A stretch of DNA of 64,000 nucleotides from Phytoactinopolyspora halotolerans (GTDB lineage Bacteria > Actinomycetota > Actinomycetes > Jiangellales > Jiangellaceae). The stretch covers positions 62,001 through 126,000 of the forward strand of contig NZ_JAAGOA010000003.1 in the NCBI RefSeq assembly GCF_010550675.1, read 5' to 3'. The first letter of the stretch is position 1. Each line of letters starts with the position of its first letter. Shown here piece after piece: positions 1-64,000 of the stretch. The translations under genes and the position numbers were made by a program. Under the pieces are notes generated by a model. That model saw only the letters and a list, made by a program, of their open reading frames with translations, had not been told where the DNA came from and searched no databases.

Positions 1-205
1 TGACGTCGTCGTACAGGCGTCGCGGATCGTCGACGTTCGGAATCTCCGGGAACGCCTGGGCGAACGCGGCGCATCGCCGCTCGTCGTCGCCACCGAAGAC
101 GCCGACGCACATCGCGCCCGCGGCTCGCAGACCGCGCACCATGCCGTCGATGTGACCGTGGTCGACGCCGATCACTGCGAACCTGATCTCGTTAGGGCTA
201 GTCAT
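1..205 (-). CDS. Gfo/Idh/MocA family oxidoreductase, N-terminal part only
   Basis: Only the first 68 codons are in the window; the gene runs off the left edge. The protein begins MTSPNEIRFAVIGVDHGHID, a beta-strand followed by a short turn that opens the NAD(P)-binding Rossmann fold of this family, and then GAMCVGVFGGDDERR, the second strand. Family members oxidise or reduce sugars and cyclitols. The start is supported by GGAGG about 13 nt upstream. A LacI-operator-like palindrome lies between that ribosome site and the ATG, which fits sugar-responsive control. Substrate unknown. Confidence 0.75.
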   Translation of the reverse strand, partial: MTSPNEIRFAVIGVDHGHIDGMVRGLRAAGAMCVGVFGGDDERRCAAFAQAFPEIPNVDDPRRLYDDV

Positions 206-218
206 GGAAAGCGCTTCC
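206..218. promoter_or_regulatory. LacI-type operator-like palindrome
   Basis: GGAAAGCGCTTCC has the 8-bp palindrome AAGCGCTT at its centre and touches the ATG of the oxidoreductase. Operators of many actinobacterial LacI-family sugar regulators are centred on such a CG step. The site lies between the ribosome site and the start codon, so it could act as a roadblock or be chance. The assignment is by motif only. Confidence 0.4.
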
Positions 219-284
219 TCCGTCTCGACGGTCGTCACGATACCGCCCGCGGTCACGTCCGGACACGGTCGGCCCACTCACTCG

Positions 285-342
285 CCCATGATCATCGAGG
301 ATCCGCGGGGCGATAACCCCGCGGATCCTCGATGATCACGGG
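285..342. repeat. ATGATCAT palindrome, family A copy 1
   Basis: A 22-bp perfect inverted repeat (arms 289-310 and 317-338) around a 6-nt loop (CGATAA). It extends to 26 bp per arm with one mismatch. The arm reads TGATCATCGAGGATCCGCGG and two further G. It lies between two divergent genes, so it is not placed like a simple terminator. A closely related palindrome follows the next gene. Confidence 0.9.
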
Positions 343-435
343 GAGGGCTGTGCATAACCGAGCGCGTTGACGGCTGGTTATCCACATTCGTCGTCGCGGG
401 GTGGGCAACGTCGCACGGCACAGCAGGGTCGGCAG

Positions 436-1437
436 ATGAGATCTCCCGGACCCGGCCCGCTTGCCGAATCATTCGTGCCGAGGGCTGTGCCCTATCGAGT
501 GAAGCTGGAAGAGCTGCTGGGCGTCCAGCACGGCGTGCTCACCCGCGCACAGGCACTGGCCTGCGGAATCACGCCTGATCAGCTCAGGTGGTTGGCGGCA
601 TCGGGCCGGTGGCGCCGGGTCCATGCAGGCGTCTACTCGGCGTTCACCGGACCGATGCCCTTCGAGGCGCAGGTCTGGGCGGCGATCCTGCGTGCGGGAC
701 GCGGCGCAGTGGCCAGCCATCGTACGGCCGCGTATCTGGACGGCCTGTGTGACGACCCCGGATCCGCGATCCACGTGACCGTCCCGGCAGACCGGCATAT
801 ATGCGCTCCGATCGAGGGCGTGCGCGTGCACTATGCCCATCGCCTCGGCCGCACCCGTCATCCCACTCGCCTTCCACCGCGGACGCGGATCGAGGAGACG
901 GTGCTCGATCTGGTGGACGATACCCACGATGCGTCCGAGGTTGAGACGTGGGTGGTCGGAGCCTGTCAACGACGGCGCACCACGCCGGAGAGGATCGCCG
1001 CTGCGCTGGCCCTTCGCAAGAAGATCCGGTGGCGGCCCATGCTGGAGAGCATGCTGGTGGACGTAGCCATCGGCGCCGAGTCACCACTTGAGCTGCGTCA
1101 TCTTCGGCGCGTCGAACGGGCACACGGGCTGCCGAGCGGGGCGCGTCAGCGGCGGGTGAGCGGTAGCCGGGTCATATGGATCGACGTCGACTACGACGAG
1201 TACCGGCTCCGCGTCGAACTGGACGGGAGAGTGGGGCACGTCGGAGAGGGCCAGTTCCGTGACCGACGGCGAGACAACCGCACCACGGTCGACGGCCGCG
1301 CGACGCTGCGGTACGGGCACGCGGACGTGTTCGGCGATCCGTGCGGCGTCGCGGCGGAGCAGGCACGCGTCTTGCGCGACCGAGGATGGCCGGGCGGCCT
1401 GCGCCCCTGCGGCTCGAGCTGTACCGCTGTCCCATGA
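436..1437 (+). CDS. AbiEi-type antitoxin-domain protein with DUF559-like C-terminus
   Basis: A 333-residue protein. The N-terminal part (GVLTRAQALACGITPDQL, then GRWRRVHAGVYS) is the winged helix and small barrel of the AbiEi/type IV antitoxin domain. The C-terminus (IDVDYDEYRLRVELDGRVGH, then RDRRRDN and LRYGHADVFGDP) resembles the DUF559/Vsr-like endonuclease fold that often follows it in actinobacteria. No AbiEii-like nucleotidyltransferase toxin lies beside it, so it is an orphan and its role is unknown. The start is uncertain: TTG at 367 and GTG at 499 are alternatives. Its stop codon lies inside the left arm of the palindrome at 1431-1488, and a related palindrome lies upstream. Confidence 0.7.
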   Translation: MRSPGPGPLAESFVPRAVPYRVKLEELLGVQHGVLTRAQALACGITPDQLRWLAASGRWRRVHAGVYSAFTGPMPFEAQVWAAILRAGRGAVASHRTAAYLDGLCDDPGSAIHVTVPADRHICAPIEGVRVHYAHRLGRTRHPTRLPPRTRIEETVLDLVDDTHDASEVETWVVGACQRRRTTPERIAAALALRKKIRWRPMLESMLVDVAIGAESPLELRHLRRVERAHGLPSGARQRRVSGSRVIWIDVDYDEYRLRVELDGRVGHVGEGQFRDRRRDNRTTVDGRATLRYGHADVFGDPCGVAAEQARVLRDRGWPGGLRPCGSSCTAVP

Positions 1438-1488
1438 TCATCGAGGATCCGCGGGGGTATAGCGCCCCACATCCTCGATGATCATGGG
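1431..1488. terminator. ATGATCAT palindrome, family A copy 2, between convergent genes
   Basis: Perfect 18-bp arms (1431-1448 and 1471-1488) around a GC-rich loop. The left arm contains the TGA stop of the upstream gene (1435-1437). The right arm contains the stop of cydB on the other strand (1482-1484). The position suits a bidirectional terminator. The sequence shares CATGATCATCGAGGATCCGC with the copy at 285-342. Confidence 0.8.
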
Positions 1489-2492
1489 GAGGTGATGTGC
1501 TGGACGCCGATCCGCCGCCGGAAGGTCCAGTACACCCAGCTCTGGTAGGCGAGCACGACCGGCACGAAGGGCACCGCCACCCAGGTCATCACGGTCAGCG
1601 TGTAGTCGGTCGACGAGGCGTTGTCCACGGTGAGCGTGCCGGCGGCGTCCGCCGTGGACGGCAGCACATCCGGGTACAGCGCACCGAACAGCGCCGCGCC
1701 GACTGCGGCGACGGCGACGAACGACGTGACGAAGGCCCAGCCCTCGCGGCCATCGGCGATGATGCGGTGGCCACCGACGACGAACGCGACCGCGACCGCC
1801 CCGGCCAGCCATGCCGCCCAGGTGACCGACCCGGTGTCCCGCTGCGTCACCGTCCAGACCACGAAGCCGGCGATGGCCAGCGCCGTCGGTGCGGCGAGCC
1901 GCCCGGACAGCGCCCTGGCGCGGGTACGCAGCTCGCCCACGGTCTTCAGTGCGACGTAATGGGTGCCGTGCAGCAGCGAGAGCGCCAGCGTCACTACCCC
2001 GCCGAGCAGGGTGTACGGGGTGAAGACGTCGCCCAAGCCGCCGACGAAGTCGTGTCGGGCATCCAGCGGCAGGCCCTGGGCGAACCCGGCCAGCAGCACG
2101 CCCCACAGGAACGCCGGTGCTGCCGAGCCCAAGAAGATCACGCCGTCCCACCGGCGCCGCCAGCTGTCGCTGTCGTGCTTGGCCCGATACTCGAAGGCCA
2201 GCCCGCGCAGGATCAGCGCGACGAGGATGGCCGCGAGCGGCAGGTAGTATGCCGACCACGCCGTCGCGTACCACTCTGGGAAGGCTGCGAACGTGGCGCC
2301 GACCGCAGTGATCATCCACACTTCGTTGCCGTCCCAGACCGGGCCGATGGTGTTGATCAGCACCCGGCGCTCCCGGTCGTCGTGGGCGAATCGCCGGGTG
2401 AGCATCCCCACGCCGAAGTCGAACCCTTCCAGCGCCAGATAGCCGACCCATAGCACGGCGACGAGCACGAACCACACGGTCACCAGTTCCAT
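1482..2492 (-). CDS. cydB: Cytochrome bd ubiquinol oxidase subunit II
   Basis: A 336-residue hydrophobic protein and the second subunit of cytochrome bd, the high-affinity terminal oxidase that passes electrons from quinol to oxygen. It has the family signature GPVWDGNEVW near residue 50, an N-terminal LEGFDFGVGML segment and about eight membrane helices. The start follows GGAGGGTG. It lies about 95 bp downstream of cydA in the same direction, so the pair is probably one transcript. The cydDC assembly transporter genes are not in the window; the ABC pair at 15-18.6 kb does not look like CydDC. The stop is inside a palindrome shared with the convergent gene. Confidence 0.95.
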   Translation of the reverse strand: MELVTVWFVLVAVLWVGYLALEGFDFGVGMLTRRFAHDDRERRVLINTIGPVWDGNEVWMITAVGATFAAFPEWYATAWSAYYLPLAAILVALILRGLAFEYRAKHDSDSWRRRWDGVIFLGSAAPAFLWGVLLAGFAQGLPLDARHDFVGGLGDVFTPYTLLGGVVTLALSLLHGTHYVALKTVGELRTRARALSGRLAAPTALAIAGFVVWTVTQRDTGSVTWAAWLAGAVAVAFVVGGHRIIADGREGWAFVTSFVAVAAVGAALFGALYPDVLPSTADAAGTLTVDNASSTDYTLTVMTWVAVPFVPVVLAYQSWVYWTFRRRIGVQHITSP

Positions 2493-2586
2493 TTCTCACC
2501 CTCCTCGGGGTTGCTCGCACACGTTGCTCGTGCCGCGGCGTCGAAGGTGCGGCCGATCCTGGCGCGACATCTGTCCATCGTTCCCT

Positions 2587-4140
2587 TCAGTAGGCGAAGA
2601 TGAGCGGGCGGTCGGCGTCGTCGTCCCCGCTCTCGCGCTCGGTGCTCTCGCGATCGGCGCTCTCGCCGTCCACGTCCTGGTCGTCGGATCCGGCACCGGC
2701 ACCGGCACCGCCGCCACCACCACCGCCACCGGAGTGCCGCCGTCCCCAGGCCGCCTCGGCGCTCACATCGGGTAGGCCAGGGCGGGCGTGCTTGACCAGC
2801 AGCCAGATCCACAGCGCGGTCAGCCCCGCATAGAGGACCGTGAAGACGCTCAGCGTGGCCAGCACGCTCGCGGACGTCGAACCGGGCGTGATTCCAGACG
2901 CGGTGGGCATCAGCCCGAACACCAGCCACGGCTGCCGCCCCATCTCGGTGAAGATCCAGCCGAACGTGTTCGCGGCGAGCGGCAGCACGGGCAGGATCAG
3001 GGTCGCCCGCAGCGCCCACCGAGAGGTCGGGACGCGTCCCCGCCGGGTGGACCAGAGCTGCCAGGCAGCAATCGCGGCAGCCAGCCCGCCCGCACCGATC
3101 ATGAATCGGAACGTCCAGTAGGTCACCGGGATGTTCGGTGCGTAGTCGCCCGGACCGTAGATCTCTTCATATTCCTGCTGGATGTCGTTGATCCCCTGGA
3201 CCGCGCCGTCGAACGAGCCGGTGGAGAGGAAGGAGAGCAGTTGGGGGACCTCGATCGAGTACAGCGCCTCACTGCCGTCCAGGGTGCCGACCGTGAACAG
3301 GGAGAAGGGCGCGGGCTGTTCGGTCTCGTAGAGCGCCTCGGCGGCCGCCATCTTCATCGGCTGCACCTCGGTCATGATCTTGCCCTGGATGTCACCGGTG
3401 ACGGCGGTGCCCACGCCCCCGATCAGGACAGCCGCCGCGCCGATCCGCAACGCACTGCGGAAGGGTGCGGCGTCGCTGGGAGCGCCGGGCTCCGCCAGCG
3501 ATGGGTCGCGGTTTCCGCGGAGCAGATGCCACATGGCGACGGCGGCGACGACGCCTCCGCCGACCATGATCGCGGCCATGATCGTGTGCGGGAAGGTGAC
3601 GAGTGTGACCTTGTTGGTCAGCACCGCCCAGATGTCGGTGAGTTCGGCCCGCCCGGCTTCTTCATTGATCTCGTATCCGACCGGGTTCTGCATGAATGAG
3701 TTGGCGGCCAGGATGAAGTAGGCGGACAGCAGCGTGGCGCAGGCGGTCACCCAGATGGTGGCCAGGTGGATCTTGGGCGGGATCCGGCCCCAGCCGAAGA
3801 TCCAGACTCCCACGAAGACGGACTCCAGGTAGAACGCGAGCAGCGCTTCCATGGCCAGCGGAGCACCGAAGATGTCTCCGACGAAGCGGCTGAAGTCGCT
3901 CCAGTTCAACCCGAACTGGAACTCCTGCACCAGCCCGGTGACGACGCCGACGGCCAGGTTGATCAGCAGCAGCTTGCCGAAGAACTTGGTGAGTTTCAGC
4001 CACCGCTCGTCGCCGGTGCGGATCCACGCCGTCTCCATGATGGCGACCAGGAACGCCATGGAGATGGTGAACGGGACGAAGAAGTAGTGCACGACGGTCG
4101 TGATCCCGAACTGCCACCGCGCGAGATCGATGACGTCCAT
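2587..4140 (-). CDS. cydA: Cytochrome bd ubiquinol oxidase subunit I
   Basis: A 517-residue protein that carries the haems and oxidises quinol. Visible features are His18 in VVHYFFVPFT (haem ligand), the MEALLAFYLES helix with its conserved glutamates, FPHTIMAA with the second haem histidine, and GRQPWLVFGLMPT near the short Q-loop. ATG at 4140 is preferred over an upstream in-frame start because GGAGGTG precedes it. The C-terminus is odd: after the last helix a run of eight glycines leads into an Asp/Glu/Ser-rich tail ending PLIFAY. Three BlaI-like boxes lie immediately upstream, so repression by the divergent regulator is likely. Confidence 0.96.
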   Translation of the reverse strand: MDVIDLARWQFGITTVVHYFFVPFTISMAFLVAIMETAWIRTGDERWLKLTKFFGKLLLINLAVGVVTGLVQEFQFGLNWSDFSRFVGDIFGAPLAMEALLAFYLESVFVGVWIFGWGRIPPKIHLATIWVTACATLLSAYFILAANSFMQNPVGYEINEEAGRAELTDIWAVLTNKVTLVTFPHTIMAAIMVGGGVVAAVAMWHLLRGNRDPSLAEPGAPSDAAPFRSALRIGAAAVLIGGVGTAVTGDIQGKIMTEVQPMKMAAAEALYETEQPAPFSLFTVGTLDGSEALYSIEVPQLLSFLSTGSFDGAVQGINDIQQEYEEIYGPGDYAPNIPVTYWTFRFMIGAGGLAAAIAAWQLWSTRRGRVPTSRWALRATLILPVLPLAANTFGWIFTEMGRQPWLVFGLMPTASGITPGSTSASVLATLSVFTVLYAGLTALWIWLLVKHARPGLPDVSAEAAWGRRHSGGGGGGGGAGAGAGSDDQDVDGESADRESTERESGDDDADRPLIFAY

Positions 4141-4167
4141 CCACACCTCCAGGCCGAACGACCTCAT

Positions 4168-4226
4168 TACTACGTTACGTCGTAGATACTACATACCGTC
4201 GTAAGTTTCTACGACGGGGCGTCGTA
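4168..4226. promoter_or_regulatory. Three BlaI/MecI-type operator boxes between cydA and the regulator
   Basis: Three 17-bp boxes of the form TACKACR-N3-CGTCGTA: 4168-4184 (TACTACGTTACGTCGTA), 4187-4203 (TACTACATACCGTCGTA) and 4210-4226 (TACGACGGGGCGTCGTA, a perfect inverted repeat). Mycobacterial BlaI is known to bind TACTACA/TGTAGTA-like dyads. The third box lies between the expected -35 and -10 of the regulator gene, and the first two lie 30-70 bp before cydA. The boxes are directly visible; binding is inferred. Confidence 0.75.
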
Positions 4227-4252
4227 CTACGGGCGGTAGGTATGCTGGACTG

Positions 4253-4666
4253 GTGGCTGAAGGACGACGTGCGCACCTGGGTGAGTTGGAACGCTCCGTC
4301 ATGGATTACCTCTGGTCTGCGGCTCCGGAGGGGAACGGTGGCGGGCCGTCGCCGGTCACCGTCCGGCAGGTGCACGAGGCGCTGAGCGGCTCGCGCGAGA
4401 TCGCCTACACCACGGTGATGACGGTCCTCGACCGGCTGGCGAAGAAGGGCGCGGTCGAGCAGTTGCGGGACGGTCGCGCCTATCTCTACCGGCCCGCCGT
4501 GACCCGGGACGAGCTGACCGCCGAACTGATGCACGAGGCGCTCGGCACGGTCGACGGCGCCGACCGGACGTCGGCCCTGGTCCGGTTCATCGACACGGCC
4601 ACCCCCGACGACGCCGCGGCTCTCCGGGCCGCGCTCGCACAACTCGAACGACGGGGCGAGGCATGA
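4253..4666 (+). CDS. BlaI/MecI/CopY family transcriptional repressor
   Basis: A 137-residue winged-helix repressor. LGELERSVMDYLW and YTTVMTVLDRLAKKGAVEQL are the DNA-binding half of the family, and the C-terminal half should form the dimer. A -10 box TATGCT (4241-4246) lies 6 nt before the GTG start and there is no ribosome site, so the mRNA is probably leaderless. The gene overlaps the next one by 4 bp (ATGA), a membrane M56 peptidase, the classical sensor or partner of BlaI repressors. The divergent neighbour is cydA with operator-like boxes between, so it probably controls itself and cytochrome bd. Confidence 0.88.
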   Translation: MAEGRRAHLGELERSVMDYLWSAAPEGNGGGPSPVTVRQVHEALSGSREIAYTTVMTVLDRLAKKGAVEQLRDGRAYLYRPAVTRDELTAELMHEALGTVDGADRTSALVRFIDTATPDDAAALRAALAQLERRGEA

Positions 4667-5574
4667 ACGGGTTCGTCCCGAACGTGGCGACGCCGATGGT
4701 GCTGGCGGCGCTGGCCCTCGTGCTGTCCGGGCCGGGGCCGGCCTGGTTGGCCCGTGCCCGGTGGCCGCGCCGGGTCCCGCGTGCCGCGCTCGTCCTCTGG
4801 CAGGCCCTGGCGCTGGCGGCGCTGCTGTCCGCGGTCGGCGCCGGGCTCTCGGTCGCGACTCTGGCCGTGTTGGAGGCGCGTCCGAACCCGGTGGTGTCGG
4901 TGCTGTATGCGGCGGCGCTCGCGATCACCCTCACCGTGCTCGCCCGGTTGCTGTGGTCGGCGCATACGCTGGGCGTCGGGCTGCGTGCGCGCCGGCGCAG
5001 GCATCGTGAGCTGGTCGACATCCTCGGACGCCCCGATCGCCGGGCACCGGGCGCCAGGGTCCTGGATGCCGATCCACCGTTCGCCTACTGCGTGCCCGGG
5101 CTGCACGCCCGGCTGGTGGTCTCGTCGTCGGCGCTGGAGGCATTGTCCGACGATGAGGTGCGCGCGGTACTCGAGCACGAACGTGCCCATGTGCGCGCCC
5201 GCCATGATCTAGTGCTGGAAGGGTTCGCGGCGCTGCGCAACGCCTTTCCCAAGGTGGTGCGCAGCCGCGCCGCGCTCGATTCCGCGGCCGGTCTGGTGGA
5301 GATGCTCGCCGACGACGCCGCCCGTCGTCGTGTCGGTGCGCTGCCGCTCGGACGGGCGTTGACCCGCCTGGCCGGAGCGCCGGTGCCCGCGGCGGCGATC
5401 GGGGCGGGGAACATCTCGGCCGTCGAGCGGATACATCGGCTCGCGGAACCCCCGGCGCCCTTGTCTCGAGGTCTCGCCGCGGCCACCTACCTGGCGGCCG
5501 CGGCGCTCGTCGTCGTTCCTACCCTGACCGTCGCCGCGCCCTGGCTGGCGCGGCTCGCCGCCTACGCGAGCTGA
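4663..5574 (+). CDS. M56 family membrane zinc metallopeptidase (BlaR1-like core)
   Basis: A 303-residue membrane protein with three N-terminal helices, a cytoplasmic zinc peptidase core with HExxH in LEHERAHVRARHD, and a last helix near the C-terminus (YLAAAALVVVPTLTVAAPWL). It lacks the penicillin-binding sensor domain of BlaR1, like the M56 protein beside mycobacterial BlaI. It is translationally coupled to the repressor gene. The inferred role is cleaving or otherwise inactivating the repressor; the signal is unknown. Confidence 0.85.
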   Translation: MNGFVPNVATPMVLAALALVLSGPGPAWLARARWPRRVPRAALVLWQALALAALLSAVGAGLSVATLAVLEARPNPVVSVLYAAALAITLTVLARLLWSAHTLGVGLRARRRRHRELVDILGRPDRRAPGARVLDADPPFAYCVPGLHARLVVSSSALEALSDDEVRAVLEHERAHVRARHDLVLEGFAALRNAFPKVVRSRAALDSAAGLVEMLADDAARRRVGALPLGRALTRLAGAPVPAAAIGAGNISAVERIHRLAEPPAPLSRGLAAATYLAAAALVVVPTLTVAAPWLARLAAYAS

Positions 5575-5588
5575 GGGCCTTTCAGCTC
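5568..5588. terminator. Short bidirectional hairpin between convergent genes
   Basis: GAGCTGA (5568-5574) pairs with TCAGCTC (5582-5588) around a 7-nt loop. Both stem arms contain the stop codon of the adjacent convergent gene. Only 12 bp separate the two genes. Confidence 0.55.
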
Positions 5589-6210
5589 AGGCGGCGGCCT
5601 GCTGTTGGCGCATCGCCCGCAACGCTCGGGCGGCGTCGGTCACCCGGCCGCCCTGGAACCGGGCAGCTTCGAGCTCTCCCTGTGTCGGGCGGTTCTCGGC
5701 GGCGACGACGCTGATGCCGTACGGGTTACCGACGTGCTCGCTCGCGCCGTCGTCGACGTATCCCGGTGGGACGATGACGGCCCCCCAATGCATGAATACC
5801 TGGTACAGGCTGATCAGGGTGGACTCGTGCCCTCCGTGAGGTGTCTCCGCGGACGTGAAACCGCTCGCGGCCTTGTCGGCGAGCGCTCCCTCCTGCCAGA
5901 TCGACGAGGTGGTGTCGATGAACTGGCGGACTTGGGCGGCGACGTTCCCGAACCGGGTGGGTGTGCCGAAGATGAAACCGTCAGCCCATCGCAGGTCATC
6001 GTGGGTGACCACGGGAATGTCCCGGGTGGCTTCCAGATGCTGGTGCCAGGCGGGAACGCTGCGCACCACGTCGTCGGGGGCGAGTTCGGCGACTCTGCGC
6101 AGCCTGGTCTCGGCACCCGCCTTCTCCGCGCCCTCGGTGATGGCGCGGGCCAGTGCGTGGATGGTGCCGGTCGAGCTGTAGTAGACGACGGTCACGCGTG
6201 GATCGGACAT
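5587..6210 (-). CDS. wrbA: NAD(P)H:quinone oxidoreductase, WrbA type
   Basis: A 207-residue flavodoxin-like FMN enzyme that reduces quinones by two electrons. VVYYSSTGTIHALARAI is the FMN-phosphate loop, GTPTRFGN and HGGHESTL are WrbA signatures, and GAVIVPPGY closes the fold. The start at 6210 follows GGGAGC; an upstream in-frame ATG has no better site. It is divergent from a TetR gene with a long palindrome between, so it is probably repressed by that regulator. Confidence 0.92.
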   Translation of the reverse strand: MSDPRVTVVYYSSTGTIHALARAITEGAEKAGAETRLRRVAELAPDDVVRSVPAWHQHLEATRDIPVVTHDDLRWADGFIFGTPTRFGNVAAQVRQFIDTTSSIWQEGALADKAASGFTSAETPHGGHESTLISLYQVFMHWGAVIVPPGYVDDGASEHVGNPYGISVVAAENRPTQGELEAARFQGGRVTDAARALRAMRQQQAAA

Positions 6211-6251
6211 CAGAAGCTCCCCATCGATACGACGGTACCGGCTCGTGGTCA

Positions 6252-6283
6252 TACACTAACCGGAGGATTTTCCGGTTAGTGTA
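6252..6283. promoter_or_regulatory. TetR-type operator palindrome
   Basis: TACACTAACCGGA (6252-6264) and its exact complement (6271-6283) are separated by 6 nt. The site lies between divergent wrbA and the TetR gene, about 40 bp from wrbA and 140 bp from the regulator. Length and symmetry are typical of a dimeric TetR-family repressor. Confidence 0.75.
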
Positions 6284-6423
6284 AATGGAGAACTCTCCGA
6301 TTGCCACCGAGCATGTGGTGTTGCACGGCGCCAGGATGGCGACCGCGGCGGGGCGAAACGGCGGTTCGACCCGGCCGGAATGCCCGGTCGCGACGTTCTA
6401 AGCTGGCTGTTGCGGAGGTGTGA

Positions 6424-7038
6424 ATGGCAGGCGACGAGGGCGTGATTCCGGAGGTCACGCTGTCCATCCACGGCGCTCCGCGCCCGGAGCGTGCCGACGC
6501 CGCGCGGAACCGGCGGATCTTGCTGGAGGCGGCCGGCCGGATTCTGCGGGACAAGGGTGTCGATGCGCTGACCATGGACGCCGTCGCCGCGGAGGCGGGC
6601 GTCGGGGTAGGCACCGTCTATCGCAGGTTCTCCGATCGCGGCGGACTCGCCTACGCGCTCCTCGACGATGAAGAGTGCCGGTTTCAGCGTGCGTTCATCT
6701 CCGGCCCTCCTCCGCTGGGGCCGGGTACGCCACCGCAGGAGCGGCTCCGCGCCTTCCTGCACAGGTACGTGGAACGGTTACCGGACCACGCCGATCTGCT
6801 CGCCGCCGCGGAGGACGGAACGGCCCGGTACCGAGCTGGCGCCTATACGCTGCATCGGCAGCACCTGGCGACGCTGATCGGGCAGATCGATCCCGCGTTG
6901 GACGCTGTGTACCTGGCGGATGCACTGCTGGCGGCGTTGTCCGCCCACCTCTTTCTTTACCAGCATCGCGAGTACGGCATGTCACTGGAGCGTCTCAAGA
7001 CGGGCTTGGACCATCTGCTCAGCGGCATCACCAGTTGA
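6424..7038 (+). CDS. TetR/AcrR family transcriptional regulator
   Basis: 204 residues. The helix-turn-helix lies at residues 25-72 (RILLEAAGRILRDKGVDALT, then VAAEAGVGVGTVYRRFSDRG), followed by a helical ligand-binding domain of unknown specificity. GGAGG precedes the ATG by 7 nt. The divergent wrbA gene and the 13-bp-arm palindrome between them suggest local repression of a quinone reductase by an electrophile or quinone-like ligand (inference). Confidence 0.92.
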   Translation: MAGDEGVIPEVTLSIHGAPRPERADAARNRRILLEAAGRILRDKGVDALTMDAVAAEAGVGVGTVYRRFSDRGGLAYALLDDEECRFQRAFISGPPPLGPGTPPQERLRAFLHRYVERLPDHADLLAAAEDGTARYRAGAYTLHRQHLATLIGQIDPALDAVYLADALLAALSAHLFLYQHREYGMSLERLKTGLDHLLSGITS

Positions 7039-7084
7039 GCTGAAATGCACGACCGGCACCCGGGTGGTGCGTACGCTGGCGATC

Positions 7085-7531
7085 ATGGCTGCAGAACGAC
7101 GACGCCCACAGCTGGCCGACGCCTTGGGACTCGAACCGCATCCCGAAGGTGGATGGTTCCGGGAGACCTGGCGATCCGACGTGACGTTCCGTCCGCCCGG
7201 ATACGACGGGGAACGAGCCAGTGCCACCTGTATCTACTTCCTGCTGGCTCCAGGTGAGGAGTCGCAATGGCACACGGTGAAGTCCGCGGAGTTGTGGTTC
7301 TGGCACAGCGGCGGTCCGCTCCTGCTCAAACTCGGTGGGGACGGCGCGGCGCCTGACCTGGAACCGAAGACTATGACGCTGGGGCGGCGCGTGGCGGCAG
7401 GGGAGTCGCCGCACGCGATCGTCCCGCCCGGCGTGTGGCAGGCGGCGCAGCCCGCGACCGACCAGGAGGTTCTGGTCTCGTGTGTGGTGTCGCCCGGCTT
7501 CGATTTCACCGATTTCCACCTGCTGTCCTGA
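7085..7531 (+). CDS. Cupin domain protein, DUF985 family
   Basis: A 148-residue small beta-barrel protein. GLEPHPEGGWFRETWRSD and the later HTVKSAELWFWHSGGPL are the conserved blocks of the DUF985 cupins; the histidines could hold a metal. The biochemical role of the family is not settled. A TACGCT -10 box ends 7 nt before the ATG and no ribosome site is present, so it is probably leaderless and not co-transcribed with tetR. A hairpin 10 bp after the stop could end transcription. Confidence 0.85.
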   Translation: MAAERRRPQLADALGLEPHPEGGWFRETWRSDVTFRPPGYDGERASATCIYFLLAPGEESQWHTVKSAELWFWHSGGPLLLKLGGDGAAPDLEPKTMTLGRRVAAGESPHAIVPPGVWQAAQPATDQEVLVSCVVSPGFDFTDFHLLS

Positions 7532-7540
7532 CCGCTGTAC

Positions 7541-7560
7541 CGGGCGTCGGCGTGCGCCCG
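7541..7560 (+). terminator. GC-rich hairpin after the cupin gene
   Basis: CGGGCG and CGCCCG are separated by 8 nt, 10 bp downstream of the cupin stop codon. No T-run follows, which is common in actinobacteria. Confidence 0.4.
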
Positions 7561-7651
7561 CCCACGGCGTGGACGGCATCCGAGGATCCACAGTTCATCG
7601 CAGCGTGAATCCATGTGAGGAGCCGGGGGTTGTGGAGCTACGATCGTGCCC

Positions 7652-9235
7652 ATGCCCGAGGCTTCTTCCAAGGCGTTTTATGTCACCACGCCTATTTACT
7701 ATGTCAACGACGCGCCCCACATCGGGCACGCGTACACCACGGTCGTCACCGACTTCATCGCCCGGTGGCATCGTCAGCGCCAGGAGCCGGTGTGGTTCCT
7801 CACCGGAACCGACGAGCACGGCCAGAAGGTATTGCGAACGGCCGAGGCCAACGGCGTGGACGCCCGGACATGGGCGGACCGGCTGGTGGAGAACTCGTGG
7901 AAGCCGGTCTTGGAGACCATCGACGCCTCCAACGACGACTTCATCCGCACTACCGAGCCGCGGCACGTCGAACGCGTCAAGGAGTTCATCCAGGGCCTTC
8001 ATGACGCAGGAGAGATCTACGAGGGCACCTACGAAGGCGCCTACTGCGTCGCTTGCGAGGAGTACAAACAGCCCGGTGACCTGATCGAGGGGACGGGAGA
8101 GTTCGAGGGGCAGCAGCTGTGCCCGATCCACACTCGCCCGGTGGAGATCCTCTCCGAGAAGAACTACTTCTTCCGGATGTCCGATTACACGGACCGGTTG
8201 CTCGCCTTCTACGACGAGAACCCGGACTTCGTTCAGCCGGAAAGCGCGCGTAACGAGGTGTACAGCTTCGTCAAGCAGGGCCTGCAGGACCTCTCCATAT
8301 CCCGGTCCACCTTCGACTGGGGCGTCACCATCCCGTGGAACGAGTCGCACGTCATCTATGTGTGGATCGACGCGCTGCTCAACTACGCGACCGCCGTGGG
8401 CTACGGCGCCGACGAGGCGAAGTTCGCGCAGACATGGCCGGCCGACATCCACTTCGTCGGCAAGGACATCCTGCGCTTCCACGCCGTCATCTGGCCGGCC
8501 ATGCTGATGGCGGCGGGGGTGCCGTTGCCGAAGAAGGTCTTCGCGCACGGATGGCTACTGGTCGGCGGCGAGAAGATGAGCAAGTCGAAGCTCACCGGCA
8601 TCTCGCCGGAGCAGATCACGGGCACGTTCGGATCGGACGCGTTTCGCTACTACTTCCTGCGCGCCATCGCCTTCGGCAACGACGGCTCCTTCTCCTGGGA
8701 GGATATCGCCGCGCGTTACCAGGCCGAGCTCGCCAACGGGCTGGGTAACCTGGCGTCCCGGGTGTCGGCTATGGTCGGCAAGTACTTCGGTGGAACGTTG
8801 CCCGAACCGGGGACCGCGACGGAAGCCGAGAACGCGCTCGCGGAGGTGGCCCGGCGCGCGACGGCCGACGCCGACGCCGCTGTGGACCGGGTGGCACCGC
8901 ACGACGCATTGGCCGCCGTCTGGACCTTGGTGGAGGCCGCCAACGGCTACATCACCGAGCAGCAACCCTGGGCGGTGGCGAAGGACGAGTCGCAACGTGA
9001 GCGGTTGGCTACCATCCTGTATTCGTCCGCGGAGGCGCTGCGCGCCCTGGCGGTCCTGCTCAACGCCGCCATGCCGAAGGCGTCGGCGCGGTTGTGGGAC
9101 TCGCTCGGTGCGGAGGCCGGCCTTGGGAGGCTGGCCGAGCAGCCGCTCTCCAGCGCCGGTGACTGGGGGCGTCTCCCCGCGGGTGCGCAGGTCACCAAGG
9201 GCGATGCGCTGTTCCCTCGGCTGGAGCTCGACTGA
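7652..9235 (+). CDS. metG: Methionyl-tRNA synthetase
   Basis: A 527-residue class I synthetase that charges tRNA-Met. It has HIGH at residues 23-26, the KMSKS loop at 308-312, and a zinc-finger insertion with YCVACEEY and LCPIHTRP. It ends after the anticodon-binding helical domain and lacks the C-terminal EMAP-II-like tRNA-binding domain, as usual in actinobacteria. ATG at 7652 is chosen because a TACGAT -10 box (7639-7644) lies 7 nt upstream (leaderless); a GTG two codons earlier is the alternative. It heads the conserved order metG-tatD-rpfB-rsmA-ispE. Confidence 0.97.
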   Translation: MPEASSKAFYVTTPIYYVNDAPHIGHAYTTVVTDFIARWHRQRQEPVWFLTGTDEHGQKVLRTAEANGVDARTWADRLVENSWKPVLETIDASNDDFIRTTEPRHVERVKEFIQGLHDAGEIYEGTYEGAYCVACEEYKQPGDLIEGTGEFEGQQLCPIHTRPVEILSEKNYFFRMSDYTDRLLAFYDENPDFVQPESARNEVYSFVKQGLQDLSISRSTFDWGVTIPWNESHVIYVWIDALLNYATAVGYGADEAKFAQTWPADIHFVGKDILRFHAVIWPAMLMAAGVPLPKKVFAHGWLLVGGEKMSKSKLTGISPEQITGTFGSDAFRYYFLRAIAFGNDGSFSWEDIAARYQAELANGLGNLASRVSAMVGKYFGGTLPEPGTATEAENALAEVARRATADADAAVDRVAPHDALAAVWTLVEAANGYITEQQPWAVAKDESQRERLATILYSSAEALRALAVLLNAAMPKASARLWDSLGAEAGLGRLAEQPLSSAGDWGRLPAGAQVTKGDALFPRLELD

Positions 9236-9326
9236 TCGCCGAGGCCATCGAGGGATCACGATGTGGCACGCCACGTGACGTGCCACCGCCAGACACAATG
9301 CTGCGTGACGAAGGAAGAGAAGCGAT

Positions 9327-10211
9327 ATGAGCCGGATGAAGCGTTCGGCGACGGGCGAGGACGGCCGTCGCCGGGATCGGTCGCGCCCGCCGGCCCCGGA
9401 GCCGTTGCCGTCGCCGGTGACGGATGCGCACTGCCACCTCGACATCGCCGATGGCGAAGACGGCGACGCGTTTCCGCCCGACGATGCGCTGGCGGCCGCG
9501 GCCAAGGTCGGTGTCGACCGGGTGGTGCAGGTGGGCTGCGACCTGCCGGGCTCGGCCTGGGCCGTGGATGCGGCGCAGCGATACCCGAACGTAGTGGCGA
9601 CCGTGGCGCTGCACCCCAACGAGGCGCCTCGCTTGGCCGCCACCGGAACGCTCGACGACGCCCTGAGCGAGATCGACCGCCTGGCCGGATCCAGTGATCG
9701 GGTGCGCGGGGTCGGGGAGACGGGCCTGGATCACTTCCGCACGACGGCGGAGGGACACGCCGCGCAGGAGGAATCGTTCCGGGCGCACATTGAGATCGCC
9801 CGGCGGCGTGGTCTGGCGCTGATGATCCACGACCGGGACGCCCACGCGGACATCTTGCGCATCCTCGACGAGGAGCGACTGCCGGAACGGGTGATCTTCC
9901 ACTGTTTCTCCGGCGACGCGGCGATGGCGCGGCACTGCGCCGAGCGCGGGTGGTTCATGTCGTTCGCGGGGACGGTGACGTTTACGAACGCGGAATCTTT
10001 ACGTTCCGCGCTGCGGGAGGTGCCGGCGGGACAGGTCTTGGTGGAAACGGATGCTCCGTTCCTGACGCCGCACCCGTTCCGCGGGCGGCCGAACGCGTCG
10101 TACCTGGTCCCGCTGACGGTACGGACGATCGCCGACGCTTTGGAACAGGAATTGGCGGAGACGTGCGAGAACCTGCAAATCAATACAAATCAGGCATTTG
10201 GCACATGGTGA
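9327..10211 (+). CDS. tatD: TatD family metal-dependent deoxyribonuclease/hydrolase
   Basis: A 294-residue TIM-barrel hydrolase. DAHCHLD holds the first metal histidines. ALHPNE, VGETGLDHF, MIHDRD, FHCFSG and ETDAPFLTPHPFRG are the remaining metal and substrate motifs in their usual order. The first 30 residues are a basic, proline-rich extension. GAAGGAAGAG precedes the ATG. Family members are 3'-5' exonucleases acting in DNA repair and oxidative stress. The place between metG and rpfB is conserved in actinobacteria. Confidence 0.93.
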   Translation: MSRMKRSATGEDGRRRDRSRPPAPEPLPSPVTDAHCHLDIADGEDGDAFPPDDALAAAAKVGVDRVVQVGCDLPGSAWAVDAAQRYPNVVATVALHPNEAPRLAATGTLDDALSEIDRLAGSSDRVRGVGETGLDHFRTTAEGHAAQEESFRAHIEIARRRGLALMIHDRDAHADILRILDEERLPERVIFHCFSGDAAMARHCAERGWFMSFAGTVTFTNAESLRSALREVPAGQVLVETDAPFLTPHPFRGRPNASYLVPLTVRTIADALEQELAETCENLQINTNQAFGTW

Positions 10212-10280
10212 TTCTTATCACTCAAACTGCCCTATGCCAGGGTATCCACAAGTTTTTCCACAGAAAGCCTGTTGTTGGAC

Positions 10281-10420
10281 TTGACATCCTGCTCAGGTGC
10301 GTTACCGTTTCGTGATTGTTAGCCGGGGTCGGAGAAGCTCCGGGTGGCGATGAGGGGGAACCGCAGCCGCGGGAGACCGGACGCGCCATCTGCTCCGTGC
10401 CCGGGAGGTACTACATCAGG
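10281..10420 (+). promoter_or_regulatory. rpfB promoter and leader, candidate c-di-AMP (ydaO) riboswitch
   Basis: TTGACA (10281-10286) and TACCGT (10303-10308) make a promoter with a 16-bp spacer. About 110 nt of untranslated leader precede the TTG start. The leader has GGCGATGAGGGGGAACCGCA, which matches the GGGGGAACC hallmark of the ydaO/c-di-AMP riboswitch, and later GCTCCGTGCCCGGGAGG near the 3' side. This riboswitch class is known before rpf and other cell-wall hydrolase genes of actinobacteria. I cannot see the second hallmark GGGTGAATC clearly, so the call stays tentative. Confidence 0.5.
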
Positions 10421-10427
10421 AGCTTTG

Positions 10428-11597
10428 TTGCGTCCGTCCGTCAAGACGATCGCGATCAACGCGAGCGTCGTCACCGCCCTTGTGGCCGGTGGCGTCGCGT
10501 ACATGACGTTCGACAACGCCGTCAGCCTCTCCGTTGACGGAGAAACCGAAACCGTCCATACGTTCGCCGGCAACGTCGAAGACGTGCTGGACGGTCAAGG
10601 TATCGAGATCGGGCCCCACGACGAGGTCGTCCCGTCCCTGGACAGCAAGGTCGAAGATGGTACCGAGATCAATGTCCGGTACGGTCGGCAACTCACCGTG
10701 ACCGTCGACGGCACCGAGCAGACCGTCTGGACGACAGCCCTGTCGGTCGACGAGGCTCTGGCCGAACTCGGCATCCGCCACGAGGGGGCAGAGGTCTCCG
10801 TGGCTCGGTCCCGCGACATCGACCGCAGCGGGCTGAATTTCGAGGTGCAGACCCCCAAGGACGTGACTCTCGTCGCCGACGGCGACACGAGAGAGGTCAC
10901 CACCACGGCGCTCACGGTGCGAGAAGCCCTCGCGGACGTCGACGTGGAGCTGGGTGACCGCGACATCATCGAGCCTTCGCTGGACACCAAGTTGAGCAGC
11001 GAGGCGGAGATCGTCGTCAAGCGGGTCACGGTCAAGAAGGACACGGTCGAGAGGGAGATCGACTTCGAGACCGTCGAGAAGGAAGACGACTCGCTCGAGG
11101 TGGGCGTCACCCAGGTCGAGACCGAGGGGAAGAAGGGTCTCCTGGAGCGCAGGGTCGAGAAGACCTTCATCGACGGGGAGCTCGACAAGACCAAGAAGCT
11201 GTCCGAGAAGGTCGTCGAGGAACCGGTCGACAAGGTGATTCTGGTCGGCACCAAGGAGCCCGAACCCGAGCCGGAGCCCGAGCCGGACCCGCCGGCCGAT
11301 GACGACGACGGCGGCAGCGATGGCGGTGGCGGCGGTAGCGACGACAACGTCGACGGCGGCGTCTGGGACCGGCTCGCACAGTGTGAGTCCGGCGGAGACT
11401 GGTCCATCAACACCGGTAACGGCTACTACGGCGGCCTCCAGTTCAACCTGCAGACGTGGCAGGCATACGGGGGTTCCGGCTACCCGCACGAGAACAGCAA
11501 GGCGGAGCAGATCCGGATCGCCGAGAAGCTGCGCGATGACCGTGGCGGCTACGGCGCATGGCCGGCCTGTGCCGCGAAGCTCGGCCTGCCGACGTGA
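10428..11597 (+). CDS. rpfB: Resuscitation-promoting factor, RpfB type
   Basis: A 389-residue secreted or membrane-anchored peptidoglycan-cleaving enzyme. An N-terminal hydrophobic segment (ASVVTALVAGGVAYM) is followed by three ubiquitin-like DUF348 domains, a G5 domain, a Glu-Pro repeat and Asp/Gly-rich linker, and a C-terminal Rpf domain starting VWDRLAQCESGGDW; the Glu of CESGG is catalytic. TTG at 10428 is preferred as start because AGGAG lies 5 nt upstream and it places the signal segment correctly. Such proteins restart growth from dormancy. The gene sits in the conserved tatD-rpfB-rsmA order and follows a probable leader RNA. Confidence 0.94.
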   Translation: MRPSVKTIAINASVVTALVAGGVAYMTFDNAVSLSVDGETETVHTFAGNVEDVLDGQGIEIGPHDEVVPSLDSKVEDGTEINVRYGRQLTVTVDGTEQTVWTTALSVDEALAELGIRHEGAEVSVARSRDIDRSGLNFEVQTPKDVTLVADGDTREVTTTALTVREALADVDVELGDRDIIEPSLDTKLSSEAEIVVKRVTVKKDTVEREIDFETVEKEDDSLEVGVTQVETEGKKGLLERRVEKTFIDGELDKTKKLSEKVVEEPVDKVILVGTKEPEPEPEPEPDPPADDDDGGSDGGGGGSDDNVDGGVWDRLAQCESGGDWSINTGNGYYGGLQFNLQTWQAYGGSGYPHENSKAEQIRIAEKLRDDRGGYGAWPACAAKLGLPT

Positions 11598-11626
11598 CCC
11601 GCGGCTGGACACCTATGCTCTGACGT

Positions 11627-12499
11627 GTGAAGAGCAACGAGACGTCCGCCGGCCCCAGACTGCTGGGGTCGGCGGACGTTCGTCGTCTGGCGGCCTCGGT
11701 CGATCTGCGCCCGACCAAGACGCTGGGGCAGAACTTCGTCATCGACCCGAACACGGTCCGCCGGATCGTCCGGGTGGCCGGGGTCGGCCCGGCGGACGTC
11801 GTGGTGGAGGTCGGTCCGGGCCTGGGCTCGCTGACCCTGGCGTTGCTGCCGGTCGCCGCTCGCGTGGTCGCGGTCGAGGTGGATCCGGAGCTGGCGGCCA
11901 GGCTGCCGTCGACGGTGGCGGAGTACGCACCCGATCTGGCCGGGAGGCTCGACGTGGTGCGTGCGGACGCGATGCGGGTGAGCGAGCTGCCCGGTCCGGA
12001 TCCCACCGCACTGGTCGCCAACCTGCCGTACAACGTCGCCGTGCCGGTGCTGTTGCACATGCTCGAGACCTTCCCCGGCCTGCGCCGCGCCCTGGTCATG
12101 GTGCAGAAGGAGGTCGCCGACCGGCTGGCGGCCGAGCCCGGTTCGCGGACGTACGGGGTGCCGTCGGTCAAAGCGGCGTGGTACGCGGCCGTCAGCCATG
12201 CGGGATCGGTCGGACGCTCGGTGTTCTGGCCGGTGCCGAACGTCGACTCGGGCCTGGTGCTGCTGGAACGCCGGGAGCCGCCGACGGATGTGGACCGCTC
12301 CGCCGTCTTCGCCGTGATCGACGCCGCGTTCGCGCAACGCCGGAAGACGCTGCGCGCGGCGTTGAAGGGCTGGGCCGGATCGTCGGCCGCAGCCGAGGAC
12401 GCGCTGCGGTCGGCCGGTGTGGACCCGTCGTCGCGCGGTGAGCAGCTCACCGTCGCCGATTTCGCGCGCATCGCAGCCGTGCGGCCCGCCCGGAGGTGA
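11627..12499 (+). CDS. rsmA: 16S rRNA (adenine1518-N6/adenine1519-N6)-dimethyltransferase
   Basis: A 290-residue SAM-dependent methyltransferase that dimethylates two adjacent adenines near the 3' end of 16S r[13 protein letters not shown], the SAM loop [21 protein letters not shown] and the catalytic NLPYN are all present. A TATGCT -10 box (11614-11619) lies 7 nt before the GTG start, so the gene has its own leaderless promoter despite following rpfB by only 29 bp. Its end overlaps the ispE ribosome site. Confidence 0.96.
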
Positions 12500-12504
12500 G
12501 GCGG

Positions 12505-13407
12505 ATGCGCGTGACCGTGCGGGTGCCGGCGAAGATCAACGTGGTCCTCCGGGTGGGTCCGCCCCGGGCGGACGGTTTTCACGACCTGGCGACGGTTTTC
12601 CACGCCGTCTCGCTGTTCGACGACGTCACGGCGGACGACGTTGCCGACGGCACAGGCGTACGGCTGACGCTGGACGGGCCGTACGCGCGGGGTCTGGCGG
12701 CGGACGAGTCGAACCTTGCCGTGCGAGCCGCTCATGCGCTGGCATCCGCCGCCGGAGTCGCGGCGGATGTCCGTTTGCGGGTGCACAAGTCGATACCGGT
12801 GGCCGCCGGACTGGCCGGAGGCAGCGCGGACGCCGCCGGGGTGTTGCTGGCCTGCAACCGGCTGTGGGGGCTGCACTGGCCGGTGCCGCGGCTGACGGAG
12901 GTGGCGGCGACGCTCGGAAGCGATGTGCCGTTCTCGGTGCTGGGCGGCACCGCGCTGGGAACCGGGCGTGGCGAGCGCCTGGAACCGGTACGTGTCGGCG
13001 GCGAGCTGCACTGGGTGCTGGCGGTGGCGGACGGCGAGCTGTCCACACCCGAGGTGTATCGCCGGTTGGACGAGATCCGTGCCGACGCCGGTCCGCCCGA
13101 GCTGCCCTCCGGTGTGGTCGCTGCGATGGAGCGCGCCGACGCGCCGGCGGTGGCGGCGTCGATGGCCAACGATATGGAGGCGGCCGCGCTCTCCCTCCGC
13201 CCGTCGCTGCGCAGCACGCTGGACGCCGGGAGGGCGGCTGGGGCGCTCGCCGGCATCGTCTCCGGCTCGGGTCCCACGTGCGTGTTCTTGGCGCCCGACG
13301 GCCCTGGAGCGGCCGCCTTGGCGCAGGTTCTGAGTGCGTCGGCGCCGTGTCGTACGACCGAGGTGGTGACCGGGCCCGCCGTGCCCACCGTCCACGTCGC
13401 GAGCTGA
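12505..13407 (+). CDS. ispE: 4-diphosphocytidyl-2-C-methyl-D-erythritol kinase
   Basis: A 300-residue GHMP kinase in the MEP isoprenoid pathway. PAKINVVLRVG opens the substrate site, PVAAGLAGGSADAAGVLL is the ATP glycine-rich loop, and GSGPTCVFL is the third GHMP motif. ATG at 12505 has GGAGG 8 nt upstream; a GTG at 12496 overlapping the rsmA stop is possible but poorly spaced. Co-transcription with rsmA is likely. Confidence 0.95.
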   Translation: MRVTVRVPAKINVVLRVGPPRADGFHDLATVFHAVSLFDDVTADDVADGTGVRLTLDGPYARGLAADESNLAVRAAHALASAAGVAADVRLRVHKSIPVAAGLAGGSADAAGVLLACNRLWGLHWPVPRLTEVAATLGSDVPFSVLGGTALGTGRGERLEPVRVGGELHWVLAVADGELSTPEVYRRLDEIRADAGPPELPSGVVAAMERADAPAVAASMANDMEAAALSLRPSLRSTLDAGRAAGALAGIVSGSGPTCVFLAPDGPGAAALAQVLSASAPCRTTEVVTGPAVPTVHVAS

Positions 13408-13575
13408 CGGACGCCGGACCAGCGCACGGAACGGAACCGGCCCGGACGAGGCATGGACACTGTCCCCTGCCCGGGTCCACGAACCCCGGCTGTTCCGCCC
13501 GCCGTCGCCGGGCGCTCAGGCCGCGTTCACCTACTGTGGCGAGGGTGACATGGCATCCGCGAAGGAGGATCGTTC

Positions 13576-14838
13576 ATGTCCACTCGTATCGGCCGCCAGT
13601 CCCTGCGTTACGCCGGGCTGATCACCGCCACGCTCGCTGCCGCCACCACGCTTGCCGGCACCGGCTCGGAGACGCGGGACGTCGGCGCCCAGCCGCCCCT
13701 GCCGCCCGACCGGTCCCTGGCGATCGGGCACCGTGGCTCCGCGTACAAGGCGCCGGAGGAGACGATGGCAGGCTACCGGCAGGCGGTCCGCGACCGCGCC
13801 GACATTCTGGAGGGCGACGTCCAACTGACTGCGGACGGGCACCTGATCCTGATGCACGACGCGACGTTGACGCGGACGACCGACGTCGAGGAACGGTTTC
13901 CCGACCGTGAACCCTGGCGTCCGGGCCAGCTCACCCTGGAGGAGATCCGCACCCTGGACGCCAGGTCCTGGTTCGGCGAGGCGTTCGCCGGCGAGCCGGT
14001 CGCGGAGCTCGACCAGCTGCTCGACCTGGCCGAGCAGACCCGGACGCCGGTGATGCTGGAACTGAAACAACCCGGCAACAACGCGGGCTTCGAGCAGGCG
14101 CTCGCCGATGAGCTCAGGTCCCGCGGCGTCGGCGCGGACGGCGACTCACGCATTCCGTACGTGCTCGTGGCCGGGTTCGACGCGGCGTCGCTGCAGGAAT
14201 TCCACGAGATCTTCCCCGGCCCCGAGATCGTGTACCAGGTCGGCGACGTTCCGGACGACGAGGCACTGGAGTCCTACCGGGAATGGGCCGACCACCTGAT
14301 GCTCACTGTCCGCATGTCGTCCGGGGCGGACGTCGCCCGCGTGGAGACGGCCGGCTTCTCCACCATGGCCGGCACCGTCGACAGCGACGTCGACCTGAGG
14401 ATGGCGATCGGGCAAGGCTACGACTCGATCATCACCAACCACCCGGAGCGGGCGCTGCAGCTCCAGCGCCGGAACTTCCGGGAACCGGTGCCCCAGGTGC
14501 AGGTGGAGAGCATCTATGCGAACGCTCCCGGCGACGATATACAGCCGGAGACCGGGGAGCATGTCAGCCTGTTGAATACGACCAGCGCACCGATCGACAT
14601 GAGCGGATGGACGGTCCGGGACCAGGCCGGCAACATCGTCCGGCTCCCCGACGGGGTGTCGATCGACGCCGGAAGCCTGCTGCGCGTGTACAGCGGGCCG
14701 GGCACCGACCGGCCAGGTCACGTCTACGCCGACTACGGCCGGTCCTTCCTGAACAATTCCGGCGGCGAAACAGTGGTGATCTACAACCGGGACGGGGAGA
14801 TCGTGACCGTCGGTTCGTACCTGGCGTACCCCGGCTGA
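13576..14838 (+). CDS. Secreted glycerophosphodiester phosphodiesterase with C-terminal lamin-tail domain
   Basis: 420 residues. A signal peptide (LITATLAAATTLAG) is followed by a GDPD TIM barrel: IGHRGSAYKAPEET, then EGDVQLTADGHLILMHDAT with the metal and catalytic His/Glu/Asp residues, and MLELKQPG. After residue 300 comes an immunoglobulin-like lamin-tail (LTD) domain: VSLLNTTSAPIDMSGWTV, then LPDGVSI and GGETVVIYNRDG. GDPDs split glycerophosphodiesters or teichoic-acid backbones; the LTD is an extracellular binding module. GGAGG precedes the ATG. A phosphate-scavenging role is inferred. Confidence 0.88.
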   Translation: MSTRIGRQSLRYAGLITATLAAATTLAGTGSETRDVGAQPPLPPDRSLAIGHRGSAYKAPEETMAGYRQAVRDRADILEGDVQLTADGHLILMHDATLTRTTDVEERFPDREPWRPGQLTLEEIRTLDARSWFGEAFAGEPVAELDQLLDLAEQTRTPVMLELKQPGNNAGFEQALADELRSRGVGADGDSRIPYVLVAGFDAASLQEFHEIFPGPEIVYQVGDVPDDEALESYREWADHLMLTVRMSSGADVARVETAGFSTMAGTVDSDVDLRMAIGQGYDSIITNHPERALQLQRRNFREPVPQVQVESIYANAPGDDIQPETGEHVSLLNTTSAPIDMSGWTVRDQAGNIVRLPDGVSIDAGSLLRVYSGPGTDRPGHVYADYGRSFLNNSGGETVVIYNRDGEIVTVGSYLAYPG

Positions 14839-14919
14839 CCAGGGCGCGTCTCGCTCGGGCGAAGGCGGAGAAAACCGGTTGCCGGAGGGTGGCGGGGCAC
14901 GTAGCGTCGTGACTCAGTC

Positions 14920-16734
14920 ATGGTCACGTCTGCCACCCCCTCCTCCCTCCCCTCCGGTCGCCCTCGCACGCCCGGCGGCGACGACGGTCCGAGCCCGTCC
15001 CGGCTTGTGCTGAGCAGCCTGCGCCCGGGCGGACGTGCCGGAGCGGCGCTCGTCGTCGCGATCGCTGCGGCTACCGTGCTGCCGTTGCTCGCGCCGCAGT
15101 TCACGAAGCGGTTCGTGGACGGTGCGATCGCCGGCGACAGCGCCGCTGCGCTCGTGCTGCTGGCGCTCGGTTACCTCGGACTGGCCGTCACCGGCCAGCT
15201 GGCGCGGATGCTGACCGCGTGGCTTGCCAGCCGGCTCGCCTGGGATGGGACGAACCGCCTGCGGGAGCTGCTCGCCGAGCATGCGCTCGGGCTGGATATG
15301 GCGTATCACGGAAAGCGCACTCCAGGGGAGATGATCGAGCGCGTCGACGGGGACGTGGTGGCGTTGGCGCAGTTCGTGGTGGCGTTCCTGCTCGACGTGG
15401 TGGTCAGCCTGTTGCTCTTGCTGGGCGTGATCGTCATCGTGCTGTCGGTGGATCTGCGCATCGGCGGGGTGCTGCTGGCCTTCTGCGGCCTGCTGGCGTT
15501 GGGCATGGTGCGTGCACAGCGGCTGGCGGTGCCGGCCGCGACCAAGGTCCGGGAGGGGTTCGCCGCGCTCTTCGGGAACCTGGAGGAGCGGCTTGCCGGC
15601 GCCGAGGACATCCGGGCCAACGGCGCCGGCGAACACATGGTGAACCGCTTCCACCAGACCAGCGCCCGCCTGTACCGGGCCGACGTGCACGCGCAGAAGA
15701 TCTCCGGAGGCCTGTTCGCCGGCACGACGGTGGCGTTCGCACTCGGAACGGCGCTGGTACTGGGTCTCGCCGCCTGGAGCCAGCAGGAGGGGGTGCTCAC
15801 CGTCGGCACGGCCGTGCTGCTGTTCCAGTACACCCAGATGGTGCGCGCGCCGTTCGAGCGGCTCATCGACCAGCTGCAGCAGTACCAGAAGGCGCTGGCC
15901 GCGGTGGCCCGGATCGGTGGCCTGCTCGCGGAGCGCCGTACGCTGTCCGAGCCGGCGGACCCGCGCCCGCTCCCGCAGGCCGGCCCGCTCAGCGTGGACC
16001 TGGACGGTGTGGCCTTCGCCTATCCGGACGACGATGAGCAGGTGCTCGCCGGCGTCGACCTGCACCTGGCACCCGGCGAGACGCTGGGTCTGGTGGGGCG
16101 GACCGGCAGCGGCAAGACGACCATCGCACGGATGGTGCTGCGGCTGTACGACCCGACCGAGGGCTCTGTGCGGGTGGGCGGCGTGGACCTGCGTGACGTC
16201 GCGCTCGACGACGTCCATCGCCGAGTCTGCATCGTCACCCAGGATGTCCAGCTCTTCGCCGCGACCGTCCGAGACAACCTGACCCTGTTCCGGTCCGAAT
16301 CCGACGCCGGCCTGGACGACGAGCGGCTGAGTTCCGTGCTCGGCCAGGTGGGCCTGGGCGGGTGGCTGGAATCCCTGCCGGACGGGCTGGACACCGTCCT
16401 CGGGCCGCAGGGCGGCGGCGTGTCGGCGGGCGAGGCTCAGTTACTGGCGTTTGCGCGCGCGTTCCTGACCGATGCCGGAGTGGTGGTGCTCGACGAGGCC
16501 TCCAGCCGGCTCGATCCGGCCACCGAGGCGCGGATCGAAGCGGCGATGGACCGTCTGCTTGCGGATCGCACCGGCATCCTGATCGCACACCGGCTGTCGT
16601 CGCTGGCGCGGGTCGACCAGATCGCGGTGGTCGACGAAGGGCGGGTGGTGGAGTACGGCCGCCGGGACGAGCTGGCGGCGGATCCGGCCAGCTGGTTCGG
16701 TCACCTGCTCGACGCTGCGGGGGTGCGGCGATGA
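14920..16734 (+). CDS. ABC exporter half-transporter, subunit A
   Basis: A 604-residue fused membrane and ATPase protein with six helices. Walker A (GRTGSGKTTIA) lies near residue 395, the signature is VSAGEAQ instead of LSGGQ near 500, Walker B with catalytic Glu is VVVLDEASSRLD near 525, and the H-loop is LIAHRLSSL. The degenerate signature combined with an intact Glu is the mirror image of its partner, so the two should form a heterodimer. It overlaps the partner by 4 bp (ATGA). The exported substrate is unknown. Confidence 0.92.
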   Translation: MVTSATPSSLPSGRPRTPGGDDGPSPSRLVLSSLRPGGRAGAALVVAIAAATVLPLLAPQFTKRFVDGAIAGDSAAALVLLALGYLGLAVTGQLARMLTAWLASRLAWDGTNRLRELLAEHALGLDMAYHGKRTPGEMIERVDGDVVALAQFVVAFLLDVVVSLLLLLGVIVIVLSVDLRIGGVLLAFCGLLALGMVRAQRLAVPAATKVREGFAALFGNLEERLAGAEDIRANGAGEHMVNRFHQTSARLYRADVHAQKISGGLFAGTTVAFALGTALVLGLAAWSQQEGVLTVGTAVLLFQYTQMVRAPFERLIDQLQQYQKALAAVARIGGLLAERRTLSEPADPRPLPQAGPLSVDLDGVAFAYPDDDEQVLAGVDLHLAPGETLGLVGRTGSGKTTIARMVLRLYDPTEGSVRVGGVDLRDVALDDVHRRVCIVTQDVQLFAATVRDNLTLFRSESDAGLDDERLSSVLGQVGLGGWLESLPDGLDTVLGPQGGGVSAGEAQLLAFARAFLTDAGVVVLDEASSRLDPATEARIEAAMDRLLADRTGILIAHRLSSLARVDQIAVVDEGRVVEYGRRDELAADPASWFGHLLDAAGVRR

Positions 16735-18623
16735 GCAGCGGGCGAGGTGAACCGCAGGAATCCACGGGCCGCGGCCGGCATCGCGCCGTCTGGTTGGTCA
16801 TCGGGCGCCTGGCCCGGGTCAGTCTGCGGCGCTACGTCGGCGCCGGCCTGCTATGGGTGACGTTCTTCGCCGTCCCGCTGCTGACCGGGTTGGTGCTGCA
16901 GGCCGTCTTCGACGCGATCAGCGGCCAGCGGGCCGCGTCGCTGGACTCGACACTGTGGCTGTGCGCCGCGTTCGTGGCGGTCGAGGCGGTCCGCGGCGGG
17001 GTGTTCTGGATCGCGATGAGCCTCTGGCCGTACTGGTGGCAAGGCGCGGGTGCGACCCTGCGCGCGAACGCGCTGCGGTCGATCCTGACCGCCCGCGGTC
17101 CGGCGGCCAGCCGGCTGCCGCACTCCTCGGGTGAGGCGGTCGCGCGATTCCGGGATGACGCCGAGGACTTGATCATCGCCACCGACAACATCGTCGACCT
17201 GATCGGCGCGGCGGTCTTCGCCGCCGGTGCGTTCGCGATCATGGCGAGCATCGACCCGGTCATCACCGTCGTCCTGGTGTTGCCGCTCACCGTCATCGCG
17301 GTGCTGAACCGGATGCTGCGCGGCCTGATCACCCGGGTGCACCGGCAGGCGCGGCAGCTCGGCGCCAGCGTGACGGCCTTCGTCGGGGAGACGTTCGCGG
17401 GTGTGCTCGCGATCAAGACGGCCGGCGCGGAAGGTGCTGTGCTAGAGCGGCTGCGGGCGCACAACCGGCGCCGGCGGAACGCGGCGGTCAAGGATCGCCT
17501 GGTGATGGACATGCTGGATACGGCCAACTCCGCGACCGTGGAGATCAGCATCGGCCTGGTGTTGCTGCTCGCCACGCCGGCGATGCGCAGCGGCGACTTC
17601 ACGGTCGGCGACTTCGCCCTGTTCACCAGCTACGTCGGGTGGCTGACGATGCTGCCGCGGATTCTCGGGCGGATGCTGTACCGCATCCCGCAAGGCGCGG
17701 TGGCGACGGAGCGGTTGACCCGGCTGATGGCCACGTATGAGGACGCGGACGATCTGGCCCGGCTCAGCGGCGTGTGGTTCAGGCAGGACCCGCCACCGGC
17801 GCTGACCGAGCTGCCGGAACGGACCGATCCGCTGGAGGTCTTCGAGGCGCGTGACATCACGGTCCACCACGACGATGCCGGGCACGGCGTGACCGGGGTC
17901 GATCTGCGCGTCGATCGTAGTTCGTTCACGGTCGTCACCGGCGCCGTCGGGGCGGGCAAGACCACCCTGATCCGCGCGTTGCTGGGCTTGCTGCCGCTGG
18001 ATAGCGGCTCGGTGACGTGGAACGGGCAGCCGATCGACGATCCGGGCACCTTCCTGGTGCCGGGCCGGGTCGCCTACGCGGGACAGGTGCCGCGGTTGTT
18101 CTCCGAGTCGCTGCGGGAGAACCTGCTGCTGGGCTGGCCCGTGGACGACGGCAAGCTCAAGACGGCGATCGAGCTCGCCGCGTTGGAGCGGGACGTGGCG
18201 GAGATGCCGGACGGGTTGGAGACGGTCGTCGGCTCACGCGGGGTACGGCTCTCCGGCGGTCAGGTGCAGCGTTCTACGGCGGCGCGGGCGCTGGTGCGCG
18301 CACCGGATTTGCTCGTCGTCGACGATCTGTCCTCTGCGCTGGACGTGGAGACCGAACACCTGCTGTGGGACCGGATCGCCGACGCCGCCGGGGCCGGGGA
18401 CGGACCGTCCACGGTGCTGGTGGTGTCGCACCGGCGCGCCGCACTGGAGCGGGCCGACCAGATCGTGGTCCTGGACCGCGGCCGGGTGGTCGGCGCCGGC
18501 GCGCTGGACGAGTTGTTGCGCACCTGCCCGGAGATGCGGCGTCTGTGGGCCGAGGAGAGCGTCGTCGAAGCCGAGGAAGAATCGGTCGACCCCATGATCA
18601 TGAACAGTAACCGTACTATGTGA
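16731..18623 (+). CDS. ABC exporter half-transporter, subunit B
   Basis: 630 residues: six membrane helices, Walker A (GAVGAGKTTLI) near 405, canonical signature LSGGQVQ near 507, and Walker B LLVVDDLSSALD near 525 with Asp where the catalytic Glu should be. This is the degenerate half of a heterodimeric exporter; the partner supplies the Glu and this subunit the good signature. ATG at 16731 is coupled to the first gene. The last codons (MIMNSNRTM) run into the palindrome at 18593-18645, so the C-terminal tail is encoded by the repeat. It could be a lipid, peptide or drug exporter. Confidence 0.92.
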   Translation: MSSGRGEPQESTGRGRHRAVWLVIGRLARVSLRRYVGAGLLWVTFFAVPLLTGLVLQAVFDAISGQRAASLDSTLWLCAAFVAVEAVRGGVFWIAMSLWPYWWQGAGATLRANALRSILTARGPAASRLPHSSGEAVARFRDDAEDLIIATDNIVDLIGAAVFAAGAFAIMASIDPVITVVLVLPLTVIAVLNRMLRGLITRVHRQARQLGASVTAFVGETFAGVLAIKTAGAEGAVLERLRAHNRRRRNAAVKDRLVMDMLDTANSATVEISIGLVLLLATPAMRSGDFTVGDFALFTSYVGWLTMLPRILGRMLYRIPQGAVATERLTRLMATYEDADDLARLSGVWFRQDPPPALTELPERTDPLEVFEARDITVHHDDAGHGVTGVDLRVDRSSFTVVTGAVGAGKTTLIRALLGLLPLDSGSVTWNGQPIDDPGTFLVPGRVAYAGQVPRLFSESLRENLLLGWPVDDGKLKTAIELAALERDVAEMPDGLETVVGSRGVRLSGGQVQRSTAARALVRAPDLLVVDDLSSALDVETEHLLWDRIADAAGAGDGPSTVLVVSHRRAALERADQIVVLDRGRVVGAGALDELLRTCPEMRRLWAEESVVEAEEESVDPMIMNSNRTM

Positions 18624-18645
18624 ACGGTTACTGTTCATGATCATG
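18593..18645. repeat. ATGATCAT palindrome, family C
   Basis: Perfect 21-bp arms (18593-18613 and 18625-18645) beginning CATGATCATGAACAGTAACC, with an 11-nt loop that holds the stop codon of the ABC subunit. The arms end in the same octamer as families A and B, but the inner sequence differs. It is probably a terminator before the ABC-F gene. Confidence 0.85.
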
Positions 18646-18675
18646 AGATAGGGGCATGGCACACTCGATGGTGTC

Positions 18676-20523
18676 ATGGCGCCACGAAATCTGATCAACC
18701 TCGAATCGGTGTCCCACGCCTACGGGACCCGGCAGATCTTCGACAACCTCTCGTTGGGCATCGGTACCGGCGAACGCATCGGTGTCGTCGGTCGTAACGG
18801 CGGCGGCAAGTCGACGTTGCTCCGGCTGCTCGCGGGGAGCGAGCAACCCGACTCCGGCCGGGTGACTCACACGGGCGGCCTGCGCATCGGCACCGTGGGG
18901 CAGCGCGATGAGCTCGACCCCGACGCGACCGTGCGGGACTGCGTCGTCGGTGGGCTCGACGACCACGAGTGGGCCGGTGACGCACGCGTGCGCGAGGTAC
19001 TCGCACACCTGCTCCCGGAGATCGCGCTGGACGCTCGGGTCGGGCCGCTCTCCGGCGGGGAACGACGACGCGTCGCGCTGGCCCGGACCCTGATCACCGA
19101 CGCCGACCTGCTGCTGCTGGACGAGCCCACGAACCACCTCGACGTTGAGGCCATCGACTGGCTCACCCGGCACCTCGCCTCCGCCGGCCGCGCGCTCGTC
19201 CTGGTCACCCACGATCGCTGGCTGCTCGACTCGGTCTGCGAGACCACCTGGGAGGTGGTCGACACCACCGTGCACGCGTACGACGGCGGGTACTCGACGT
19301 ACGTGCTGGCCCGAGCCGAGCGGGCGCGGATCGCGGCCGCCGACGAGGCGCGGCGGCAGAACCTGCTCCGCAAGGAACTGGCGTGGCTGCGCCGCGGCCC
19401 GCCCGCCCGGACGTCGAAGCCCAAGTTCCGGATCGACGCCGCGAACGAGCTGATCGAGAACGAGCCGCCCCCGCGTGACCCGTACGAGCTCGCGCGGATG
19501 GCCACCACCAGGCTGGGCAAGAGCGTCTATGACGTCGAGAACGTCAGCGTGCGGCTAGGGGAGAAGACCCTGCTGGACGACGTGACGTGGCGGCTCGGGC
19601 CCGGCGACCGGGTCGGCGTCGTCGGCGTCAACGGATCCGGCAAGACCAGCCTGCTGCGGCTGCTGGACGGGAGCCTGATGCCGTCCTCCGGGCACGTGAA
19701 GGTGGGGAAGACGGTCGTCGCCGCGCACCTGTCCCAGGAGGTGTCCGAGCTGGACCCGCAGACGCGGGTGCTGCAGGCGGTGGAGGAGGTCCGCAAGGAG
19801 GTCCGGCTGGGTGCCGGCGGGGCCGCGACGGCCGGGCAGATGCTGGAGCGGTTCGGATTCGCCAGCCAGCGGCAGTGGACGCCGGTCGGTGATCTGTCCG
19901 GCGGCGAGCGTCGTCGTCTGCAGCTGCTACGCCTGCTGATGGGCGAGCCGAACGTCCTGCTGCTCGACGAGCCGACCAACGACCTGGACGTAGAGACGCT
20001 CAACGTCCTGGAGGACGTGCTGGACAGCTGGCCCGGCACACTGGTGGTGGTCAGCCACGACCGGTGGTTCCTGGAGCGCGCCACGGACGCGATCTGGGCA
20101 CTGCTGGGCGACGGACGCCTGGTCCACCTTCCCGGCGGCGTCGACGAGTACCTCGAACGACGACGGGCGGCAGACGCGGACGTGCCGGCGGCGGCCGGCG
20201 CAGCGTCGAGCACGGGCGCGAGCGCGGGCACCGGAACCGGCGAGGGCACTGGCGCGGCCCCGGGTGCGGGCGCCGGACTCGGACGGGGAGAGACGCGCCG
20301 GGAGAAGCGGGGCGATACGCGTGCGGCGCGCAAGGAACTGGCGCGGGTGGAGCGCGACGTCGAGAAGCTCACCCAGCGGGCGGAGAAGCTGCATGCCGAA
20401 CTCGCCGAGCATGCCACGGACCATCAGAAGGTGGCCGAACTGGACGCGAAACTCCGCACGGTGACGGCGGAGCGCGAGGCGCTCGAGGAACGGTGGATGG
20501 AACTCGCCGACGAAGTCGGCTGA
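18676..20523 (+). CDS. ABC-F family ATP-binding protein
   Basis: A 615-residue soluble protein with two ATPase domains and no membrane helices. Walker A motifs are GRNGGGKST and GVNGSGKTS, the signatures are LSGGERRRVALAR and LSGGERRRLQLLR, and both Walker B motifs read LLLDEPTN. After the second domain comes an Ala/Gly/Thr-rich linker and a charged coiled-coil tail (about residues 540-615). ABC-F proteins act on the ribosome as translation factors or antibiotic protectors; the C-terminal arm resembles the Uup/EttA-like housekeeping group rather than a specific resistance type. Confidence 0.92.
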   Translation: MAPRNLINLESVSHAYGTRQIFDNLSLGIGTGERIGVVGRNGGGKSTLLRLLAGSEQPDSGRVTHTGGLRIGTVGQRDELDPDATVRDCVVGGLDDHEWAGDARVREVLAHLLPEIALDARVGPLSGGERRRVALARTLITDADLLLLDEPTNHLDVEAIDWLTRHLASAGRALVLVTHDRWLLDSVCETTWEVVDTTVHAYDGGYSTYVLARAERARIAAADEARRQNLLRKELAWLRRGPPARTSKPKFRIDAANELIENEPPPRDPYELARMATTRLGKSVYDVENVSVRLGEKTLLDDVTWRLGPGDRVGVVGVNGSGKTSLLRLLDGSLMPSSGHVKVGKTVVAAHLSQEVSELDPQTRVLQAVEEVRKEVRLGAGGAATAGQMLERFGFASQRQWTPVGDLSGGERRRLQLLRLLMGEPNVLLLDEPTNDLDVETLNVLEDVLDSWPGTLVVVSHDRWFLERATDAIWALLGDGRLVHLPGGVDEYLERRRAADADVPAAAGAASSTGASAGTGTGEGTGAAPGAGAGLGRGETRREKRGDTRAARKELARVERDVEKLTQRAEKLHAELAEHATDHQKVAELDAKLRTVTAEREALEERWMELADEVG

Positions 20524-20534
20524 GCCCCCGAATA

Positions 20535-20550
20535 CCGGCCGCGGGGCCGG
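20535..20550 (+). terminator. Hairpin after the ABC-F gene
   Basis: CCGGCC and GGCCGG flank a 4-nt loop 12 bp after the stop codon, in the space before the convergent M23 peptidase gene. Confidence 0.5.
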
Positions 20551-20653
20551 GGTAATGACACGATATGCCCCGGTTAGCCGAGCCAGAGCGTGTGCGCCGC
20601 CTAGGTGTACTCAGCGTCGCGTACAGGGCGCCACCGAGCGCCTGTCGAGCCGC

Positions 20654-21397
20654 CTAGAGGCTGAGCCCTTGCTCGGAGAGCCAGGCCTGTGGGTTGACGG
20701 GATCGCCGTCGTGCGGGCGAACCTCCAGGTGCAGGTGCGGGCCGGTGCTGTTGCCGGTGGATCCCACCCGCCCGATCACGGTGCCGGGTTCCACGCTGCC
20801 GGACGCCTGCACAATGCGCGAGAGGTGCCCGTACCACGTCACGGTGCCGTCCCAGTGCCGGATGGCGATCTTCTGGCCGTACGAGCCGTCCCAGCCGGCG
20901 AAGATGATCTCTCCGCTGGACACGGCGCGGACCTCGGCTCCGTGCGCGGCCGCCAGATCGACTCCGGTATGGGTTCCGGACCACATCGACCCGGACGAAC
21001 CGAACCCGGCTGAGATGCGGTAGCTGGCGGTGACCGGGCTGACCCAGCGCTTACGTTCGCGCTCGGCCCGGGCCGCCGCCTCAGCGGCTTCCTGGCGCTG
21101 CTGCCGAACGAGGCCGTCATGAGCTTCGGACGCCGTCTCGTTCGCTTCCGACGTCAGCGACTCACCGGCATTGGAAATAGAGTCCAGCGCGCCTGAGTTG
21201 GACATCGTCGTCATCGGCCGTTCGGGAACGGCGTCGATGGTCTCCGTGTCCGAACCACTCGTACCCGATGCGTGGGGCATGGCGAGCGCACCGGAGGCGG
21301 CGGCTGCCATGGCTACGGATCCCACGACGGAGGGGACGGTGACGTGCCTACGCCGACGATGTCGACCGTGGCCGGCGCTACCTGAGCGACTCGACAC
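20654..21397 (-). CDS. Secreted M23 family peptidoglycan endopeptidase
   Basis: A 247-residue LytM-type zinc peptidase. Metal ligands are in GTHTGVDLAA (HxxxD) and HLHLEV, with WYGHLSR between them. Before the catalytic domain are a signal/anchor segment (VGSVAMAAAASGALAMP) after a basic stretch (GRHRRRRH), and a short Ala/Glu/Arg-rich coiled coil. GTG at 21397 is chosen because GGAAGG lies about 9 nt upstream and it fits the signal peptide; an ATG at 21493 without a ribosome site would add 32 non-conserved residues. A long leader and a CRP-like site lie upstream. Confidence 0.88.
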   Translation of the reverse strand: MSSRSGSAGHGRHRRRRHVTVPSVVGSVAMAAAASGALAMPHASGTSGSDTETIDAVPERPMTTMSNSGALDSISNAGESLTSEANETASEAHDGLVRQQRQEAAEAAARAERERKRWVSPVTASYRISAGFGSSGSMWSGTHTGVDLAAAHGAEVRAVSSGEIIFAGWDGSYGQKIAIRHWDGTVTWYGHLSRIVQASGSVEPGTVIGRVGSTGNSTGPHLHLEVRPHDGDPVNPQAWLSEQGLSL

Positions 21398-21607
21398 CCC
21401 TATGAACCTTCCGACGGGAAATGCGGACTCCGGGACTGTAGCCGGTCCGTGCTCCGCACCACAAATGACTCGACGGGGTTTCGACGGATCCATTGCCTGA
21501 GGGTGAACCCCTAGGGGAGAGATCGGGTTTCGTGACCTCGCTGTGACCTGCATGGACTCACGCTCCGCAGTGAGGGTCGTCACATTTGTGTGGTTGCTGC
21601 TATGACG

Positions 21608-21623
21608 TGTGATCTTCGTCACA
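21608..21623. promoter_or_regulatory. CRP/GlxR-type binding site
   Basis: TGTGATCTTCGTCACA matches the TGTGA-N6-TCACA consensus exactly. It lies between the divergent M23 peptidase and B12-binding genes, 78 bp before the GTG at 21689. cAMP-dependent regulators are known to control rpf and cell-wall hydrolase genes in corynebacteria and mycobacteria. Further half-sites (GTGAC, GTCAC) occur within 70 bp. Confidence 0.65.
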
Positions 21624-21700
21624 TCTGGAAAGCGGTCTCAGCGAACGGGACGTAGAGGAACCGGTCGTTGCCCGGGTAGCCTGCTCATGTGGAGGAGCCG

Positions 21701-22111
21701 ATGACGCATGGGCACCCATTGCGGGTGGTAGTGGCCAAACCAGGGCTGGATGGACACGACCGCGGCGCCAAGGTCGTGGCGCGTGCACTGCGCGACGCGG
21801 GCGTGGAAGTCGTCTACACGGGGCTTCACCAGACGCCGGAACAGGTTGTCGAGGCGGCGATCCAAGAGGACGCGCAGGCGATCGGGTTGTCGATCCTCTC
21901 CGGCGCACACATGACCTTGTTCAAGCGGGTGCTCGAACTACTGGCCGAGCGGGATGCGACCGACATCGTGGTCTTCGGTGGCGGGATCATCCCGGATGCG
22001 GACATCCCGCTGCTAGAAGAGATGGGTGTGGCACGCATCTTCACCCCGGGGGCCAGCACTCAGGAGATCGTGGACTGGGTGAACGGGCTGCGCGAGCGCC
22101 AGCCGCACTGA
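21701..22111 (+). CDS. Cobalamin B12-binding domain protein (methylmalonyl-CoA mutase C-terminal type)
   Basis: A 136-residue stand-alone B12-binding Rossmann domain. DGHDRG contains the DxHxxG histidine that replaces the lower cobalt ligand. LSILSGAH and [11 protein letters not shown] are the other corrin-contact motifs. No catalytic barrel subunit lies next to it, so it probably works with a mutase encoded elsewhere. GGAGGAG lies before the ATG at 21701. A TAGCCT -10 box also places a possible leaderless GTG start at 21689, four codons earlier. Confidence 0.88.
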
Positions 22112-22390
22112 CAGCCGAGTTCCGGCGGTTCAAGGCGTCGGGTCGCTTTGCACTCCGCGCGTCGCGCAGCTGGAACGACGCGCCCACCTGAGCTGAGTTG
22201 CCGGCCAGACTCAAGGCGCTACCCGGTTACGGCGCTTGGGCTTCAGGACGTTCCCGATGGAGCCTTCGACCGCCTGAGTTTCGGGAGCGGCTCTGGCTTC
22301 GAGCGCCGTCGACAACGGTGATGTGGATAGTCGTCATCATGCCGATGGCTGTCGCCATGGGACTGTTGGCGGCGGCGTCGCCGGCGTGCA
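22112..22390. other. Gene-free stretch before the repeat arrays
   Basis: No open frame with a ribosome site, homology or codon bias was recognised. This is the first part of a roughly 1-kb tract between the B12-binding gene and the giant secreted protein. Confidence 0.5.
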
Positions 22391-22550
22391 TGCCGTCGTG
22401 TGAAGGTGGGCCGGTCAACACGCGCTCGTGAGAGATGCCGTGTGAAGGTGGTCGGCCAAGACGCGCTTGTGTATGCCGTCGTGTGGAGTTGGGCCGGTCA
22501 ACACGGGCTCGTGTGGGGCGTTGTGAATGTGGGCCGTTGAATGCCGGTTC
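22391..22550. repeat. Degenerate tandem repeat, unit about 40 bp
   Basis: Three to four imperfect copies of a unit like TGCCGTCGTGTGAAGGTGGG followed by CCGGTCAACACGCGCTCGTG, beginning at 22391, 22436 and 22474, with a more decayed copy after 22514. There is no coding pattern. Confidence 0.7.
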
Positions 22551-22633
22551 TGGCCAGTTGAGTTTTCGGTCGTGGGAGGAATAGCTGCTCAGGGCGGTCA
22601 GAATTAGCACGGCCCAGCTCACGGGCCATAGAC

Positions 22634-22737
22634 GCGGCCGGAATCTACACGACGAGGCACACGACGGTCCGGGAGCGGGCGGAATCAACACGACGAGGCA
22701 CACGACGGCGCGCGAGCGGCCGGAATCTACACGACGG
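22634..22737. repeat. 41-bp tandem repeat, 2.5 copies
   Basis: Units starting at 22634, 22675 and 22716 (exact 41-bp period) share GCGG-C-GGAATC-ACACGACG and GGCACACGACGG. The third copy is cut short. Confidence 0.8.
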
Positions 22738-22869
22738 ACTACATGGCCCGTCATTTCTCAAGGCGGGAGACGATCGTGTCCCTAGGGGATGCCTGACGTC
22801 GCCGGCCGGATGTCCGGTCCGCCAAGCGCGGATGCCTGCCTGCCCGGTCAGGGTGCCAGGGCTCCTGGA

Positions 22870-23001
22870 TGAGTGCCTGACACACACCCGCGTGGATGCC
22901 CGATCGTGCCCGCGTGAATGCCTGACCTTACCCGTGTGGACGCTCGACCAAGTCCTTGTGGACGCTCGACCAAGTCCTTGTGGATGCCCGACCTTATCCC
23001 G
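22870..23001. repeat. 22-bp iteron-like tandem array
   Basis: Units begin at 22870 (weak), 22892, 22914, 22936, 22958 and 22980 with an exact 22-bp period. The consensus is about GTGGATGCCCGACCTTRCCC and two more bases. The copies at 22936 and 22958 are nearly identical. A 22-bp period is close to two helical turns, so bound proteins would face the same side. No spacers, so not a CRISPR array. Confidence 0.85.
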
Positions 23002-23056
23002 CGCGGCTGCCCGGCGTCCTCGACTTTCTGTTGCCGTTCACCGATTCGTCGGCCCT

Positions 23057-23079
23057 AGGTCTACCAGAGGTCTAGACCT
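23057..23079. promoter_or_regulatory. GGTCTAGACC palindrome upstream of the phosphodiester glycosidase gene
   Basis: AGGTCTAGACCT (23068-23079) is a perfect 12-bp palindrome, preceded by the half-site AGGTCTA at 23057. The core equals that of DasR-type GntR operators of Streptomyces (TGGTCTAGACCA), which sense amino-sugar phosphates. It lies 45 bp before the GTG start. Confidence 0.45.
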
Positions 23080-23123
23080 ATCCGCTGTAATAGCCCCACC
23101 GTCTACGCAAGTGGGGTGAATTT

Positions 23124-26100
23124 GTGTCCAAACAGTCGTTGCCGACACAGTCCACGCATCATCATGCCGGATCCTTAGCGAGCCAGGCGCGGCAACCTGG
23201 CCGCTCCGGCCAGCGCCGCAGACGCGGACGCAGCATGCTCGCCGCGGCCGCCGTCGCCGGCGCGGGGTTGATCCTCGCTCCAGTCGCCGGCGCGTACACC
23301 GCCGACCCCGCGCCGGCCGGAGCGGTGATCGGAGCACCCGGGGATTCCGTCCCGGTGCAAAGCGAGGAGCTCTCGATCGCGCCCGGCATGGAGCTCACCA
23401 CGTTCTCCAGCCTGGAGGCCGACGGCTGGACGTCCGGTTCGGTGCTCGCCATCGACGCCGCCGCGGACGTCACCTTCGACTACCAGTTCTCCGGTGAGGT
23501 CACGCAACAGCAGACCGTCCGCGCCGGTGCCGAGCGCGACGGCGCCACCGCCGCGATCAACGGCGACTTCTTCGACATCAACAACTCCTACGCGCCGCTC
23601 GGCGTCGGAATGAGCCGGGACCTCGGCGTGGTCAACGGGCCGTCGCCGGGGCGCAACCAGGCCGTCGCCGTCACCGAGAGCGGCGCACTGGAACTCGCCC
23701 AGATCTTCCTGGAGGGCGAGGTCGCCGTCGACGGCGACGCCGCCTTCGGCCTGGACGGCGTGAACACCTACCGGCTTCCGGCCGGCGGCGTCGGCGTCTT
23801 CACCTCGGTGTGGGGCGACTACACCAGGGCCGAGTCGGTGGGCGGTTCGTCCACCACGGCGGAGGTCACCGTCGTCGACGGTGTCGTCACCGACGTCGGC
23901 ACCGAGATCGGCGGCGGCGAGATCGCGGAGAACACGCAGGTCTTCGTCGGCCGCGAGGCCGGCGCGGAGGCGCTGCTGGCGCTCGAGCCGGGGATGCGGA
24001 TCGACGTCACCTACGGGCTGCGCTCCGACGTCGACGACATCGTCGCGGCCGTCGGCGGCAACCAGGTCCTGGTGAAGGACGGAGAGCCGCAGACGTTCTC
24101 GGACACGGCCGTGCACCCGCGCACCGCCCTCGGGGTCAGCGAGGACGGCAGCCAGGTCTTCATGGTCGTGATCGACGGCCGCCAGGCCCACGCGCGCGGC
24201 ATGAGCCTGGCCGAGCTGGGCGAATTCATGCACTCCCTCGGCGCACACGACGCGTTGAACCTCGACGGCGGCGGCTCGTCCACCATGGTGGTCCGCGATC
24301 CGGCCACCCCCGACCACGACGTGGTCAACAGTCCGTCGGATGGGTCCGAGCGCCAGGTATCGAACGGTTTGGCGATCTTCGCCGGCGGCGGCACCGGCAC
24401 CCTCGCCGGGTTCCGGATGTCGACCGAGGCGAACAGTGAACGGGTCTTCCCCGGCCTGTCCCGCACCGTGAGCGCGCTCGGGCACGACGAGGCGCACGAC
24501 CCGGTCGAGGCGGCCCCGTCGTGGACCGCCGAGGGCGACGCGGTCGAGATCAGCGGCGACGGAGCGACGGCGAAGGTCACCGGTGTGCAGCCCGGCGAGG
24601 CGAAGGTCGTCGCCTCCGAGGGGGACGCCGTAGGCGAGCTGGAGATCACCGTGCTGGACGAGCTCGCCTGGATCGACCCGAGCGCCACCCTGGTGCCGCT
24701 CGCCGATGCGGACAGCACCGGCCGTATCGAGCTGACCGGTTACGACGCTGCGGGATTCCGTACCACGATCGAACCCGCCGACCTGGAGGTCAGCGGTGGC
24801 GACGGCGTGGTGGAACTGATCCCGGACACCACCGGCTACACCGTCGACCCGCTCAGCGACGACGGATCGGCGCTGCTCACCTTTGCCGTCGACGGGGTCG
24901 AGGCGCAGGTGGCGGTGACCGTCGGCCTGGTCGAGGAGACCGTCGCCGACTTCTCCGACGCCGCCGACTGGACGGTGAGCTTCGCCCGCGCCAGCGGAAC
25001 CATCGAGCCCACCGAAGGGCCGGACGGCCGGTCAGGCGTGCGGATGTCATACGACTTCACCGGGCCCAACACTCGCGCCGCATACGCCGCCCCACCGGAG
25101 CGGTTCGAGCTGCCGGGTCAGCCGCAGACCGTGAACGCCTGGGTGGAAGGCGACGGCAACGGGTCCTGGATCCGGATGCGGTTGTACGACGCGCAGGGCA
25201 CCTTGATCACGCTCAACGGCGGGTACACGACCTTCACCGGCTGGCAGAAGCTGAGCTTCTCGGTTCCGGAGGGCACTCAGTACCCGCTGACGTTCCGGGA
25301 CATCTACTCGGTGGAGCCACGCGGCGACGCCCGGTACAACGGGGAGACGTCCTTCAGCGACATCTCGGTCGAGATCGCACCGGACGTCGAGCTGCCGTCG
25401 CCGGAGCGGTTCGAGGACCCGGTGGTGATCACCGATGGCACCAACGACGACGCGACCCAGCGGATCGCGGTGATGAACGACGCCCAGTTCGTCGGACGGA
25501 ACCCGGACAGCGACATCGTGGCGGCCGCCCGCCGGACGCTGCGAGAGATCGTCGCCGCCGACCCGGATGTGCTGATCATCAACGGCGACTTCGTCGACGA
25601 GGCGGCGCCGGAGGACTTCGCGCTGGCGCGGAAGATCCTCGACGAGGAGCTGGGCGAGGCCGACTTCCCCTGGTACTACGTGCCGGGCAACCACGAGATC
25701 CAGGGCGGCCCGATCGAGAACTTCATCGAGGAGTTCGGCGACACCCAGCACATCTTCGACATCGACGGGACGCGGGTGGTCACGCTGAACACCGCCTACG
25801 GGACGCTGCGTGCCGGCGGGCGCGAGTTCGACCAGATTCTCGCGCTGCGCGAAGCGCTGGACGACGCGGCCGAGGACCCGTCCGTCACGGGCGTCGTCGT
25901 CGCCGGTCACCACCCGCCGAACGACCCGCTGCCGACGGCGAACAGCCAGCTGGCCGACCGGATGGAGGCGGCGATGCTGGAGACCTGGCTGGCCGACTTC
26001 GAAGCGGAGAGCGGCAAACAGGCGATCTACGTCGGTGGTCACGCCGGGGTCTTCGACGCGTCGTCGGTGGACGGCGTGCCGTACCTGGTGGTCGGCAACT

Positions 26101-26555
26101 CGGGCAAGGGCCCGGCCAGCACGCCGGACAACGGTGGATTCACCGGCTGGACCTTGCTCGGCATCCAGCCGCAGCATGCGGACCATCCCCAGGGCGGCCG
26201 GGCGTCCGGCGGGAGCTCGGGCGGAAAGTGGCTGAGCGTCGAGATTCTGCCGCGGGTGGACACCTTGACGCTGGACGTGCCCGGGCGGCTTCCGGTCGGC
26301 CAGACCGGCGAGGTCTCGGCCGAGGTGGTGCAGGACGACGGTGCCCGGACGGTCCCGGTCGAGTGGCCGGTGAGTGCCGACTGGTCCGGACGTGGTGTGC
26401 ACGTCGGCGACCCGGAGGACGCCGAACCGGGTGACTTCGTCGCGCTGGACCCGGCGACGGGGACGCTGACCGCGCTGAAGGCAGGCGCGACGCAGCTGTC
26501 CGTCACGGTCAACGGTGAGACCGCCACCGAGCGGATCCAGGTCAGCCCCAGGTAG
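23124..26555 (+). CDS. Large secreted phosphodiester glycosidase with fused metallophosphatase domain
   Basis: 1,143 residues. A basic N-terminus and signal peptide (LAAAAVAGAGLILAPVAGA) are followed by a NAGPA-type phosphodiester glycosidase domain (residues 130-430: AINGDFFDINN, VVIDGRQAHARGMSL, LNLDGGGSSTMV), bacterial Ig-like and jelly-roll-like segments (430-760), then a calcineurin-like phosphoesterase domain (780-1030) and a final Ig-like domain. The phosphoesterase keeps NGDF and PGNHE, but the first metal motif reads NDAQF rather than DxH and the last GGHAG rather than GHxH, so its metal site is altered. It probably trims phosphodiester-linked sugars from wall polymers or glycans outside the cell. 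GTG start after GTGGGG. Confidence 0.85.
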   Translation: MSKQSLPTQSTHHHAGSLASQARQPGRSGQRRRRGRSMLAAAAVAGAGLILAPVAGAYTADPAPAGAVIGAPGDSVPVQSEELSIAPGMELTTFSSLEADGWTSGSVLAIDAAADVTFDYQFSGEVTQQQTVRAGAERDGATAAINGDFFDINNSYAPLGVGMSRDLGVVNGPSPGRNQAVAVTESGALELAQIFLEGEVAVDGDAAFGLDGVNTYRLPAGGVGVFTSVWGDYTRAESVGGSSTTAEVTVVDGVVTDVGTEIGGGEIAENTQVFVGREAGAEALLALEPGMRIDVTYGLRSDVDDIVAAVGGNQVLVKDGEPQTFSDTAVHPRTALGVSEDGSQVFMVVIDGRQAHARGMSLAELGEFMHSLGAHDALNLDGGGSSTMVVRDPATPDHDVVNSPSDGSERQVSNGLAIFAGGGTGTLAGFRMSTEANSERVFPGLSRTVSALGHDEAHDPVEAAPSWTAEGDAVEISGDGATAKVTGVQPGEAKVVASEGDAVGELEITVLDELAWIDPSATLVPLADADSTGRIELTGYDAAGFRTTIEPADLEVSGGDGVVELIPDTTGYTVDPLSDDGSALLTFAVDGVEAQVAVTVGLVEETVADFSDAADWTVSFARASGTIEPTEGPDGRSGVRMSYDFTGPNTRAAYAAPPERFELPGQPQTVNAWVEGDGNGSWIRMRLYDAQGTLITLNGGYTTFTGWQKLSFSVPEGTQYPLTFRDIYSVEPRGDARYNGETSFSDISVEIAPDVELPSPERFEDPVVITDGTNDDATQRIAVMNDAQFVGRNPDSDIVAAARRTLREIVAADPDVLIINGDFVDEAAPEDFALARKILDEELGEADFPWYYVPGNHEIQGGPIENFIEEFGDTQHIFDIDGTRVVTLNTAYGTLRAGGREFDQILALREALDDAAEDPSVTGVVVAGHHPPNDPLPTANSQLADRMEAAMLETWLADFEAESGKQAIYVGGHAGVFDASSVDGVPYLVVGNSGKGPASTPDNGGFTGWTLLGIQPQHADHPQGGRASGGSSGGKWLSVEILPRVDTLTLDVPGRLPVGQTGEVSAEVVQDDGARTVPVEWPVSADWSGRGVHVGDPEDAEPGDFVALDPATGTLTALKAGATQLSVTVNGETATERIQVSPR

Positions 26556-26585
26556 CACCCGGGCAGCACTTTCGGTGCTGTCGGC

Positions 26586-26684
26586 AAGGAACGACATCGT
26601 GGTCGCCGGGTGACCGCGGTGTCGTTCCTTGCGGTGCGCGTAACGAACGACATCGGGGTCGCGGACGTGACCGTAATGTCGTTC
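26586..26684 (+). terminator. Two tandem hairpins of the same design
   Basis: AAGGAACGACATCG (26586-26599) pairs with CGGTGTCGTTCCTT (26617-26630) with one wobble. A second copy, GAACGACAT (26645-26653) with ATGTCGTTC (26676-26684), follows after 14 bp. Both share a GGTCGC...GTGACCG interior, so one looks like a duplicate of the other. They follow the secreted-protein gene and precede sucC. The remaining space to 26887 holds only the sucC promoter region and a short inverted repeat TTGGCC/GGCCAA at 26744-26770. Confidence 0.65.
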
Positions 26685-26887
26685 CGTCCAGGGCGAAGTA
26701 GGGGGCGACTACCGGTCGCCACGCCCGCGTCGATAGTCTTCACTTGGCCTTACTGGTGGAATAGGGCCAATTTCCGGCAGAGCGAGAGGTCGGAAACGGG
26801 CTCGTCAAGCCGCACGGCGGCACCACTCGCGTGGCTACACATATTTGTACGGACGGACCGCGACAGACACGACAAGGATGTATCCGC

Positions 26888-28063
26888 GTGGATCTGATGG
26901 AGTACCAGGCGAAGGAGCTCTTCGCCAAACACGGAGTCCCGGTGCTGCCGGGCAACGTAGCCGAGACAGCCGACCGGGCGCGTGCCATTGCCGAGGAGAT
27001 CGGCACCGCGGTGGTGGTCAAGGCTCAGGTGAAGACCGGCGGACGCGGCAAGGCCGGCGGCGTGAAGCTGGCCGAGAACCCGGCCGAGGCGCAGGAGAAG
27101 GCCGAGGCGATCCTCGGCATGGACATCAAGGGCCACACGGTGCACCGGGTACTGGTCACCGAGGCGAGCGACATCGCGCAGGAGTATTACGTCTCCTTCC
27201 TGCTCGACCGCGCCAACCGCACGTACCTGGCGATGGCCAGCGTGGAGGGCGGCGTCGAGATCGAGCAGCTGGCGGTCGAGCGGCCGGAGGCGCTGGCGAA
27301 GATCCCGGTCGACCCGCTGGCCGGTGTGGACGCCGTCAAGGCCGCGGAGATCGCGGACGCGGCCGGCTTCACCGCCGACGTGCGGGACCAGGTGATCGAG
27401 GTTCTGCAGAAGCTGTGGACCACCTTCACCGCCGAGGACGCCACGCTGGTCGAGGTCAACCCGCTGGTGAAGACGCCGGATGGGAAGGTGCTCGCGCTCG
27501 ACGGCAAGGTCAGCCTGGACGAGAACGCCTCGTTCCGGCACGCCGACCACGCCGCGTTCGAGGACAAGGCCGCGGCCGACCCGCTGGAGGCGCGGGCCAA
27601 GGAGAAGGACCTCAACTACGTCAAGCTCGACGGCGAGGTCGGCATCATCGGCAACGGTGCCGGCCTGGTCATGTCGACGCTGGACGTCGTTGCGTACGCC
27701 GGCGAGGAATTCGGCTCGGTCAAGCCGGCGAACTTCCTCGACATCGGCGGGGGCGCGTCGGCCGAGGTGATGGCCAACGGGCTGGAGATCATCCTCTCCG
27801 ATGAGGACGTGAAGAGCGTCTTCGTCAACGTCTTCGGTGGGATCACGGCGTGCGACGCCGTCGCGAACGGGATCGTGCACGCCTTCGAGCTGCTCAAGGA
27901 GCGTGGCGACGACGTGACCAAGCCGCTCGTCGTCCGTCTGGACGGGAACAACGCGGAGGTCGGCCGGGACATTCTCGACCGGGCGGCGCTGCCACTGCTG
28001 GAACGGGTGGACACCATGGATGGTGCCGCGCGCCGCGCGGCTGAGCTCGCGGCGGCGAAGTAA
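26888..28063 (+). CDS. sucC: Succinyl-CoA synthetase beta subunit (ADP-forming)
   Basis: A 391-residue ATP-grasp subunit of the TCA-cycle enzyme that makes ATP or GTP from succinyl-CoA. [19 protein letters not shown] starts the ATP-grasp domain, [17 protein letters not shown] is the nucleotide-binding loop, EVNPLV the metal site, and [10 protein letters not shown] lies in the alpha-binding domain. GTG at 26888 with AAGGA 9 nt upstream is preferred; ATG at 26897 is possible. sucD follows after 16 bp. Confidence 0.97.
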
Positions 28064-28079
28064 GGACGGCTGAAGACCA

Positions 28080-28979
28080 ATGGCTATCTTCCTCAACGAG
28101 AACAGCAAGATCATCGTCCAGGGCATCACCGGCGCCGAAGGCACCAAGCACACGCAGCGCATGCTCAAGTCCGGGGCCAAGGTGGTCGGCGGGGTCAACG
28201 CCCGCAAGGCCGGCCAGGAGCTGGACTTCACCGAGTTCGATCCGGACGCGGTGCTGACGGTGTACGGCACGGTCGCCGAAGCGATGGAGAAGACCGGCGC
28301 GAACGTGTCGGTGGCCTTCGTACCGCCGAAGTTCACCAAGGACGCCGTGATCGAGGCAGTGGACGCCGGCATCGAACTGCTGGTCGTCATCACCGAGGGC
28401 ATCCCGGTGCACGACACCGCCGAATTCTGGGCGTACGCGCAGAGCAACGGCAACAAGACGCGGATCGTCGGCCCGAACTGCCCCGGCGTGATCAGTCCGG
28501 GCAAGTCCAACGCCGGCATCATCCCGTCAGACATCACGGACTCTGGGCCGATCGGCCTGGTGAGCAAGTCCGGCACGCTGACGTACCAGATGATGTACGA
28601 GCTGCGCGACATCGGCTTCTCCACCTGCGTCGGCATCGGTGGTGACCCGGTGATCGGGACGACGCACATCGACGCGCTGGAGGCGTTCGAGGCCGACCCG
28701 GACACCAAGGCGATCGTGATGATCGGCGAGATCGGCGGCGACGCCGAGGAGCGGGCAGCCGCCTACATCAAGGAGCACGTGACCAAGCCGGTGGTCGGCT
28801 ACGTCGCCGGGTTCACCGCGCCGGAGGGCAAGACGATGGGCCACGCCGGCGCGATCGTCTCCGGTTCGTCCGGTACGGCGCAGGCCAAGAAGGAGGCGCT
28901 GGAGGCCGCGGGCGTCAAGGTCGGTAAGACACCGTCCGAGACCGCGCGCCTGATGCGCGAGGTGTTCCAGCACGGCTGA
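28080..28979 (+). CDS. sucD: Succinyl-CoA synthetase alpha subunit
   Basis: 299 residues. [16 protein letters not shown] is the CoA-binding loop, [12 protein letters not shown] and SKSGTLTYQ are conserved, and [17 protein letters not shown] contains the phosphorylated active-site His. It forms the enzyme with SucC from the same transcript. The stop is followed at once by an ATGATCAT palindrome and then a strong terminator hairpin. Confidence 0.97.
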
Positions 28980-28980
28980 C

Positions 28981-29035
28981 GATGATCATCGAGGCTCGTG
29001 GGTGTGATGATCCCCCGGATCCTTGATGATCATGG
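28981..29035. repeat. ATGATCAT palindrome, family A copy 3 (imperfect)
   Basis: ATGATCATCGAGG (28982-28994) pairs with CCTTGATGATCAT (29021-29033) with one wobble. The GGATCC part of the family appears only on the right side, so this is a decayed relative of the copies at 285 and 1431. It lies 2 bp after the sucD stop. A further, weaker octamer copy lies at 29137-29144. Confidence 0.75.
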
Positions 29036-29052
29036 TCGATCAAGCTGAAGTC

Positions 29053-29095
29053 CGTCGAGGGCCGGATCTCCGTGATGGAGGTCCGGCCCTCGACG
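29053..29095 (+). terminator. Strong hairpin terminator of sucCD
   Basis: CGTCGAGGGCCGGA (29053-29066) pairs perfectly with TCCGGCCCTCGACG (29082-29095). The stem continues inward by five more pairs, including one wobble, to a 5-nt loop. Confidence 0.8.
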
Positions 29096-29215
29096 CGTTC
29101 CACGGGCGCATCTGAGGATCATGGAGCCCGCGGCTCATGATCATCATTGCCGTTGCTGGATGCCGGCGCCCCCGCACGGCCCGAGGCGGCTGCGTTGTCG
29201 CAGTGCGGCATGCCC

Positions 29216-29322
29216 GAGGAGCCTTGGTGCCGCTCCCGAGTTCTTAAGGAACCTTGGTGTCGTCAAGGGGTGCACGAGGAAGCTTGGTGCTGTGGGGGCG
29301 ACGGCTCAAGGAACCTTGGTGC
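29216..29322. repeat. 30-bp tandem repeats with AAGGAACCTTGGTG core
   Basis: Four copies of a core close to AAGGAACCTTGGTGC start at 29216, 29246, 29276 and 29308 (spacing 30, 30, 32 bp). They fill the space between the sucCD terminator and the end of the convergent membrane-protein gene. No function is evident. Confidence 0.75.
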
Positions 29323-29340
29323 TGTCGACCTCTGTCGTGC

Positions 29341-30807
29341 TCAGCCCTCCTCCGACAGGCGGTCGGCGGCGCGGGTGAGTAGGTCCATCATCTGATCCGC
29401 TGTGACATCGTGGTCGCTGGCGCTGTCGATACCGTGGTTGACGACGGTGATCGCAGTGCCCTGCAGCGCGATGCCGAAGACGAAGGTGATGCCGAACTCC
29501 TGGTCTTCCTCTCGCCAGGTGGAGATCGCCCGGTTCCCTTCGTCGACTGAGCTGGTGTTCTCCAGGTTGCGTCCGTCGTCGTTGTAGGACTCCGCGGCGG
29601 CGACCATGTCCTCGTAGTGCGCACGGGCGGTCTCGGCGTCTGGGAACTCGGCGATCTCCTGATCGACGCTTAGGTAGACCGCGCCCGTAGGGTCGCTCTG
29701 CTGGTAGAAGCGGCGCTGGAAGAACGTGGCACCTGCGCTCTCCGGGTCGAGCGGCAGGTAGGTGAGCGCCCAGCCTGGTGGGCCGCCGCCGTCGTTGGCC
29801 TCGAGCGGCTCAGTGCCTTCGACGATCTCCTCCAAGCCGGTCGCCGCGACGACGTCGTCCACGCGCAGCCAGCCGTCGATATCGCCGATCGGCTCGCGAT
29901 CGGTCTGCTCGGCCGCGACTTCACCGACACACTCGGTCCCGAACGCAGCGCAAAGCCGCTCGCCGGAGAGCGCAGAATCTTCCGTGTCCATGTTGGCGTT
30001 GTCGTCCTGGCCTGGGCCACCCTGGATCACGACGTTCACGTAGTTGCCGGTCCGCATCATTCGGACGGAGACCAGGTTCGCCACGAAGAAGTCGTCGGGT
30101 TGCTCCATCTGGTCGAAGTAGTTGGCCATCCAAGCCTCGTCGCCGATGCCGGAGACGTTCCAGGTCTGGCTGATCTGGGTGTACTGGTCCTCGTCGCTCT
30201 GTTCCAGATCGCGGACGCAGCGCTCCAGGTCAGCGCGGATCTGCGAGAACCGGGCGACAGGGTCCTCCGTCTCCTCGATGAACTGCAGGAAGTGGCCGTC
30301 GCCGTCGTTCTCGTAGGCGCTGTAGTCGGTTCCGTCCGGTGCCACGGGTGCGCAGTCGAACGGCGTCTGACGCGCGTCGGTCGCCGTCCATTCCGGGAAG
30401 ACGTCGCCCTCCTCGCCGTCGGGCGTGATGTCCTCGACGGTCATGAAGGCATCGTCCGGGATGTCGTCGCCGCCACCGCCGCCGTCCGGTGGCGTCGGGT
30501 CGCCGTCCGGCGGGGTCGCGTCGTCGGTCTCATCCGGAGTGTCCGGCGTGGTGGGGGAGACCGTCGGCGTCCTGGTGTCGGTCGGCTCCGCGGGTTCGGG
30601 TGCGGTGAACATCTGGTCTTGGGTGATGCCGATGACGCCGATGGCCAGGACGGCGATTCCGGCGAGTGCGCCGGTGGTGATCTGGTTGCGGGTGCGTTGT
30701 GCGGCTCGTCGGCGTGCGGCGTGGGGTCCGGGCATGTGGGTGCCGGTGGTGTCGGCGCTGAGAGAGTTCAGCCGTTGTTGTAGTTCGTTGTCGAAGTTGT
30801 CGGTCAC
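29341..30807 (-). CDS. Single-pass membrane protein paired with an ECF sigma factor, copy 1
   Basis: 488 residues. A short cytoplasmic head with HMPGPHAARRRAAQ is followed by one membrane helix (TGALAGIAVLAIGVIGI, about 43-60), a Thr/Pro/Asp/Gly-rich linker and a large acidic outer domain of unrecognised fold with a few cysteines. The GTG start overlaps the stop of the sigma gene (GTGA), so the two are coupled. By position it is the likely anti-sigma or sensor partner, although no zinc anti-sigma motif is visible. The second copy at 31502-32407 shares the N-terminal 60 residues but differs outside the membrane, so the two may sense different things. Confidence 0.7.
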   Translation of the reverse strand: MTDNFDNELQQRLNSLSADTTGTHMPGPHAARRRAAQRTRNQITTGALAGIAVLAIGVIGITQDQMFTAPEPAEPTDTRTPTVSPTTPDTPDETDDATPPDGDPTPPDGGGGGDDIPDDAFMTVEDITPDGEEGDVFPEWTATDARQTPFDCAPVAPDGTDYSAYENDGDGHFLQFIEETEDPVARFSQIRADLERCVRDLEQSDEDQYTQISQTWNVSGIGDEAWMANYFDQMEQPDDFFVANLVSVRMMRTGNYVNVVIQGGPGQDDNANMDTEDSALSGERLCAAFGTECVGEVAAEQTDREPIGDIDGWLRVDDVVAATGLEEIVEGTEPLEANDGGGPPGWALTYLPLDPESAGATFFQRRFYQQSDPTGAVYLSVDQEIAEFPDAETARAHYEDMVAAAESYNDDGRNLENTSSVDEGNRAISTWREEDQEFGITFVFGIALQGTAITVVNHGIDSASDHDVTADQMMDLLTRAADRLSEEG

Positions 30808-31295
30808 GGCTGTTCACCTCCCGTCGCGATGCTGGTGTCGTCGGTGAGCAGTTTGGCTAGTGCGGATCTGCCTCTGGAGAGGCGGGCTTTGATGGTGCCG
30901 GTGGGTGCGCCGGTTTCGGTGGAGATTTCTTCGACGCTCATGCCGACGAGGTGGTGTAGGACGATGGCGCGTCGTTGGGCTTCGGGTATGTGGCGTAGTG
31001 CGGTGACGAGGGCGACGTGGTCGGGGTTGGGTGGTGCGGTGTTCTCGGGTGTGCCGTGGCGGGCCATGGCGGTGACGGCGTTTTTGGCTTTGCGCCAGCG
31101 GCTGGCGGCGATGCGCCAGGCGACGGTGCGGACCCAGGCTTCGGGGTTGTCGGCTTGGCTGACGGTTTTCCAGCGTTGCCAGGCTCGGGCGAAGGCTTCT
31201 TGGGTGCATTCTTGGGCGTCGGCCAGGTTGCCGGTCATGGCGTACATCTGGTGCAGGACACGACGATTCGACGCGTTGTAGAACGCATCAAACTC
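30803..31295. repeat. 493-bp direct repeat, copy 1 (sigma gene)
   Basis: Identical base by base, on reading both, to 32403-32895 (offset exactly 1600 bp). It covers nearly the whole sigma-factor gene and the first codons of its partner. Identity stops abruptly at both ends. Confidence 0.95.
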
Positions 31296-31310
31296 GTCTT
31301 CCCTACTCAT
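30804..31310 (-). CDS. ECF RNA polymerase sigma factor, copy 1
   Basis: 168 residues. Region 2 is FDAFYNASNRRVLHQMYAM, then DAQECTQEAFARAWQRW. Region 4 is IPEAQRRAIVLHHLVGMSVE, then GTIKARLSRGRSAL. ATG at 31310 has GAGAGGATG upstream. The coding strand uses codons rare in the rest of the window (for example CTA twice and ATA once near residues 105-120) and is C/A-rich at third positions. Except for its first 5-6 codons it is identical in DNA to the second sigma gene. It is coupled to a membrane partner. Confidence 0.93.
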   Translation of the reverse strand: MSREDEFDAFYNASNRRVLHQMYAMTGNLADAQECTQEAFARAWQRWKTVSQADNPEAWVRTVAWRIAASRWRKAKNAVTAMARHGTPENTAPPNPDHVALVTALRHIPEAQRRAIVLHHLVGMSVEEISTETGAPTGTIKARLSRGRSALAKLLTDDTSIATGGEQP

Positions 31311-31501
31311 GTCATCCTCTCGTTCTTCTCCGCGGTGTCCCGGGGTTCAGGCGGTGTGGCCACGCCGCTGGTCTCTACACGTCAAGACTCGCGAGTCCCG
31401 GTGGCGGTTGCATCGGACTGGGGCATGTTGTCATGCATCCCGCACCATCAGTGGACGGCACGCTCAGGAGCGAGCGAAATCGTCCTGGCGGCGTAGCCTT
31501 C

Positions 31502-32407
31502 CTAGCCGCCGTCGCCGGTATCGCCGTCGTCGGTGCTCGCGTCGCCGCCGAGGCCGTCGTCGAACTCGGGCTGACCGACGCACGTAGTCTCGAATAGCAC
31601 CTCGCACATCCGCGCCGTCGCCTGTGCCGGGGTCTCGAGGTCGAGCGATCCGTCGTTGGAACGCGTCGGTTCTGTGCGGACCATGACACTGACGACGTCG
31701 GCATAACGGACCAGGGTGACAGTGGGAGCTGGGGCATCCTGGTCGGCTGGATCGGTCGAGTAACTCGTGATCCAGCCTTCCTCCCCCACATTTTCGAGGC
31801 CACCGACGTTGTATCTCCACGGCTCGCCCTCCACCGGGCTTTCCGGCAGGCACGACTCCATCTCGTCCTGGATATCGTCGAGCAACTCTTCGGCGACCGT
31901 CTCCGACTCCGTACGGATGAGGTGCTGCATCATGCCGTTGCCGTCATCGGCCGTGAAATCGATTCCCGCCTCGTCGAGCACAGCCGCTTCGTTGATGGGC
32001 GGCCCGCATTCGACGGCCGGATTCGGCTCCTCCGAGACGGTCCAGGTCAGCTCGTCGCCGGAGATGTCGTCTGCGGTCATCAACGCTTCGGAGAGCTCCG
32101 CACCGGTCTCTTGCTGTTCGTCGGGCATGGGACTGGGCACGACGGTAGGAATGTCGGTGGGCGCAGGGGTGGGGCTCTGCGTTGGTCCAACGGGTTCGGG
32201 CGCGGCGAAGATGCCGTCTTGGGTGGTGCCGATGACGCCGATGGCGATGGCGGCGACGCCGGCCAGGACGGCGCCGGTGACCTGGTTCCGGGTGCGCCGC
32301 GCGCCGCGGCGTCGGGCGGCGTGGGGTCCGGGCATGTGGACGTCGGTGAGGTCCGTGCGAAGCGCGTCGAGTTGTTCGTGAAGGGGGTCCTCGGCGTTAT
32401 TCGTCAC
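31502..32407 (-). CDS. Single-pass membrane protein paired with an ECF sigma factor, copy 2
   Basis: 301 residues with the same plan as copy 1: HMPGPHAARRRGAR, one membrane helix (VLAGVAAIAIGVIGT), then a Pro/Thr/Ser linker and an acidic outer domain ending in an Asp/Gly-rich tail. The first 60 residues resemble copy 1 closely, but the outer domain is shorter and barely alignable apart from scattered blocks such as the C-V-Q/E region near the end. The start overlaps the sigma stop (GTGA). Likely an anti-sigma or sensor with a different signal. Confidence 0.7.
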   Translation of the reverse strand: MTNNAEDPLHEQLDALRTDLTDVHMPGPHAARRRGARRTRNQVTGAVLAGVAAIAIGVIGTTQDGIFAAPEPVGPTQSPTPAPTDIPTVVPSPMPDEQQETGAELSEALMTADDISGDELTWTVSEEPNPAVECGPPINEAAVLDEAGIDFTADDGNGMMQHLIRTESETVAEELLDDIQDEMESCLPESPVEGEPWRYNVGGLENVGEEGWITSYSTDPADQDAPAPTVTLVRYADVVSVMVRTEPTRSNDGSLDLETPAQATARMCEVLFETTCVGQPEFDDGLGGDASTDDGDTGDGG

Positions 32408-32895
32408 GGCTGTTCACCTCCCGTCGCGATGCTGGTGTCGTCGGTGAGCAGTTTGGCTAGTGCGGATCTGCCTCTGGAGAGGCGGGCTTTGATGGTGCCG
32501 GTGGGTGCGCCGGTTTCGGTGGAGATTTCTTCGACGCTCATGCCGACGAGGTGGTGTAGGACGATGGCGCGTCGTTGGGCTTCGGGTATGTGGCGTAGTG
32601 CGGTGACGAGGGCGACGTGGTCGGGGTTGGGTGGTGCGGTGTTCTCGGGTGTGCCGTGGCGGGCCATGGCGGTGACGGCGTTTTTGGCTTTGCGCCAGCG
32701 GCTGGCGGCGATGCGCCAGGCGACGGTGCGGACCCAGGCTTCGGGGTTGTCGGCTTGGCTGACGGTTTTCCAGCGTTGCCAGGCTCGGGCGAAGGCTTCT
32801 TGGGTGCATTCTTGGGCGTCGGCCAGGTTGCCGGTCATGGCGTACATCTGGTGCAGGACACGACGATTCGACGCGTTGTAGAACGCATCAAACTC
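32403..32895. repeat. 493-bp direct repeat, copy 2 (sigma gene)
   Basis: Second copy of the identical block, 1600 bp from the first. Sequence upstream of 32895 differs fully from the other copy, so each sigma gene has its own promoter region. Confidence 0.95.
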
Positions 32896-32907
32896 CGTCA
32901 CCTCCAT
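32404..32907 (-). CDS. ECF RNA polymerase sigma factor, copy 2
   Basis: 167 residues from the ATG at 32907 (MEVTEFDAF). An upstream in-frame start at 32937 would add ten residues. From EFDAFYNASNRR onward the protein is identical to copy 1. Identical DNA-binding regions mean both sigmas must use the same promoters, so any difference lies in the membrane partners and in expression. Divergent from the AHSA1-ArsR operon. Confidence 0.92.
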   Translation of the reverse strand: MEVTEFDAFYNASNRRVLHQMYAMTGNLADAQECTQEAFARAWQRWKTVSQADNPEAWVRTVAWRIAASRWRKAKNAVTAMARHGTPENTAPPNPDHVALVTALRHIPEAQRRAIVLHHLVGMSVEEISTETGAPTGTIKARLSRGRSALAKLLTDDTSIATGGEQP

Positions 32908-33025
32908 GAGTTCAGCCACCCCTGCCGACTCCTCCAATCGGTGGCAGCCGCGGCGCGACCACCTCTACTCGATGAAGACCTGTGACCCGGCGGTCGGGTT
33001 GCATGGTGCGCCGAAGATGTAGATG

Positions 33026-33087
33026 TGCAACCGATGGTTGCATAACTCGGCTGGCCGGTCTAGGCTGTTGTGCAACCAAACGTTGCA
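33026..33087 (+). promoter_or_regulatory. Promoter with two ArsR-type operators
   Basis: Operator 1 is TGCAACCGATGGTTGCA (33026-33042), a perfect inverted repeat with 3-nt spacer. Operator 2 is TGCAACCAAACGTTGCA (33071-33087), with one mismatch. A TTGCAT -35 (33038-33043) and TAGGCT -10 (33061-33066) with a 17-bp spacer lie between, so operator 1 covers the -35 and operator 2 the start of transcription. A further half-site GGTTGCA is at 32998. This points to autorepression by the ArsR protein of the operon. Confidence 0.8.
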
Positions 33088-33097
33088 GGAGGCTGGC

Positions 33098-33559
33098 ATG
33101 GAGTTCGGAACCATCGAGCGCGAGATCCACATCGACGCGTCGCCGGAGATCGTCTTCGAGGTGGTGAGCAGTCCGGACCATCTCAAGGAGTGGTGGCCGG
33201 ACGAGGCGCACTACAGCCCGACGCCTGGATCATCCGGGGAGATCGTCTTCGGCGATCCGGACGCAGGCGGGCAGGCGGTGCAGTTCACCGTGGTCGACGT
33301 GCGGCCACCGCGGATGTTCTCGTTCCGCTGGACACACCCGGCCGACGCGGTGGCGGTGGAGGGTAACTCGCTCTTCGTCACGTTCGAGCTGACCCCGTCG
33401 GGCAGCGGGACTCTGCTGAAGATGACCGAGACCGGCTTCCGCGAGATGGGCTGGGAGGCCGCCGTCCTTGAGAAGGAGTACCACGAGCACGTCACCGGGT
33501 GGGACTACTTCCTATCGCGGCTGGCACCGTACGTCGCGACGCTGGAGCCACGGCCGTGA
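33098..33559 (+). CDS. SRPBCC/AHSA1 family protein
   Basis: 153 residues of the START/Bet-v1 fold (Aha1-like). IEREIHIDASPEIVFEVVSS is the typical first strand and helix, then WWPDEA and a C-terminal helix with GWDYFLSRL. Such proteins bind hydrophobic ligands; the ligand is unknown. GGAGG lies before the ATG. It overlaps the ArsR gene by 4 bp (GTGA). Confidence 0.85.
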   Translation: MEFGTIEREIHIDASPEIVFEVVSSPDHLKEWWPDEAHYSPTPGSSGEIVFGDPDAGGQAVQFTVVDVRPPRMFSFRWTHPADAVAVEGNSLFVTFELTPSGSGTLLKMTETGFREMGWEAAVLEKEYHEHVTGWDYFLSRLAPYVATLEPRP

Positions 33560-33921
33560 GTACCGAGATGGCCGAGAGGATCGACGACGACCTCTGGTCC
33601 GCCGTCGGCGACCCGACCCGTCGTCGGATGCTCGACCTGCTGCTCATGCAGGGCGAGGGCACCGCGACCACCCTGGGCCAGCAGCTGCCGGTCACCCGGC
33701 AGGCGGTCGCGAAACACCTCAGCGTTCTCGACCGGGTCGGCCTGGTGCGGGCGTCGCCGGCAGGTCGGGAGAAGCGGTACCGGGTGGACGAAGCCCAGCT
33801 CGCGCGCGCGGTGGCCCAGCTGTCCTCGGTCGGGGCCGCGTGGGACGCCCGGCTACAGCGGATCAAGCGGATCGCCGAGCGGATCCAGAACACACAACAG
33901 GAAAAGCGACAAGAAGACTGA
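33556..33921 (+). CDS. ArsR family transcriptional regulator
   Basis: A 121-residue winged-helix repressor: LWSAVGDPTRRRMLDLLL, then LPVTRQAVAKHLSVLDRVGL. It lacks metal-binding cysteines. This type is common beside AHSA1 genes and probably senses an organic ligand. GTG start coupled to the first AHSA1 gene. Confidence 0.9.
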   Translation: MSTEMAERIDDDLWSAVGDPTRRRMLDLLLMQGEGTATTLGQQLPVTRQAVAKHLSVLDRVGLVRASPAGREKRYRVDEAQLARAVAQLSSVGAAWDARLQRIKRIAERIQNTQQEKRQED

Positions 33922-33941
33922 CGAGATCAAGGAGAGTCGAA

Positions 33942-34385
33942 ATGGTAGATATTCTGCACAGGGTCGGGATCAAGACCTCGAATCCGGAGAAGGTATACGA
34001 GGCGTTGACCACTATCGAGGGCCTGGCCGGCTGGTGGACCGACGACACCAAGGGCAGCGCCGAGGTCGGCGGCGTCCTCGAGTTCCGGTTCCCACCGGGC
34101 GGCTTCGACATGGAGGTCCTCGAGCAGCGGCCGTCCGAGCGCGTGGTGTGGCGGGTCGTCGACGGGCCGGAGGAGTGGATCGGGACGATCGTCGACTGGG
34201 ACCTCCGCCAGGACGGCGACTACACGATCGTACTGTTCAAGCACCAGGGCTGGAAGGAACCGGTGGAGTTCATGCACCACTGCAGCACCAAGTGGGCGAC
34301 GTATCTGATGAGCCTGAAGTCCTTGGTGGAAACGGGCGAGGGTGCGCCGTCGCCGCGTGACGTCCACATCGCCTACCCCGACTGA
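33942..34385 (+). CDS. SRPBCC/AHSA1 family protein, second copy
   Basis: 147 residues. MVDILHRVGIKTSNPEKVYE starts the fold, and LAGWWTDDTKGSAEVGG and FMHHCSTKWATYLMSLKSLV follow. AAGGAGAG precedes the ATG. Third gene of the ArsR operon; it is not close to the first AHSA1 protein in sequence, so not a recent duplicate. Confidence 0.85.
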   Translation: MVDILHRVGIKTSNPEKVYEALTTIEGLAGWWTDDTKGSAEVGGVLEFRFPPGGFDMEVLEQRPSERVVWRVVDGPEEWIGTIVDWDLRQDGDYTIVLFKHQGWKEPVEFMHHCSTKWATYLMSLKSLVETGEGAPSPRDVHIAYPD

Positions 34386-34401
34386 CACCCGAGGCCGCCG
34401 C

Positions 34402-34495
34402 CTAAATGATCATGTGAAGTAGGTCTTCTCCAGCACTACCATGCCTGCAGACCTGGTACGGCACGAGAAAACCCACTTCACATGATCATTTAGGG
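34402..34495. repeat. 94-bp palindromic repeat, family B copy 1
   Basis: Terminal arms CCTAAATGATCATGTGAAGT (34402-34421) and the exact complement (34476-34495). The interior holds CTACCATGCCTGCAGACCTG and is itself partly self-complementary around CTGCAG. It lies between the AHSA1 operon and the DUF6350 gene. Two more copies are at 56901 and 57592. Confidence 0.92.
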
Positions 34496-34531
34496 CTGGG
34501 GGATGGATCGGGCCTGATGTGTCGGCGTGGG

Positions 34532-35854
34532 ATGCGGCCGATTCAGGGGCTGACCGGCGACCATGAGAAGGTGTCTGATCTGCTGACCCGTCCGTTGCTC
34601 CGTCGTGACGAGCCGGCGTGGGGGTCGCGGGTCCCGTGGCTGGCGTCGGTGCTGGCGGCCGGCTGGGCGCTCGTGGCAGGACTCGCGCTGAGCGTGCTTC
34701 CACCGGTGGCGGTCTGGATCTCCGAGGGCGCCGGTAGCCCAGTGGCCGATCCGGTGCGGTTCGGCACGTGGATCTGGCTCGCGTCGCACCGGGTCGGACT
34801 GCAGGTCGGCGATGCGGACTTCACCTTCGCGCCGCTGGGTATGACCGTCCTGTTCGTGCTGCTCATGTACCGTTCCGCACGGTGGGCGGCGCATCAGGCG
34901 GGTACCGCGACGCCGAAAGGCATGGTCGCCGTGATCGCGCCCGCCATGGTGCTGCACGCCCTGGGCGCCTGGATGTTGGCGATCTTCGCCGGCGCGGGCG
35001 ACGTATCGGCCGCGCCGTTCGCGGCGGCGGGTGTCGCCGCGCTGTGGGCATTGCTGGCTTTCGGGCTCGGCGTGGTGCACGAAACCGGCTACGACGAGGA
35101 ATGGCTGGAACGCGTGGCGCCGGAGGTGCGTGCCGCGCTCGCCGGAGCTGCGGTGGCCCTGGCGTGCCTCGCGCTCTGTGGCGTCGTGCTGGTGGTGATC
35201 AGCACCGTCAGCAATGCGGGCCAGATCGGTGCGCTCGCCGACGCGCTGGACGCCGGCACGATGGGCGACGCGGTGCTGGCGGTCGGCGGTGCAGTCCTGG
35301 TGCCGAACGCGATCCTGTGGGCGACGAGTTTCGCGCTCGGACCCGGGTTCGCGGTAGGGACCGAGACGGTGATCGCGCCCGACGGGGTGCAGGTCGGCAT
35401 CGTGCCCGCGGTACCGGCGCTGGGGGCGCTGCCCTCCGACGTGCCGAGCCCGTGGATCTGGGCGGTCCTGCTCGGGCCGGTTCTGGCCGGAGTCGTCTCG
35501 GGACTCCTGGTGTATCGCCGGCTGGGTCTCTCCGAGGAACCGCTGTCCATCATCATGCTCGCGGCGGGCGGTTCCGGTGCGGCGGCGTCGCTGGCCATGT
35601 CGGTGCTGGCGGTGCTGTCCGGGGGATCCGTCGGCGCGATGCGGCTGGCGACGGTCGGCCCGGTCGCGTGGGAGGTCGCCGCGATGACCTTCCTGACCGT
35701 CGGCGTGCCGGCGATGGTGACCGTCGCCTTGTTGATGTGGCGGCAGGCCAGGTCGAGGGCGTCCGCGGTCACCTCCACGGATGCGTCCGTGGCGACGTCT
35801 ACCGCGTCCACGTCGCCGGGTACTGCCTCGGGCGCGGCGGACACCGGTCTGTAG
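34532..35854 (+). CDS. DUF6350 family integral membrane protein
   Basis: About 440 residues with roughly nine to ten membrane helices and a Ser/Thr/Ala-rich tail. Membrane proteins of this kind stand between sucCD and purN in many actinobacteria; the Mycobacterium relative PerM has been linked to cell division. The start is uncertain: ATG 34532 and GTG 34571 (protein beginning VSDLLTRPLLRRDEP) are both possible, and neither has a clear ribosome site. Confidence 0.8.
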   Translation: MRPIQGLTGDHEKVSDLLTRPLLRRDEPAWGSRVPWLASVLAAGWALVAGLALSVLPPVAVWISEGAGSPVADPVRFGTWIWLASHRVGLQVGDADFTFAPLGMTVLFVLLMYRSARWAAHQAGTATPKGMVAVIAPAMVLHALGAWMLAIFAGAGDVSAAPFAAAGVAALWALLAFGLGVVHETGYDEEWLERVAPEVRAALAGAAVALACLALCGVVLVVISTVSNAGQIGALADALDAGTMGDAVLAVGGAVLVPNAILWATSFALGPGFAVGTETVIAPDGVQVGIVPAVPALGALPSDVPSPWIWAVLLGPVLAGVVSGLLVYRRLGLSEEPLSIIMLAAGGSGAAASLAMSVLAVLSGGSVGAMRLATVGPVAWEVAAMTFLTVGVPAMVTVALLMWRQARSRASAVTSTDASVATSTASTSPGTASGAADTGL

Positions 35855-35902
35855 GTTGGTAGGTAGACCTGTCCGGTCTCATCACCTGCGAGGAGAACCG
35901 CG

Positions 35903-36532
35903 TTGCGATATGCCCCTGCCACCGGACGTCCCTGTCGTGTGGTCGTGCTCATCTCCGGCGGCGGGAGCAATCTCGCGGCGCTGCTGCAGGCGTGCGACGA
36001 GCCCGGCTACGGCGCGCAGATCGTGGCTGTCGGTGCAGACCGGGAGAGCGCCGGTGGCCTGAAGCTGGCGTCGGACGCGGGCGTACCCACCTTCGTCGAC
36101 CGTGTCAGCGAGTACCCGGCCCGCGACGCGTGGGACCAGGCCCTGACCGAGCATGTCGCTGCCTACGAACCGGACCTGGTGATCTCCGCCGGCTTCCTGA
36201 AGCTGGTCGGCCCGGAGTTCCTGGAGCGGTTCGAAGGCCGGTACATCAACACGCACAACAGCCTGTTGCCTGCGTTTCCGGGCATGAACGGACCGAAAGA
36301 AGCGCTGGAGTACGGCGTCAAACTCACCGGCGCGACGTTGTTCTTCGTCGACGCCGGCATGGACACCGGCCCGATCCTCGCTCAGGTGTCGGTGCCGGTG
36401 CTGCCGGACGACGACGTGGAGACGCTGACCGAACGGATCAAGGTCGCCGAACGAGCGCAGCTGGTCGAGTGCGTCGGCCGGCTTGCCCGCGACGGCTGGA
36501 CGCTCGAGGGGCGCCGGGTCACGGTCCCGTAG
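35903..36532 (+). CDS. purN: Phosphoribosylglycinamide formyltransferase
   Basis: A 209-residue enzyme that transfers a formyl group from 10-formyl-THF to GAR in purine synthesis. VVLISGGGSNLAALLQA binds phosphate, NTHNSLLPAFPG carries the catalytic Asn116 and His118 (the usual Pro after His is Asn here), and DAGMDTGPI holds the catalytic Asp. TTG start with GAGGAG upstream. In many relatives purH follows directly; here 17.6 kb of other genes intervene. Confidence 0.95.
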   Translation: MRYAPATGRPCRVVVLISGGGSNLAALLQACDEPGYGAQIVAVGADRESAGGLKLASDAGVPTFVDRVSEYPARDAWDQALTEHVAAYEPDLVISAGFLKLVGPEFLERFEGRYINTHNSLLPAFPGMNGPKEALEYGVKLTGATLFFVDAGMDTGPILAQVSVPVLPDDDVETLTERIKVAERAQLVECVGRLARDGWTLEGRRVTVP

Positions 36533-36592
36533 CCCGGATCGTGGCCGCCGCGTCGGATCGATGGATCGGCTCGCCGGCCTGCCGCTAAGGCA

Positions 36593-37636
36593 CTAGCTCG
36601 GTGGCGGAGCCGTGCTCTCCCGCACGATGAGCTCGGTGGCGAGGTCGACCCGCCGCAGTTGCGGGCTGTTGCCCCGCGCGAGGTCGATGAGCAGGTTGGT
36701 CGCCGTCGCCGCCATCGCCTGCAGGGGCTGGTTGACCGTGGTCAGCGCGGGGCCGACCCAGCCGGAGAAGGACAGGTTGTCATAGCCGACGACGGAGAGA
36801 TCCCGCGGCACGTCGAGCCCCAGCTCGCGGGCGGCACGCAGCACACCGAGCGCCTGCATGTCCGAACCGGCGAAGATCGCGGTCGGCCGGTCCGGCCGGC
36901 TCAGCAGGTCCTTTCCGTGTTCGTACCCGCCGGCGACGTAGAAGTCGCCGTAGCGCACGAAGGCGGGGTCGACGTGCAACCCGGCCTCGTCGAGTGCGCT
37001 GCGGAATCCGTCGACGCGGGCGCGGGAACACAGCACATCCGGCGGTCCGGAGATGACGGCGATCCGCTGATGCCCCAGTCCCAGCAGGTGCCGCGTGGCG
37101 GAGAGCCCACCGTTCCAGTTGTTCGAGCCGACCGCGGGAACATCCTCCGGCGGTTCGCCGTCGGTGTCGAGCACGACGTAGGGGATCGAACGGCTCTCCA
37201 GTTGGTGCCGCTGGGACTTGCCGAGAGTCGACAACACGAGGAGCACGCCCATCGGGCGACGCGCGAGAACCGCATCCAGCCACTTCTGCTCCGGGCGGTG
37301 TCGTCCGCCGAGCTCGGACAGGACGACGCTCACCTCAGCCTCGGCCGCCGCGACCTCCACACCCCTGATGATCTCGATCGACCACGCGGAGTCGAGCTCA
37401 TGGAAGGCCAGGTCGATCAGCGACGGGCCGGACGTGGCCGGTCCACGGTTGCGGCGCCGGTACTGGTGCCGCTCGAGCGCCTCCTCGATCTTCGCGCGTG
37501 TCTCGGCGGCCACGTCGGACCGGCCATTGAGCACCTTGGAGACGGTCGGCACGGATACGCCGGTCTCCGCCGCGATGGACGCGATCGTCACTGAGCTGTT
37601 CGAGCGGGGACCGCTCGCCGAGATGTCCGTGGCCAT
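36593..37636 (-). CDS. LacI family transcriptional regulator
   Basis: 347 residues. The N-terminal helix-turn-helix is VTIASIAAETGVSVPTVSKV with hinge RRRNRG, followed by a periplasmic-binding-like sugar sensor (IDLAFHELDSAWSIEIIRGV, GSNNWNGG, AVISGPPDVLCSR, DLSVVGYDN). ATG at 37636 has AGGAG about 10 nt upstream. Divergent from the GH3 gene, so probably the repressor of the whole glycoside-hydrolase/transporter operon. Confidence 0.93.
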   Translation of the reverse strand: MATDISASGPRSNSSVTIASIAAETGVSVPTVSKVLNGRSDVAAETRAKIEEALERHQYRRRNRGPATSGPSLIDLAFHELDSAWSIEIIRGVEVAAAEAEVSVVLSELGGRHRPEQKWLDAVLARRPMGVLLVLSTLGKSQRHQLESRSIPYVVLDTDGEPPEDVPAVGSNNWNGGLSATRHLLGLGHQRIAVISGPPDVLCSRARVDGFRSALDEAGLHVDPAFVRYGDFYVAGGYEHGKDLLSRPDRPTAIFAGSDMQALGVLRAARELGLDVPRDLSVVGYDNLSFSGWVGPALTTVNQPLQAMAATATNLLIDLARGNSPQLRRVDLATELIVRESTAPPPS

Positions 37637-37851
37637 TCCTCGCGTTCTCCTGGGCCGGAGGTGTGGGATAGCGCTGGGCGTTCGCAACTATCGGATTTCG
37701 AAGATAACACAGTCCATCTTGCGGACGAGTTCGTTGAAGGTCTCGATCGCTCCCGCCACCAGGAGATTTGCGGCCGTACGAAGGCCTTGTCGGCCCGTTC
37801 TCTAGATCTCGGCAGGGGTTGACGGCGATCACATGTGACTTTAGCCTCCCT

Positions 37852-37889
37852 TGAAACGTTAGATGTCGGATCGATGAACGAAAGTTTCG
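37852..37889. promoter_or_regulatory. Two LacI-type operator-like sites before the GH3 gene
   Basis: TGAAACGTTAG (37852-37862) has the AACGTT core of LacI-family operators with a decayed right half. CGAAAGTTTCG (37879-37889) is an 11-bp inverted repeat. They lie 45-80 bp before the GH3 start and are the best candidates for the divergent LacI regulator. Confidence 0.5.
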
Positions 37890-37933
37890 AGCGTGTGTCG
37901 CTCCGGCGGTGCCGTCCGAGACGGAGGAGTTCC

Positions 37934-40300
37934 ATGACCACCGAGACGAGCGCCGCCGCGAGTGACTCGCACACGACCCCACCGCGCTGGCACGACCCCG
38001 GCGCCACACCGACCGAGCGCGCCGACGACCTGATCGGCCGGATGACCCTGGCGGAGAAACTGGCGCAGCTGGTGGGGATCTGGGTCGGCGCGAATGCCGA
38101 CGGCGGCGGGGTCGCCCCGTACCAAGCGGATATGACCAAGAAGCCCTTCGATTGGGAAGGCGCTATCCGTCATGGGCTCGGCCAGCTGACCCGGCCGTTC
38201 GGCACCGCCCCGGTGGAACCGGCCACCGGCGCACGGGCGCTCGCGCGATCACAGGCGGAGATCGTGGCGGCCGGCCGGTTCGGCGTCCCGGCACAGGTGC
38301 ACGAGGAGTGTCTCGCCGGTTTCGCCGCCTGGCAGGCCACGGCGTACCCCATCCCGCTCTCGTGGGGAGCCTCGTTCGATCCCGACCTGGTGGAGGAGAT
38401 GGCCGGCCGGATCGGCGCGTCGATGCGCGCGGCCGGTGTGCACCAGGGCCTCGCGCCCGTGCTGGACGTGACCCGCGACTACCGCTGGGGCCGCACCGAG
38501 GAAACGATCTCCGAAGATCCGTACCTGGTGGGGACGGTCGGCGCGGCCTACGTACGAGGCCTGGAGAATGCAGGCGTCGTCGCGACGCTCAAGCATTTCG
38601 CCGGGTACTCGGCGTCGCGATCGGGGCGGAACCTCGCGCCGGTGTCGATGGGGCCGCGCGAACTGGCCGACGTTCTGCTGCCGCCGTTCGAGATGGCGCT
38701 GCGGCTCGGTGGCGCCCGGTCGGTGATGCACTCCTACTGCGAGATCGACGGCGTCCCGACGGCGGCCGACCCGGAGCTGCTCACTGAGCTGCTGCGCGGG
38801 CGCTGGGGGTTCGAGGGCACCGTCGTCTCGGACTACTTTGGCGTGCGGTTCCTGCAGACCTTGCACCAGGTGGCGGCCGACCCCGCAGCGGCGGCCGCGC
38901 TCGCGCTCCGAGCCGGCGTGGACGTCGAACTGCCCAACGCCGACGCCTACGGCGCGCCGCTGCTGGAGGCGGTCACGTCCGGCGACGTAGACGAGGACCT
39001 GATCGACCGGGCGCTCCGTCGTGTCCTGGCGCAGAAGGCGGAACTCGGGCTCCTCGACGCCGGCTGGGATCCGACACCCGCCGACATCGACCAGCTGGTG
39101 CTCGACGAGCCGGCGAGCCAGGAGCTGGCGCTGCGGCTGGCCCGCGAGTCCGTCGTGTTGCTGAGCAACCCGCAGGAACTGCTACCGCTCACGCCGGGCG
39201 CGCGGGTGGCCCTGGTCGGGCCGCTCGCCGATGACCCGATGGCCATGCTCGGCTGCTACTCGTTCCCGGCCCACGTCGGCGTCAAGCATCCAGACCGCCC
39301 GATCGGGCTGGACATCCCGACGGTGCTCCAAGCCCTCCGGGACCGTCACAGCACCGTGAGCCATGCCCGCGGCTGCGACGTGACCGACCCGGACCGGTCC
39401 GGGTTCGCCGAGGCCGTGGCTGCCGCCGGCGAGGCGGACGTGTGCGTCGTCGCGGTCGGTGACCGGGCCGGAGTGTTCGGCCATGGCACCTCTGGTGAAG
39501 GCCGTGACGCCGCCGACCTGCGGCTGCCGGGCGTCCAGCATGACCTGGTGCGCGAGCTGATCGCCACCGGCACCCCGGTGGTGATCGTGTTGCTCACGGG
39601 TCGTCCGTACGCGCTGGGTGAGTTCGCCGACTCGGCGGCGGCGATCGTGCAGACGTTCTTCCCGGGGCAGCGCGGCGGCCAGGCGATCGCCGAGGTGCTC
39701 ACCGGCGCCGTCACACCATCCGGCCGGCTCCCGGTCAGCGTGCCGCGGGAGCCCGGCAGCCAGCCGGGAACCTACCTCTCGGCGCCGCTGGGCCATCGAA
39801 CGAAGGTCTCCACCATCGACCCGACCCCCGCGTTCCCGTTCGGGCACGGCCTGAGTTACGCCACCTTCGCGTGGGAGGACGCTCGCGTCGTCTCGGATAC
39901 GGCCGAGTGGCCGGTGGACGGCGAGGCCGGGCTGGCGGTCACCGTCCGCAACGTCGGCGACGTCGCGGGGGCCGACGTCGTCCAGCTCTACCTGCACCAG
40001 CCCAGTGCCCAGGTGACCCGGCCCGTCGTACGGCTCATCGGTTACGCACGGGTGACGCTCCAACCGGGCGAACACGCCGACGTGACCTTCGACGTGCCGG
40101 CGGATCTGACGGCGTTCACCGGCCTCGCCGGGACCCGCATCGTCGCACCCGGCGACGTGGAACTCCGGCTCGCGCGATCCAGCGCCGAGGACGACGTCCA
40201 CGCCGCGTTCTCGCTGCGCCTGGTCGGCCCGGAACGCGAGGTGGGTGTCGATCGGCAGCTCGTGAGCAGGTCCAGCGTCCGAGTCACGACGACCCGATAG
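37934..40300 (+). CDS. Glycoside hydrolase family 3 (beta-glucosidase/beta-xylosidase)
   Basis: A 788-residue intracellular enzyme (no signal peptide). The GH3 barrel includes GLAPVLDVTRDYRWGRTEE and KHFAGYSAS, and the nucleophile Asp near residue 299 is in VVSDYFGV. The alpha/beta sandwich includes VALVGPLADD and GHGTSGEGRDAADL. A fibronectin-III-like C-terminal domain has VRNVGDVAGADVVQLYLHQP. ATG with GGAGGAG upstream. First gene of an operon with an oligosaccharide importer and three more hydrolases; the context favours beta-xylosidase or beta-glucosidase on short plant oligosaccharides. Confidence 0.92.
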   Translation: MTTETSAAASDSHTTPPRWHDPGATPTERADDLIGRMTLAEKLAQLVGIWVGANADGGGVAPYQADMTKKPFDWEGAIRHGLGQLTRPFGTAPVEPATGARALARSQAEIVAAGRFGVPAQVHEECLAGFAAWQATAYPIPLSWGASFDPDLVEEMAGRIGASMRAAGVHQGLAPVLDVTRDYRWGRTEETISEDPYLVGTVGAAYVRGLENAGVVATLKHFAGYSASRSGRNLAPVSMGPRELADVLLPPFEMALRLGGARSVMHSYCEIDGVPTAADPELLTELLRGRWGFEGTVVSDYFGVRFLQTLHQVAADPAAAAALALRAGVDVELPNADAYGAPLLEAVTSGDVDEDLIDRALRRVLAQKAELGLLDAGWDPTPADIDQLVLDEPASQELALRLARESVVLLSNPQELLPLTPGARVALVGPLADDPMAMLGCYSFPAHVGVKHPDRPIGLDIPTVLQALRDRHSTVSHARGCDVTDPDRSGFAEAVAAAGEADVCVVAVGDRAGVFGHGTSGEGRDAADLRLPGVQHDLVRELIATGTPVVIVLLTGRPYALGEFADSAAAIVQTFFPGQRGGQAIAEVLTGAVTPSGRLPVSVPREPGSQPGTYLSAPLGHRTKVSTIDPTPAFPFGHGLSYATFAWEDARVVSDTAEWPVDGEAGLAVTVRNVGDVAGADVVQLYLHQPSAQVTRPVVRLIGYARVTLQPGEHADVTFDVPADLTAFTGLAGTRIVAPGDVELRLARSSAEDDVHAAFSLRLVGPEREVGVDRQLVSRSSVRVTTTR

Positions 40301-40317
40301 ATGGAGGTGAACGTGGG

Positions 40318-41334
40318 ATGAGTAGCCAGGGGACGGTCGCCGAGCCGCCGCCGACGTCGACATCGATGCCGGCGACGTCGACGCAGGCCGCACCGCCCGG
40401 ACCGCCGAGGCGGCCACAGAGCCGCGGCGGAAAGACGCCGTGGCGCGTCGCGCTCCGCCGCGACTGGCAGCTGTACTCCCTTGCGGTGCTGCCGCTGCTG
40501 TTCTTCCTGATCTTCCGGTACCTGCCGATGGCGGGCAACGTCATCGCGTTCCGCACGTTCCGGCCCGGCGGCTCGATCTTCGGCGAGGAGTGGGTCGGGC
40601 TGCGCTACGTGGAGATGTTCCTGAACGATCCAGCATTCTGGAACGTCTTCTGGAACACGATCATCCTCGGCACGCTCACCCTCGTCTTCGTCTTCCCGAT
40701 GCCGATCATCCTGGCGCTGCTGCTGAACGAGGTGCGCGTCCGGTACTTCAAACGGTTCGTGCAGACGGTCTCCTATCTGCCGCACTTCCTGTCGATCGTG
40801 ATCATCGCCGGCATGCTCATGCAGCTGCTGTCGCTGGAAGGCACCGTCAACCAGATCGTGACGGCGCTGGGCGGCGACGCCATCCCGTTCCTGCAGCAGC
40901 CGGAGTGGTTCCGCACCGTCTACGTCTCCTCGGAGGTCTGGCAGACCGTCGGCTGGGGCACCATCCTCTACCTGGCGGCGCTGACGACGATCGATCCGCA
41001 GCTGTACGAGGCGGCCCGGATCGACGGAGCCAACCGCTGGCGGCAGACCTGGCACGTCACGCTGCCCGGCATCCGGCCCACCATGATCGTCCTGCTGATC
41101 CTCAACATCGGCACGTTCATGGCGCTGGGCTTCGAGAAGATCCTGTTGATCTACAACCCGCTGACGTATCCGACGGCCGACGTCATCGCGACGTACCTGT
41201 ACCGCATCGGCCTGGAATCCAACAACTTCAGCTACGCCGCGGCGATCGGCCTGTTCGAGGCGATCATCGGGCTGACCTTGATCCTGTCCGCGAACGCGAT
41301 CTCGCGTCGAGCAGTGGGGACGAGCCTATGGTGA
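40318..41334 (+). CDS. ABC sugar importer permease, LplB type
   Basis: 338 residues. After a Pro/Thr-rich cytoplasmic head come six helices starting LYSLAVLPLLFFLIFRYLPM. The EAA loop is YEAARIDGANRWRQTWHVTLPG, which contacts the ATPase. LplB/YtcP-type importers take up complex plant oligosaccharides such as xylan or rhamnogalacturonan fragments. GGAGGTGA lies upstream. No ATPase gene is in the operon, so a shared MsmK-like ATPase from elsewhere is expected. Confidence 0.92.
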   Translation: MSSQGTVAEPPPTSTSMPATSTQAAPPGPPRRPQSRGGKTPWRVALRRDWQLYSLAVLPLLFFLIFRYLPMAGNVIAFRTFRPGGSIFGEEWVGLRYVEMFLNDPAFWNVFWNTIILGTLTLVFVFPMPIILALLLNEVRVRYFKRFVQTVSYLPHFLSIVIIAGMLMQLLSLEGTVNQIVTALGGDAIPFLQQPEWFRTVYVSSEVWQTVGWGTILYLAALTTIDPQLYEAARIDGANRWRQTWHVTLPGIRPTMIVLLILNIGTFMALGFEKILLIYNPLTYPTADVIATYLYRIGLESNNFSYAAAIGLFEAIIGLTLILSANAISRRAVGTSLW

Positions 41335-42254
41335 CCGTCGACCCGACCAAGGTGGCTGACCGGATCGCCCGCCCGTCGACCGGCGGCATCCGTGACTCAC
41401 GCGGCTACCGCATCTTCCAGGTGTTCAATACCGTCGCGTTGCTCGGCGTCGTGGTGATCACGTTGTACCCGTTCGTCAACATCATCGCGCAGTCGTTCAG
41501 CGGCGAGTCCTATATCCGCTCCGGCCAGGTCAACCTCATCCCCCGAGGTTTCAACGTCACCACCTACGAGCTGGTCATGAGCGACTCCATGTTCTGGACC
41601 AGTTACCGGAACACCGTCGTCTACACGGTGGTGGCGACCCTCATCGCGATGGTGCTGACGACCTGCTACGCGTACGTGTTGTCGAAGAAGCACCTGCGCG
41701 GACGGACGTTCCTGATCGGCATCGCGGTGTTCACGATGTTCTTCAACGGCGGGCTGATCCCGAACTACGTCCTCGTCACCAGCCTCGGGCTGAAGAACAC
41801 GCTGTGGGCGATCGTGCTGCCGAACGCGATCTCCGTGTTCAACCTGCTGGTCATGAAGTCGTTCTTCGAGAATCTTCCGACCGAGTTGGAAGAGGCGGCG
41901 AAGATCGACGGGCTCAACACGTACAAGACCTTGTGGTACGTGGTGCTGCCGCTGTCCAAGGCGGTGGTGGCCACGATGGTCCTGTTCTATTCGGTGGCCT
42001 ACTGGAACTCGTGGTTCCAGGCGTTCCTGTACATGGATCGCGCGGAACTGTTCCCGGTGACCGTCTACCTGCGCAACCTGATCGCCGGCGCGAACGCGTC
42101 GGGTGCGGGGCTGGGGAGCAGCGATCTTGCCCAAGTGGCGTCGAACATCCAGGCCGTGACGATGGTCCTCACCGTCCTCCCGATCCTCTTCGTCTACCCG
42201 TTCATCCAGCGGTACTTCGTGTCGGGCGTGATGCTCGGCTCGGTCAAGCAATAG
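41328..42254 (+). CDS. ABC sugar importer permease, YtcP/LplC type
   Basis: 308 residues with six helices. VLLGVVVITLYPFVNIIAQSF is cut here to its sense: the first helix starts at ALLGVVVITLYPF and leads to IIAQSFSGESYI. The EAA loop is LEEAAKIDGLNTYKTLWYVV. It overlaps the first permease by 7 bp, so the two subunits are made together. It partners LplB-type permeases in family importers. Confidence 0.92.
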   Translation: MVTVDPTKVADRIARPSTGGIRDSRGYRIFQVFNTVALLGVVVITLYPFVNIIAQSFSGESYIRSGQVNLIPRGFNVTTYELVMSDSMFWTSYRNTVVYTVVATLIAMVLTTCYAYVLSKKHLRGRTFLIGIAVFTMFFNGGLIPNYVLVTSLGLKNTLWAIVLPNAISVFNLLVMKSFFENLPTELEEAAKIDGLNTYKTLWYVVLPLSKAVVATMVLFYSVAYWNSWFQAFLYMDRAELFPVTVYLRNLIAGANASGAGLGSSDLAQVASNIQAVTMVLTVLPILFVYPFIQRYFVSGVMLGSVKQ

Positions 42255-42325
42255 CCCTCGCAGCCGTCGCGAAGCACGGCCTGCGAGCCCAACTCGACAA
42301 CGACGTTCGAGCGAAAGGAAAAGGC

Positions 42326-43990
42326 ATGATCAGACACAGGCGAACATTCACAGCGACATCCGCGATGGTCGCCGCGACCGCACTCGTGCTCGCCGCGTGC
42401 GGCAGCGGGGACGACGGGAACAGCGGTAGCGGCGACGGCGACGGCGTCGATCTGGACGGCAAGGACGTCGGCGCGATGGACGACTACGACGTCGGCGTTC
42501 AGTTCACCGCCACCGAACCGCTGAACTTCTCCACCCTGTACAACGAGCACCCCAACTATCCGCTCAAGGATGACTGGCTGTTCTGGGAGGAGCTGGAAGA
42601 GCGCACGAACGTGACGCTGGACACCACCGTCGTCCCGCTGAGTGATTACGAGGACAAGCGCAGCCTGCTGATCGGCTCCGGCGACGCGCCGCTGATCATG
42701 CCGAAGACGTATCCCGGCCAGGAAGAGCCGTTCGTCTCCTCCGGGGCGATCCTGCCGGTGAGCGATTATGTGGATCTGATGCCCAACTTCCAGGCCAAGG
42801 TCGAGCAGTGGGGACTCGAGGACAACCTCGACACGCTGCGGCAGGAGGACGGCAAGTATTACGTGCTGCCCGGCCTGCACGAGGCGCCGTGGCAGGACTA
42901 CACCGTCGCCATGCGCATGGACGTCCTGGAGGACCTGGGGCTGGAGGTGCCGACCGACTGGGACGAGTTCCGCGACGTGCTCGCCGCGATCAAGGAGGAG
43001 TACCCGGACAGCTATCCGTTCTCCGGGCGCTGGAACGTCCCCACCCCCGGCGGCAGCATGCTGAACATCGTCGGGATGACGTTCGGGACGTCGGCCGGAT
43101 GGGGATTCAACCACGAACAGTGGGATGAGGACGCCGGACAGTTCGTCTACACCGGCGCCACCGAGGAGTACCGGGCCATGCTGGAATACCTGCACGGCCT
43201 GATGGAAGACGGTCTGATGGACCCCGAGGGCTTCACCCAGGACGACGATCTCGCGCGGCAGAAGTTCTCCAACGGGCGGTCGTTCGCGATCGGTACCAAC
43301 GCGCAGACGCTGGTGAACGAATACCGGCCGGACCTGGCCGAGACCAACCCCGACGCGGTGGTGGCGAAGATCCCGCTCCCGGCCGGTCCCGCCGGCAACG
43401 TGATCAACTCCACCTCGCAGCTGGAAAACGGGATCATGCTCAGTTCGAAAGCCGCCGAGAGTGAGAACTTCGTCGCGATGATGCAGTTCATCGACTGGCT
43501 GTGGTACTCCGACGAGGGCCAGGAGTTCGCCAAGTGGGGCGTCGAAGGCGTGACGTACACCAAGGACGGCGACGGCACGTACACACTGGCGGACGACGTG
43601 GACTTCGTCGCGCTCAACCCGGATGGCGACAAGCACCTTCAGGAGGACTTCGGGTTCTCCAACGGCGTGTTCGCCTACGGCGGCAGCACGGAGCTGCTGC
43701 ACTCCACGTTCTCCGAGGAGGAGCAGGAGTTCCAGGAGGCGATGGCGGAGAAGGATCTGCTCCCGCTGGACCCGCCGCACCCGTTCACCGAGGAGGAGCG
43801 CGAGCAGGTCACCCTCTGGGAGACGCCGCTGAAGGACCACACCGAGCAGGCGACGCTCCAGTTCATCCTCGGCCAGCGGGACCTGTCCGAGTGGGACGCC
43901 TACGTCGCGGAGCTGGAGGCCAAGGGGATGTCGCAGTACGTCGACGTCGTCAACGAAGCATATGAGCGGTACCAGGCGGAGCACGGCTAG
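42326..43990 (+). CDS. Extracellular sugar-binding lipoprotein of the ABC importer
   Basis: A 554-residue family 1 solute-binding protein. Lipobox LVLAAC with the lipidated Cys25, then a Gly/Ser/Asp linker. The large size is usual for LplA-type binding proteins of complex oligosaccharides. GAAAGGAAAAGG precedes the ATG. It follows the permeases by 71 bp. Ends 10 bp before a large inverted-repeat element. Confidence 0.93.
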   Translation: MIRHRRTFTATSAMVAATALVLAACGSGDDGNSGSGDGDGVDLDGKDVGAMDDYDVGVQFTATEPLNFSTLYNEHPNYPLKDDWLFWEELEERTNVTLDTTVVPLSDYEDKRSLLIGSGDAPLIMPKTYPGQEEPFVSSGAILPVSDYVDLMPNFQAKVEQWGLEDNLDTLRQEDGKYYVLPGLHEAPWQDYTVAMRMDVLEDLGLEVPTDWDEFRDVLAAIKEEYPDSYPFSGRWNVPTPGGSMLNIVGMTFGTSAGWGFNHEQWDEDAGQFVYTGATEEYRAMLEYLHGLMEDGLMDPEGFTQDDDLARQKFSNGRSFAIGTNAQTLVNEYRPDLAETNPDAVVAKIPLPAGPAGNVINSTSQLENGIMLSSKAAESENFVAMMQFIDWLWYSDEGQEFAKWGVEGVTYTKDGDGTYTLADDVDFVALNPDGDKHLQEDFGFSNGVFAYGGSTELLHSTFSEEEQEFQEAMAEKDLLPLDPPHPFTEEEREQVTLWETPLKDHTEQATLQFILGQRDLSEWDAYVAELEAKGMSQYVDVVNEAYERYQAEHG

Positions 43991-43999
43991 TCTGCGCGA

Positions 44000-44310
44000 C
44001 CGTTCTGGCAGACGCCAGACCGCTGTGGTTGCGGAGGGTGGGAGGGAGAAGTTCCCCTCCCCGCCGACACCTGGCGTCGTCGGGCCATGCCACGATCGTC
44101 GGTCGCGTCGGTTGGTCGTGGCGCGGAGCACCGGCGGCTCAAGGAGGCCTTCGGCCCCCTGTCGCCGCCGGAGTGGCATGGCCCTCCTAGGGGCCAGATC
44201 GTCGCGGGGCTCCTCACAGGTCGACGCCCGCGCCTACCCGGGAGGGGAACTTCTCCCTCCCACCTTTCGTGGGTCCGCTGCGGTGTGGGGGTCTCCATCT
44301 GCCAGAGCGG
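44000..44310. repeat. 311-bp nested inverted-repeat element
   Basis: Three sets of nested arms. Outer: about 13 bp at 44000-44012 with 44298-44310, containing CTGGCAGA/TCTGCCAG. Middle: 25 bp perfect at 44037-44061 with 44240-44264, containing GGGAGGGAGAAGTTCCCCTC. Inner: GGCCATGCCAC (44083-44093) with GTGGCATGGCC (44173-44183). No coding frame with features is inside. It fills most of the gap between the binding-protein and GH39 genes, so it could be a MITE-like insertion or a very long structured RNA. Confidence 0.85.
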
Positions 44311-44357
44311 CGTAGTCCGCCTTGCTGTGCTCGACTGGAAGAAGGAGTGGGTGAGAC

Positions 44358-45926
44358 GTGCGCGTTGACGTGCCGGTGGAGCCGGTGGGGGTGTTGGGCG
44401 AGGCGTGGCGCGAGTGTGTGGGCACGGGGCGGGCTGAGTTGGCGTTGCGCGCCGACTATCTGGAGTCGTTGGCGTTCGTGCAGGAGGCGATCGGGTTCCG
44501 GCACGTGCGGGGGCACGGGCTGTTCAGCGATGGCATGGGCGTATATCGGGAGTACGACGGGGCCACGGGGCGGGCAGTGCGGCACTCGTTCACGTATGTG
44601 GATCGGGTGGTGGAGGGGTGGCTCTCGCGTGGGATCCGGCCGTTTCTCGAGTTGGGGTTCATGCCGAGTGACCTGGCGTCCGGAGACCAGACCGTGTTCT
44701 GGTGGAGAGGCAACGTGACGCCGCCGCGCTCGTATATCGAGTGGGGTGAACTGGTGTCGGCGACGGTTCGGCACCTGGTGGATCGGTATGGCCTGGACGA
44801 GGTGCGACGGTGGCCGATCGAGGTCTGGAACGAGCCGAATCTCGACATTTTCTGGCGCGACGCTGATCAGGACGAGTATCACCGGTTGTACGAGGTGACG
44901 GCGAGAGCGGTCAAGGACGTCGACGCCGAGCTGCAGGTGGGCGGCCCGTCGCTCGCACCGGGCGGCGACGAATGGTGGGAGCCGTTCGCGGAGTTCGTCA
45001 CCGCCAAGGACGTACCGATCGATTTCGTCAGCCGGCACGCCTACACGTCCGGGCCGGCACAACCGGTGCCGTTCGGCGTGTACCAGACGCTGCGCCCGCC
45101 GTCGTCGTTGCTGGAGCAGTTTGCCGCCCCGCGATGGCACCTGCACGGCACCGCGCTGGCGGACCTGCCGGTGCACATCACCGAGTTCAACTCCTCCTAC
45201 CGGCCGGACAACCCGATCCATGACACCGCGTACAACGCCGCCTACCTCGCCCCGGTGCTGGCGGGCGGCGGCGAGCTGGTCGACTCGTTCTCTTACTGGA
45301 CGTTCTGCGACATCTTCGAGGAGGTGGGCGTCCCGACGTCGTTCTTCCACGGCGGGTTCGGGTTGGTGACGCACGGCGGCATCGCCAAGCCGACGTTCCA
45401 CCTGTACGCGTTCATGGCCCGGTGCGGCCGGCACGTGCTGGCCCGGGGCGACGATCACCTCGTCACCCGGGATGACGACGGCCGCGTCGCGATCCTCGCC
45501 TGGCAGCCGGTGGGCGGCTCCGACGACGGTCCGTACGGCAGCGCCCCCGAGCGGCACCGGATCGGTCTCGACGTTCCGGTCGGTGGTCAGCTGCCGGTGA
45601 CGGTCGTCCGGCGCCGAGTGGACGAGGAACGCGGCAACGCCTGGACGCTGTGGCGTGAACTCGGCGCCCCGCGGCACCCGAGCCGCCGCCGGCTCGAGCT
45701 GCTGCGGGAGGCGTCGCAGCCGGGCGTCGAACACTTCTCCCTCGCCCCGGGGCCCGGCGGACGGGTGACTCTCGACCTGACGCTCGCCCGGCATGAGGTC
45801 ACCCTGGTGGAGCTGCTGCCGGCGGGGATGGAAACCGGTGTTGCGGGGGTCGACGGCGCCGCCATCATCGACGACGGTCGGCTCCTGGGCCACAGTCCGG
45901 CGGACTCGGAGGATGCGCGACGATGA
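44358..45926 (+). CDS. Glycoside hydrolase family 39-like (beta-xylosidase)
   Basis: A 522-residue intracellular enzyme. The acid/base Glu159 is in EVWNEPNLDIFW and the nucleophile near 276 is in HITEFNSSY. SYWTFCDIFEE and FHGGFGLVTHGG are typical of GH39 beta-xylosidases, and a beta-sandwich domain ends the protein. GTG start with GAAGGAG upstream. It overlaps the YesL gene by 4 bp. With GH67 and GH3 it would convert xylo-oligosaccharides to xylose. Confidence 0.88.
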   Translation: MRVDVPVEPVGVLGEAWRECVGTGRAELALRADYLESLAFVQEAIGFRHVRGHGLFSDGMGVYREYDGATGRAVRHSFTYVDRVVEGWLSRGIRPFLELGFMPSDLASGDQTVFWWRGNVTPPRSYIEWGELVSATVRHLVDRYGLDEVRRWPIEVWNEPNLDIFWRDADQDEYHRLYEVTARAVKDVDAELQVGGPSLAPGGDEWWEPFAEFVTAKDVPIDFVSRHAYTSGPAQPVPFGVYQTLRPPSSLLEQFAAPRWHLHGTALADLPVHITEFNSSYRPDNPIHDTAYNAAYLAPVLAGGGELVDSFSYWTFCDIFEEVGVPTSFFHGGFGLVTHGGIAKPTFHLYAFMARCGRHVLARGDDHLVTRDDDGRVAILAWQPVGGSDDGPYGSAPERHRIGLDVPVGGQLPVTVVRRRVDEERGNAWTLWRELGAPRHPSRRRLELLREASQPGVEHFSLAPGPGGRVTLDLTLARHEVTLVELLPAGMETGVAGVDGAAIIDDGRLLGHSPADSEDARR

Positions 45927-46621
45927 GTGCCGTGGCGAGCGATCGAGAGTTCGGCGACGGCCCGCTGGCCCGGGGCGCGGCGGCCGTGTACCACGCGCTG
46001 GTGCTCGAGTTCCTGCTGGTGCTGGCGTCGTCGCCGGGGCTCGTTCTGCTGTTCTCACTGGTGCCCGACCGGTCGAACATCCCGCTGGCGGCGCTGGCCC
46101 TGGTACCGCTCGGCCCCGCCCTGTCCGCGACGGTCTTCGCCTGGCGTGCGGTGCTCACCAAGGGCGGGCTGGAGCCGGCACGGCACTTCTGGCGCGGATA
46201 CCGGCTGAACGCGCTGGCCGTGCTGCGCTGGTGGGTGCCCGCCCTGGCGGTGCTCGCGCTGCTGGGGATCGACGTGGCGTACCTCGACGCGGTAGGTGCG
46301 CTGGACGGGACCGCGCGCGCCGTGCTCGGGCTGATCCTCGTGCTGCTGGCCGTCGTCGTCATGATCGTCGCGATGCATGCGCTCGTCGTGACGTCGCTGT
46401 TCGAGCTGCGCACGCGCGATGCGTTGCGGCTGGCGCTGCACCACGCGGGACGGTTCCCGCTCGCGACGCTCGGTCTGCTCTCGCTCGCGTTGCTGGCGTT
46501 GGGCGTCGTCGCGCTGACGTCGGACTGGGTGCTGGTCCTGCTCGGCGCCGTCTTCGCGCTGCTCCTGCTGCACAACGCGAAGCCCATCATCACCGACATC
46601 GAGGAGAACTTCACCGCATGA
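45923..46621 (+). CDS. YesL/DUF624 family membrane protein
   Basis: 232 residues with five predicted helices and a C-terminal HNAKPIITDIEENF. YesL-like proteins are encoded inside plant-oligosaccharide uptake loci of Bacillus and actinobacteria, next to LplB/YtcP importers; their role is not established. ATGA overlaps couple it to GH39 upstream and GH42 downstream. Confidence 0.8.
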   Translation: MSAVASDREFGDGPLARGAAAVYHALVLEFLLVLASSPGLVLLFSLVPDRSNIPLAALALVPLGPALSATVFAWRAVLTKGGLEPARHFWRGYRLNALAVLRWWVPALAVLALLGIDVAYLDAVGALDGTARAVLGLILVLLAVVVMIVAMHALVVTSLFELRTRDALRLALHHAGRFPLATLGLLSLALLALGVVALTSDWVLVLLGAVFALLLLHNAKPIITDIEENFTA

Positions 46622-48756
46622 CCTCCTCCGCTCCCCATCCGGGTGACCTGATCCGCGACAAGATCCCGTACGGCGGGGACTACAACCCGGAGCAGTGGCC
46701 GCGCGCCGTCTGGGACGAGGACCTGGCCGCGTTCAAGCTGGCCCACATCGACACGCTGACCATCGGCGTCTTCGACTGGGCACTGCTCCAGCCGGACGAG
46801 GACACCTACGATCTCACCGTCCTCGACGAGATCGTCGAGACCGCGGCCGGAGCCGGAAAACGTCTGGTCATCGCCACCGCCACCGGGGCGATGCCGCCGT
46901 GGCTGGCACACCGGCACCCCGAGGTCTGCCGCACCGACTTCGAGGGGCGCCGCCACGTGTACGGGCAGCGGCACAACGCCTGCCCGAGTTCGCCGGTGTT
47001 CCGGCGGTTGTCGGCGGCGCTGGCGGACCGGATCGCGCAGCGCTACGCCGGCCATCCGGCGCTGGTCGCCTGGCACGTCGGCAACGAGTATGGCGGCGCG
47101 TGCTACTGCGACACCTGCGCCGCCGCATTCCGCGAGTGGCTGCGCGTGCAGCACGGCTCGCTGGAAGCGCTGAACGACGCCTGGAACACCACGTTCTGGT
47201 CGCACCGGTTCACCGACTGGGAGCAGATCGTGCCGCCGAATGCGCTCAGCGAGCACTGGCGCGGGCCCAACCACACGGCGTTCCAGGGCATCACCTTGGA
47301 CTACCTGCGGTTCACCTCGGACGCGATGCTGGCGAACTTCGTGGACGAGAAGGCGGCGATCCGGCGGTACGACGCGACGACACCGGTGACGACCAATTTC
47401 ATGGGCATGTACCGCCCGATCGACTATCACCGCTGGGCCGCGCACCTGGATTTCGCCTCGTGGGATAACTACCCGCCGGACGATCGCGCGCACGCCCGGA
47501 TGGCGTTGACGCATGACCTGATGCGGGGGTTGAAGGACGGTGCGCCGTTCTGGTTGATGGAGCAGACGCCGACGATGACCGCGTCGCGTGACGTGAACCC
47601 GGTCAAACGGCCCGGCGTGATGCGGCTGTGGTCCTGGCAGGCGGTGGCGCACGGCGCGGATGCGGTGCTGTTCTTCCAGATGCGGCAGTCGCGTGGGGCG
47701 TGCGAGAAGTACCACGGTGCGGTGCTCGATCATGCCGGGCGTACGGACACGCGCAGCTTCCGGGAGGTGGCGGCCCTCGGCGAGGAGCTGAAGCGGCTGG
47801 GCGACGCGGTGCTGGGCGCGCGGACGCCGGCACGGGTCGCGTTGCTGTTCGACTGGGACAGCTGGTGGGCGGCGGAGATCACCGACGGGCTGAACCGGCA
47901 CCTGCGGTATCCGGACGTGGTGATGGCGTATCACCGGGCGTTGTGGCAGGCCAACGCCGGAGTCGATGTCGTTCCGGTCACCGCGGACCTGTCCGGCTAC
48001 GACGTGGTGGTGGCCCCGCTGCTGCACATGATCAAGGGTGACGTGGCCGAGCGTCTGGAGCAGGTGGCGGCGCGCGGCGGCACGGTGCTGACGACGTTCC
48101 TGTCGGGGCGTGTGGACGAGCACGACAACGCGTTCTTGGCGGACGTTCCCGGTCCGCTCGCGAGCATGTTCGGGCTGCGGGTGGAGGAGACCGACGCGCA
48201 GCCGCCGGACGTCGTCAACCCGGTCCGGCTCGCCGATCCGGACGACGACGCAGCAGCCGGAGCCTCTGCCAACGCCGCCGGTGCATCTGCCGAAGCCGCA
48301 CACGCCGCCGAGGCCGGCGTGGTGACCTCCGAGGCGCGGCTGACGTTCGAGGTGGTGATCCCGCAGGGTGCGCAGGTGATCGGTACCTACGGCGCGGACT
48401 TCTACGCCGGGACCCCCGCGGTGACCCGCAACCGCGTCGGCGACGGTGGCGAGGCCTGGTACGTCGCGACGTCGCTGGACGACGCCGGGGTCGAGTGGGT
48501 GGTGCGACGGATCCTGGACCGGCACGGGCTGGTCGGGCCGTACGCGGACGTCGAGGACCTGGAACTGGCCGTGCGCGCCGCCGACGACGGCACCCGTACC
48601 GCCTTCCTGCTGCATCACGGTCGCGAGCCGGTCGACGTCACGCTGCACGCCGCCGGCACCGACCTGCTCACCGGGCAGGAGTACGCGCACGGGCAGACGG
48701 TGCACCTGGAGCCGACCGATGTGCTCGTGATCCAAGAGCGCCCGGAATCTAGCTGA
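46618..48756 (+). CDS. Glycoside hydrolase family 42 beta-galactosidase
   Basis: A 712-residue enzyme. PYGGDYNPEQWP opens the GH42 barrel. The acid/base Glu157 is in WHVGNEYGGACYCDTC, whose cysteines belong to the family zinc cluster, and the nucleophile Glu315 is in WLMEQTP. The trimerisation domain holds an unusual Ala-rich insertion (ANAAGASAEAAHAAEAG). GH42 acts on beta-galactosides, and some members on arabinopyranosides. Coupled to YesL by ATGA. In this locus it may remove galactosyl or arabinosyl side groups. Confidence 0.93.
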   Translation: MTSSAPHPGDLIRDKIPYGGDYNPEQWPRAVWDEDLAAFKLAHIDTLTIGVFDWALLQPDEDTYDLTVLDEIVETAAGAGKRLVIATATGAMPPWLAHRHPEVCRTDFEGRRHVYGQRHNACPSSPVFRRLSAALADRIAQRYAGHPALVAWHVGNEYGGACYCDTCAAAFREWLRVQHGSLEALNDAWNTTFWSHRFTDWEQIVPPNALSEHWRGPNHTAFQGITLDYLRFTSDAMLANFVDEKAAIRRYDATTPVTTNFMGMYRPIDYHRWAAHLDFASWDNYPPDDRAHARMALTHDLMRGLKDGAPFWLMEQTPTMTASRDVNPVKRPGVMRLWSWQAVAHGADAVLFFQMRQSRGACEKYHGAVLDHAGRTDTRSFREVAALGEELKRLGDAVLGARTPARVALLFDWDSWWAAEITDGLNRHLRYPDVVMAYHRALWQANAGVDVVPVTADLSGYDVVVAPLLHMIKGDVAERLEQVAARGGTVLTTFLSGRVDEHDNAFLADVPGPLASMFGLRVEETDAQPPDVVNPVRLADPDDDAAAGASANAAGASAEAAHAAEAGVVTSEARLTFEVVIPQGAQVIGTYGADFYAGTPAVTRNRVGDGGEAWYVATSLDDAGVEWVVRRILDRHGLVGPYADVEDLELAVRAADDGTRTAFLLHHGREPVDVTLHAAGTDLLTGQEYAHGQTVHLEPTDVLVIQERPESS

Positions 48757-48829
48757 TGGAATGCGACTTTGGGGCGCTACAGCGCCCTGAACTCGCATCT
48801 GACAAACCTGTACGTGTCTGGGGAGTGAA

Positions 48830-50938
48830 ATGAGCGGCATCTCGTCCGGCGTCGATATACATCCCGCGTGGTTGCCCAGCGAGGCGTTCGGCGTGCTCGG
48901 TTCGAAACGGACGCTCGTCGTCGGGAGCGGTGTACTGGTCGAGACCGTGCGCGATGAAGTGCGCGGCGCGTCGTCGTCGTACGGCGGGCGTCTCCTCGAC
49001 GGTGACGACGACGGCAGCGGCCACGACGGTGACCACGGCGCCGACGTGGTGCTGGGGACCGGCGCAGCGTTCGGCGACGACGCACGTGCAGCTGCCGGGC
49101 CGGAGGCGAAGGCAGCACTGGACGAGGCGATGGCGGTCGCGGGCAGTGCCGGCGATCGGGAACCGCTCGGGCGCGAGGGCTTTGTGGTTGCTCGCCGGGC
49201 CGGGGTGACCGTCGTCGTCGGTGGTGACGGACCCGGGCTGCTGTACGGGATGTTCCACCTGCTGCGCTTCCCCGAACTCCTCACCGGCCCGGGCCGGCCG
49301 GCCGAACGCCACGAGCCGGCGCACGATCTCCGCATGCTGGACCACTGGGACAACGTGGCCGTGCATCCGGTGATGGGCCAGGTCGAGCGTGGATATGCCG
49401 GCGGCTCTATCTTCTACGACGACGGCGAGGTGCGCGCCGACCTCTCCCGCGGCGAGCAATACGCCCGGCTGCTCGCGGCGACGGGCATCAACCGGGTCGC
49501 CATCAACAACGTCAACGTCCACGCGCGCGAGGCGCGGCTGCTCACCGAGGACCTGGGCGAGGTGGCCCGGATCGCCGAGGTGTTCCGGCCGTGGAGCATC
49601 CGTGTGCATCTGTCGGTCAACTTCGCCTCTCCGATCGTGCTGGGCGGGCTGGAGACGTCCGACCCGCTGGACGAGAAGGTGCAGGCGTGGTGGGCCGATG
49701 CCGCCGCTCGCGTGTATCGGGCGGTTCCGGATTTCGGCGGATTCGTCGTCAAGGCGGACTCCGAGGGGCAGCCGGGCCCGTTCGCGTACGGACGCGACCA
49801 CGCGGACGGTGCCAACCTGCTCGCCCGGGCGCTCGCCCCACACGGCGGCGTGGTGCACTGGCGGGCGTTCGTCTACAACCACCGGCAAGACTGGCGGGAT
49901 CGGTCGACCGACCGTGCCCGCGCCGCCTACGACCACTTCGCACCGCTGGACGGCCGGTTCGAGGACAACGTCATCGTGCAGGTCAAGCACGGCCCGATGG
50001 ACTTCCAGGTGCGCGAGCCGGTGTCCCCGGTGCTCGCCGCGATGCCGCGCACCCGGCTGGCGGTAGAGCTGCAGGTCACCCAGGAGTACACCGGCCAGCA
50101 GAAGCATGTGTGTTATCTCGGGCCGTACTGGAGCGAGATTCTCCGCTTCCGGCCCTGGGGAGCGGGAGCCCTCGGCAGCGCCGGGATCGCCGTGTCGGAC
50201 CTGGCACGCGGCGGGCTTGCGGCGGTCTCCAACGTCGGCGACGACCGGTTCTGGACCGGGCATCCGCTGGCGCAGGCCAACCTGTACGCGTTCGGCCGGC
50301 TGGCCTGGGAGCCGGAGCTGGACCCGAGCGCGGTGCTCGACGAGTGGATCGGGCTGACCTTCCCGGGCGCGGACGACGCGGTGCGTGCGTCCGTCCACGA
50401 GGTCATGGACGGTTCGTGGCGCACGTACGAGAACTACACCGCGCCGATGGGCGTCGGATTCATGGTGCGGCCCGGGCATCATTACGGGCCGGACGTCGAC
50501 GGCTACGAGTACACGGCGTGGGGGACGTACCACTTCGCGGACCGGGATGGTGTCGGGGTCGACCGGACCCGTGCGACCGGGACCGGCTTCACCGGGCAGT
50601 ATCCGGCGCCGTGGCGCGACATCTATGAATCGCTCGCGCAGTGCCCGGACGAGCTGCTGCTGTTCTTCCACCACGTCCCGTACGGTCACGTACTGCACAG
50701 CGGGACGACGGTGATCCAGCACATCTACGACACCCACTTCGCCGGGTTCGAGGAGGTCGAGCGGATGGCGGAGCGCTGGGAGACACTCAAGGGCCGCATC
50801 CCGGATGACGTCTTCGCCCGCGTCGCGGAGCGACTGGACGAGCAGTTGGGCTCCGCCCGGGAGTGGCGGGACCGGCTGTGCACCTACTTCTATCGCAAGT
50901 CCGGGGTGCCCGACGCGTGCGGCCGCACCATCTACTGA
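48830..50938 (+). CDS. Alpha-glucuronidase, GH67
   Basis: A 702-residue intracellular enzyme that removes (4-O-methyl)glucuronic acid from the end of xylo-oligosaccharides. The acid Glu312 is in KADSEGQPGP. The catalytic bases are probably Asp391 (GPMDFQVREP) and Glu419 (LQVTQEYTGQ); their 28-residue spacing equals that of Asp364 and Glu392 of the Geobacillus enzyme. Residues 55-70 form an Asp/Gly/His-rich insertion. GGGGAGTGA lies upstream. This is the gene that best defines the locus as glucuronoxylan-specific. A partial copy of its 3' end lies 2 kb downstream. Confidence 0.93.
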   Translation: MSGISSGVDIHPAWLPSEAFGVLGSKRTLVVGSGVLVETVRDEVRGASSSYGGRLLDGDDDGSGHDGDHGADVVLGTGAAFGDDARAAAGPEAKAALDEAMAVAGSAGDREPLGREGFVVARRAGVTVVVGGDGPGLLYGMFHLLRFPELLTGPGRPAERHEPAHDLRMLDHWDNVAVHPVMGQVERGYAGGSIFYDDGEVRADLSRGEQYARLLAATGINRVAINNVNVHAREARLLTEDLGEVARIAEVFRPWSIRVHLSVNFASPIVLGGLETSDPLDEKVQAWWADAAARVYRAVPDFGGFVVKADSEGQPGPFAYGRDHADGANLLARALAPHGGVVHWRAFVYNHRQDWRDRSTDRARAAYDHFAPLDGRFEDNVIVQVKHGPMDFQVREPVSPVLAAMPRTRLAVELQVTQEYTGQQKHVCYLGPYWSEILRFRPWGAGALGSAGIAVSDLARGGLAAVSNVGDDRFWTGHPLAQANLYAFGRLAWEPELDPSAVLDEWIGLTFPGADDAVRASVHEVMDGSWRTYENYTAPMGVGFMVRPGHHYGPDVDGYEYTAWGTYHFADRDGVGVDRTRATGTGFTGQYPAPWRDIYESLAQCPDELLLFFHHVPYGHVLHSGTTVIQHIYDTHFAGFEEVERMAERWETLKGRIPDDVFARVAERLDEQLGSAREWRDRLCTYFYRKSGVPDACGRTIY

Positions 50939-50991
50939 ACGGTGGCGAGAGCGGGCGGGAGCCTCGTACGTCGAGGGTCGGTAGCGGCCCG

Positions 50992-52668
50992 TCACCTGAC
51001 GCTGGCGAAGATCGGGTTGGTGTAGAACCAGAGGTCTTCCCACGGGTTAACCTCGCCAGGCACGTCCATCGCGGGTCCGGCCGGGTCGATGTCGGCGCCC
51101 AGGAAGCCGGGCTGGCTGCGTTTGCCGTCGGTGCCGCGGATGCGCAGATAGATGTCGTGTTCGACCTCGACGACGTACGTGAGCTCGATCGATCCGGTCT
51201 TGCCACTGGTGTCCCAGGACTTCACCACTCTGGTGTCGGGCGCGTAGAGCGTGTCGGGATCGTCGGTGGGGCCGGTCACTCTGCCGAGGATGAGATCGAC
51301 GCGGGCCAGTTCGGGTAGAAGCCCTGCATAGTTGACTCGGTCGGCAAGGTCGATGGTGACGGTCAGCTCAACTTCGGTTCCGGCCTGGACCGACAGGTTC
51401 TCGCCCAACGTCACCTCGCGTCCGCGGCCCCGGTACCTGCTGGAACGCAATTGCACGTCGAGCCCATGAATCAGATCGCCGAAACAGGTCCACATGCGTC
51501 CGGCACGCATCGCCTCCATGACGGCCTGGTGGCTGAAGTCGGTGGCTCCGACCCACGTCTTGTTGTAGGCACCGGGCGGGAAGGAGCTGTACTCGGCGAC
51601 GGGTCGGCCGGTACCGATCGGCGGCGGGTAGACGCCGGTGGTGTTGAACGTGTCGCCGTCGTCGTTGTACGGCAGATTGTCGTAACCGGTCTGATTGAGC
51701 GGGTCGACGGGGTTCTTGACCCAATCTCCGCAGCCCTGATGCCCGTCCGACGTGGTGGTGATCCACCACTTGCGGCCTTCGGACAGGAGGCTGTCCCAGA
51801 GGCCGCCGACGGTGGCGGTCATCCAGTCATAGCCTCCCCAGGTGCGGTAGCTCTCCTCGGGGTAGCCCGGGAAGGAATGACCACCGGGTCCGCTGTCGTA
51901 GAGGCCACGGCCACGCGCCATGCCTGGTGCAGGCAGACCGGCGGCCTGGTGGCCGGGCGCGCCTTCGAAGCCGATGACGATGCCGGGCGCGGCGTCTTGC
52001 CAGGCGCGAAGCTCCGCCGGGGAATCGATGCCCTTGCGGGAGGGGTGGTTCGGCAAGATGAGGGCATCGGCCAGCCGTCGGGAGTCGATCATGCTCTGGA
52101 CGAATCGGATCGCCTCGATCGCCAGCGCCTCGTTCGCGGGAGTGCCGTCACGGGCATCGACCACGCGGGCGTCGTAGGCGTCGACGAACTCCTGAAGGAC
52201 CTCGGCCTCGGACCGGCCGGGCGCCATCATGAACGTCGTGTGCTCTCCGGCCGGGATGTTCCACTCCAGGCCGTTGAAGATCAGCAGGTTCTCGCCGTAG
52301 CGCTCGCGGGCCGCGGCGATGTCGGCGCTCTGGGGCGCGATGCTGTAGGTAGCGAAGGGAACGTTGCCGTGGTCGGTGATGACGATCCAGTCCAGGCCGC
52401 CGGCGACGGCCCGGGCAGCCTGGTCATCGATGCGGTACATCGCGTCGTTGCTGTACTGGCTGTGCAGATGGTGGTCGCCGGCAAGCCAGACGTATCGGCC
52501 CCGCCGGTCCCTGGCGCGCGTGGCGCCCGGCTCGGCCTCCGCACGCACGGGAGCGCTGGCCAGCCCAGCGCCGACCAGCCCGATGCCGGCGAGCCCGGCT
52601 CCGCGCAGGAAGCCACGCCGGCCGGTCTGCGCGACAGAGGCGTCCATCTCGATGTCCTGAGTCGTCAC
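50992..52668 (-). CDS. Tat-exported PHP-domain (CehA/McbA-like) metallohydrolase
   Basis: 558 residues. A twin-arginine signal (GRRGFLRGAGLAGIGLVGAG) is followed by a PHP domain with metal motifs GDHHLHSQYSND, VITDHGN, GLEWN, LPNHPS and SDGHQG, and a C-terminal beta domain. Relatives hydrolyse phosphodiesters, carbamates or other esters outside the cytoplasm; the substrate is unknown. GTG at 52668 with AGGAA upstream is preferred to the earlier ATG. It faces the GH operon, and being exported it is probably an independent unit. Confidence 0.85.
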   Translation of the reverse strand: MTTQDIEMDASVAQTGRRGFLRGAGLAGIGLVGAGLASAPVRAEAEPGATRARDRRGRYVWLAGDHHLHSQYSNDAMYRIDDQAARAVAGGLDWIVITDHGNVPFATYSIAPQSADIAAARERYGENLLIFNGLEWNIPAGEHTTFMMAPGRSEAEVLQEFVDAYDARVVDARDGTPANEALAIEAIRFVQSMIDSRRLADALILPNHPSRKGIDSPAELRAWQDAAPGIVIGFEGAPGHQAAGLPAPGMARGRGLYDSGPGGHSFPGYPEESYRTWGGYDWMTATVGGLWDSLLSEGRKWWITTTSDGHQGCGDWVKNPVDPLNQTGYDNLPYNDDGDTFNTTGVYPPPIGTGRPVAEYSSFPPGAYNKTWVGATDFSHQAVMEAMRAGRMWTCFGDLIHGLDVQLRSSRYRGRGREVTLGENLSVQAGTEVELTVTIDLADRVNYAGLLPELARVDLILGRVTGPTDDPDTLYAPDTRVVKSWDTSGKTGSIELTYVVEVEHDIYLRIRGTDGKRSQPGFLGADIDPAGPAMDVPGEVNPWEDLWFYTNPIFASVR

Positions 52669-52810
52669 GGGGTTCCTATCGGTGGGATGGCTCCCGGCGC
52701 GGCTCGGCCGGAACATCCCCGATGATCGTTACCGCGATGGACTTCCGTCTGAATCGCTACCGACCACGAATTGACCTCACCTTGAATAGTGCCGGTCGGG
52801 AGGGATTGGG

Positions 52811-52900
52811 ACGGCGATCCAGCACATCTACGACACCCATGTCGCCGGTGTCGAGGAGGACGAGCGGATGGCGGAGCGGTGGGGAGGTACTGCGTACTAG
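52811..52900 (+). pseudogene. Remnant of a GH67 alpha-glucuronidase 3' end
   Basis: Reading from 52811, TAIQHIYDTHVAGVEEDERM then AERWGGTAY and a TAG stop. It matches TVIQHIYDTHFAGFEEVERM and AERWE of the intact gene at 48830-50938 (DNA about 50706-50780) and ends in a similar -Tyr-stop. The rest of such a gene is missing. It is evidence of a former second copy or a rearrangement with internal deletion. Confidence 0.85.
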
Positions 52901-52903
52901 GAC

Positions 52904-53296
52904 CTACCGCGGATTTCGCGCCAAGTCGAGATTGACCTGATCACTGCCTTCGTCGTGTTCAATGTCGACATAGTCGTCGAGATCGAGGTAGTTGAACACA
53001 GCTGCTGCAAGACGCGATAGCTCAGGCGGGGCCAGACGTCCGCGATGCCTGCGCAGCTCGCCTTTGGGCACTGTGTGTATCCCTGTCACGTTGATCCACG
53101 ACTGTGGATGTCCCGTCAAGCCCGCTTCTGGTCGGACCTCGACATGGGTTGTGACCGGCCCCTCGGATCCAGTGATCTCAGCGACGGTGATCGAACCGAG
53201 CCGGGGAATCAAGGCGTTGGTCGTCAGGATCACGCAAGGCCTGGTTCCAACGGGTTGCGGGAACTGTACGGCCCAGACGTCGCCTCGGAACGCTGG
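52904..53296 (-). pseudogene. PemK/MazF family toxin, N-terminal start lost
   Basis: The frame reads FRGDVWAVQFPQPVGTRPCV, then ILTTNALIPRLGSITVAEIT and a normal C-terminus (LRRHRGRLAPPELSRLAAAV). RGDVW is the invariant opening of MazF endoribonucleases. Between the upstream in-frame stop (53297-53299) and this motif there is no ATG, GTG or TTG; the first start is a GTG at 53233, inside the fold after the RGDVW strand. An ATG in another frame (MAPGRRFGPTG) lies just upstream, so a one-base frameshift could explain it. No antitoxin gene is recognisable. Confidence 0.7.
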
Positions 53297-53439
53297 TCAG
53301 TCCCAGTCGGTCCGAATCTCCGCCCTGGTGCCATCGGGGTTGCAGAAGGCGTGGCGAACGCAGAAGCGCCCAGTCCAGAGGCAGGACTAGGCGCTTCCGT
53401 CGCTTTCGGTGACTGCTCTTATCTGCTCCTCGTTCCCGG

Positions 53440-53823
53440 CTAGGACGAGGACGCGACCTTCCACAGGTAGCCGTCCGGGTCGCTGAAATAGCCGAAGCTT
53501 CCCCACTTCGTCGCGGTGGCCTCCTTCACGACGGTGGCACCGGCCGCCACCGCGTCGCGCATGGCCTCGTCGACGGCCTCGGACGTGTCGACGATGAAAT
53601 GGAGCGAGAAGCCCCGGAAGCCGGACCCCTCGGCGGAGACGCCGGCGTCCTTGGCCACCTGCTCCCACGGGTACAGCGCCAGCGAGGACGACCCCTCGCC
53701 GAGGTCCAGCCGGGCGAAGCCGGGGTATTCCTGGGTGACGGTGCCGCCGAGGTCGGCATAGAACTGCTTGGCGCGCGCCAGATCCGAGACGCCGAGCATG
53801 ATAGCGGTCGCCTGTACGGGCAT
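53440..53823 (-). CDS. VOC family (glyoxalase/bleomycin-resistance fold) protein
   Basis: 127 residues with two beta-alpha-beta-beta-beta units: TAIMLGVSDLARAKQFYADL and YFSDPDGYLWKV. Of the metal ligands, the final Glu position is replaced (WKVASSS), so it may bind a ligand rather than catalyse. GGAGG precedes the ATG. Substrate unknown. Confidence 0.85.
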   Translation of the reverse strand: MPVQATAIMLGVSDLARAKQFYADLGGTVTQEYPGFARLDLGEGSSSLALYPWEQVAKDAGVSAEGSGFRGFSLHFIVDTSEAVDEAMRDAVAAGATVVKEATATKWGSFGYFSDPDGYLWKVASSS

Positions 53824-54036
53824 GGTTACCTCCGTGTCGATTGGTGTCGGTTGGTGTCTGCGTTCGTGGAATCACGCTAGACGCCGCTCGCTGGCTGGTG
53901 CTTCTTGATTCCTGACCGGTCTGGTGATTCCTGACAGAGCCCGCCTCGTCGGCGTCGGCGTCACCGTGACCGGTACCGCGGTCGGTCGCACACCTCGCGG
54001 CGTCGGAGGCAACCACCCGCAGGACGTTGTGGGTGC

Positions 54037-54130
54037 TACAGTTGGCGGCGTCGTGACTGGCGCTGGGTGGATCACCACCGGGGAGCGACACACCAGCAGC
54101 AGACCGCAGGTCGGACGCCTGGGCCTGGGT
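54037..54130 (+). promoter_or_regulatory. ZTP (pfl) riboswitch with promoter, upstream of purH
   Basis: A TACAGT -10 box (54037-54042) is followed from about 54049 by GTGACTGGCG, GGTGGATCACCACCGGGGAG and CGCCTGGGCCTGGG, the conserved parts of the pfl/ZTP riboswitch in correct order. The class senses ZMP/ZTP, the AICAR intermediate used by PurH, and is known upstream of purH in actinobacteria. About 55 nt separate the last motif from the purH start. The rest of the gap from 53824 holds nothing else I can name. Confidence 0.88.
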
Positions 54131-54183
54131 CGAACGTCGTCCGCGGCTGACCTCGCGTGGGCCGCTGCTCGCTGAGGAGAGAG

Positions 54184-55875
54184 ATGAGCGCCACCTCCAC
54201 CCCCGACTTCGCTTCCCCCGGCTCCGCTTCCGCTGGCTCCGCTTCCGCCGGATCCGCTTCGCCAACCTCCCCTGATCCGTCCGCTGCTACCCGCGCGTCT
54301 GATGCTCACGGCACATCCGACGGACAGATCCCGGTTGCCCGCGCGCTGATCAGCGTCTATGACAAGACCGGCCTGGAAGATCTCGCGCGTGGACTGGCCG
54401 AGGCCGGCGTCGAGATCGTCTCCACCGGATCGACGGCGTCGCGGATCGCCGACGCCGGGGTTCCGGTCACTCGGGTCGAGGAACTCACCGGTTTCCCCGA
54501 ATGCCTGGACGGCCGGGTCAAGACGCTGCACCCGCGGGTGCATGCCGGGCTGCTGGCGGATCTGCGCCTGCCCGCCCACCGCGACCAGCTTGCTGACCTG
54601 GAGATCGATCCGTTCAACCTGGTCGTGTGCAACCTGTACCCGTTCGCCGACACGGTCGCCTCGGGCGCCGGCGCGGACGAGGTGATCGAGCAGATCGACA
54701 TCGGCGGTCCGTCGATGGTGCGGGCGGCGGCGAAGAACCACGCCAGCGTCGCCGTCGTCGTTGATCCGTCCCGCTACGGCGAGGTACTCGCGGCGGTCCG
54801 CGCCGGCGGATTCAGCCAGGCCGAGCGGCAGCGGCTCGCCGCCGACGCGTTCGTGCACACCGCCACCTACGACGTCGCTGTCGCCTCCTGGATGGGCAAC
54901 GTGCTGACCGACACGTCCGGCGGCAGCGGCTTCCCGGCGTGGGTCGGGGCCACCTGGGACCGGGCGTCGGTGTTGCGGTACGGCGAGAATCCGCACCAGA
55001 GCGCGGCGCTCTACCGGTCCGGGCACGGTCCGGCGGGTCTGGCCGGTGCGGAACAGCTGCACGGCAAGGAGATGTCGTATAACAACTACGTAGACGCCGA
55101 CGCCGCCTGGCGGTCCGCGCACGACTTCGCCGAGCCGGCCGTCGCCGTCATCAAGCATGCCAACCCGTGCGGGATCGCCGTCGGCGCGGACGTCGCCGAG
55201 GCCCACCGCAAGGCACACGCGACCGACCCGGTCTCCGCGTTCGGCGGCGTGATCGCGGTGAACCGGCCGCTCACGGGCGCTGCGGCGGAGCAGATCGCCG
55301 ACGTGTTCACCGAGGTCGTCGTCGCGCCTGAGTTCGATGAGGACGCACTGAAGATCCTCACGCAGAAGAAGAACATCCGGCTGCTGCGGGTCGCCGACGA
55401 CGCGCGCGGCCCGGTGGAGACCCGGGCGATCTCGGGCGGACTGCTGATGCAGCGTGCCGACCGGGTGGATGCCCCCGGCGACGATCCGTCCTCGTGGACG
55501 CTGGCCACCGGTGATCCGGCGGACGAGCGGACGCTGGCCGACCTGGTCTTCGCGTGGCGGGCGGTGCGGTCGGTGAAGTCGAACGCGATCCTGCTGGCGT
55601 CCGACGGCGCCGCGGTCGGCGTCGGGATGGGCCAGGTCAACCGGGTCGACTCGGCGCGGCTGGCGGTCGCCCGGGCGGGCGAGCGGGCCGCCGGGTCGGT
55701 CGCGTCGTCGGATGCGTTCTTCCCGTTCCCGGACGGGCTGCAGGTACTGATCGACGGCGGGGTACGGGCCGTCGCCCAGCCGGGCGGCTCGGTCCGCGAC
55801 GACGAGGTCGTCGCCGCCGCGCGCGAGGCCGGCATCACCATGTACCTGACAGGTTCGCGGCATTTCTTCCACTAG
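54184..55875 (+). CDS. purH: Bifunctional AICAR transformylase/IMP cyclohydrolase
   Basis: A 563-residue enzyme for the last two steps of IMP synthesis. The IMP cyclohydrolase domain ([36 protein letters not shown]) is followed by the AICAR transformylase domain ([39 protein letters not shown]). The N-terminus has an extra 45-residue Ser/Ala/Gly tract with repeats of SASAG. ATG at 54184 has GAGGAGAG upstream. A ZTP riboswitch precedes it. Confidence 0.96.
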
Positions 55876-55891
55876 GCGCGTGCGCTCTGCG

Positions 55892-55962
55892 GCATGGTGC
55901 GCTGAATGCTTCCACAGATCAGGACAAATGGCGCGTGCCAGCGAGCACTCGGCGCACCATGC
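55892..55962. repeat. Inverted repeat between purH and folD
   Basis: GCATGGTGCGC (55892-55902) and its exact complement (55952-55962) are 49 bp apart. Inside are two direct copies of a GCGCGTGC-like sequence. It could be the purH terminator or a small repeat. No gene lies here. Confidence 0.55.
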
Positions 55963-56026
55963 TTGCTAGGGCGAGCCTGACCAGCTTCGATGACACTGCT
56001 TCCACGATGATGTTGGAGAGACGACG

Positions 56027-56905
56027 ATGACGGCGAAGATTCTTGACGGCAAGGCGACGGCGGCGACCATCAAGGCAGAGCTGAGCGAACGGGTCGCCAA
56101 GCTCACGGCGGCGGGCCGGACGCCCGGGCTCGGGACGGTGCTGGTCGGCGACGACCCGGGCTCACAGTGGTACGTCAACGGCAAGCACCGGGACTGTGCC
56201 GAGGTCGGGATCAACTCGATCCGTCGCGACCTCCCGGACACCATCACCCAGGCGGAGCTGGAAGCGGTGGTCGACGAGCTGAACGCGGACCCCGCCTGCA
56301 CCGGCTACATCGTGCAGCTGCCGCTGCCGAAGCACATCGATACCGAGGCGATCCTGGAGCGGGTCGACCCGGACAAGGACGTGGACGGGCTGCACCCGAC
56401 CAACCTGGGCCGGCTGGCGCTGGGCGTGAACAAGGAGATCACCTCGCCGTTGCCGTGCACGCCGCGCGGCGTCATCGAGCTGATGACGCGGCATGGCATC
56501 GAGCTGGCCGGGCGGGACGTCGTCGTCGTCGGGCGCGGGGTGACGGTCGGGCGGTCGCTGCCGCTGCTGCTGACGCGCCGTGCGGTGAACGCGACGGCGA
56601 CGCTGACGCACACTGGGACCGCCGATCTGAACGCGCACCTGCGCGGCGCCGACGTGATCGTGGCGGCGGCCGGGGTGCCGAGGATCGTGACCGCGGAGAA
56701 CGTGAAGCCGGGCGCCGTCGTGCTCGACGTCGGCGTGAGCCGGGAGCCGGATCCGGAGACCGGGAAGTCGAAGATCGTGGGCGACGTCGACCCCGGCGTG
56801 TACGACGTGGCCGGCTGGGTGTCCCCGAACCCCGGCGGCGTCGGCCCGATGACCCGCGCCATGCTCCTCTCCAACGTCGTCGAAGCCGCCGACCGCCACG
56901 CCTAA
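56027..56905 (+). CDS. folD: Methylenetetrahydrofolate dehydrogenase/cyclohydrolase
   Basis: A 292-residue bifunctional enzyme that interconverts methylene-, methenyl- and formyl-THF and supplies the formyl donor for PurN and Pur[15 protein letters not shown] has the catalytic Lys, [13 protein letters not shown] is the folate-site signature, and [20 protein letters not shown] binds NADP. GGAGAG precedes the ATG. The TAA stop is part of the left arm of the 94-bp repeat that follows. Confidence 0.96.
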
Positions 56906-56994
56906 ATGATCATGTGAAGTGGGTTTTCTCCTGCTCTACCATGCCTGCAGACCTGTTGGAGCACGAGAAGACCTACCAAACATGATCATTTAGG
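56901..56994. repeat. 94-bp palindromic repeat, family B copy 2
   Basis: Ends CCTAAATGATCATG and CATGATCATTTAGG, with core CTACCATGCCTGCAGACCTG. The sequence from 56903 to 56994 differs from 57594-57685 at one visible base only. It provides the folD stop codon. Confidence 0.93.
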
Positions 56995-57011
56995 TTCCCG
57001 GGGGTGGGAGT

Positions 57012-57557
57012 GTGACAGATGTCCGGCAGTTTCGGCGGGCCGCGCTGTCGCTTCAGGAGGTCGAAGAGCAGAGCGCCGCGCACGGCGTGGTCTCGTTCGC
57101 GGTGGCCGACCGCACATTCGCGTCGGCGAACACCGCGGACGTGGACGTGTCACTCCATCTAGGCGAGGAAGAGCAGGCGGATTTCCTGACGTCGCACCCG
57201 TCCGCCGAACGTCTGATTGACGGAACGACGCCGATTGGTGTCCGCATCTCGCTTGCGGACATTGACGGCCAGCAGCTCAACCATTGGGTGCGCCGTGCCT
57301 GGCTCGCGAACGCTCCGCAGCGGCTCGTCGCACACGCGACTGTTGCGGAAACCGCGACACCCGGGAAGGTCGGTGACTTACCCAAGGCGATTGGGCGGCC
57401 CGCGACCCAGGCGCTTGTCGACGCCGGCATCACGTCGCTCGCGCAGGTGGCCGAGTTGACCGAGGCCGAGCTGAAGGCGATGCACGGCGTTGGGCCGAAG
57501 GCGATCCGAGTCCTCAAGCAGGAGCTGGACACGACCGGACGTTCGCTGAAGAGCTGA
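57012..57557 (+). CDS. MmcQ/YjbR-like protein with C-terminal helix-hairpin-helix domain
   Basis: 181 residues. The N-terminal 110 residues follow the MmcQ/YjbR fold (FRRAALSLQEVEEQSAAHGV, then FAVADRTFAS, and WLANAPQRLVAHA). The C-terminal 60 (GRPATQALVDAGITSLAQVA, then LKAMHGVGPKAIRVLKQEL) is a helix-hairpin-helix like that of RNA polymerase alpha-CTD and DNA ligases. It probably binds nucleic acid; function unknown. GTG start after GGGTGGGAG. It is bracketed by two nearly identical 94-bp repeats in the same orientation. Confidence 0.78.
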   Translation: MTDVRQFRRAALSLQEVEEQSAAHGVVSFAVADRTFASANTADVDVSLHLGEEEQADFLTSHPSAERLIDGTTPIGVRISLADIDGQQLNHWVRRAWLANAPQRLVAHATVAETATPGKVGDLPKAIGRPATQALVDAGITSLAQVAELTEAELKAMHGVGPKAIRVLKQELDTTGRSLKS

Positions 57558-57591
57558 CCCCTGGAGCGGCCTGTGCGGTACCCGACGCCGC

Positions 57592-57685
57592 TCTAAATGA
57601 TCATGTGAAGTGGGTTTTCTCGTGCTCTACCATGCCTGCAGACCTGTTGGAGCACGAGAAGACCTACCAAACATGATCATTTAGG
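57592..57685. repeat. 94-bp palindromic repeat, family B copy 3
   Basis: Nearly identical to copy 2, 691 bp away, in direct orientation. It lies between the MmcQ-HhH gene and the citrate synthase promoter. Confidence 0.93.
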
Positions 57686-57770
57686 TGTCGACGGGTGGGC
57701 GGGCGACGGAATCGGGCTTACGCTTCGGTAGGGTGGCGGCGACTCCACAGACGAGGAGGTCCCATACCTG

Positions 57771-58898
57771 ATGGCCGACAAATCTTCGCGTGGCCTCGCC
57801 GACGTCGTCGCGGCCACTACCTCGATCTCCGATATCGACGGTGAGCAGGGCCGCCTGTTCTATCGCGGCTATGACATCCACGACATCGCGCAGCGCATCT
57901 CCTTCGAGGAATGCGTCCATCTGCTGCAGCGAGGCATCCTGCCGAACCGGCAGCAGCTGGACAGCCTGACGGCGGATCTCGCGTCGGACCGCAGAATCGG
58001 CCCGACGACGGAGGCCCTGTTGCCGCACGTGTTCCGCAGCGGCACTCCGATGGAGGCGCTGCGCACACTGGTCTCGTCGCTGTCGGTGGACGACCCGGAC
58101 GCCGCGGATTCCTCTCTCGAGGCGGACCGGCGCAAGGCGACGCGCCTGGTGGCGCAGATGCCGATCCTGGTGGCCCGGTACGAGGCCGCGCGCAACGGCC
58201 GCGAGGTCGCAGACCTCGACCCCGAGCTGGGTATTGCGGGCAACTTCCTGCTGCAGATCACCGGTGAGCGGCCGCAACACCGTGCGGTGGAGATCTTCGA
58301 CGCCTGTCTGGTGCTGCACGCCGACCACACGATGAACGCCTCCACGTTCACCGCCCGGGTCATCGCCGCGACGCTCTCCGACATCCATTCCGCCATCACC
58401 GGTGCGATGGGTGCGCTGCGCGGGCCGCTGCACGGGGGCGCCAACGAGGCCGTGATGAAGACGCTGAGCTCGATCGACGGCGACGTCGACCAGGTCGACG
58501 GGTTCGTCCGCGGCGAGCTGGAGGCCGGCCGGAAGCTGATGGGCTTCGGCCACCGCGTCTACAAGACCGAGGACCCGCGCGCCACCCATCTGCGCAAGAT
58601 GAGCGAGGAACTGGCCGAGCTCACCGGTAACCGGCGCTACTTCGACTTCTCCCGCCGCATGGAGGACGTGGTGATGGAGGAGAAGGGGCTATACCCGAAC
58701 GTCGACTTCTACGCGGCCAGCGTCTACCACGCGCTCGGCATCCCAACCGACCTGTTCACCCCGGTGTTCGCGATCTCCCGGATGAGCGGCTGGACCGCCC
58801 ACGTCATCGAGCAGCACGAAGACAACCGGTTGATCCGGCCGGCCAGCGAGTACACCGGCCCCCGCGATCAGCGCTGGGTGGAGATTTCGCAGCGGTGA
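57771..58898 (+). CDS. Citrate synthase (citrate/2-methylcitrate synthase type)
   Basis: A 375-residue short-type citrate synthase. LHADHTMNASTFTAR and GFGHRVYKTEDPRA carry the two catalytic His residues and NVDFYAASVY the Asp; LRGPLHGGANEAV is also conserved. Short actinobacterial enzymes may use propionyl-CoA as well as acetyl-CoA, which the sequence cannot decide. GGAGG lies upstream of the ATG. It shares a block with mdh and icd, so a TCA-cycle role is likely. Confidence 0.92.
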   Translation: MADKSSRGLADVVAATTSISDIDGEQGRLFYRGYDIHDIAQRISFEECVHLLQRGILPNRQQLDSLTADLASDRRIGPTTEALLPHVFRSGTPMEALRTLVSSLSVDDPDAADSSLEADRRKATRLVAQMPILVARYEAARNGREVADLDPELGIAGNFLLQITGERPQHRAVEIFDACLVLHADHTMNASTFTARVIAATLSDIHSAITGAMGALRGPLHGGANEAVMKTLSSIDGDVDQVDGFVRGELEAGRKLMGFGHRVYKTEDPRATHLRKMSEELAELTGNRRYFDFSRRMEDVVMEEKGLYPNVDFYAASVYHALGIPTDLFTPVFAISRMSGWTAHVIEQHEDNRLIRPASEYTGPRDQRWVEISQR

Positions 58899-58900
58899 CC

Positions 58901-59245
58901 ATGAGCAAAGCGTCCGACGCCGGAAAACGCAGCCGATGGGCCGTCGCTGCGGAACGGCGCATGACGCCGGCCAGCTGGTTCCGTGCCGTGTTCCGGCAGT
59001 GGCCGTTCCTGGCCGCGCTGGGGATCGTCGTCGGTGGTCTGGCCGTCGTCGCGAACGACCACTTCAAGCGCGGCACGGTCATCATCGCCGGCGGGATCTG
59101 CATCGCCGCGTTCCTGCGACTGGTCCTCCCGAACTCCCGGGCGGGCCTGCTGCTGGTGCGTTCGCGTTTCCTGGACGTGCTCACCCTCGCGTTCCTGGGC
59201 GGCGGTACGCTCATTGCCGCCCTTATCGTTCCGCCTCCGAGTTAG
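58901..59245 (+). CDS. DUF3017 family small membrane protein
   Basis: 114 residues with three hydrophobic segments (FLAALGIVVGGLAVV, VIIAGGICIAAFLRLVL, LTLAFLGGGTLIAALIV). The DUF3017 gene is found before mdh in many actinobacteria; the function is unknown. ATG follows the citrate synthase stop by 2 bp, and a GTG at 58895 overlapping that stop is an alternative start. Confidence 0.85.
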   Translation: MSKASDAGKRSRWAVAAERRMTPASWFRAVFRQWPFLAALGIVVGGLAVVANDHFKRGTVIIAGGICIAAFLRLVLPNSRAGLLLVRSRFLDVLTLAFLGGGTLIAALIVPPPS

Positions 59246-60256
<1,011 letters not shown>

Positions 60257-60362
60257 TCTCTCCGCTGCGGTCCCGGCCGTCGACGATGCCGGCGGTCGGG
60301 AGGCCCGCGCAGGTTTGATATCTTGACGTCGAGAGAAATCGTGAATCCAGGAGCGTAGACCC

Positions 60363-61580
60363 ATGGCGAAGATCAAGGTAGCCGGACCCGTCGTCGAACT
60401 CGACGGCGACGAGATGACACGGATCATCTGGTCGTTCATCAAGGAGCGGCTGATCCACCCGTACCTCGACGTGGATCTGCGCTACTACGACCTGTCGATC
60501 CAGAACCGCGACGCCACCGACGACCAGGTCACCGTCGACGCCGCGAAGGCGATCAAGGAGCACGGCGCCGGTGTGAAGTGCGCGACCATCACGCCGGACG
60601 AGGCGCGGGTCGAGGAGTTCGGCCTGAAGAAGATGTGGCTGTCGCCCAACGGGACCATCCGGAACATCCTGGGCGGTGTGGTCTTCCGCGAGCCGATCAT
60701 CATCTCCAACATCCCACGGCTGGTGCCGGGCTGGACCAAGCCGATCATCATCGGCCGGCACGCGCACGGCGACCAGTACCGCGCGACCAACTTCAAGGTG
60801 CCCGGCCCCGGCACGGTGACCATCACCTACACGCCGGCCGACGGCTCGGAGCCGATCGAGCACGAGGTCGTGCAGATGCCCGAGGACGGCGGCGTCGTCA
60901 TGGGCATGTACAACTTCACCAAGTCGATCGAGGACTTCGCGCGGGCATCGTTCTCCTACGGCCTGCAGCGCGGCTACCCGGTCTACATGTCCACGAAGAA
61001 CACCATCCTCAAGGCCTACGACGGCGCCTTCAAGGACATCTTCGCCGACGTCTTCGAGCGCGAGTTCAAGGCCGATTTCGAGGCCGCCGGCCTCACCTAC
61101 GAGCATCGGCTGATCGACGACATGGTCGCCGCCGCGCTGAAGTGGGAGGGCGGCTACGTCTGGGCCTGCAAGAACTACGACGGCGACGTCCAGTCCGACA
61201 CGGTGGCGCAGGGCTTCGGTTCGCTGGGCCTGATGACCTCGGTGCTGATGACGCCGGACGGCCGGACCGTGGAAGCAGAGGCCGCACACGGCACCGTGAC
61301 CCGGCACTACCGCCAGCACCAGCAGGGCAAGCCGACTTCCACCAACCCGATCGCCTCGATCTTCGCGTGGACACGCGGCCTGATGCACCGCGGCAAGCTG
61401 GACAACACCCCGGAGGTCACCGGTTTTGCGCAGGCCCTCGAGGATGTCGTGATCAAGACGGTCGAGTCCGGCACCATGACCAAGGACCTCGCGCTGCTGG
61501 TCGGCGACGACCAGGAGTGGAGCACCACCGAGGACTTCCTCGGCGCGCTCGACGAGAACCTGGCCAAGCGCCTCGCCTGA
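60363..61580 (+). CDS. icd: NADP-dependent isocitrate dehydrogenase, homodimeric type
   Basis: A 405-residue enzyme that oxidises isocitrate to 2-oxoglutarate. [18 protein letters not shown], the substrate loop [26 protein letters not shown] with the catalytic Lys, and [14 protein letters not shown] are those of the eukaryote-like IDH subfamily. AGGAG precedes the ATG. Followed by a strong terminator. Confidence 0.97.
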
Positions 61581-61626
61581 GGACACTCTCCTCCCCTCGA
61601 CGCCACGGCACACTTTTCTCCGCACA

Positions 61627-61670
61627 ACGGCCTGCCGACCGAGCACCATCACGCTCGGTCCGCAGGCCGT
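61627..61670. terminator. Strong hairpin terminator after icd
   Basis: ACGGCCTGCCGACCGAGC (61627-61644) pairs with GCTCGGTCCGCAGGCCGT (61653-61670) with one mismatch and an 8-nt loop, followed by CGTCCGTTTC. Confidence 0.85.
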
Positions 61671-61734
61671 CGTCCGTTTCCGCCTCGAGTCTCGCGTCAC
61701 TTTCCGTCTTCGACAGACGCGCGGCTGGGCGACC

Positions 61735-61811
61735 GTCGCCTACGGCGTTGCCTGTTGGCCGTCGCCCTACGGCGTTGCCTGTTGGGCGGTCGCCTACGGC
61801 GTTGAACGCGG
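61735..61811. repeat. 27-bp tandem repeat at the end of the FAD oxidoreductase gene
   Basis: TACGGCGTTGCCTGTTGG at 61741 and 61768, and TACGGCGTTGAA at 61795, at a 27-bp period. The last copy contains the stop codon and final codons of the gene on the minus strand. Read past the stop, the repeats would encode NAVG-RPTG units. Confidence 0.8.
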
Positions 61812-63170
61812 TGCCGGCTCGATGTTGTGGTTGAGGTGGAAGACGTTGTCCGGGTCCCACGTGTTCTTCAGCGCGGTGAGCCGGGCCAGGTGCTCGGGCG
61901 GGTACGCGCGCTGGACGCCGGCCCGCCCCTCGTCGGTCAGGGCATTGACGTAGGCGCCGCTGGCGTACGGTGCGAGCGACGCGCCGTATCTCCGGGCAGC
62001 CGCGATGCGCGCCTCGTCCTCGGCCGGGTCTTCCCACTTCGCCGCCGCGACGAACTCGACCAGAGTGTCACGGTGGCAGAACGCGGTCGCGGCGTCGGCG
62101 ACGTCCGATATCGCCCCACCGTAGGCCTGCAGGCTGGCGTTCGGCAGCGCCTCCCCGCGCCCGTCCGGCGCCCCACGCATGAGGAACGCGTCGATGGCGG
62201 CGTCGGACAGTTCGCGGAGGTAGTGACCCTTCCAATACCGGCGGAAGGTGTGACCTTCGATGTTGTCATCGATCCGTTGCAGGTCCACGTAGTGCAGCTC
62301 GTGTGCCTGCTCGGCCATCGGCCGGCCGAGCGAGCGTAGGTCGGCGAGCAGCGACGCGGCGTCGTCGGGGTCGCCCACCCATACGAAACCCACCCCGGCG
62401 CATGGTTCGCCCTGCTGGGCGCCCGCCCAGGCGGTCATCGTGGCGGCACGTGGCGCCGTGGCGATGAGATCCCGCCAGCCTCGCATGACGCCGGGAGCGT
62501 CATCGAGGCTGAACGTGAGATCGGCCAGGAACGTGCGTCCGGTCACGGGGTGCAGCTGGAACTCGAACTCCGTGACCACCCCGAAGTTCCCGCCGCCGCC
62601 GCGCAGGCCCCAATACAGCTCCGGGTTCTGGTCCGCACTGGCTCGCACATTCCGCCCGTCGGCGGTCACGACCGTGAAAGAGACGACGTTGTCACAGGAC
62701 AGACCATGTTGCCGGGCGAGCCAGCCCATCCCGCCACCGAGGGTCAGACCGCCGACGCCGGTATGCGAGACGTTGCCGGCGGTGGTCGCCAGCCCGTGCG
62801 GCAGACTCGCCCGATCGAGCGCGCCCAGCAGCGCTCCGCCCTCGACGCGTGCCCGTCGCCGTGCCGGATCGACGTGCACCTGGTTCATCGTGGTCAGGTC
62901 GATCATCAGCCCGTCTTCGGGGACCGCATGGCCGACCACGCTGTGCCCGCCGCAACGCACTGCGACCTCGAGGCCGGCATCCTGGGCGTAACGGACCGCG
63001 ACGGCCACGTCGTCCGGGCCGGCGCAGCGCACGATGACGCGGGGCTTGCGGTCCACCATTGCGTTCCACACCGCACGAGCGTGGTCATAGCCGTCGTCTC
63101 CCGGCATCAGCACCGCGCCGCCGATCCGGTCTCGCAGAGCTGACAGGCTTGTGCCACTCGCGCTGGTCAT
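61794..63170 (-). CDS. FAD-binding (PCMH/BBE) oxidoreductase
   Basis: A 458-residue secondary-metabolism type flavin oxidase. RCGGHSVVGHA contains the His that usually binds FAD covalently. GNVSHTGVGGLTLGGGMGWL is the second FAD block, where the Cys of bicovalent enzymes is replaced by Ser-His, so only the His link is expected. LNHNIEPAP is the BBE end. ATG at 63170 has GGAGG upstream. Substrate unknown (sugars, alkaloids and polyketides are used by relatives). Confidence 0.88.
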   Translation of the reverse strand: MTSASGTSLSALRDRIGGAVLMPGDDGYDHARAVWNAMVDRKPRVIVRCAGPDDVAVAVRYAQDAGLEVAVRCGGHSVVGHAVPEDGLMIDLTTMNQVHVDPARRRARVEGGALLGALDRASLPHGLATTAGNVSHTGVGGLTLGGGMGWLARQHGLSCDNVVSFTVVTADGRNVRASADQNPELYWGLRGGGGNFGVVTEFEFQLHPVTGRTFLADLTFSLDDAPGVMRGWRDLIATAPRAATMTAWAGAQQGEPCAGVGFVWVGDPDDAASLLADLRSLGRPMAEQAHELHYVDLQRIDDNIEGHTFRRYWKGHYLRELSDAAIDAFLMRGAPDGRGEALPNASLQAYGGAISDVADAATAFCHRDTLVEFVAAAKWEDPAEDEARIAAARRYGASLAPYASGAYVNALTDEGRAGVQRAYPPEHLARLTALKNTWDPDNVFHLNHNIEPAPRSTP

Positions 63171-63316
63171 CGCGGTCCTCCCAGGAGTGAGACGTCGTGC
63201 CACACCATGCGAACGGTAGGGCGGCCATGCGTAGAGACACGATCAGCGGGCCGATGGTTGCGTATAGCATCGCACCGATCGCCGCAGGTGCCTATACACG
63301 ATGGCGAACACTCCTG

Positions 63317-63784
63317 TTAGGCGCCGTTGCCGTACCAGGAAGCCTGCAGCTGCGCCCAGACCTCGCTCTGGTCGTTGCTCAGCCAACGCTCGGGCCGCAT
63401 GCGTACCAGGATCGTCCGACGACTCATCTGGGTGTCGACGTAGTTCTGGGTGTCCCCGGGGTTGAGGTAGCGCCCGGCGACGGCGCGGAGCTGGTCCGGC
63501 GTCGGCGACTCCTCCCAGGTCGCCGGCCCTTCCACGGTGACGTAGCGGTACGGCAGGTCTTCGGTGTGGACGCTGAGGCTGAATCGTCCGGCCTGGCGCA
63601 GGAGCTTGTCCTTCACCGAGCCGGCGTCCATGAACACCTCGACGTCGCCGCCAGGTGTGTATCCGTACCAGACGGGCACGGACAGCGGCGCCCGTTCCCG
63701 GTCCGGCCGGGCGACGGTGAAGATGCCGATGCGAGTCTCGGCGAGGAAACGCTCCCGGGCGTCGGCAGCCATGGCCATACTCAT
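63317..63784 (-). CDS. PPOX-fold pyridoxamine 5'-phosphate oxidase family protein
   Basis: 155 residues of the split beta-barrel flavin-binding fold (RIGIFTVARPDRERAPLSVP, then VEVFMDAGSVKDKLL and YRYVTVEGPA). It could use FMN or F420. ATG at 63784 follows AGGTG; earlier in-frame starts are less likely. Confidence 0.82.
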   Translation of the reverse strand: MSMAMAADARERFLAETRIGIFTVARPDRERAPLSVPVWYGYTPGGDVEVFMDAGSVKDKLLRQAGRFSLSVHTEDLPYRYVTVEGPATWEESPTPDQLRAVAGRYLNPGDTQNYVDTQMSRRTILVRMRPERWLSNDQSEVWAQLQASWYGNGA

Positions 63785-63920
63785 GTGAACACCTGATCTT
63801 TCACTCGTGCTTCGATGACGGTTACCAGTCAAGGCGGTGGACCCGCGTCCCGCGATGGTTCAGCGTCTCGACCCGATGTCCGGGCGTCGAAAAGCGTTCG
63901 CGCCTGGATCCCGGGCCGCG

Positions 63921-63933
63921 TAACGTCGCAGCT
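63921..63933 (+). promoter_or_regulatory. Leaderless-type promoter
   Basis: TAACGT (63921-63926) ends 7 nt before an ATG and no ribosome site is present, as in several other genes of this window. Confidence 0.55.
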
Positions 63934-64000
63934 ATGGTCGATGTGGAGACGTTCCGGGCGCTGGCGCGGTCGTCGCCGTGGCTGTGGTCGTCAGTCCGTC
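63934..64000 (+). CDS. Start of an unidentified gene
   Basis: The frame begins MVDVETFRALARSSPWLWSS and runs off the right edge after 22 codons. The piece is too short to assign. Confidence 0.5.
   Translation, partial: MVDVETFRALARSSPWLWSSVR

Follow-up and report, generated by a model that had tools for sequence, protein, structure and literature searches.

The 64,000-nt window analyzed here, a stretch of contig C23 of the 7.3-Mb genome of the soil bacterium Phytoactinopolyspora halotolerans (labelled G000), raises the question of how two neighboring ECF sigma genes can agree at every base over 493 bp while their membrane partners have drifted far apart, and what such an arrangement could mean for the signals that the partners receive. 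On the minus strand a sig2-par2 module is followed by a sig1-par1 module, and the sigma stop and the partner start overlap by 4 nt. The features of the locus are as follows:

32975..33003, minus strand: predicted autoregulatory promoter of sig2-par2, TGCAACC-N17-GTCTT (genome-wide pattern search; conserved at the locus in relatives)
32404..32907, minus strand: sig2, ECF sigma factor of 167 aa (Sigma70_r2 and r4_2 over the Pfam cut-offs; start codon ATG at 32907 read from the sequence)
32403..32895, minus strand: identical tract, copy 2 (base-by-base comparison)
31502..32407, minus strand: par2, putative membrane anti-sigma partner of 301 aa with one outer domain (ORF, alignment, low-confidence model)
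31384..31412, minus strand: predicted autoregulatory promoter of sig1-par1, TGCAACC-N17-GTCTT (genome-wide pattern search; conserved at the locus in relatives)
30804..31310, minus strand: sig1, ECF sigma factor of 168 aa (Pfam; TIGR02983 at 142.1 bits against a cut-off of 141.55)
30803..31295, minus strand: identical tract, copy 1 (base-by-base comparison)
29341..30807, minus strand: par1, putative membrane anti-sigma partner of 488 aa with two outer domains, of which the second has the PknH extracellular fold (ORF; model and fold match to 4esq)

The two tracts agree at 493 of 493 bases at a distance of 1600 nt, and the flanking base differs at both ends. They span the sigma gene from the codons for EFDAFY through the stop, and the N-terminus is the sole difference between the two sigma proteins (the longest ORF of sig2 begins at a TTG, 32937; the ATG at 32907 was taken as start). 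This comparison bears out the first-pass annotation, which had reported two ECF sigma genes identical over 493 bp, and its description of a tandem pair with strongly diverged membrane partners also holds: par1 and par2 are 57% identical in residues 1-46 (cytoplasmic), 67% in residues 47-70 (membrane) and 22% in the sensor. Had both copies been diverging for as long as the sigma gene of the nearest relative, which is 9.8% different, the chance of zero differences in 493 sites would be about 8e-23. A third near-identical copy was not found in the G000 genome, where the next best match is 82% over 56 nt. Beyond the 5' edge of the sigma tract, the first full 30-nt window contains 13 of 30 matches; windows on the partner side contain 16 to 25 of 30 out to about 200 nt past the tract. 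The sharp borders that had been claimed are correct in that the next base differs on each side, but in the long run homogenization seems to reach into the partner's first 75 residues.

Both sigma proteins contain Sigma-70 regions 2 (r2) and 4 (r4_2) over the Pfam cut-off and nothing else. Their scores for the SigE family TIGR02983 (142.1/141.9 bits for sig1 and 140.5/140.2 bits for sig2) lie around the curated cut-off of 141.55, so the assignment is borderline. The SigE-family sigma profile is matched at E <=1e-15 by 33 sites in G000, 11 of them over the curated cut-off. The third codon positions of the two genes (30804-31310 and 32404-32907) have an odd composition of 20% A, 61-63% C, 13-14% G and 4% T, compared with 3% A, 52% C, 42% G and 3% T in sucD; this make-up is common to the G003 sigma genes, weaker in those of G002 and G001, and absent from those of G004, G005, G009 and G010.

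In order to follow the history of the locus, we compared 22 genomes of the family (G000 included) and G029 from another family. The Phytoactinopolyspora group comprises G000-G005, whose same-genus genomes match named Phytoactinopolyspora records, the sequence of G003 matches Phytoactinopolyspora limicola, and G004 is P. alkaliphila. Twelve genomes belong to genus g3, identified as Jiangella by exact matches of seven of them to named records. In G008, neither the sigma nor par2 found a match in this comparison. Where enough of the surrounding sequence was covered, the locus is flanked by genes that we take to be sucCD and a DUF6350-type gene, then purN. The sigma pair is present in G000 and G003; G001, G002 and G005 possess one sigma and par1, and G004 combines a single sigma-par1 module with a par2 that lacks a sigma gene, which amounts to a loss of par2 or its sigma in all four genomes. 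One sigma and one partner stand at the locus in G007, G009 and G011. In Jiangella the arrangement is sigB-par1-sigA-par2 in 11 of 12 genomes and par1-sigA-par2 in G014; because Phytoactinopolyspora has sig2-par2-sig1-par1, the order of the sensors is swapped between the genera.

The sensors and the sigma genes tell different histories. In a tree of the sensors only, 14 par2 sequences are split from 20 par1 sequences (100/99), and in a tree of whole partners all 15 par2 sequences lie on one side of a branch (90/96). Both sensor clades occur in Jiangella too; therefore the duplication is older than Jiangella and Phytoactinopolyspora, and the pair is not the product of a recent duplication of the whole operon. 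In the sigma tree, sig1 and sig2 of G000 are joined (100/99), as are sig1 and sig2 of G003 (100/100). G003 holds the same array; its two sigma genes share a tract of 360 identical nt, after which differences are scattered. When the four copies of these two species are compared, 52 sites unite the copies of one species, and no site unites them by position or crosswise; synonymous divergence amounts to 0 in G000, 0.054 in G003 and 0.30-0.33 between the two genomes. Hence the sensors are old and position-specific, and the sigma genes are young and species-specific. Since each copy resembles its neighbor in the same genome more than its positional counterpart in the other species, and since the sensor clades show that the duplication predates the species split, the sequences indicate that the sigma pair is undergoing concerted evolution, for which gene conversion is most simply the mechanism. 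The annotation had proposed homogenized sigma genes, together with a comparison among strains as a check; carried out between species instead, this check agrees with the proposal, the copies being identical or nearly so within species (over 360 nt in G003) and different between them. Purifying selection on the DNA was also considered as a cause of the identity and is ruled out by the 52 sites shared within each pair but different between G000 and G003, together with the synonymous divergence of 0.30-0.33.

A 493-bp repeat exceeds the length of common short reads, and the contig of G003 breaks inside sig1; both facts could point to an assembly artefact, in which the copies differ in the cell and one consensus has been placed twice. 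We regard this as very improbable. The break in G003 is an exact overlap of 126 nt, which is what a k-mer assembly should produce at a genuine exact repeat, the differences just past the G003 tract have stayed distinct, and two separate assemblies, G000 and G003, present the same pattern.

As for the origin of the second sigma gene, the sigma alone may have been copied independently in each species, and recently, upstream of a sigma-less par2, with no recurrent conversion. G004 demonstrates that a sigma-less par2 can exist, and the sig2 leaders of G000 and G003 show only weak similarity (z 3.5-3.9). The sig1 leader of G002 is a strong match for those of both G000 and G003 (z 9.6-12.4), which match each other only at z 3.9-4.2. 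Because the match between the sig2 leaders is no better than that between the sig1 and sig2 leaders of G000 (z 4.3-4.4), the leaders are only partly informative about the history of sig2. Independent copying would, however, require two insertions at one site that share their end points, one codon and the partner start; moreover, the 360-nt identical tract of G003 with its subsequent scattered differences points towards mosaic tracts, and a third species, G001, has a leader of the sig2 type directly before a sigma gene (z 6.8-7.3 to sig2 of G000, 5.1-5.3 to that of G003). We therefore judge independent copying to be unlikely. This G001 leader precedes the single sigma-par1 module, an arrangement that we would expect if recombination between the sigma genes had deleted par2.

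Under recurrent conversion, recombination between the copies would repeatedly write one sigma gene over the other and stop where homology ends. The homogenized pair was found in two species, G000 and G003. In Jiangella, by contrast, the tandem sigma genes have diverged in 11 of 12 genomes (62-72% nucleotide identity) at an equal spacing of the copies; homogenization is therefore not automatic.

The homogenization seems to extend beyond the sigma gene, to the sigma-side and membrane segment of the partner. A tree of the partners' first 75 residues, i.e. the sigma side and the membrane helix, does not separate par1 from par2 and groups them by genus: 24 Jiangella rows of both partner kinds fall together (96/95), and par2 of G000 lies among Phytoactinopolyspora par1 sequences (84/90), with par2 of G003 and of G004 apart. 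A single par2 clade is rejected for this segment (AU test, p 0.019), a result that comes from a short segment with several long branches and from one single test. In these residues, par2 of G000 is 57-66% identical to par1 of G000 versus 38-43% to par2 of G003; in the sensor the figures are 22% and 51%, respectively. Conversion in this lineage may thus at times have continued past the sigma gene into this part of the partner. Alternatively, the grouping of the N-terminal segments by genus could reflect selection on the partners to bind one common sigma, and both explanations would fit partners that share a sigma.

Residues 310-487 of par1 adopt the PknH extracellular fold in the model (4esq, Z 16.5, rmsd 2.7 A, 161 aligned residues), but are joined to a putative anti-sigma segment and not to a kinase. 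The corresponding domain profile, PF14032, scores 20.5 bits in par1, below the Pfam gathering cut-off of 27, and is matched by three of 11 par1 members at E 0.01 and by one of 10 par2 members at E 0.05. For par2 the model is weak (mean pLDDT 58.2), and its top match is the same 4esq chain at Z 6.7, tied with others. Searches of solved structures by sequence gave no match for par2 and, for par1, two at E 0.7-0.8 to an unrelated aldolase. In both models two N-terminal helices are predicted at low confidence, the second extending into the membrane. The alignment places a second outer domain, missing from par2 of G000, in the rows of G003 and Jiangella. The par2 proteins (31502-32407; L039, 8262-9140) appear modular, the second outer domain having been lost in G000 and the first in G004.

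No class I anti-sigma domain of Pfam was matched by par1 or par2 at E 1. According to PMC7406223, the class I domain averages about 100 aa, with Hx3Cx2C if zinc-binding, and class II anti-sigma proteins (CnrY) are short and of a two-helix type. In class II the two helices wrap around the sigma factor, which is bound and inhibited. The cytoplasmic segment of the partners has about 46 aa and no cysteine, and recalls the CnrY class in size. Like known pairs of an ECF sigma and an anti-sigma factor that crosses the membrane once (RseA, RskA and CnrY types), the locus has sigma regions 2 and 4, a partner gene that overlaps the sigma gene and encodes a single-pass protein carrying an outer domain, and a promoter-like motif before the sigma gene. 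It differs in the short cytoplasmic segment without a recognized anti-sigma domain or cysteine, and in having two partners for one sigma sequence.

The identity may also be real and yet serve gene dosage or nothing at all; in that case the partners would not act as anti-sigma factors on a common sigma, and homogenization would be a by-product of tandem repeats. Consistent with this are the missing anti-sigma domain, the small cytoplasmic segment, and the loss of par2 or its sigma in four genomes. Conservation of the partners, however, peaks in the cytoplasmic segment and the membrane helix, sigma-less partners retain the promoter, and the equally spaced Jiangella copies are not homogenized; we consider a role in dosage, or none, rather doubtful.

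The promoter motif provides a further link between the modules. A search of the 7.3-Mb genome for TGCAACC-N16-18-GTCTT gave two exact matches, one preceding sig1 and one preceding sig2, each with a spacer of 17, versus one match for the reversed-pattern control. The locus is present in 21 genomes of the family, and in every one of them the shorter form TGCAACC-N17-GTC precedes it; the shorter form also precedes the sigma-less par2 of G004 and par1 of G014, but it is absent from the 230 nt ahead of each inner sigA gene in Jiangella. Near the 33 SigE-family sites of G000 it occurs only at sig1 and sig2. Across the G000 genome this loose form is not in excess (17 matches versus 14 in the control), and a broad regulon deduced from the motif was rejected.

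A possible target is an exported protein without a Pfam match (G000:C19:97960-98916), chosen for its motif. It is matched in six of 22 genomes: G000, four Jiangella genomes (56-58% identity over nearly the full length; two of these four matches contain an internal TGA) and, weakly, G008. GCAACC-N17-GTC lies upstream of the gene in G000 and in the four Jiangella genomes, which had not been picked by motif, and is absent in G008. An exported DUF4232 protein has the motif in both of the two genomes (out of 22) that encode it, both having been motif hits beforehand. In seven Jiangella genomes (L170, L173, L178-L182), a gene for a large regulator of about 640-655 aa, read as BTAD type, has TGCAACC-N17-GTCAT 6-9 nt ahead of its start codon. 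Other motif hits lie in coding DNA or lack a clear gene.

Taken together, we think it probable that the locus consists of two ECF sigma/membrane-partner modules, an ancient tandem pair, in which the sigma genes are evolving in concert and diverged sensors act on one regulon. Given the matching promoters and the partners without their own sigma, the likeliest reading is 'one regulon, two sensors', as the annotation had proposed. According to this model, par1 and par2 would be membrane anti-sigma factors that hold the same sigma, and different outside signals would release it. The freed sigma would activate both operons via their matching promoters, plus probably a small further set of genes, and its identical sequence would keep both sensors tied to one regulon. 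Whether the inputs are additive or coincident would be set by the ratio of partner to sigma, which the 4-nt overlaps should hold near one. More tentatively, gene conversion might preserve the uniformity of an output module, made up of the sigma and the N-terminal part of the partner (sigma side and membrane), and leave the sensors free to diversify, shorten, get lost or be re-ordered; the result could be a two-input switch on one regulon, maintained by recombination, with losses of par2 as the price of that recombination.

ECF systems are usually described as one sigma and one anti-sigma factor, insulated by co-evolution. Here, two diverged sensors are seemingly held on one sigma sequence by recombination, which makes it testable whether selection after duplication favors sharing or insulation, and Jiangella, with its diverged corresponding sigma genes, offers a natural contrast. 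The parts are of known kinds; what seems new is their combination, a homogenized module beside diverging sensors. In full-text searches of mostly open-access papers, the titles and the beginnings of abstracts among the matches listed revealed no ECF sigma pair described as subject to gene conversion. Concerted evolution of duplicated bacterial genes (tuf and the 26 genes of Wang and Chen, PMC6053082) has been attributed to gene conversion, and there too copies are more alike within than between species; the genes named in that paper are enzymes, tuf, flagellin and similar, and the word 'sigma' is absent from its text, whereas in our case a sigma gene is homogenized beside diverging sensors.

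Between sig2 and the DUF6350-type gene lie three plus-strand genes (33098-34385), read from sequence alone as SRPBCC, ArsR-like and SRPBCC; a search of 17 stretches of other loci with the encoded proteins gave no match at E 1e-5. Positions 34401-34494 form an inverted repeat with arms of 47 nt, 83% complementary and with zero spacer.
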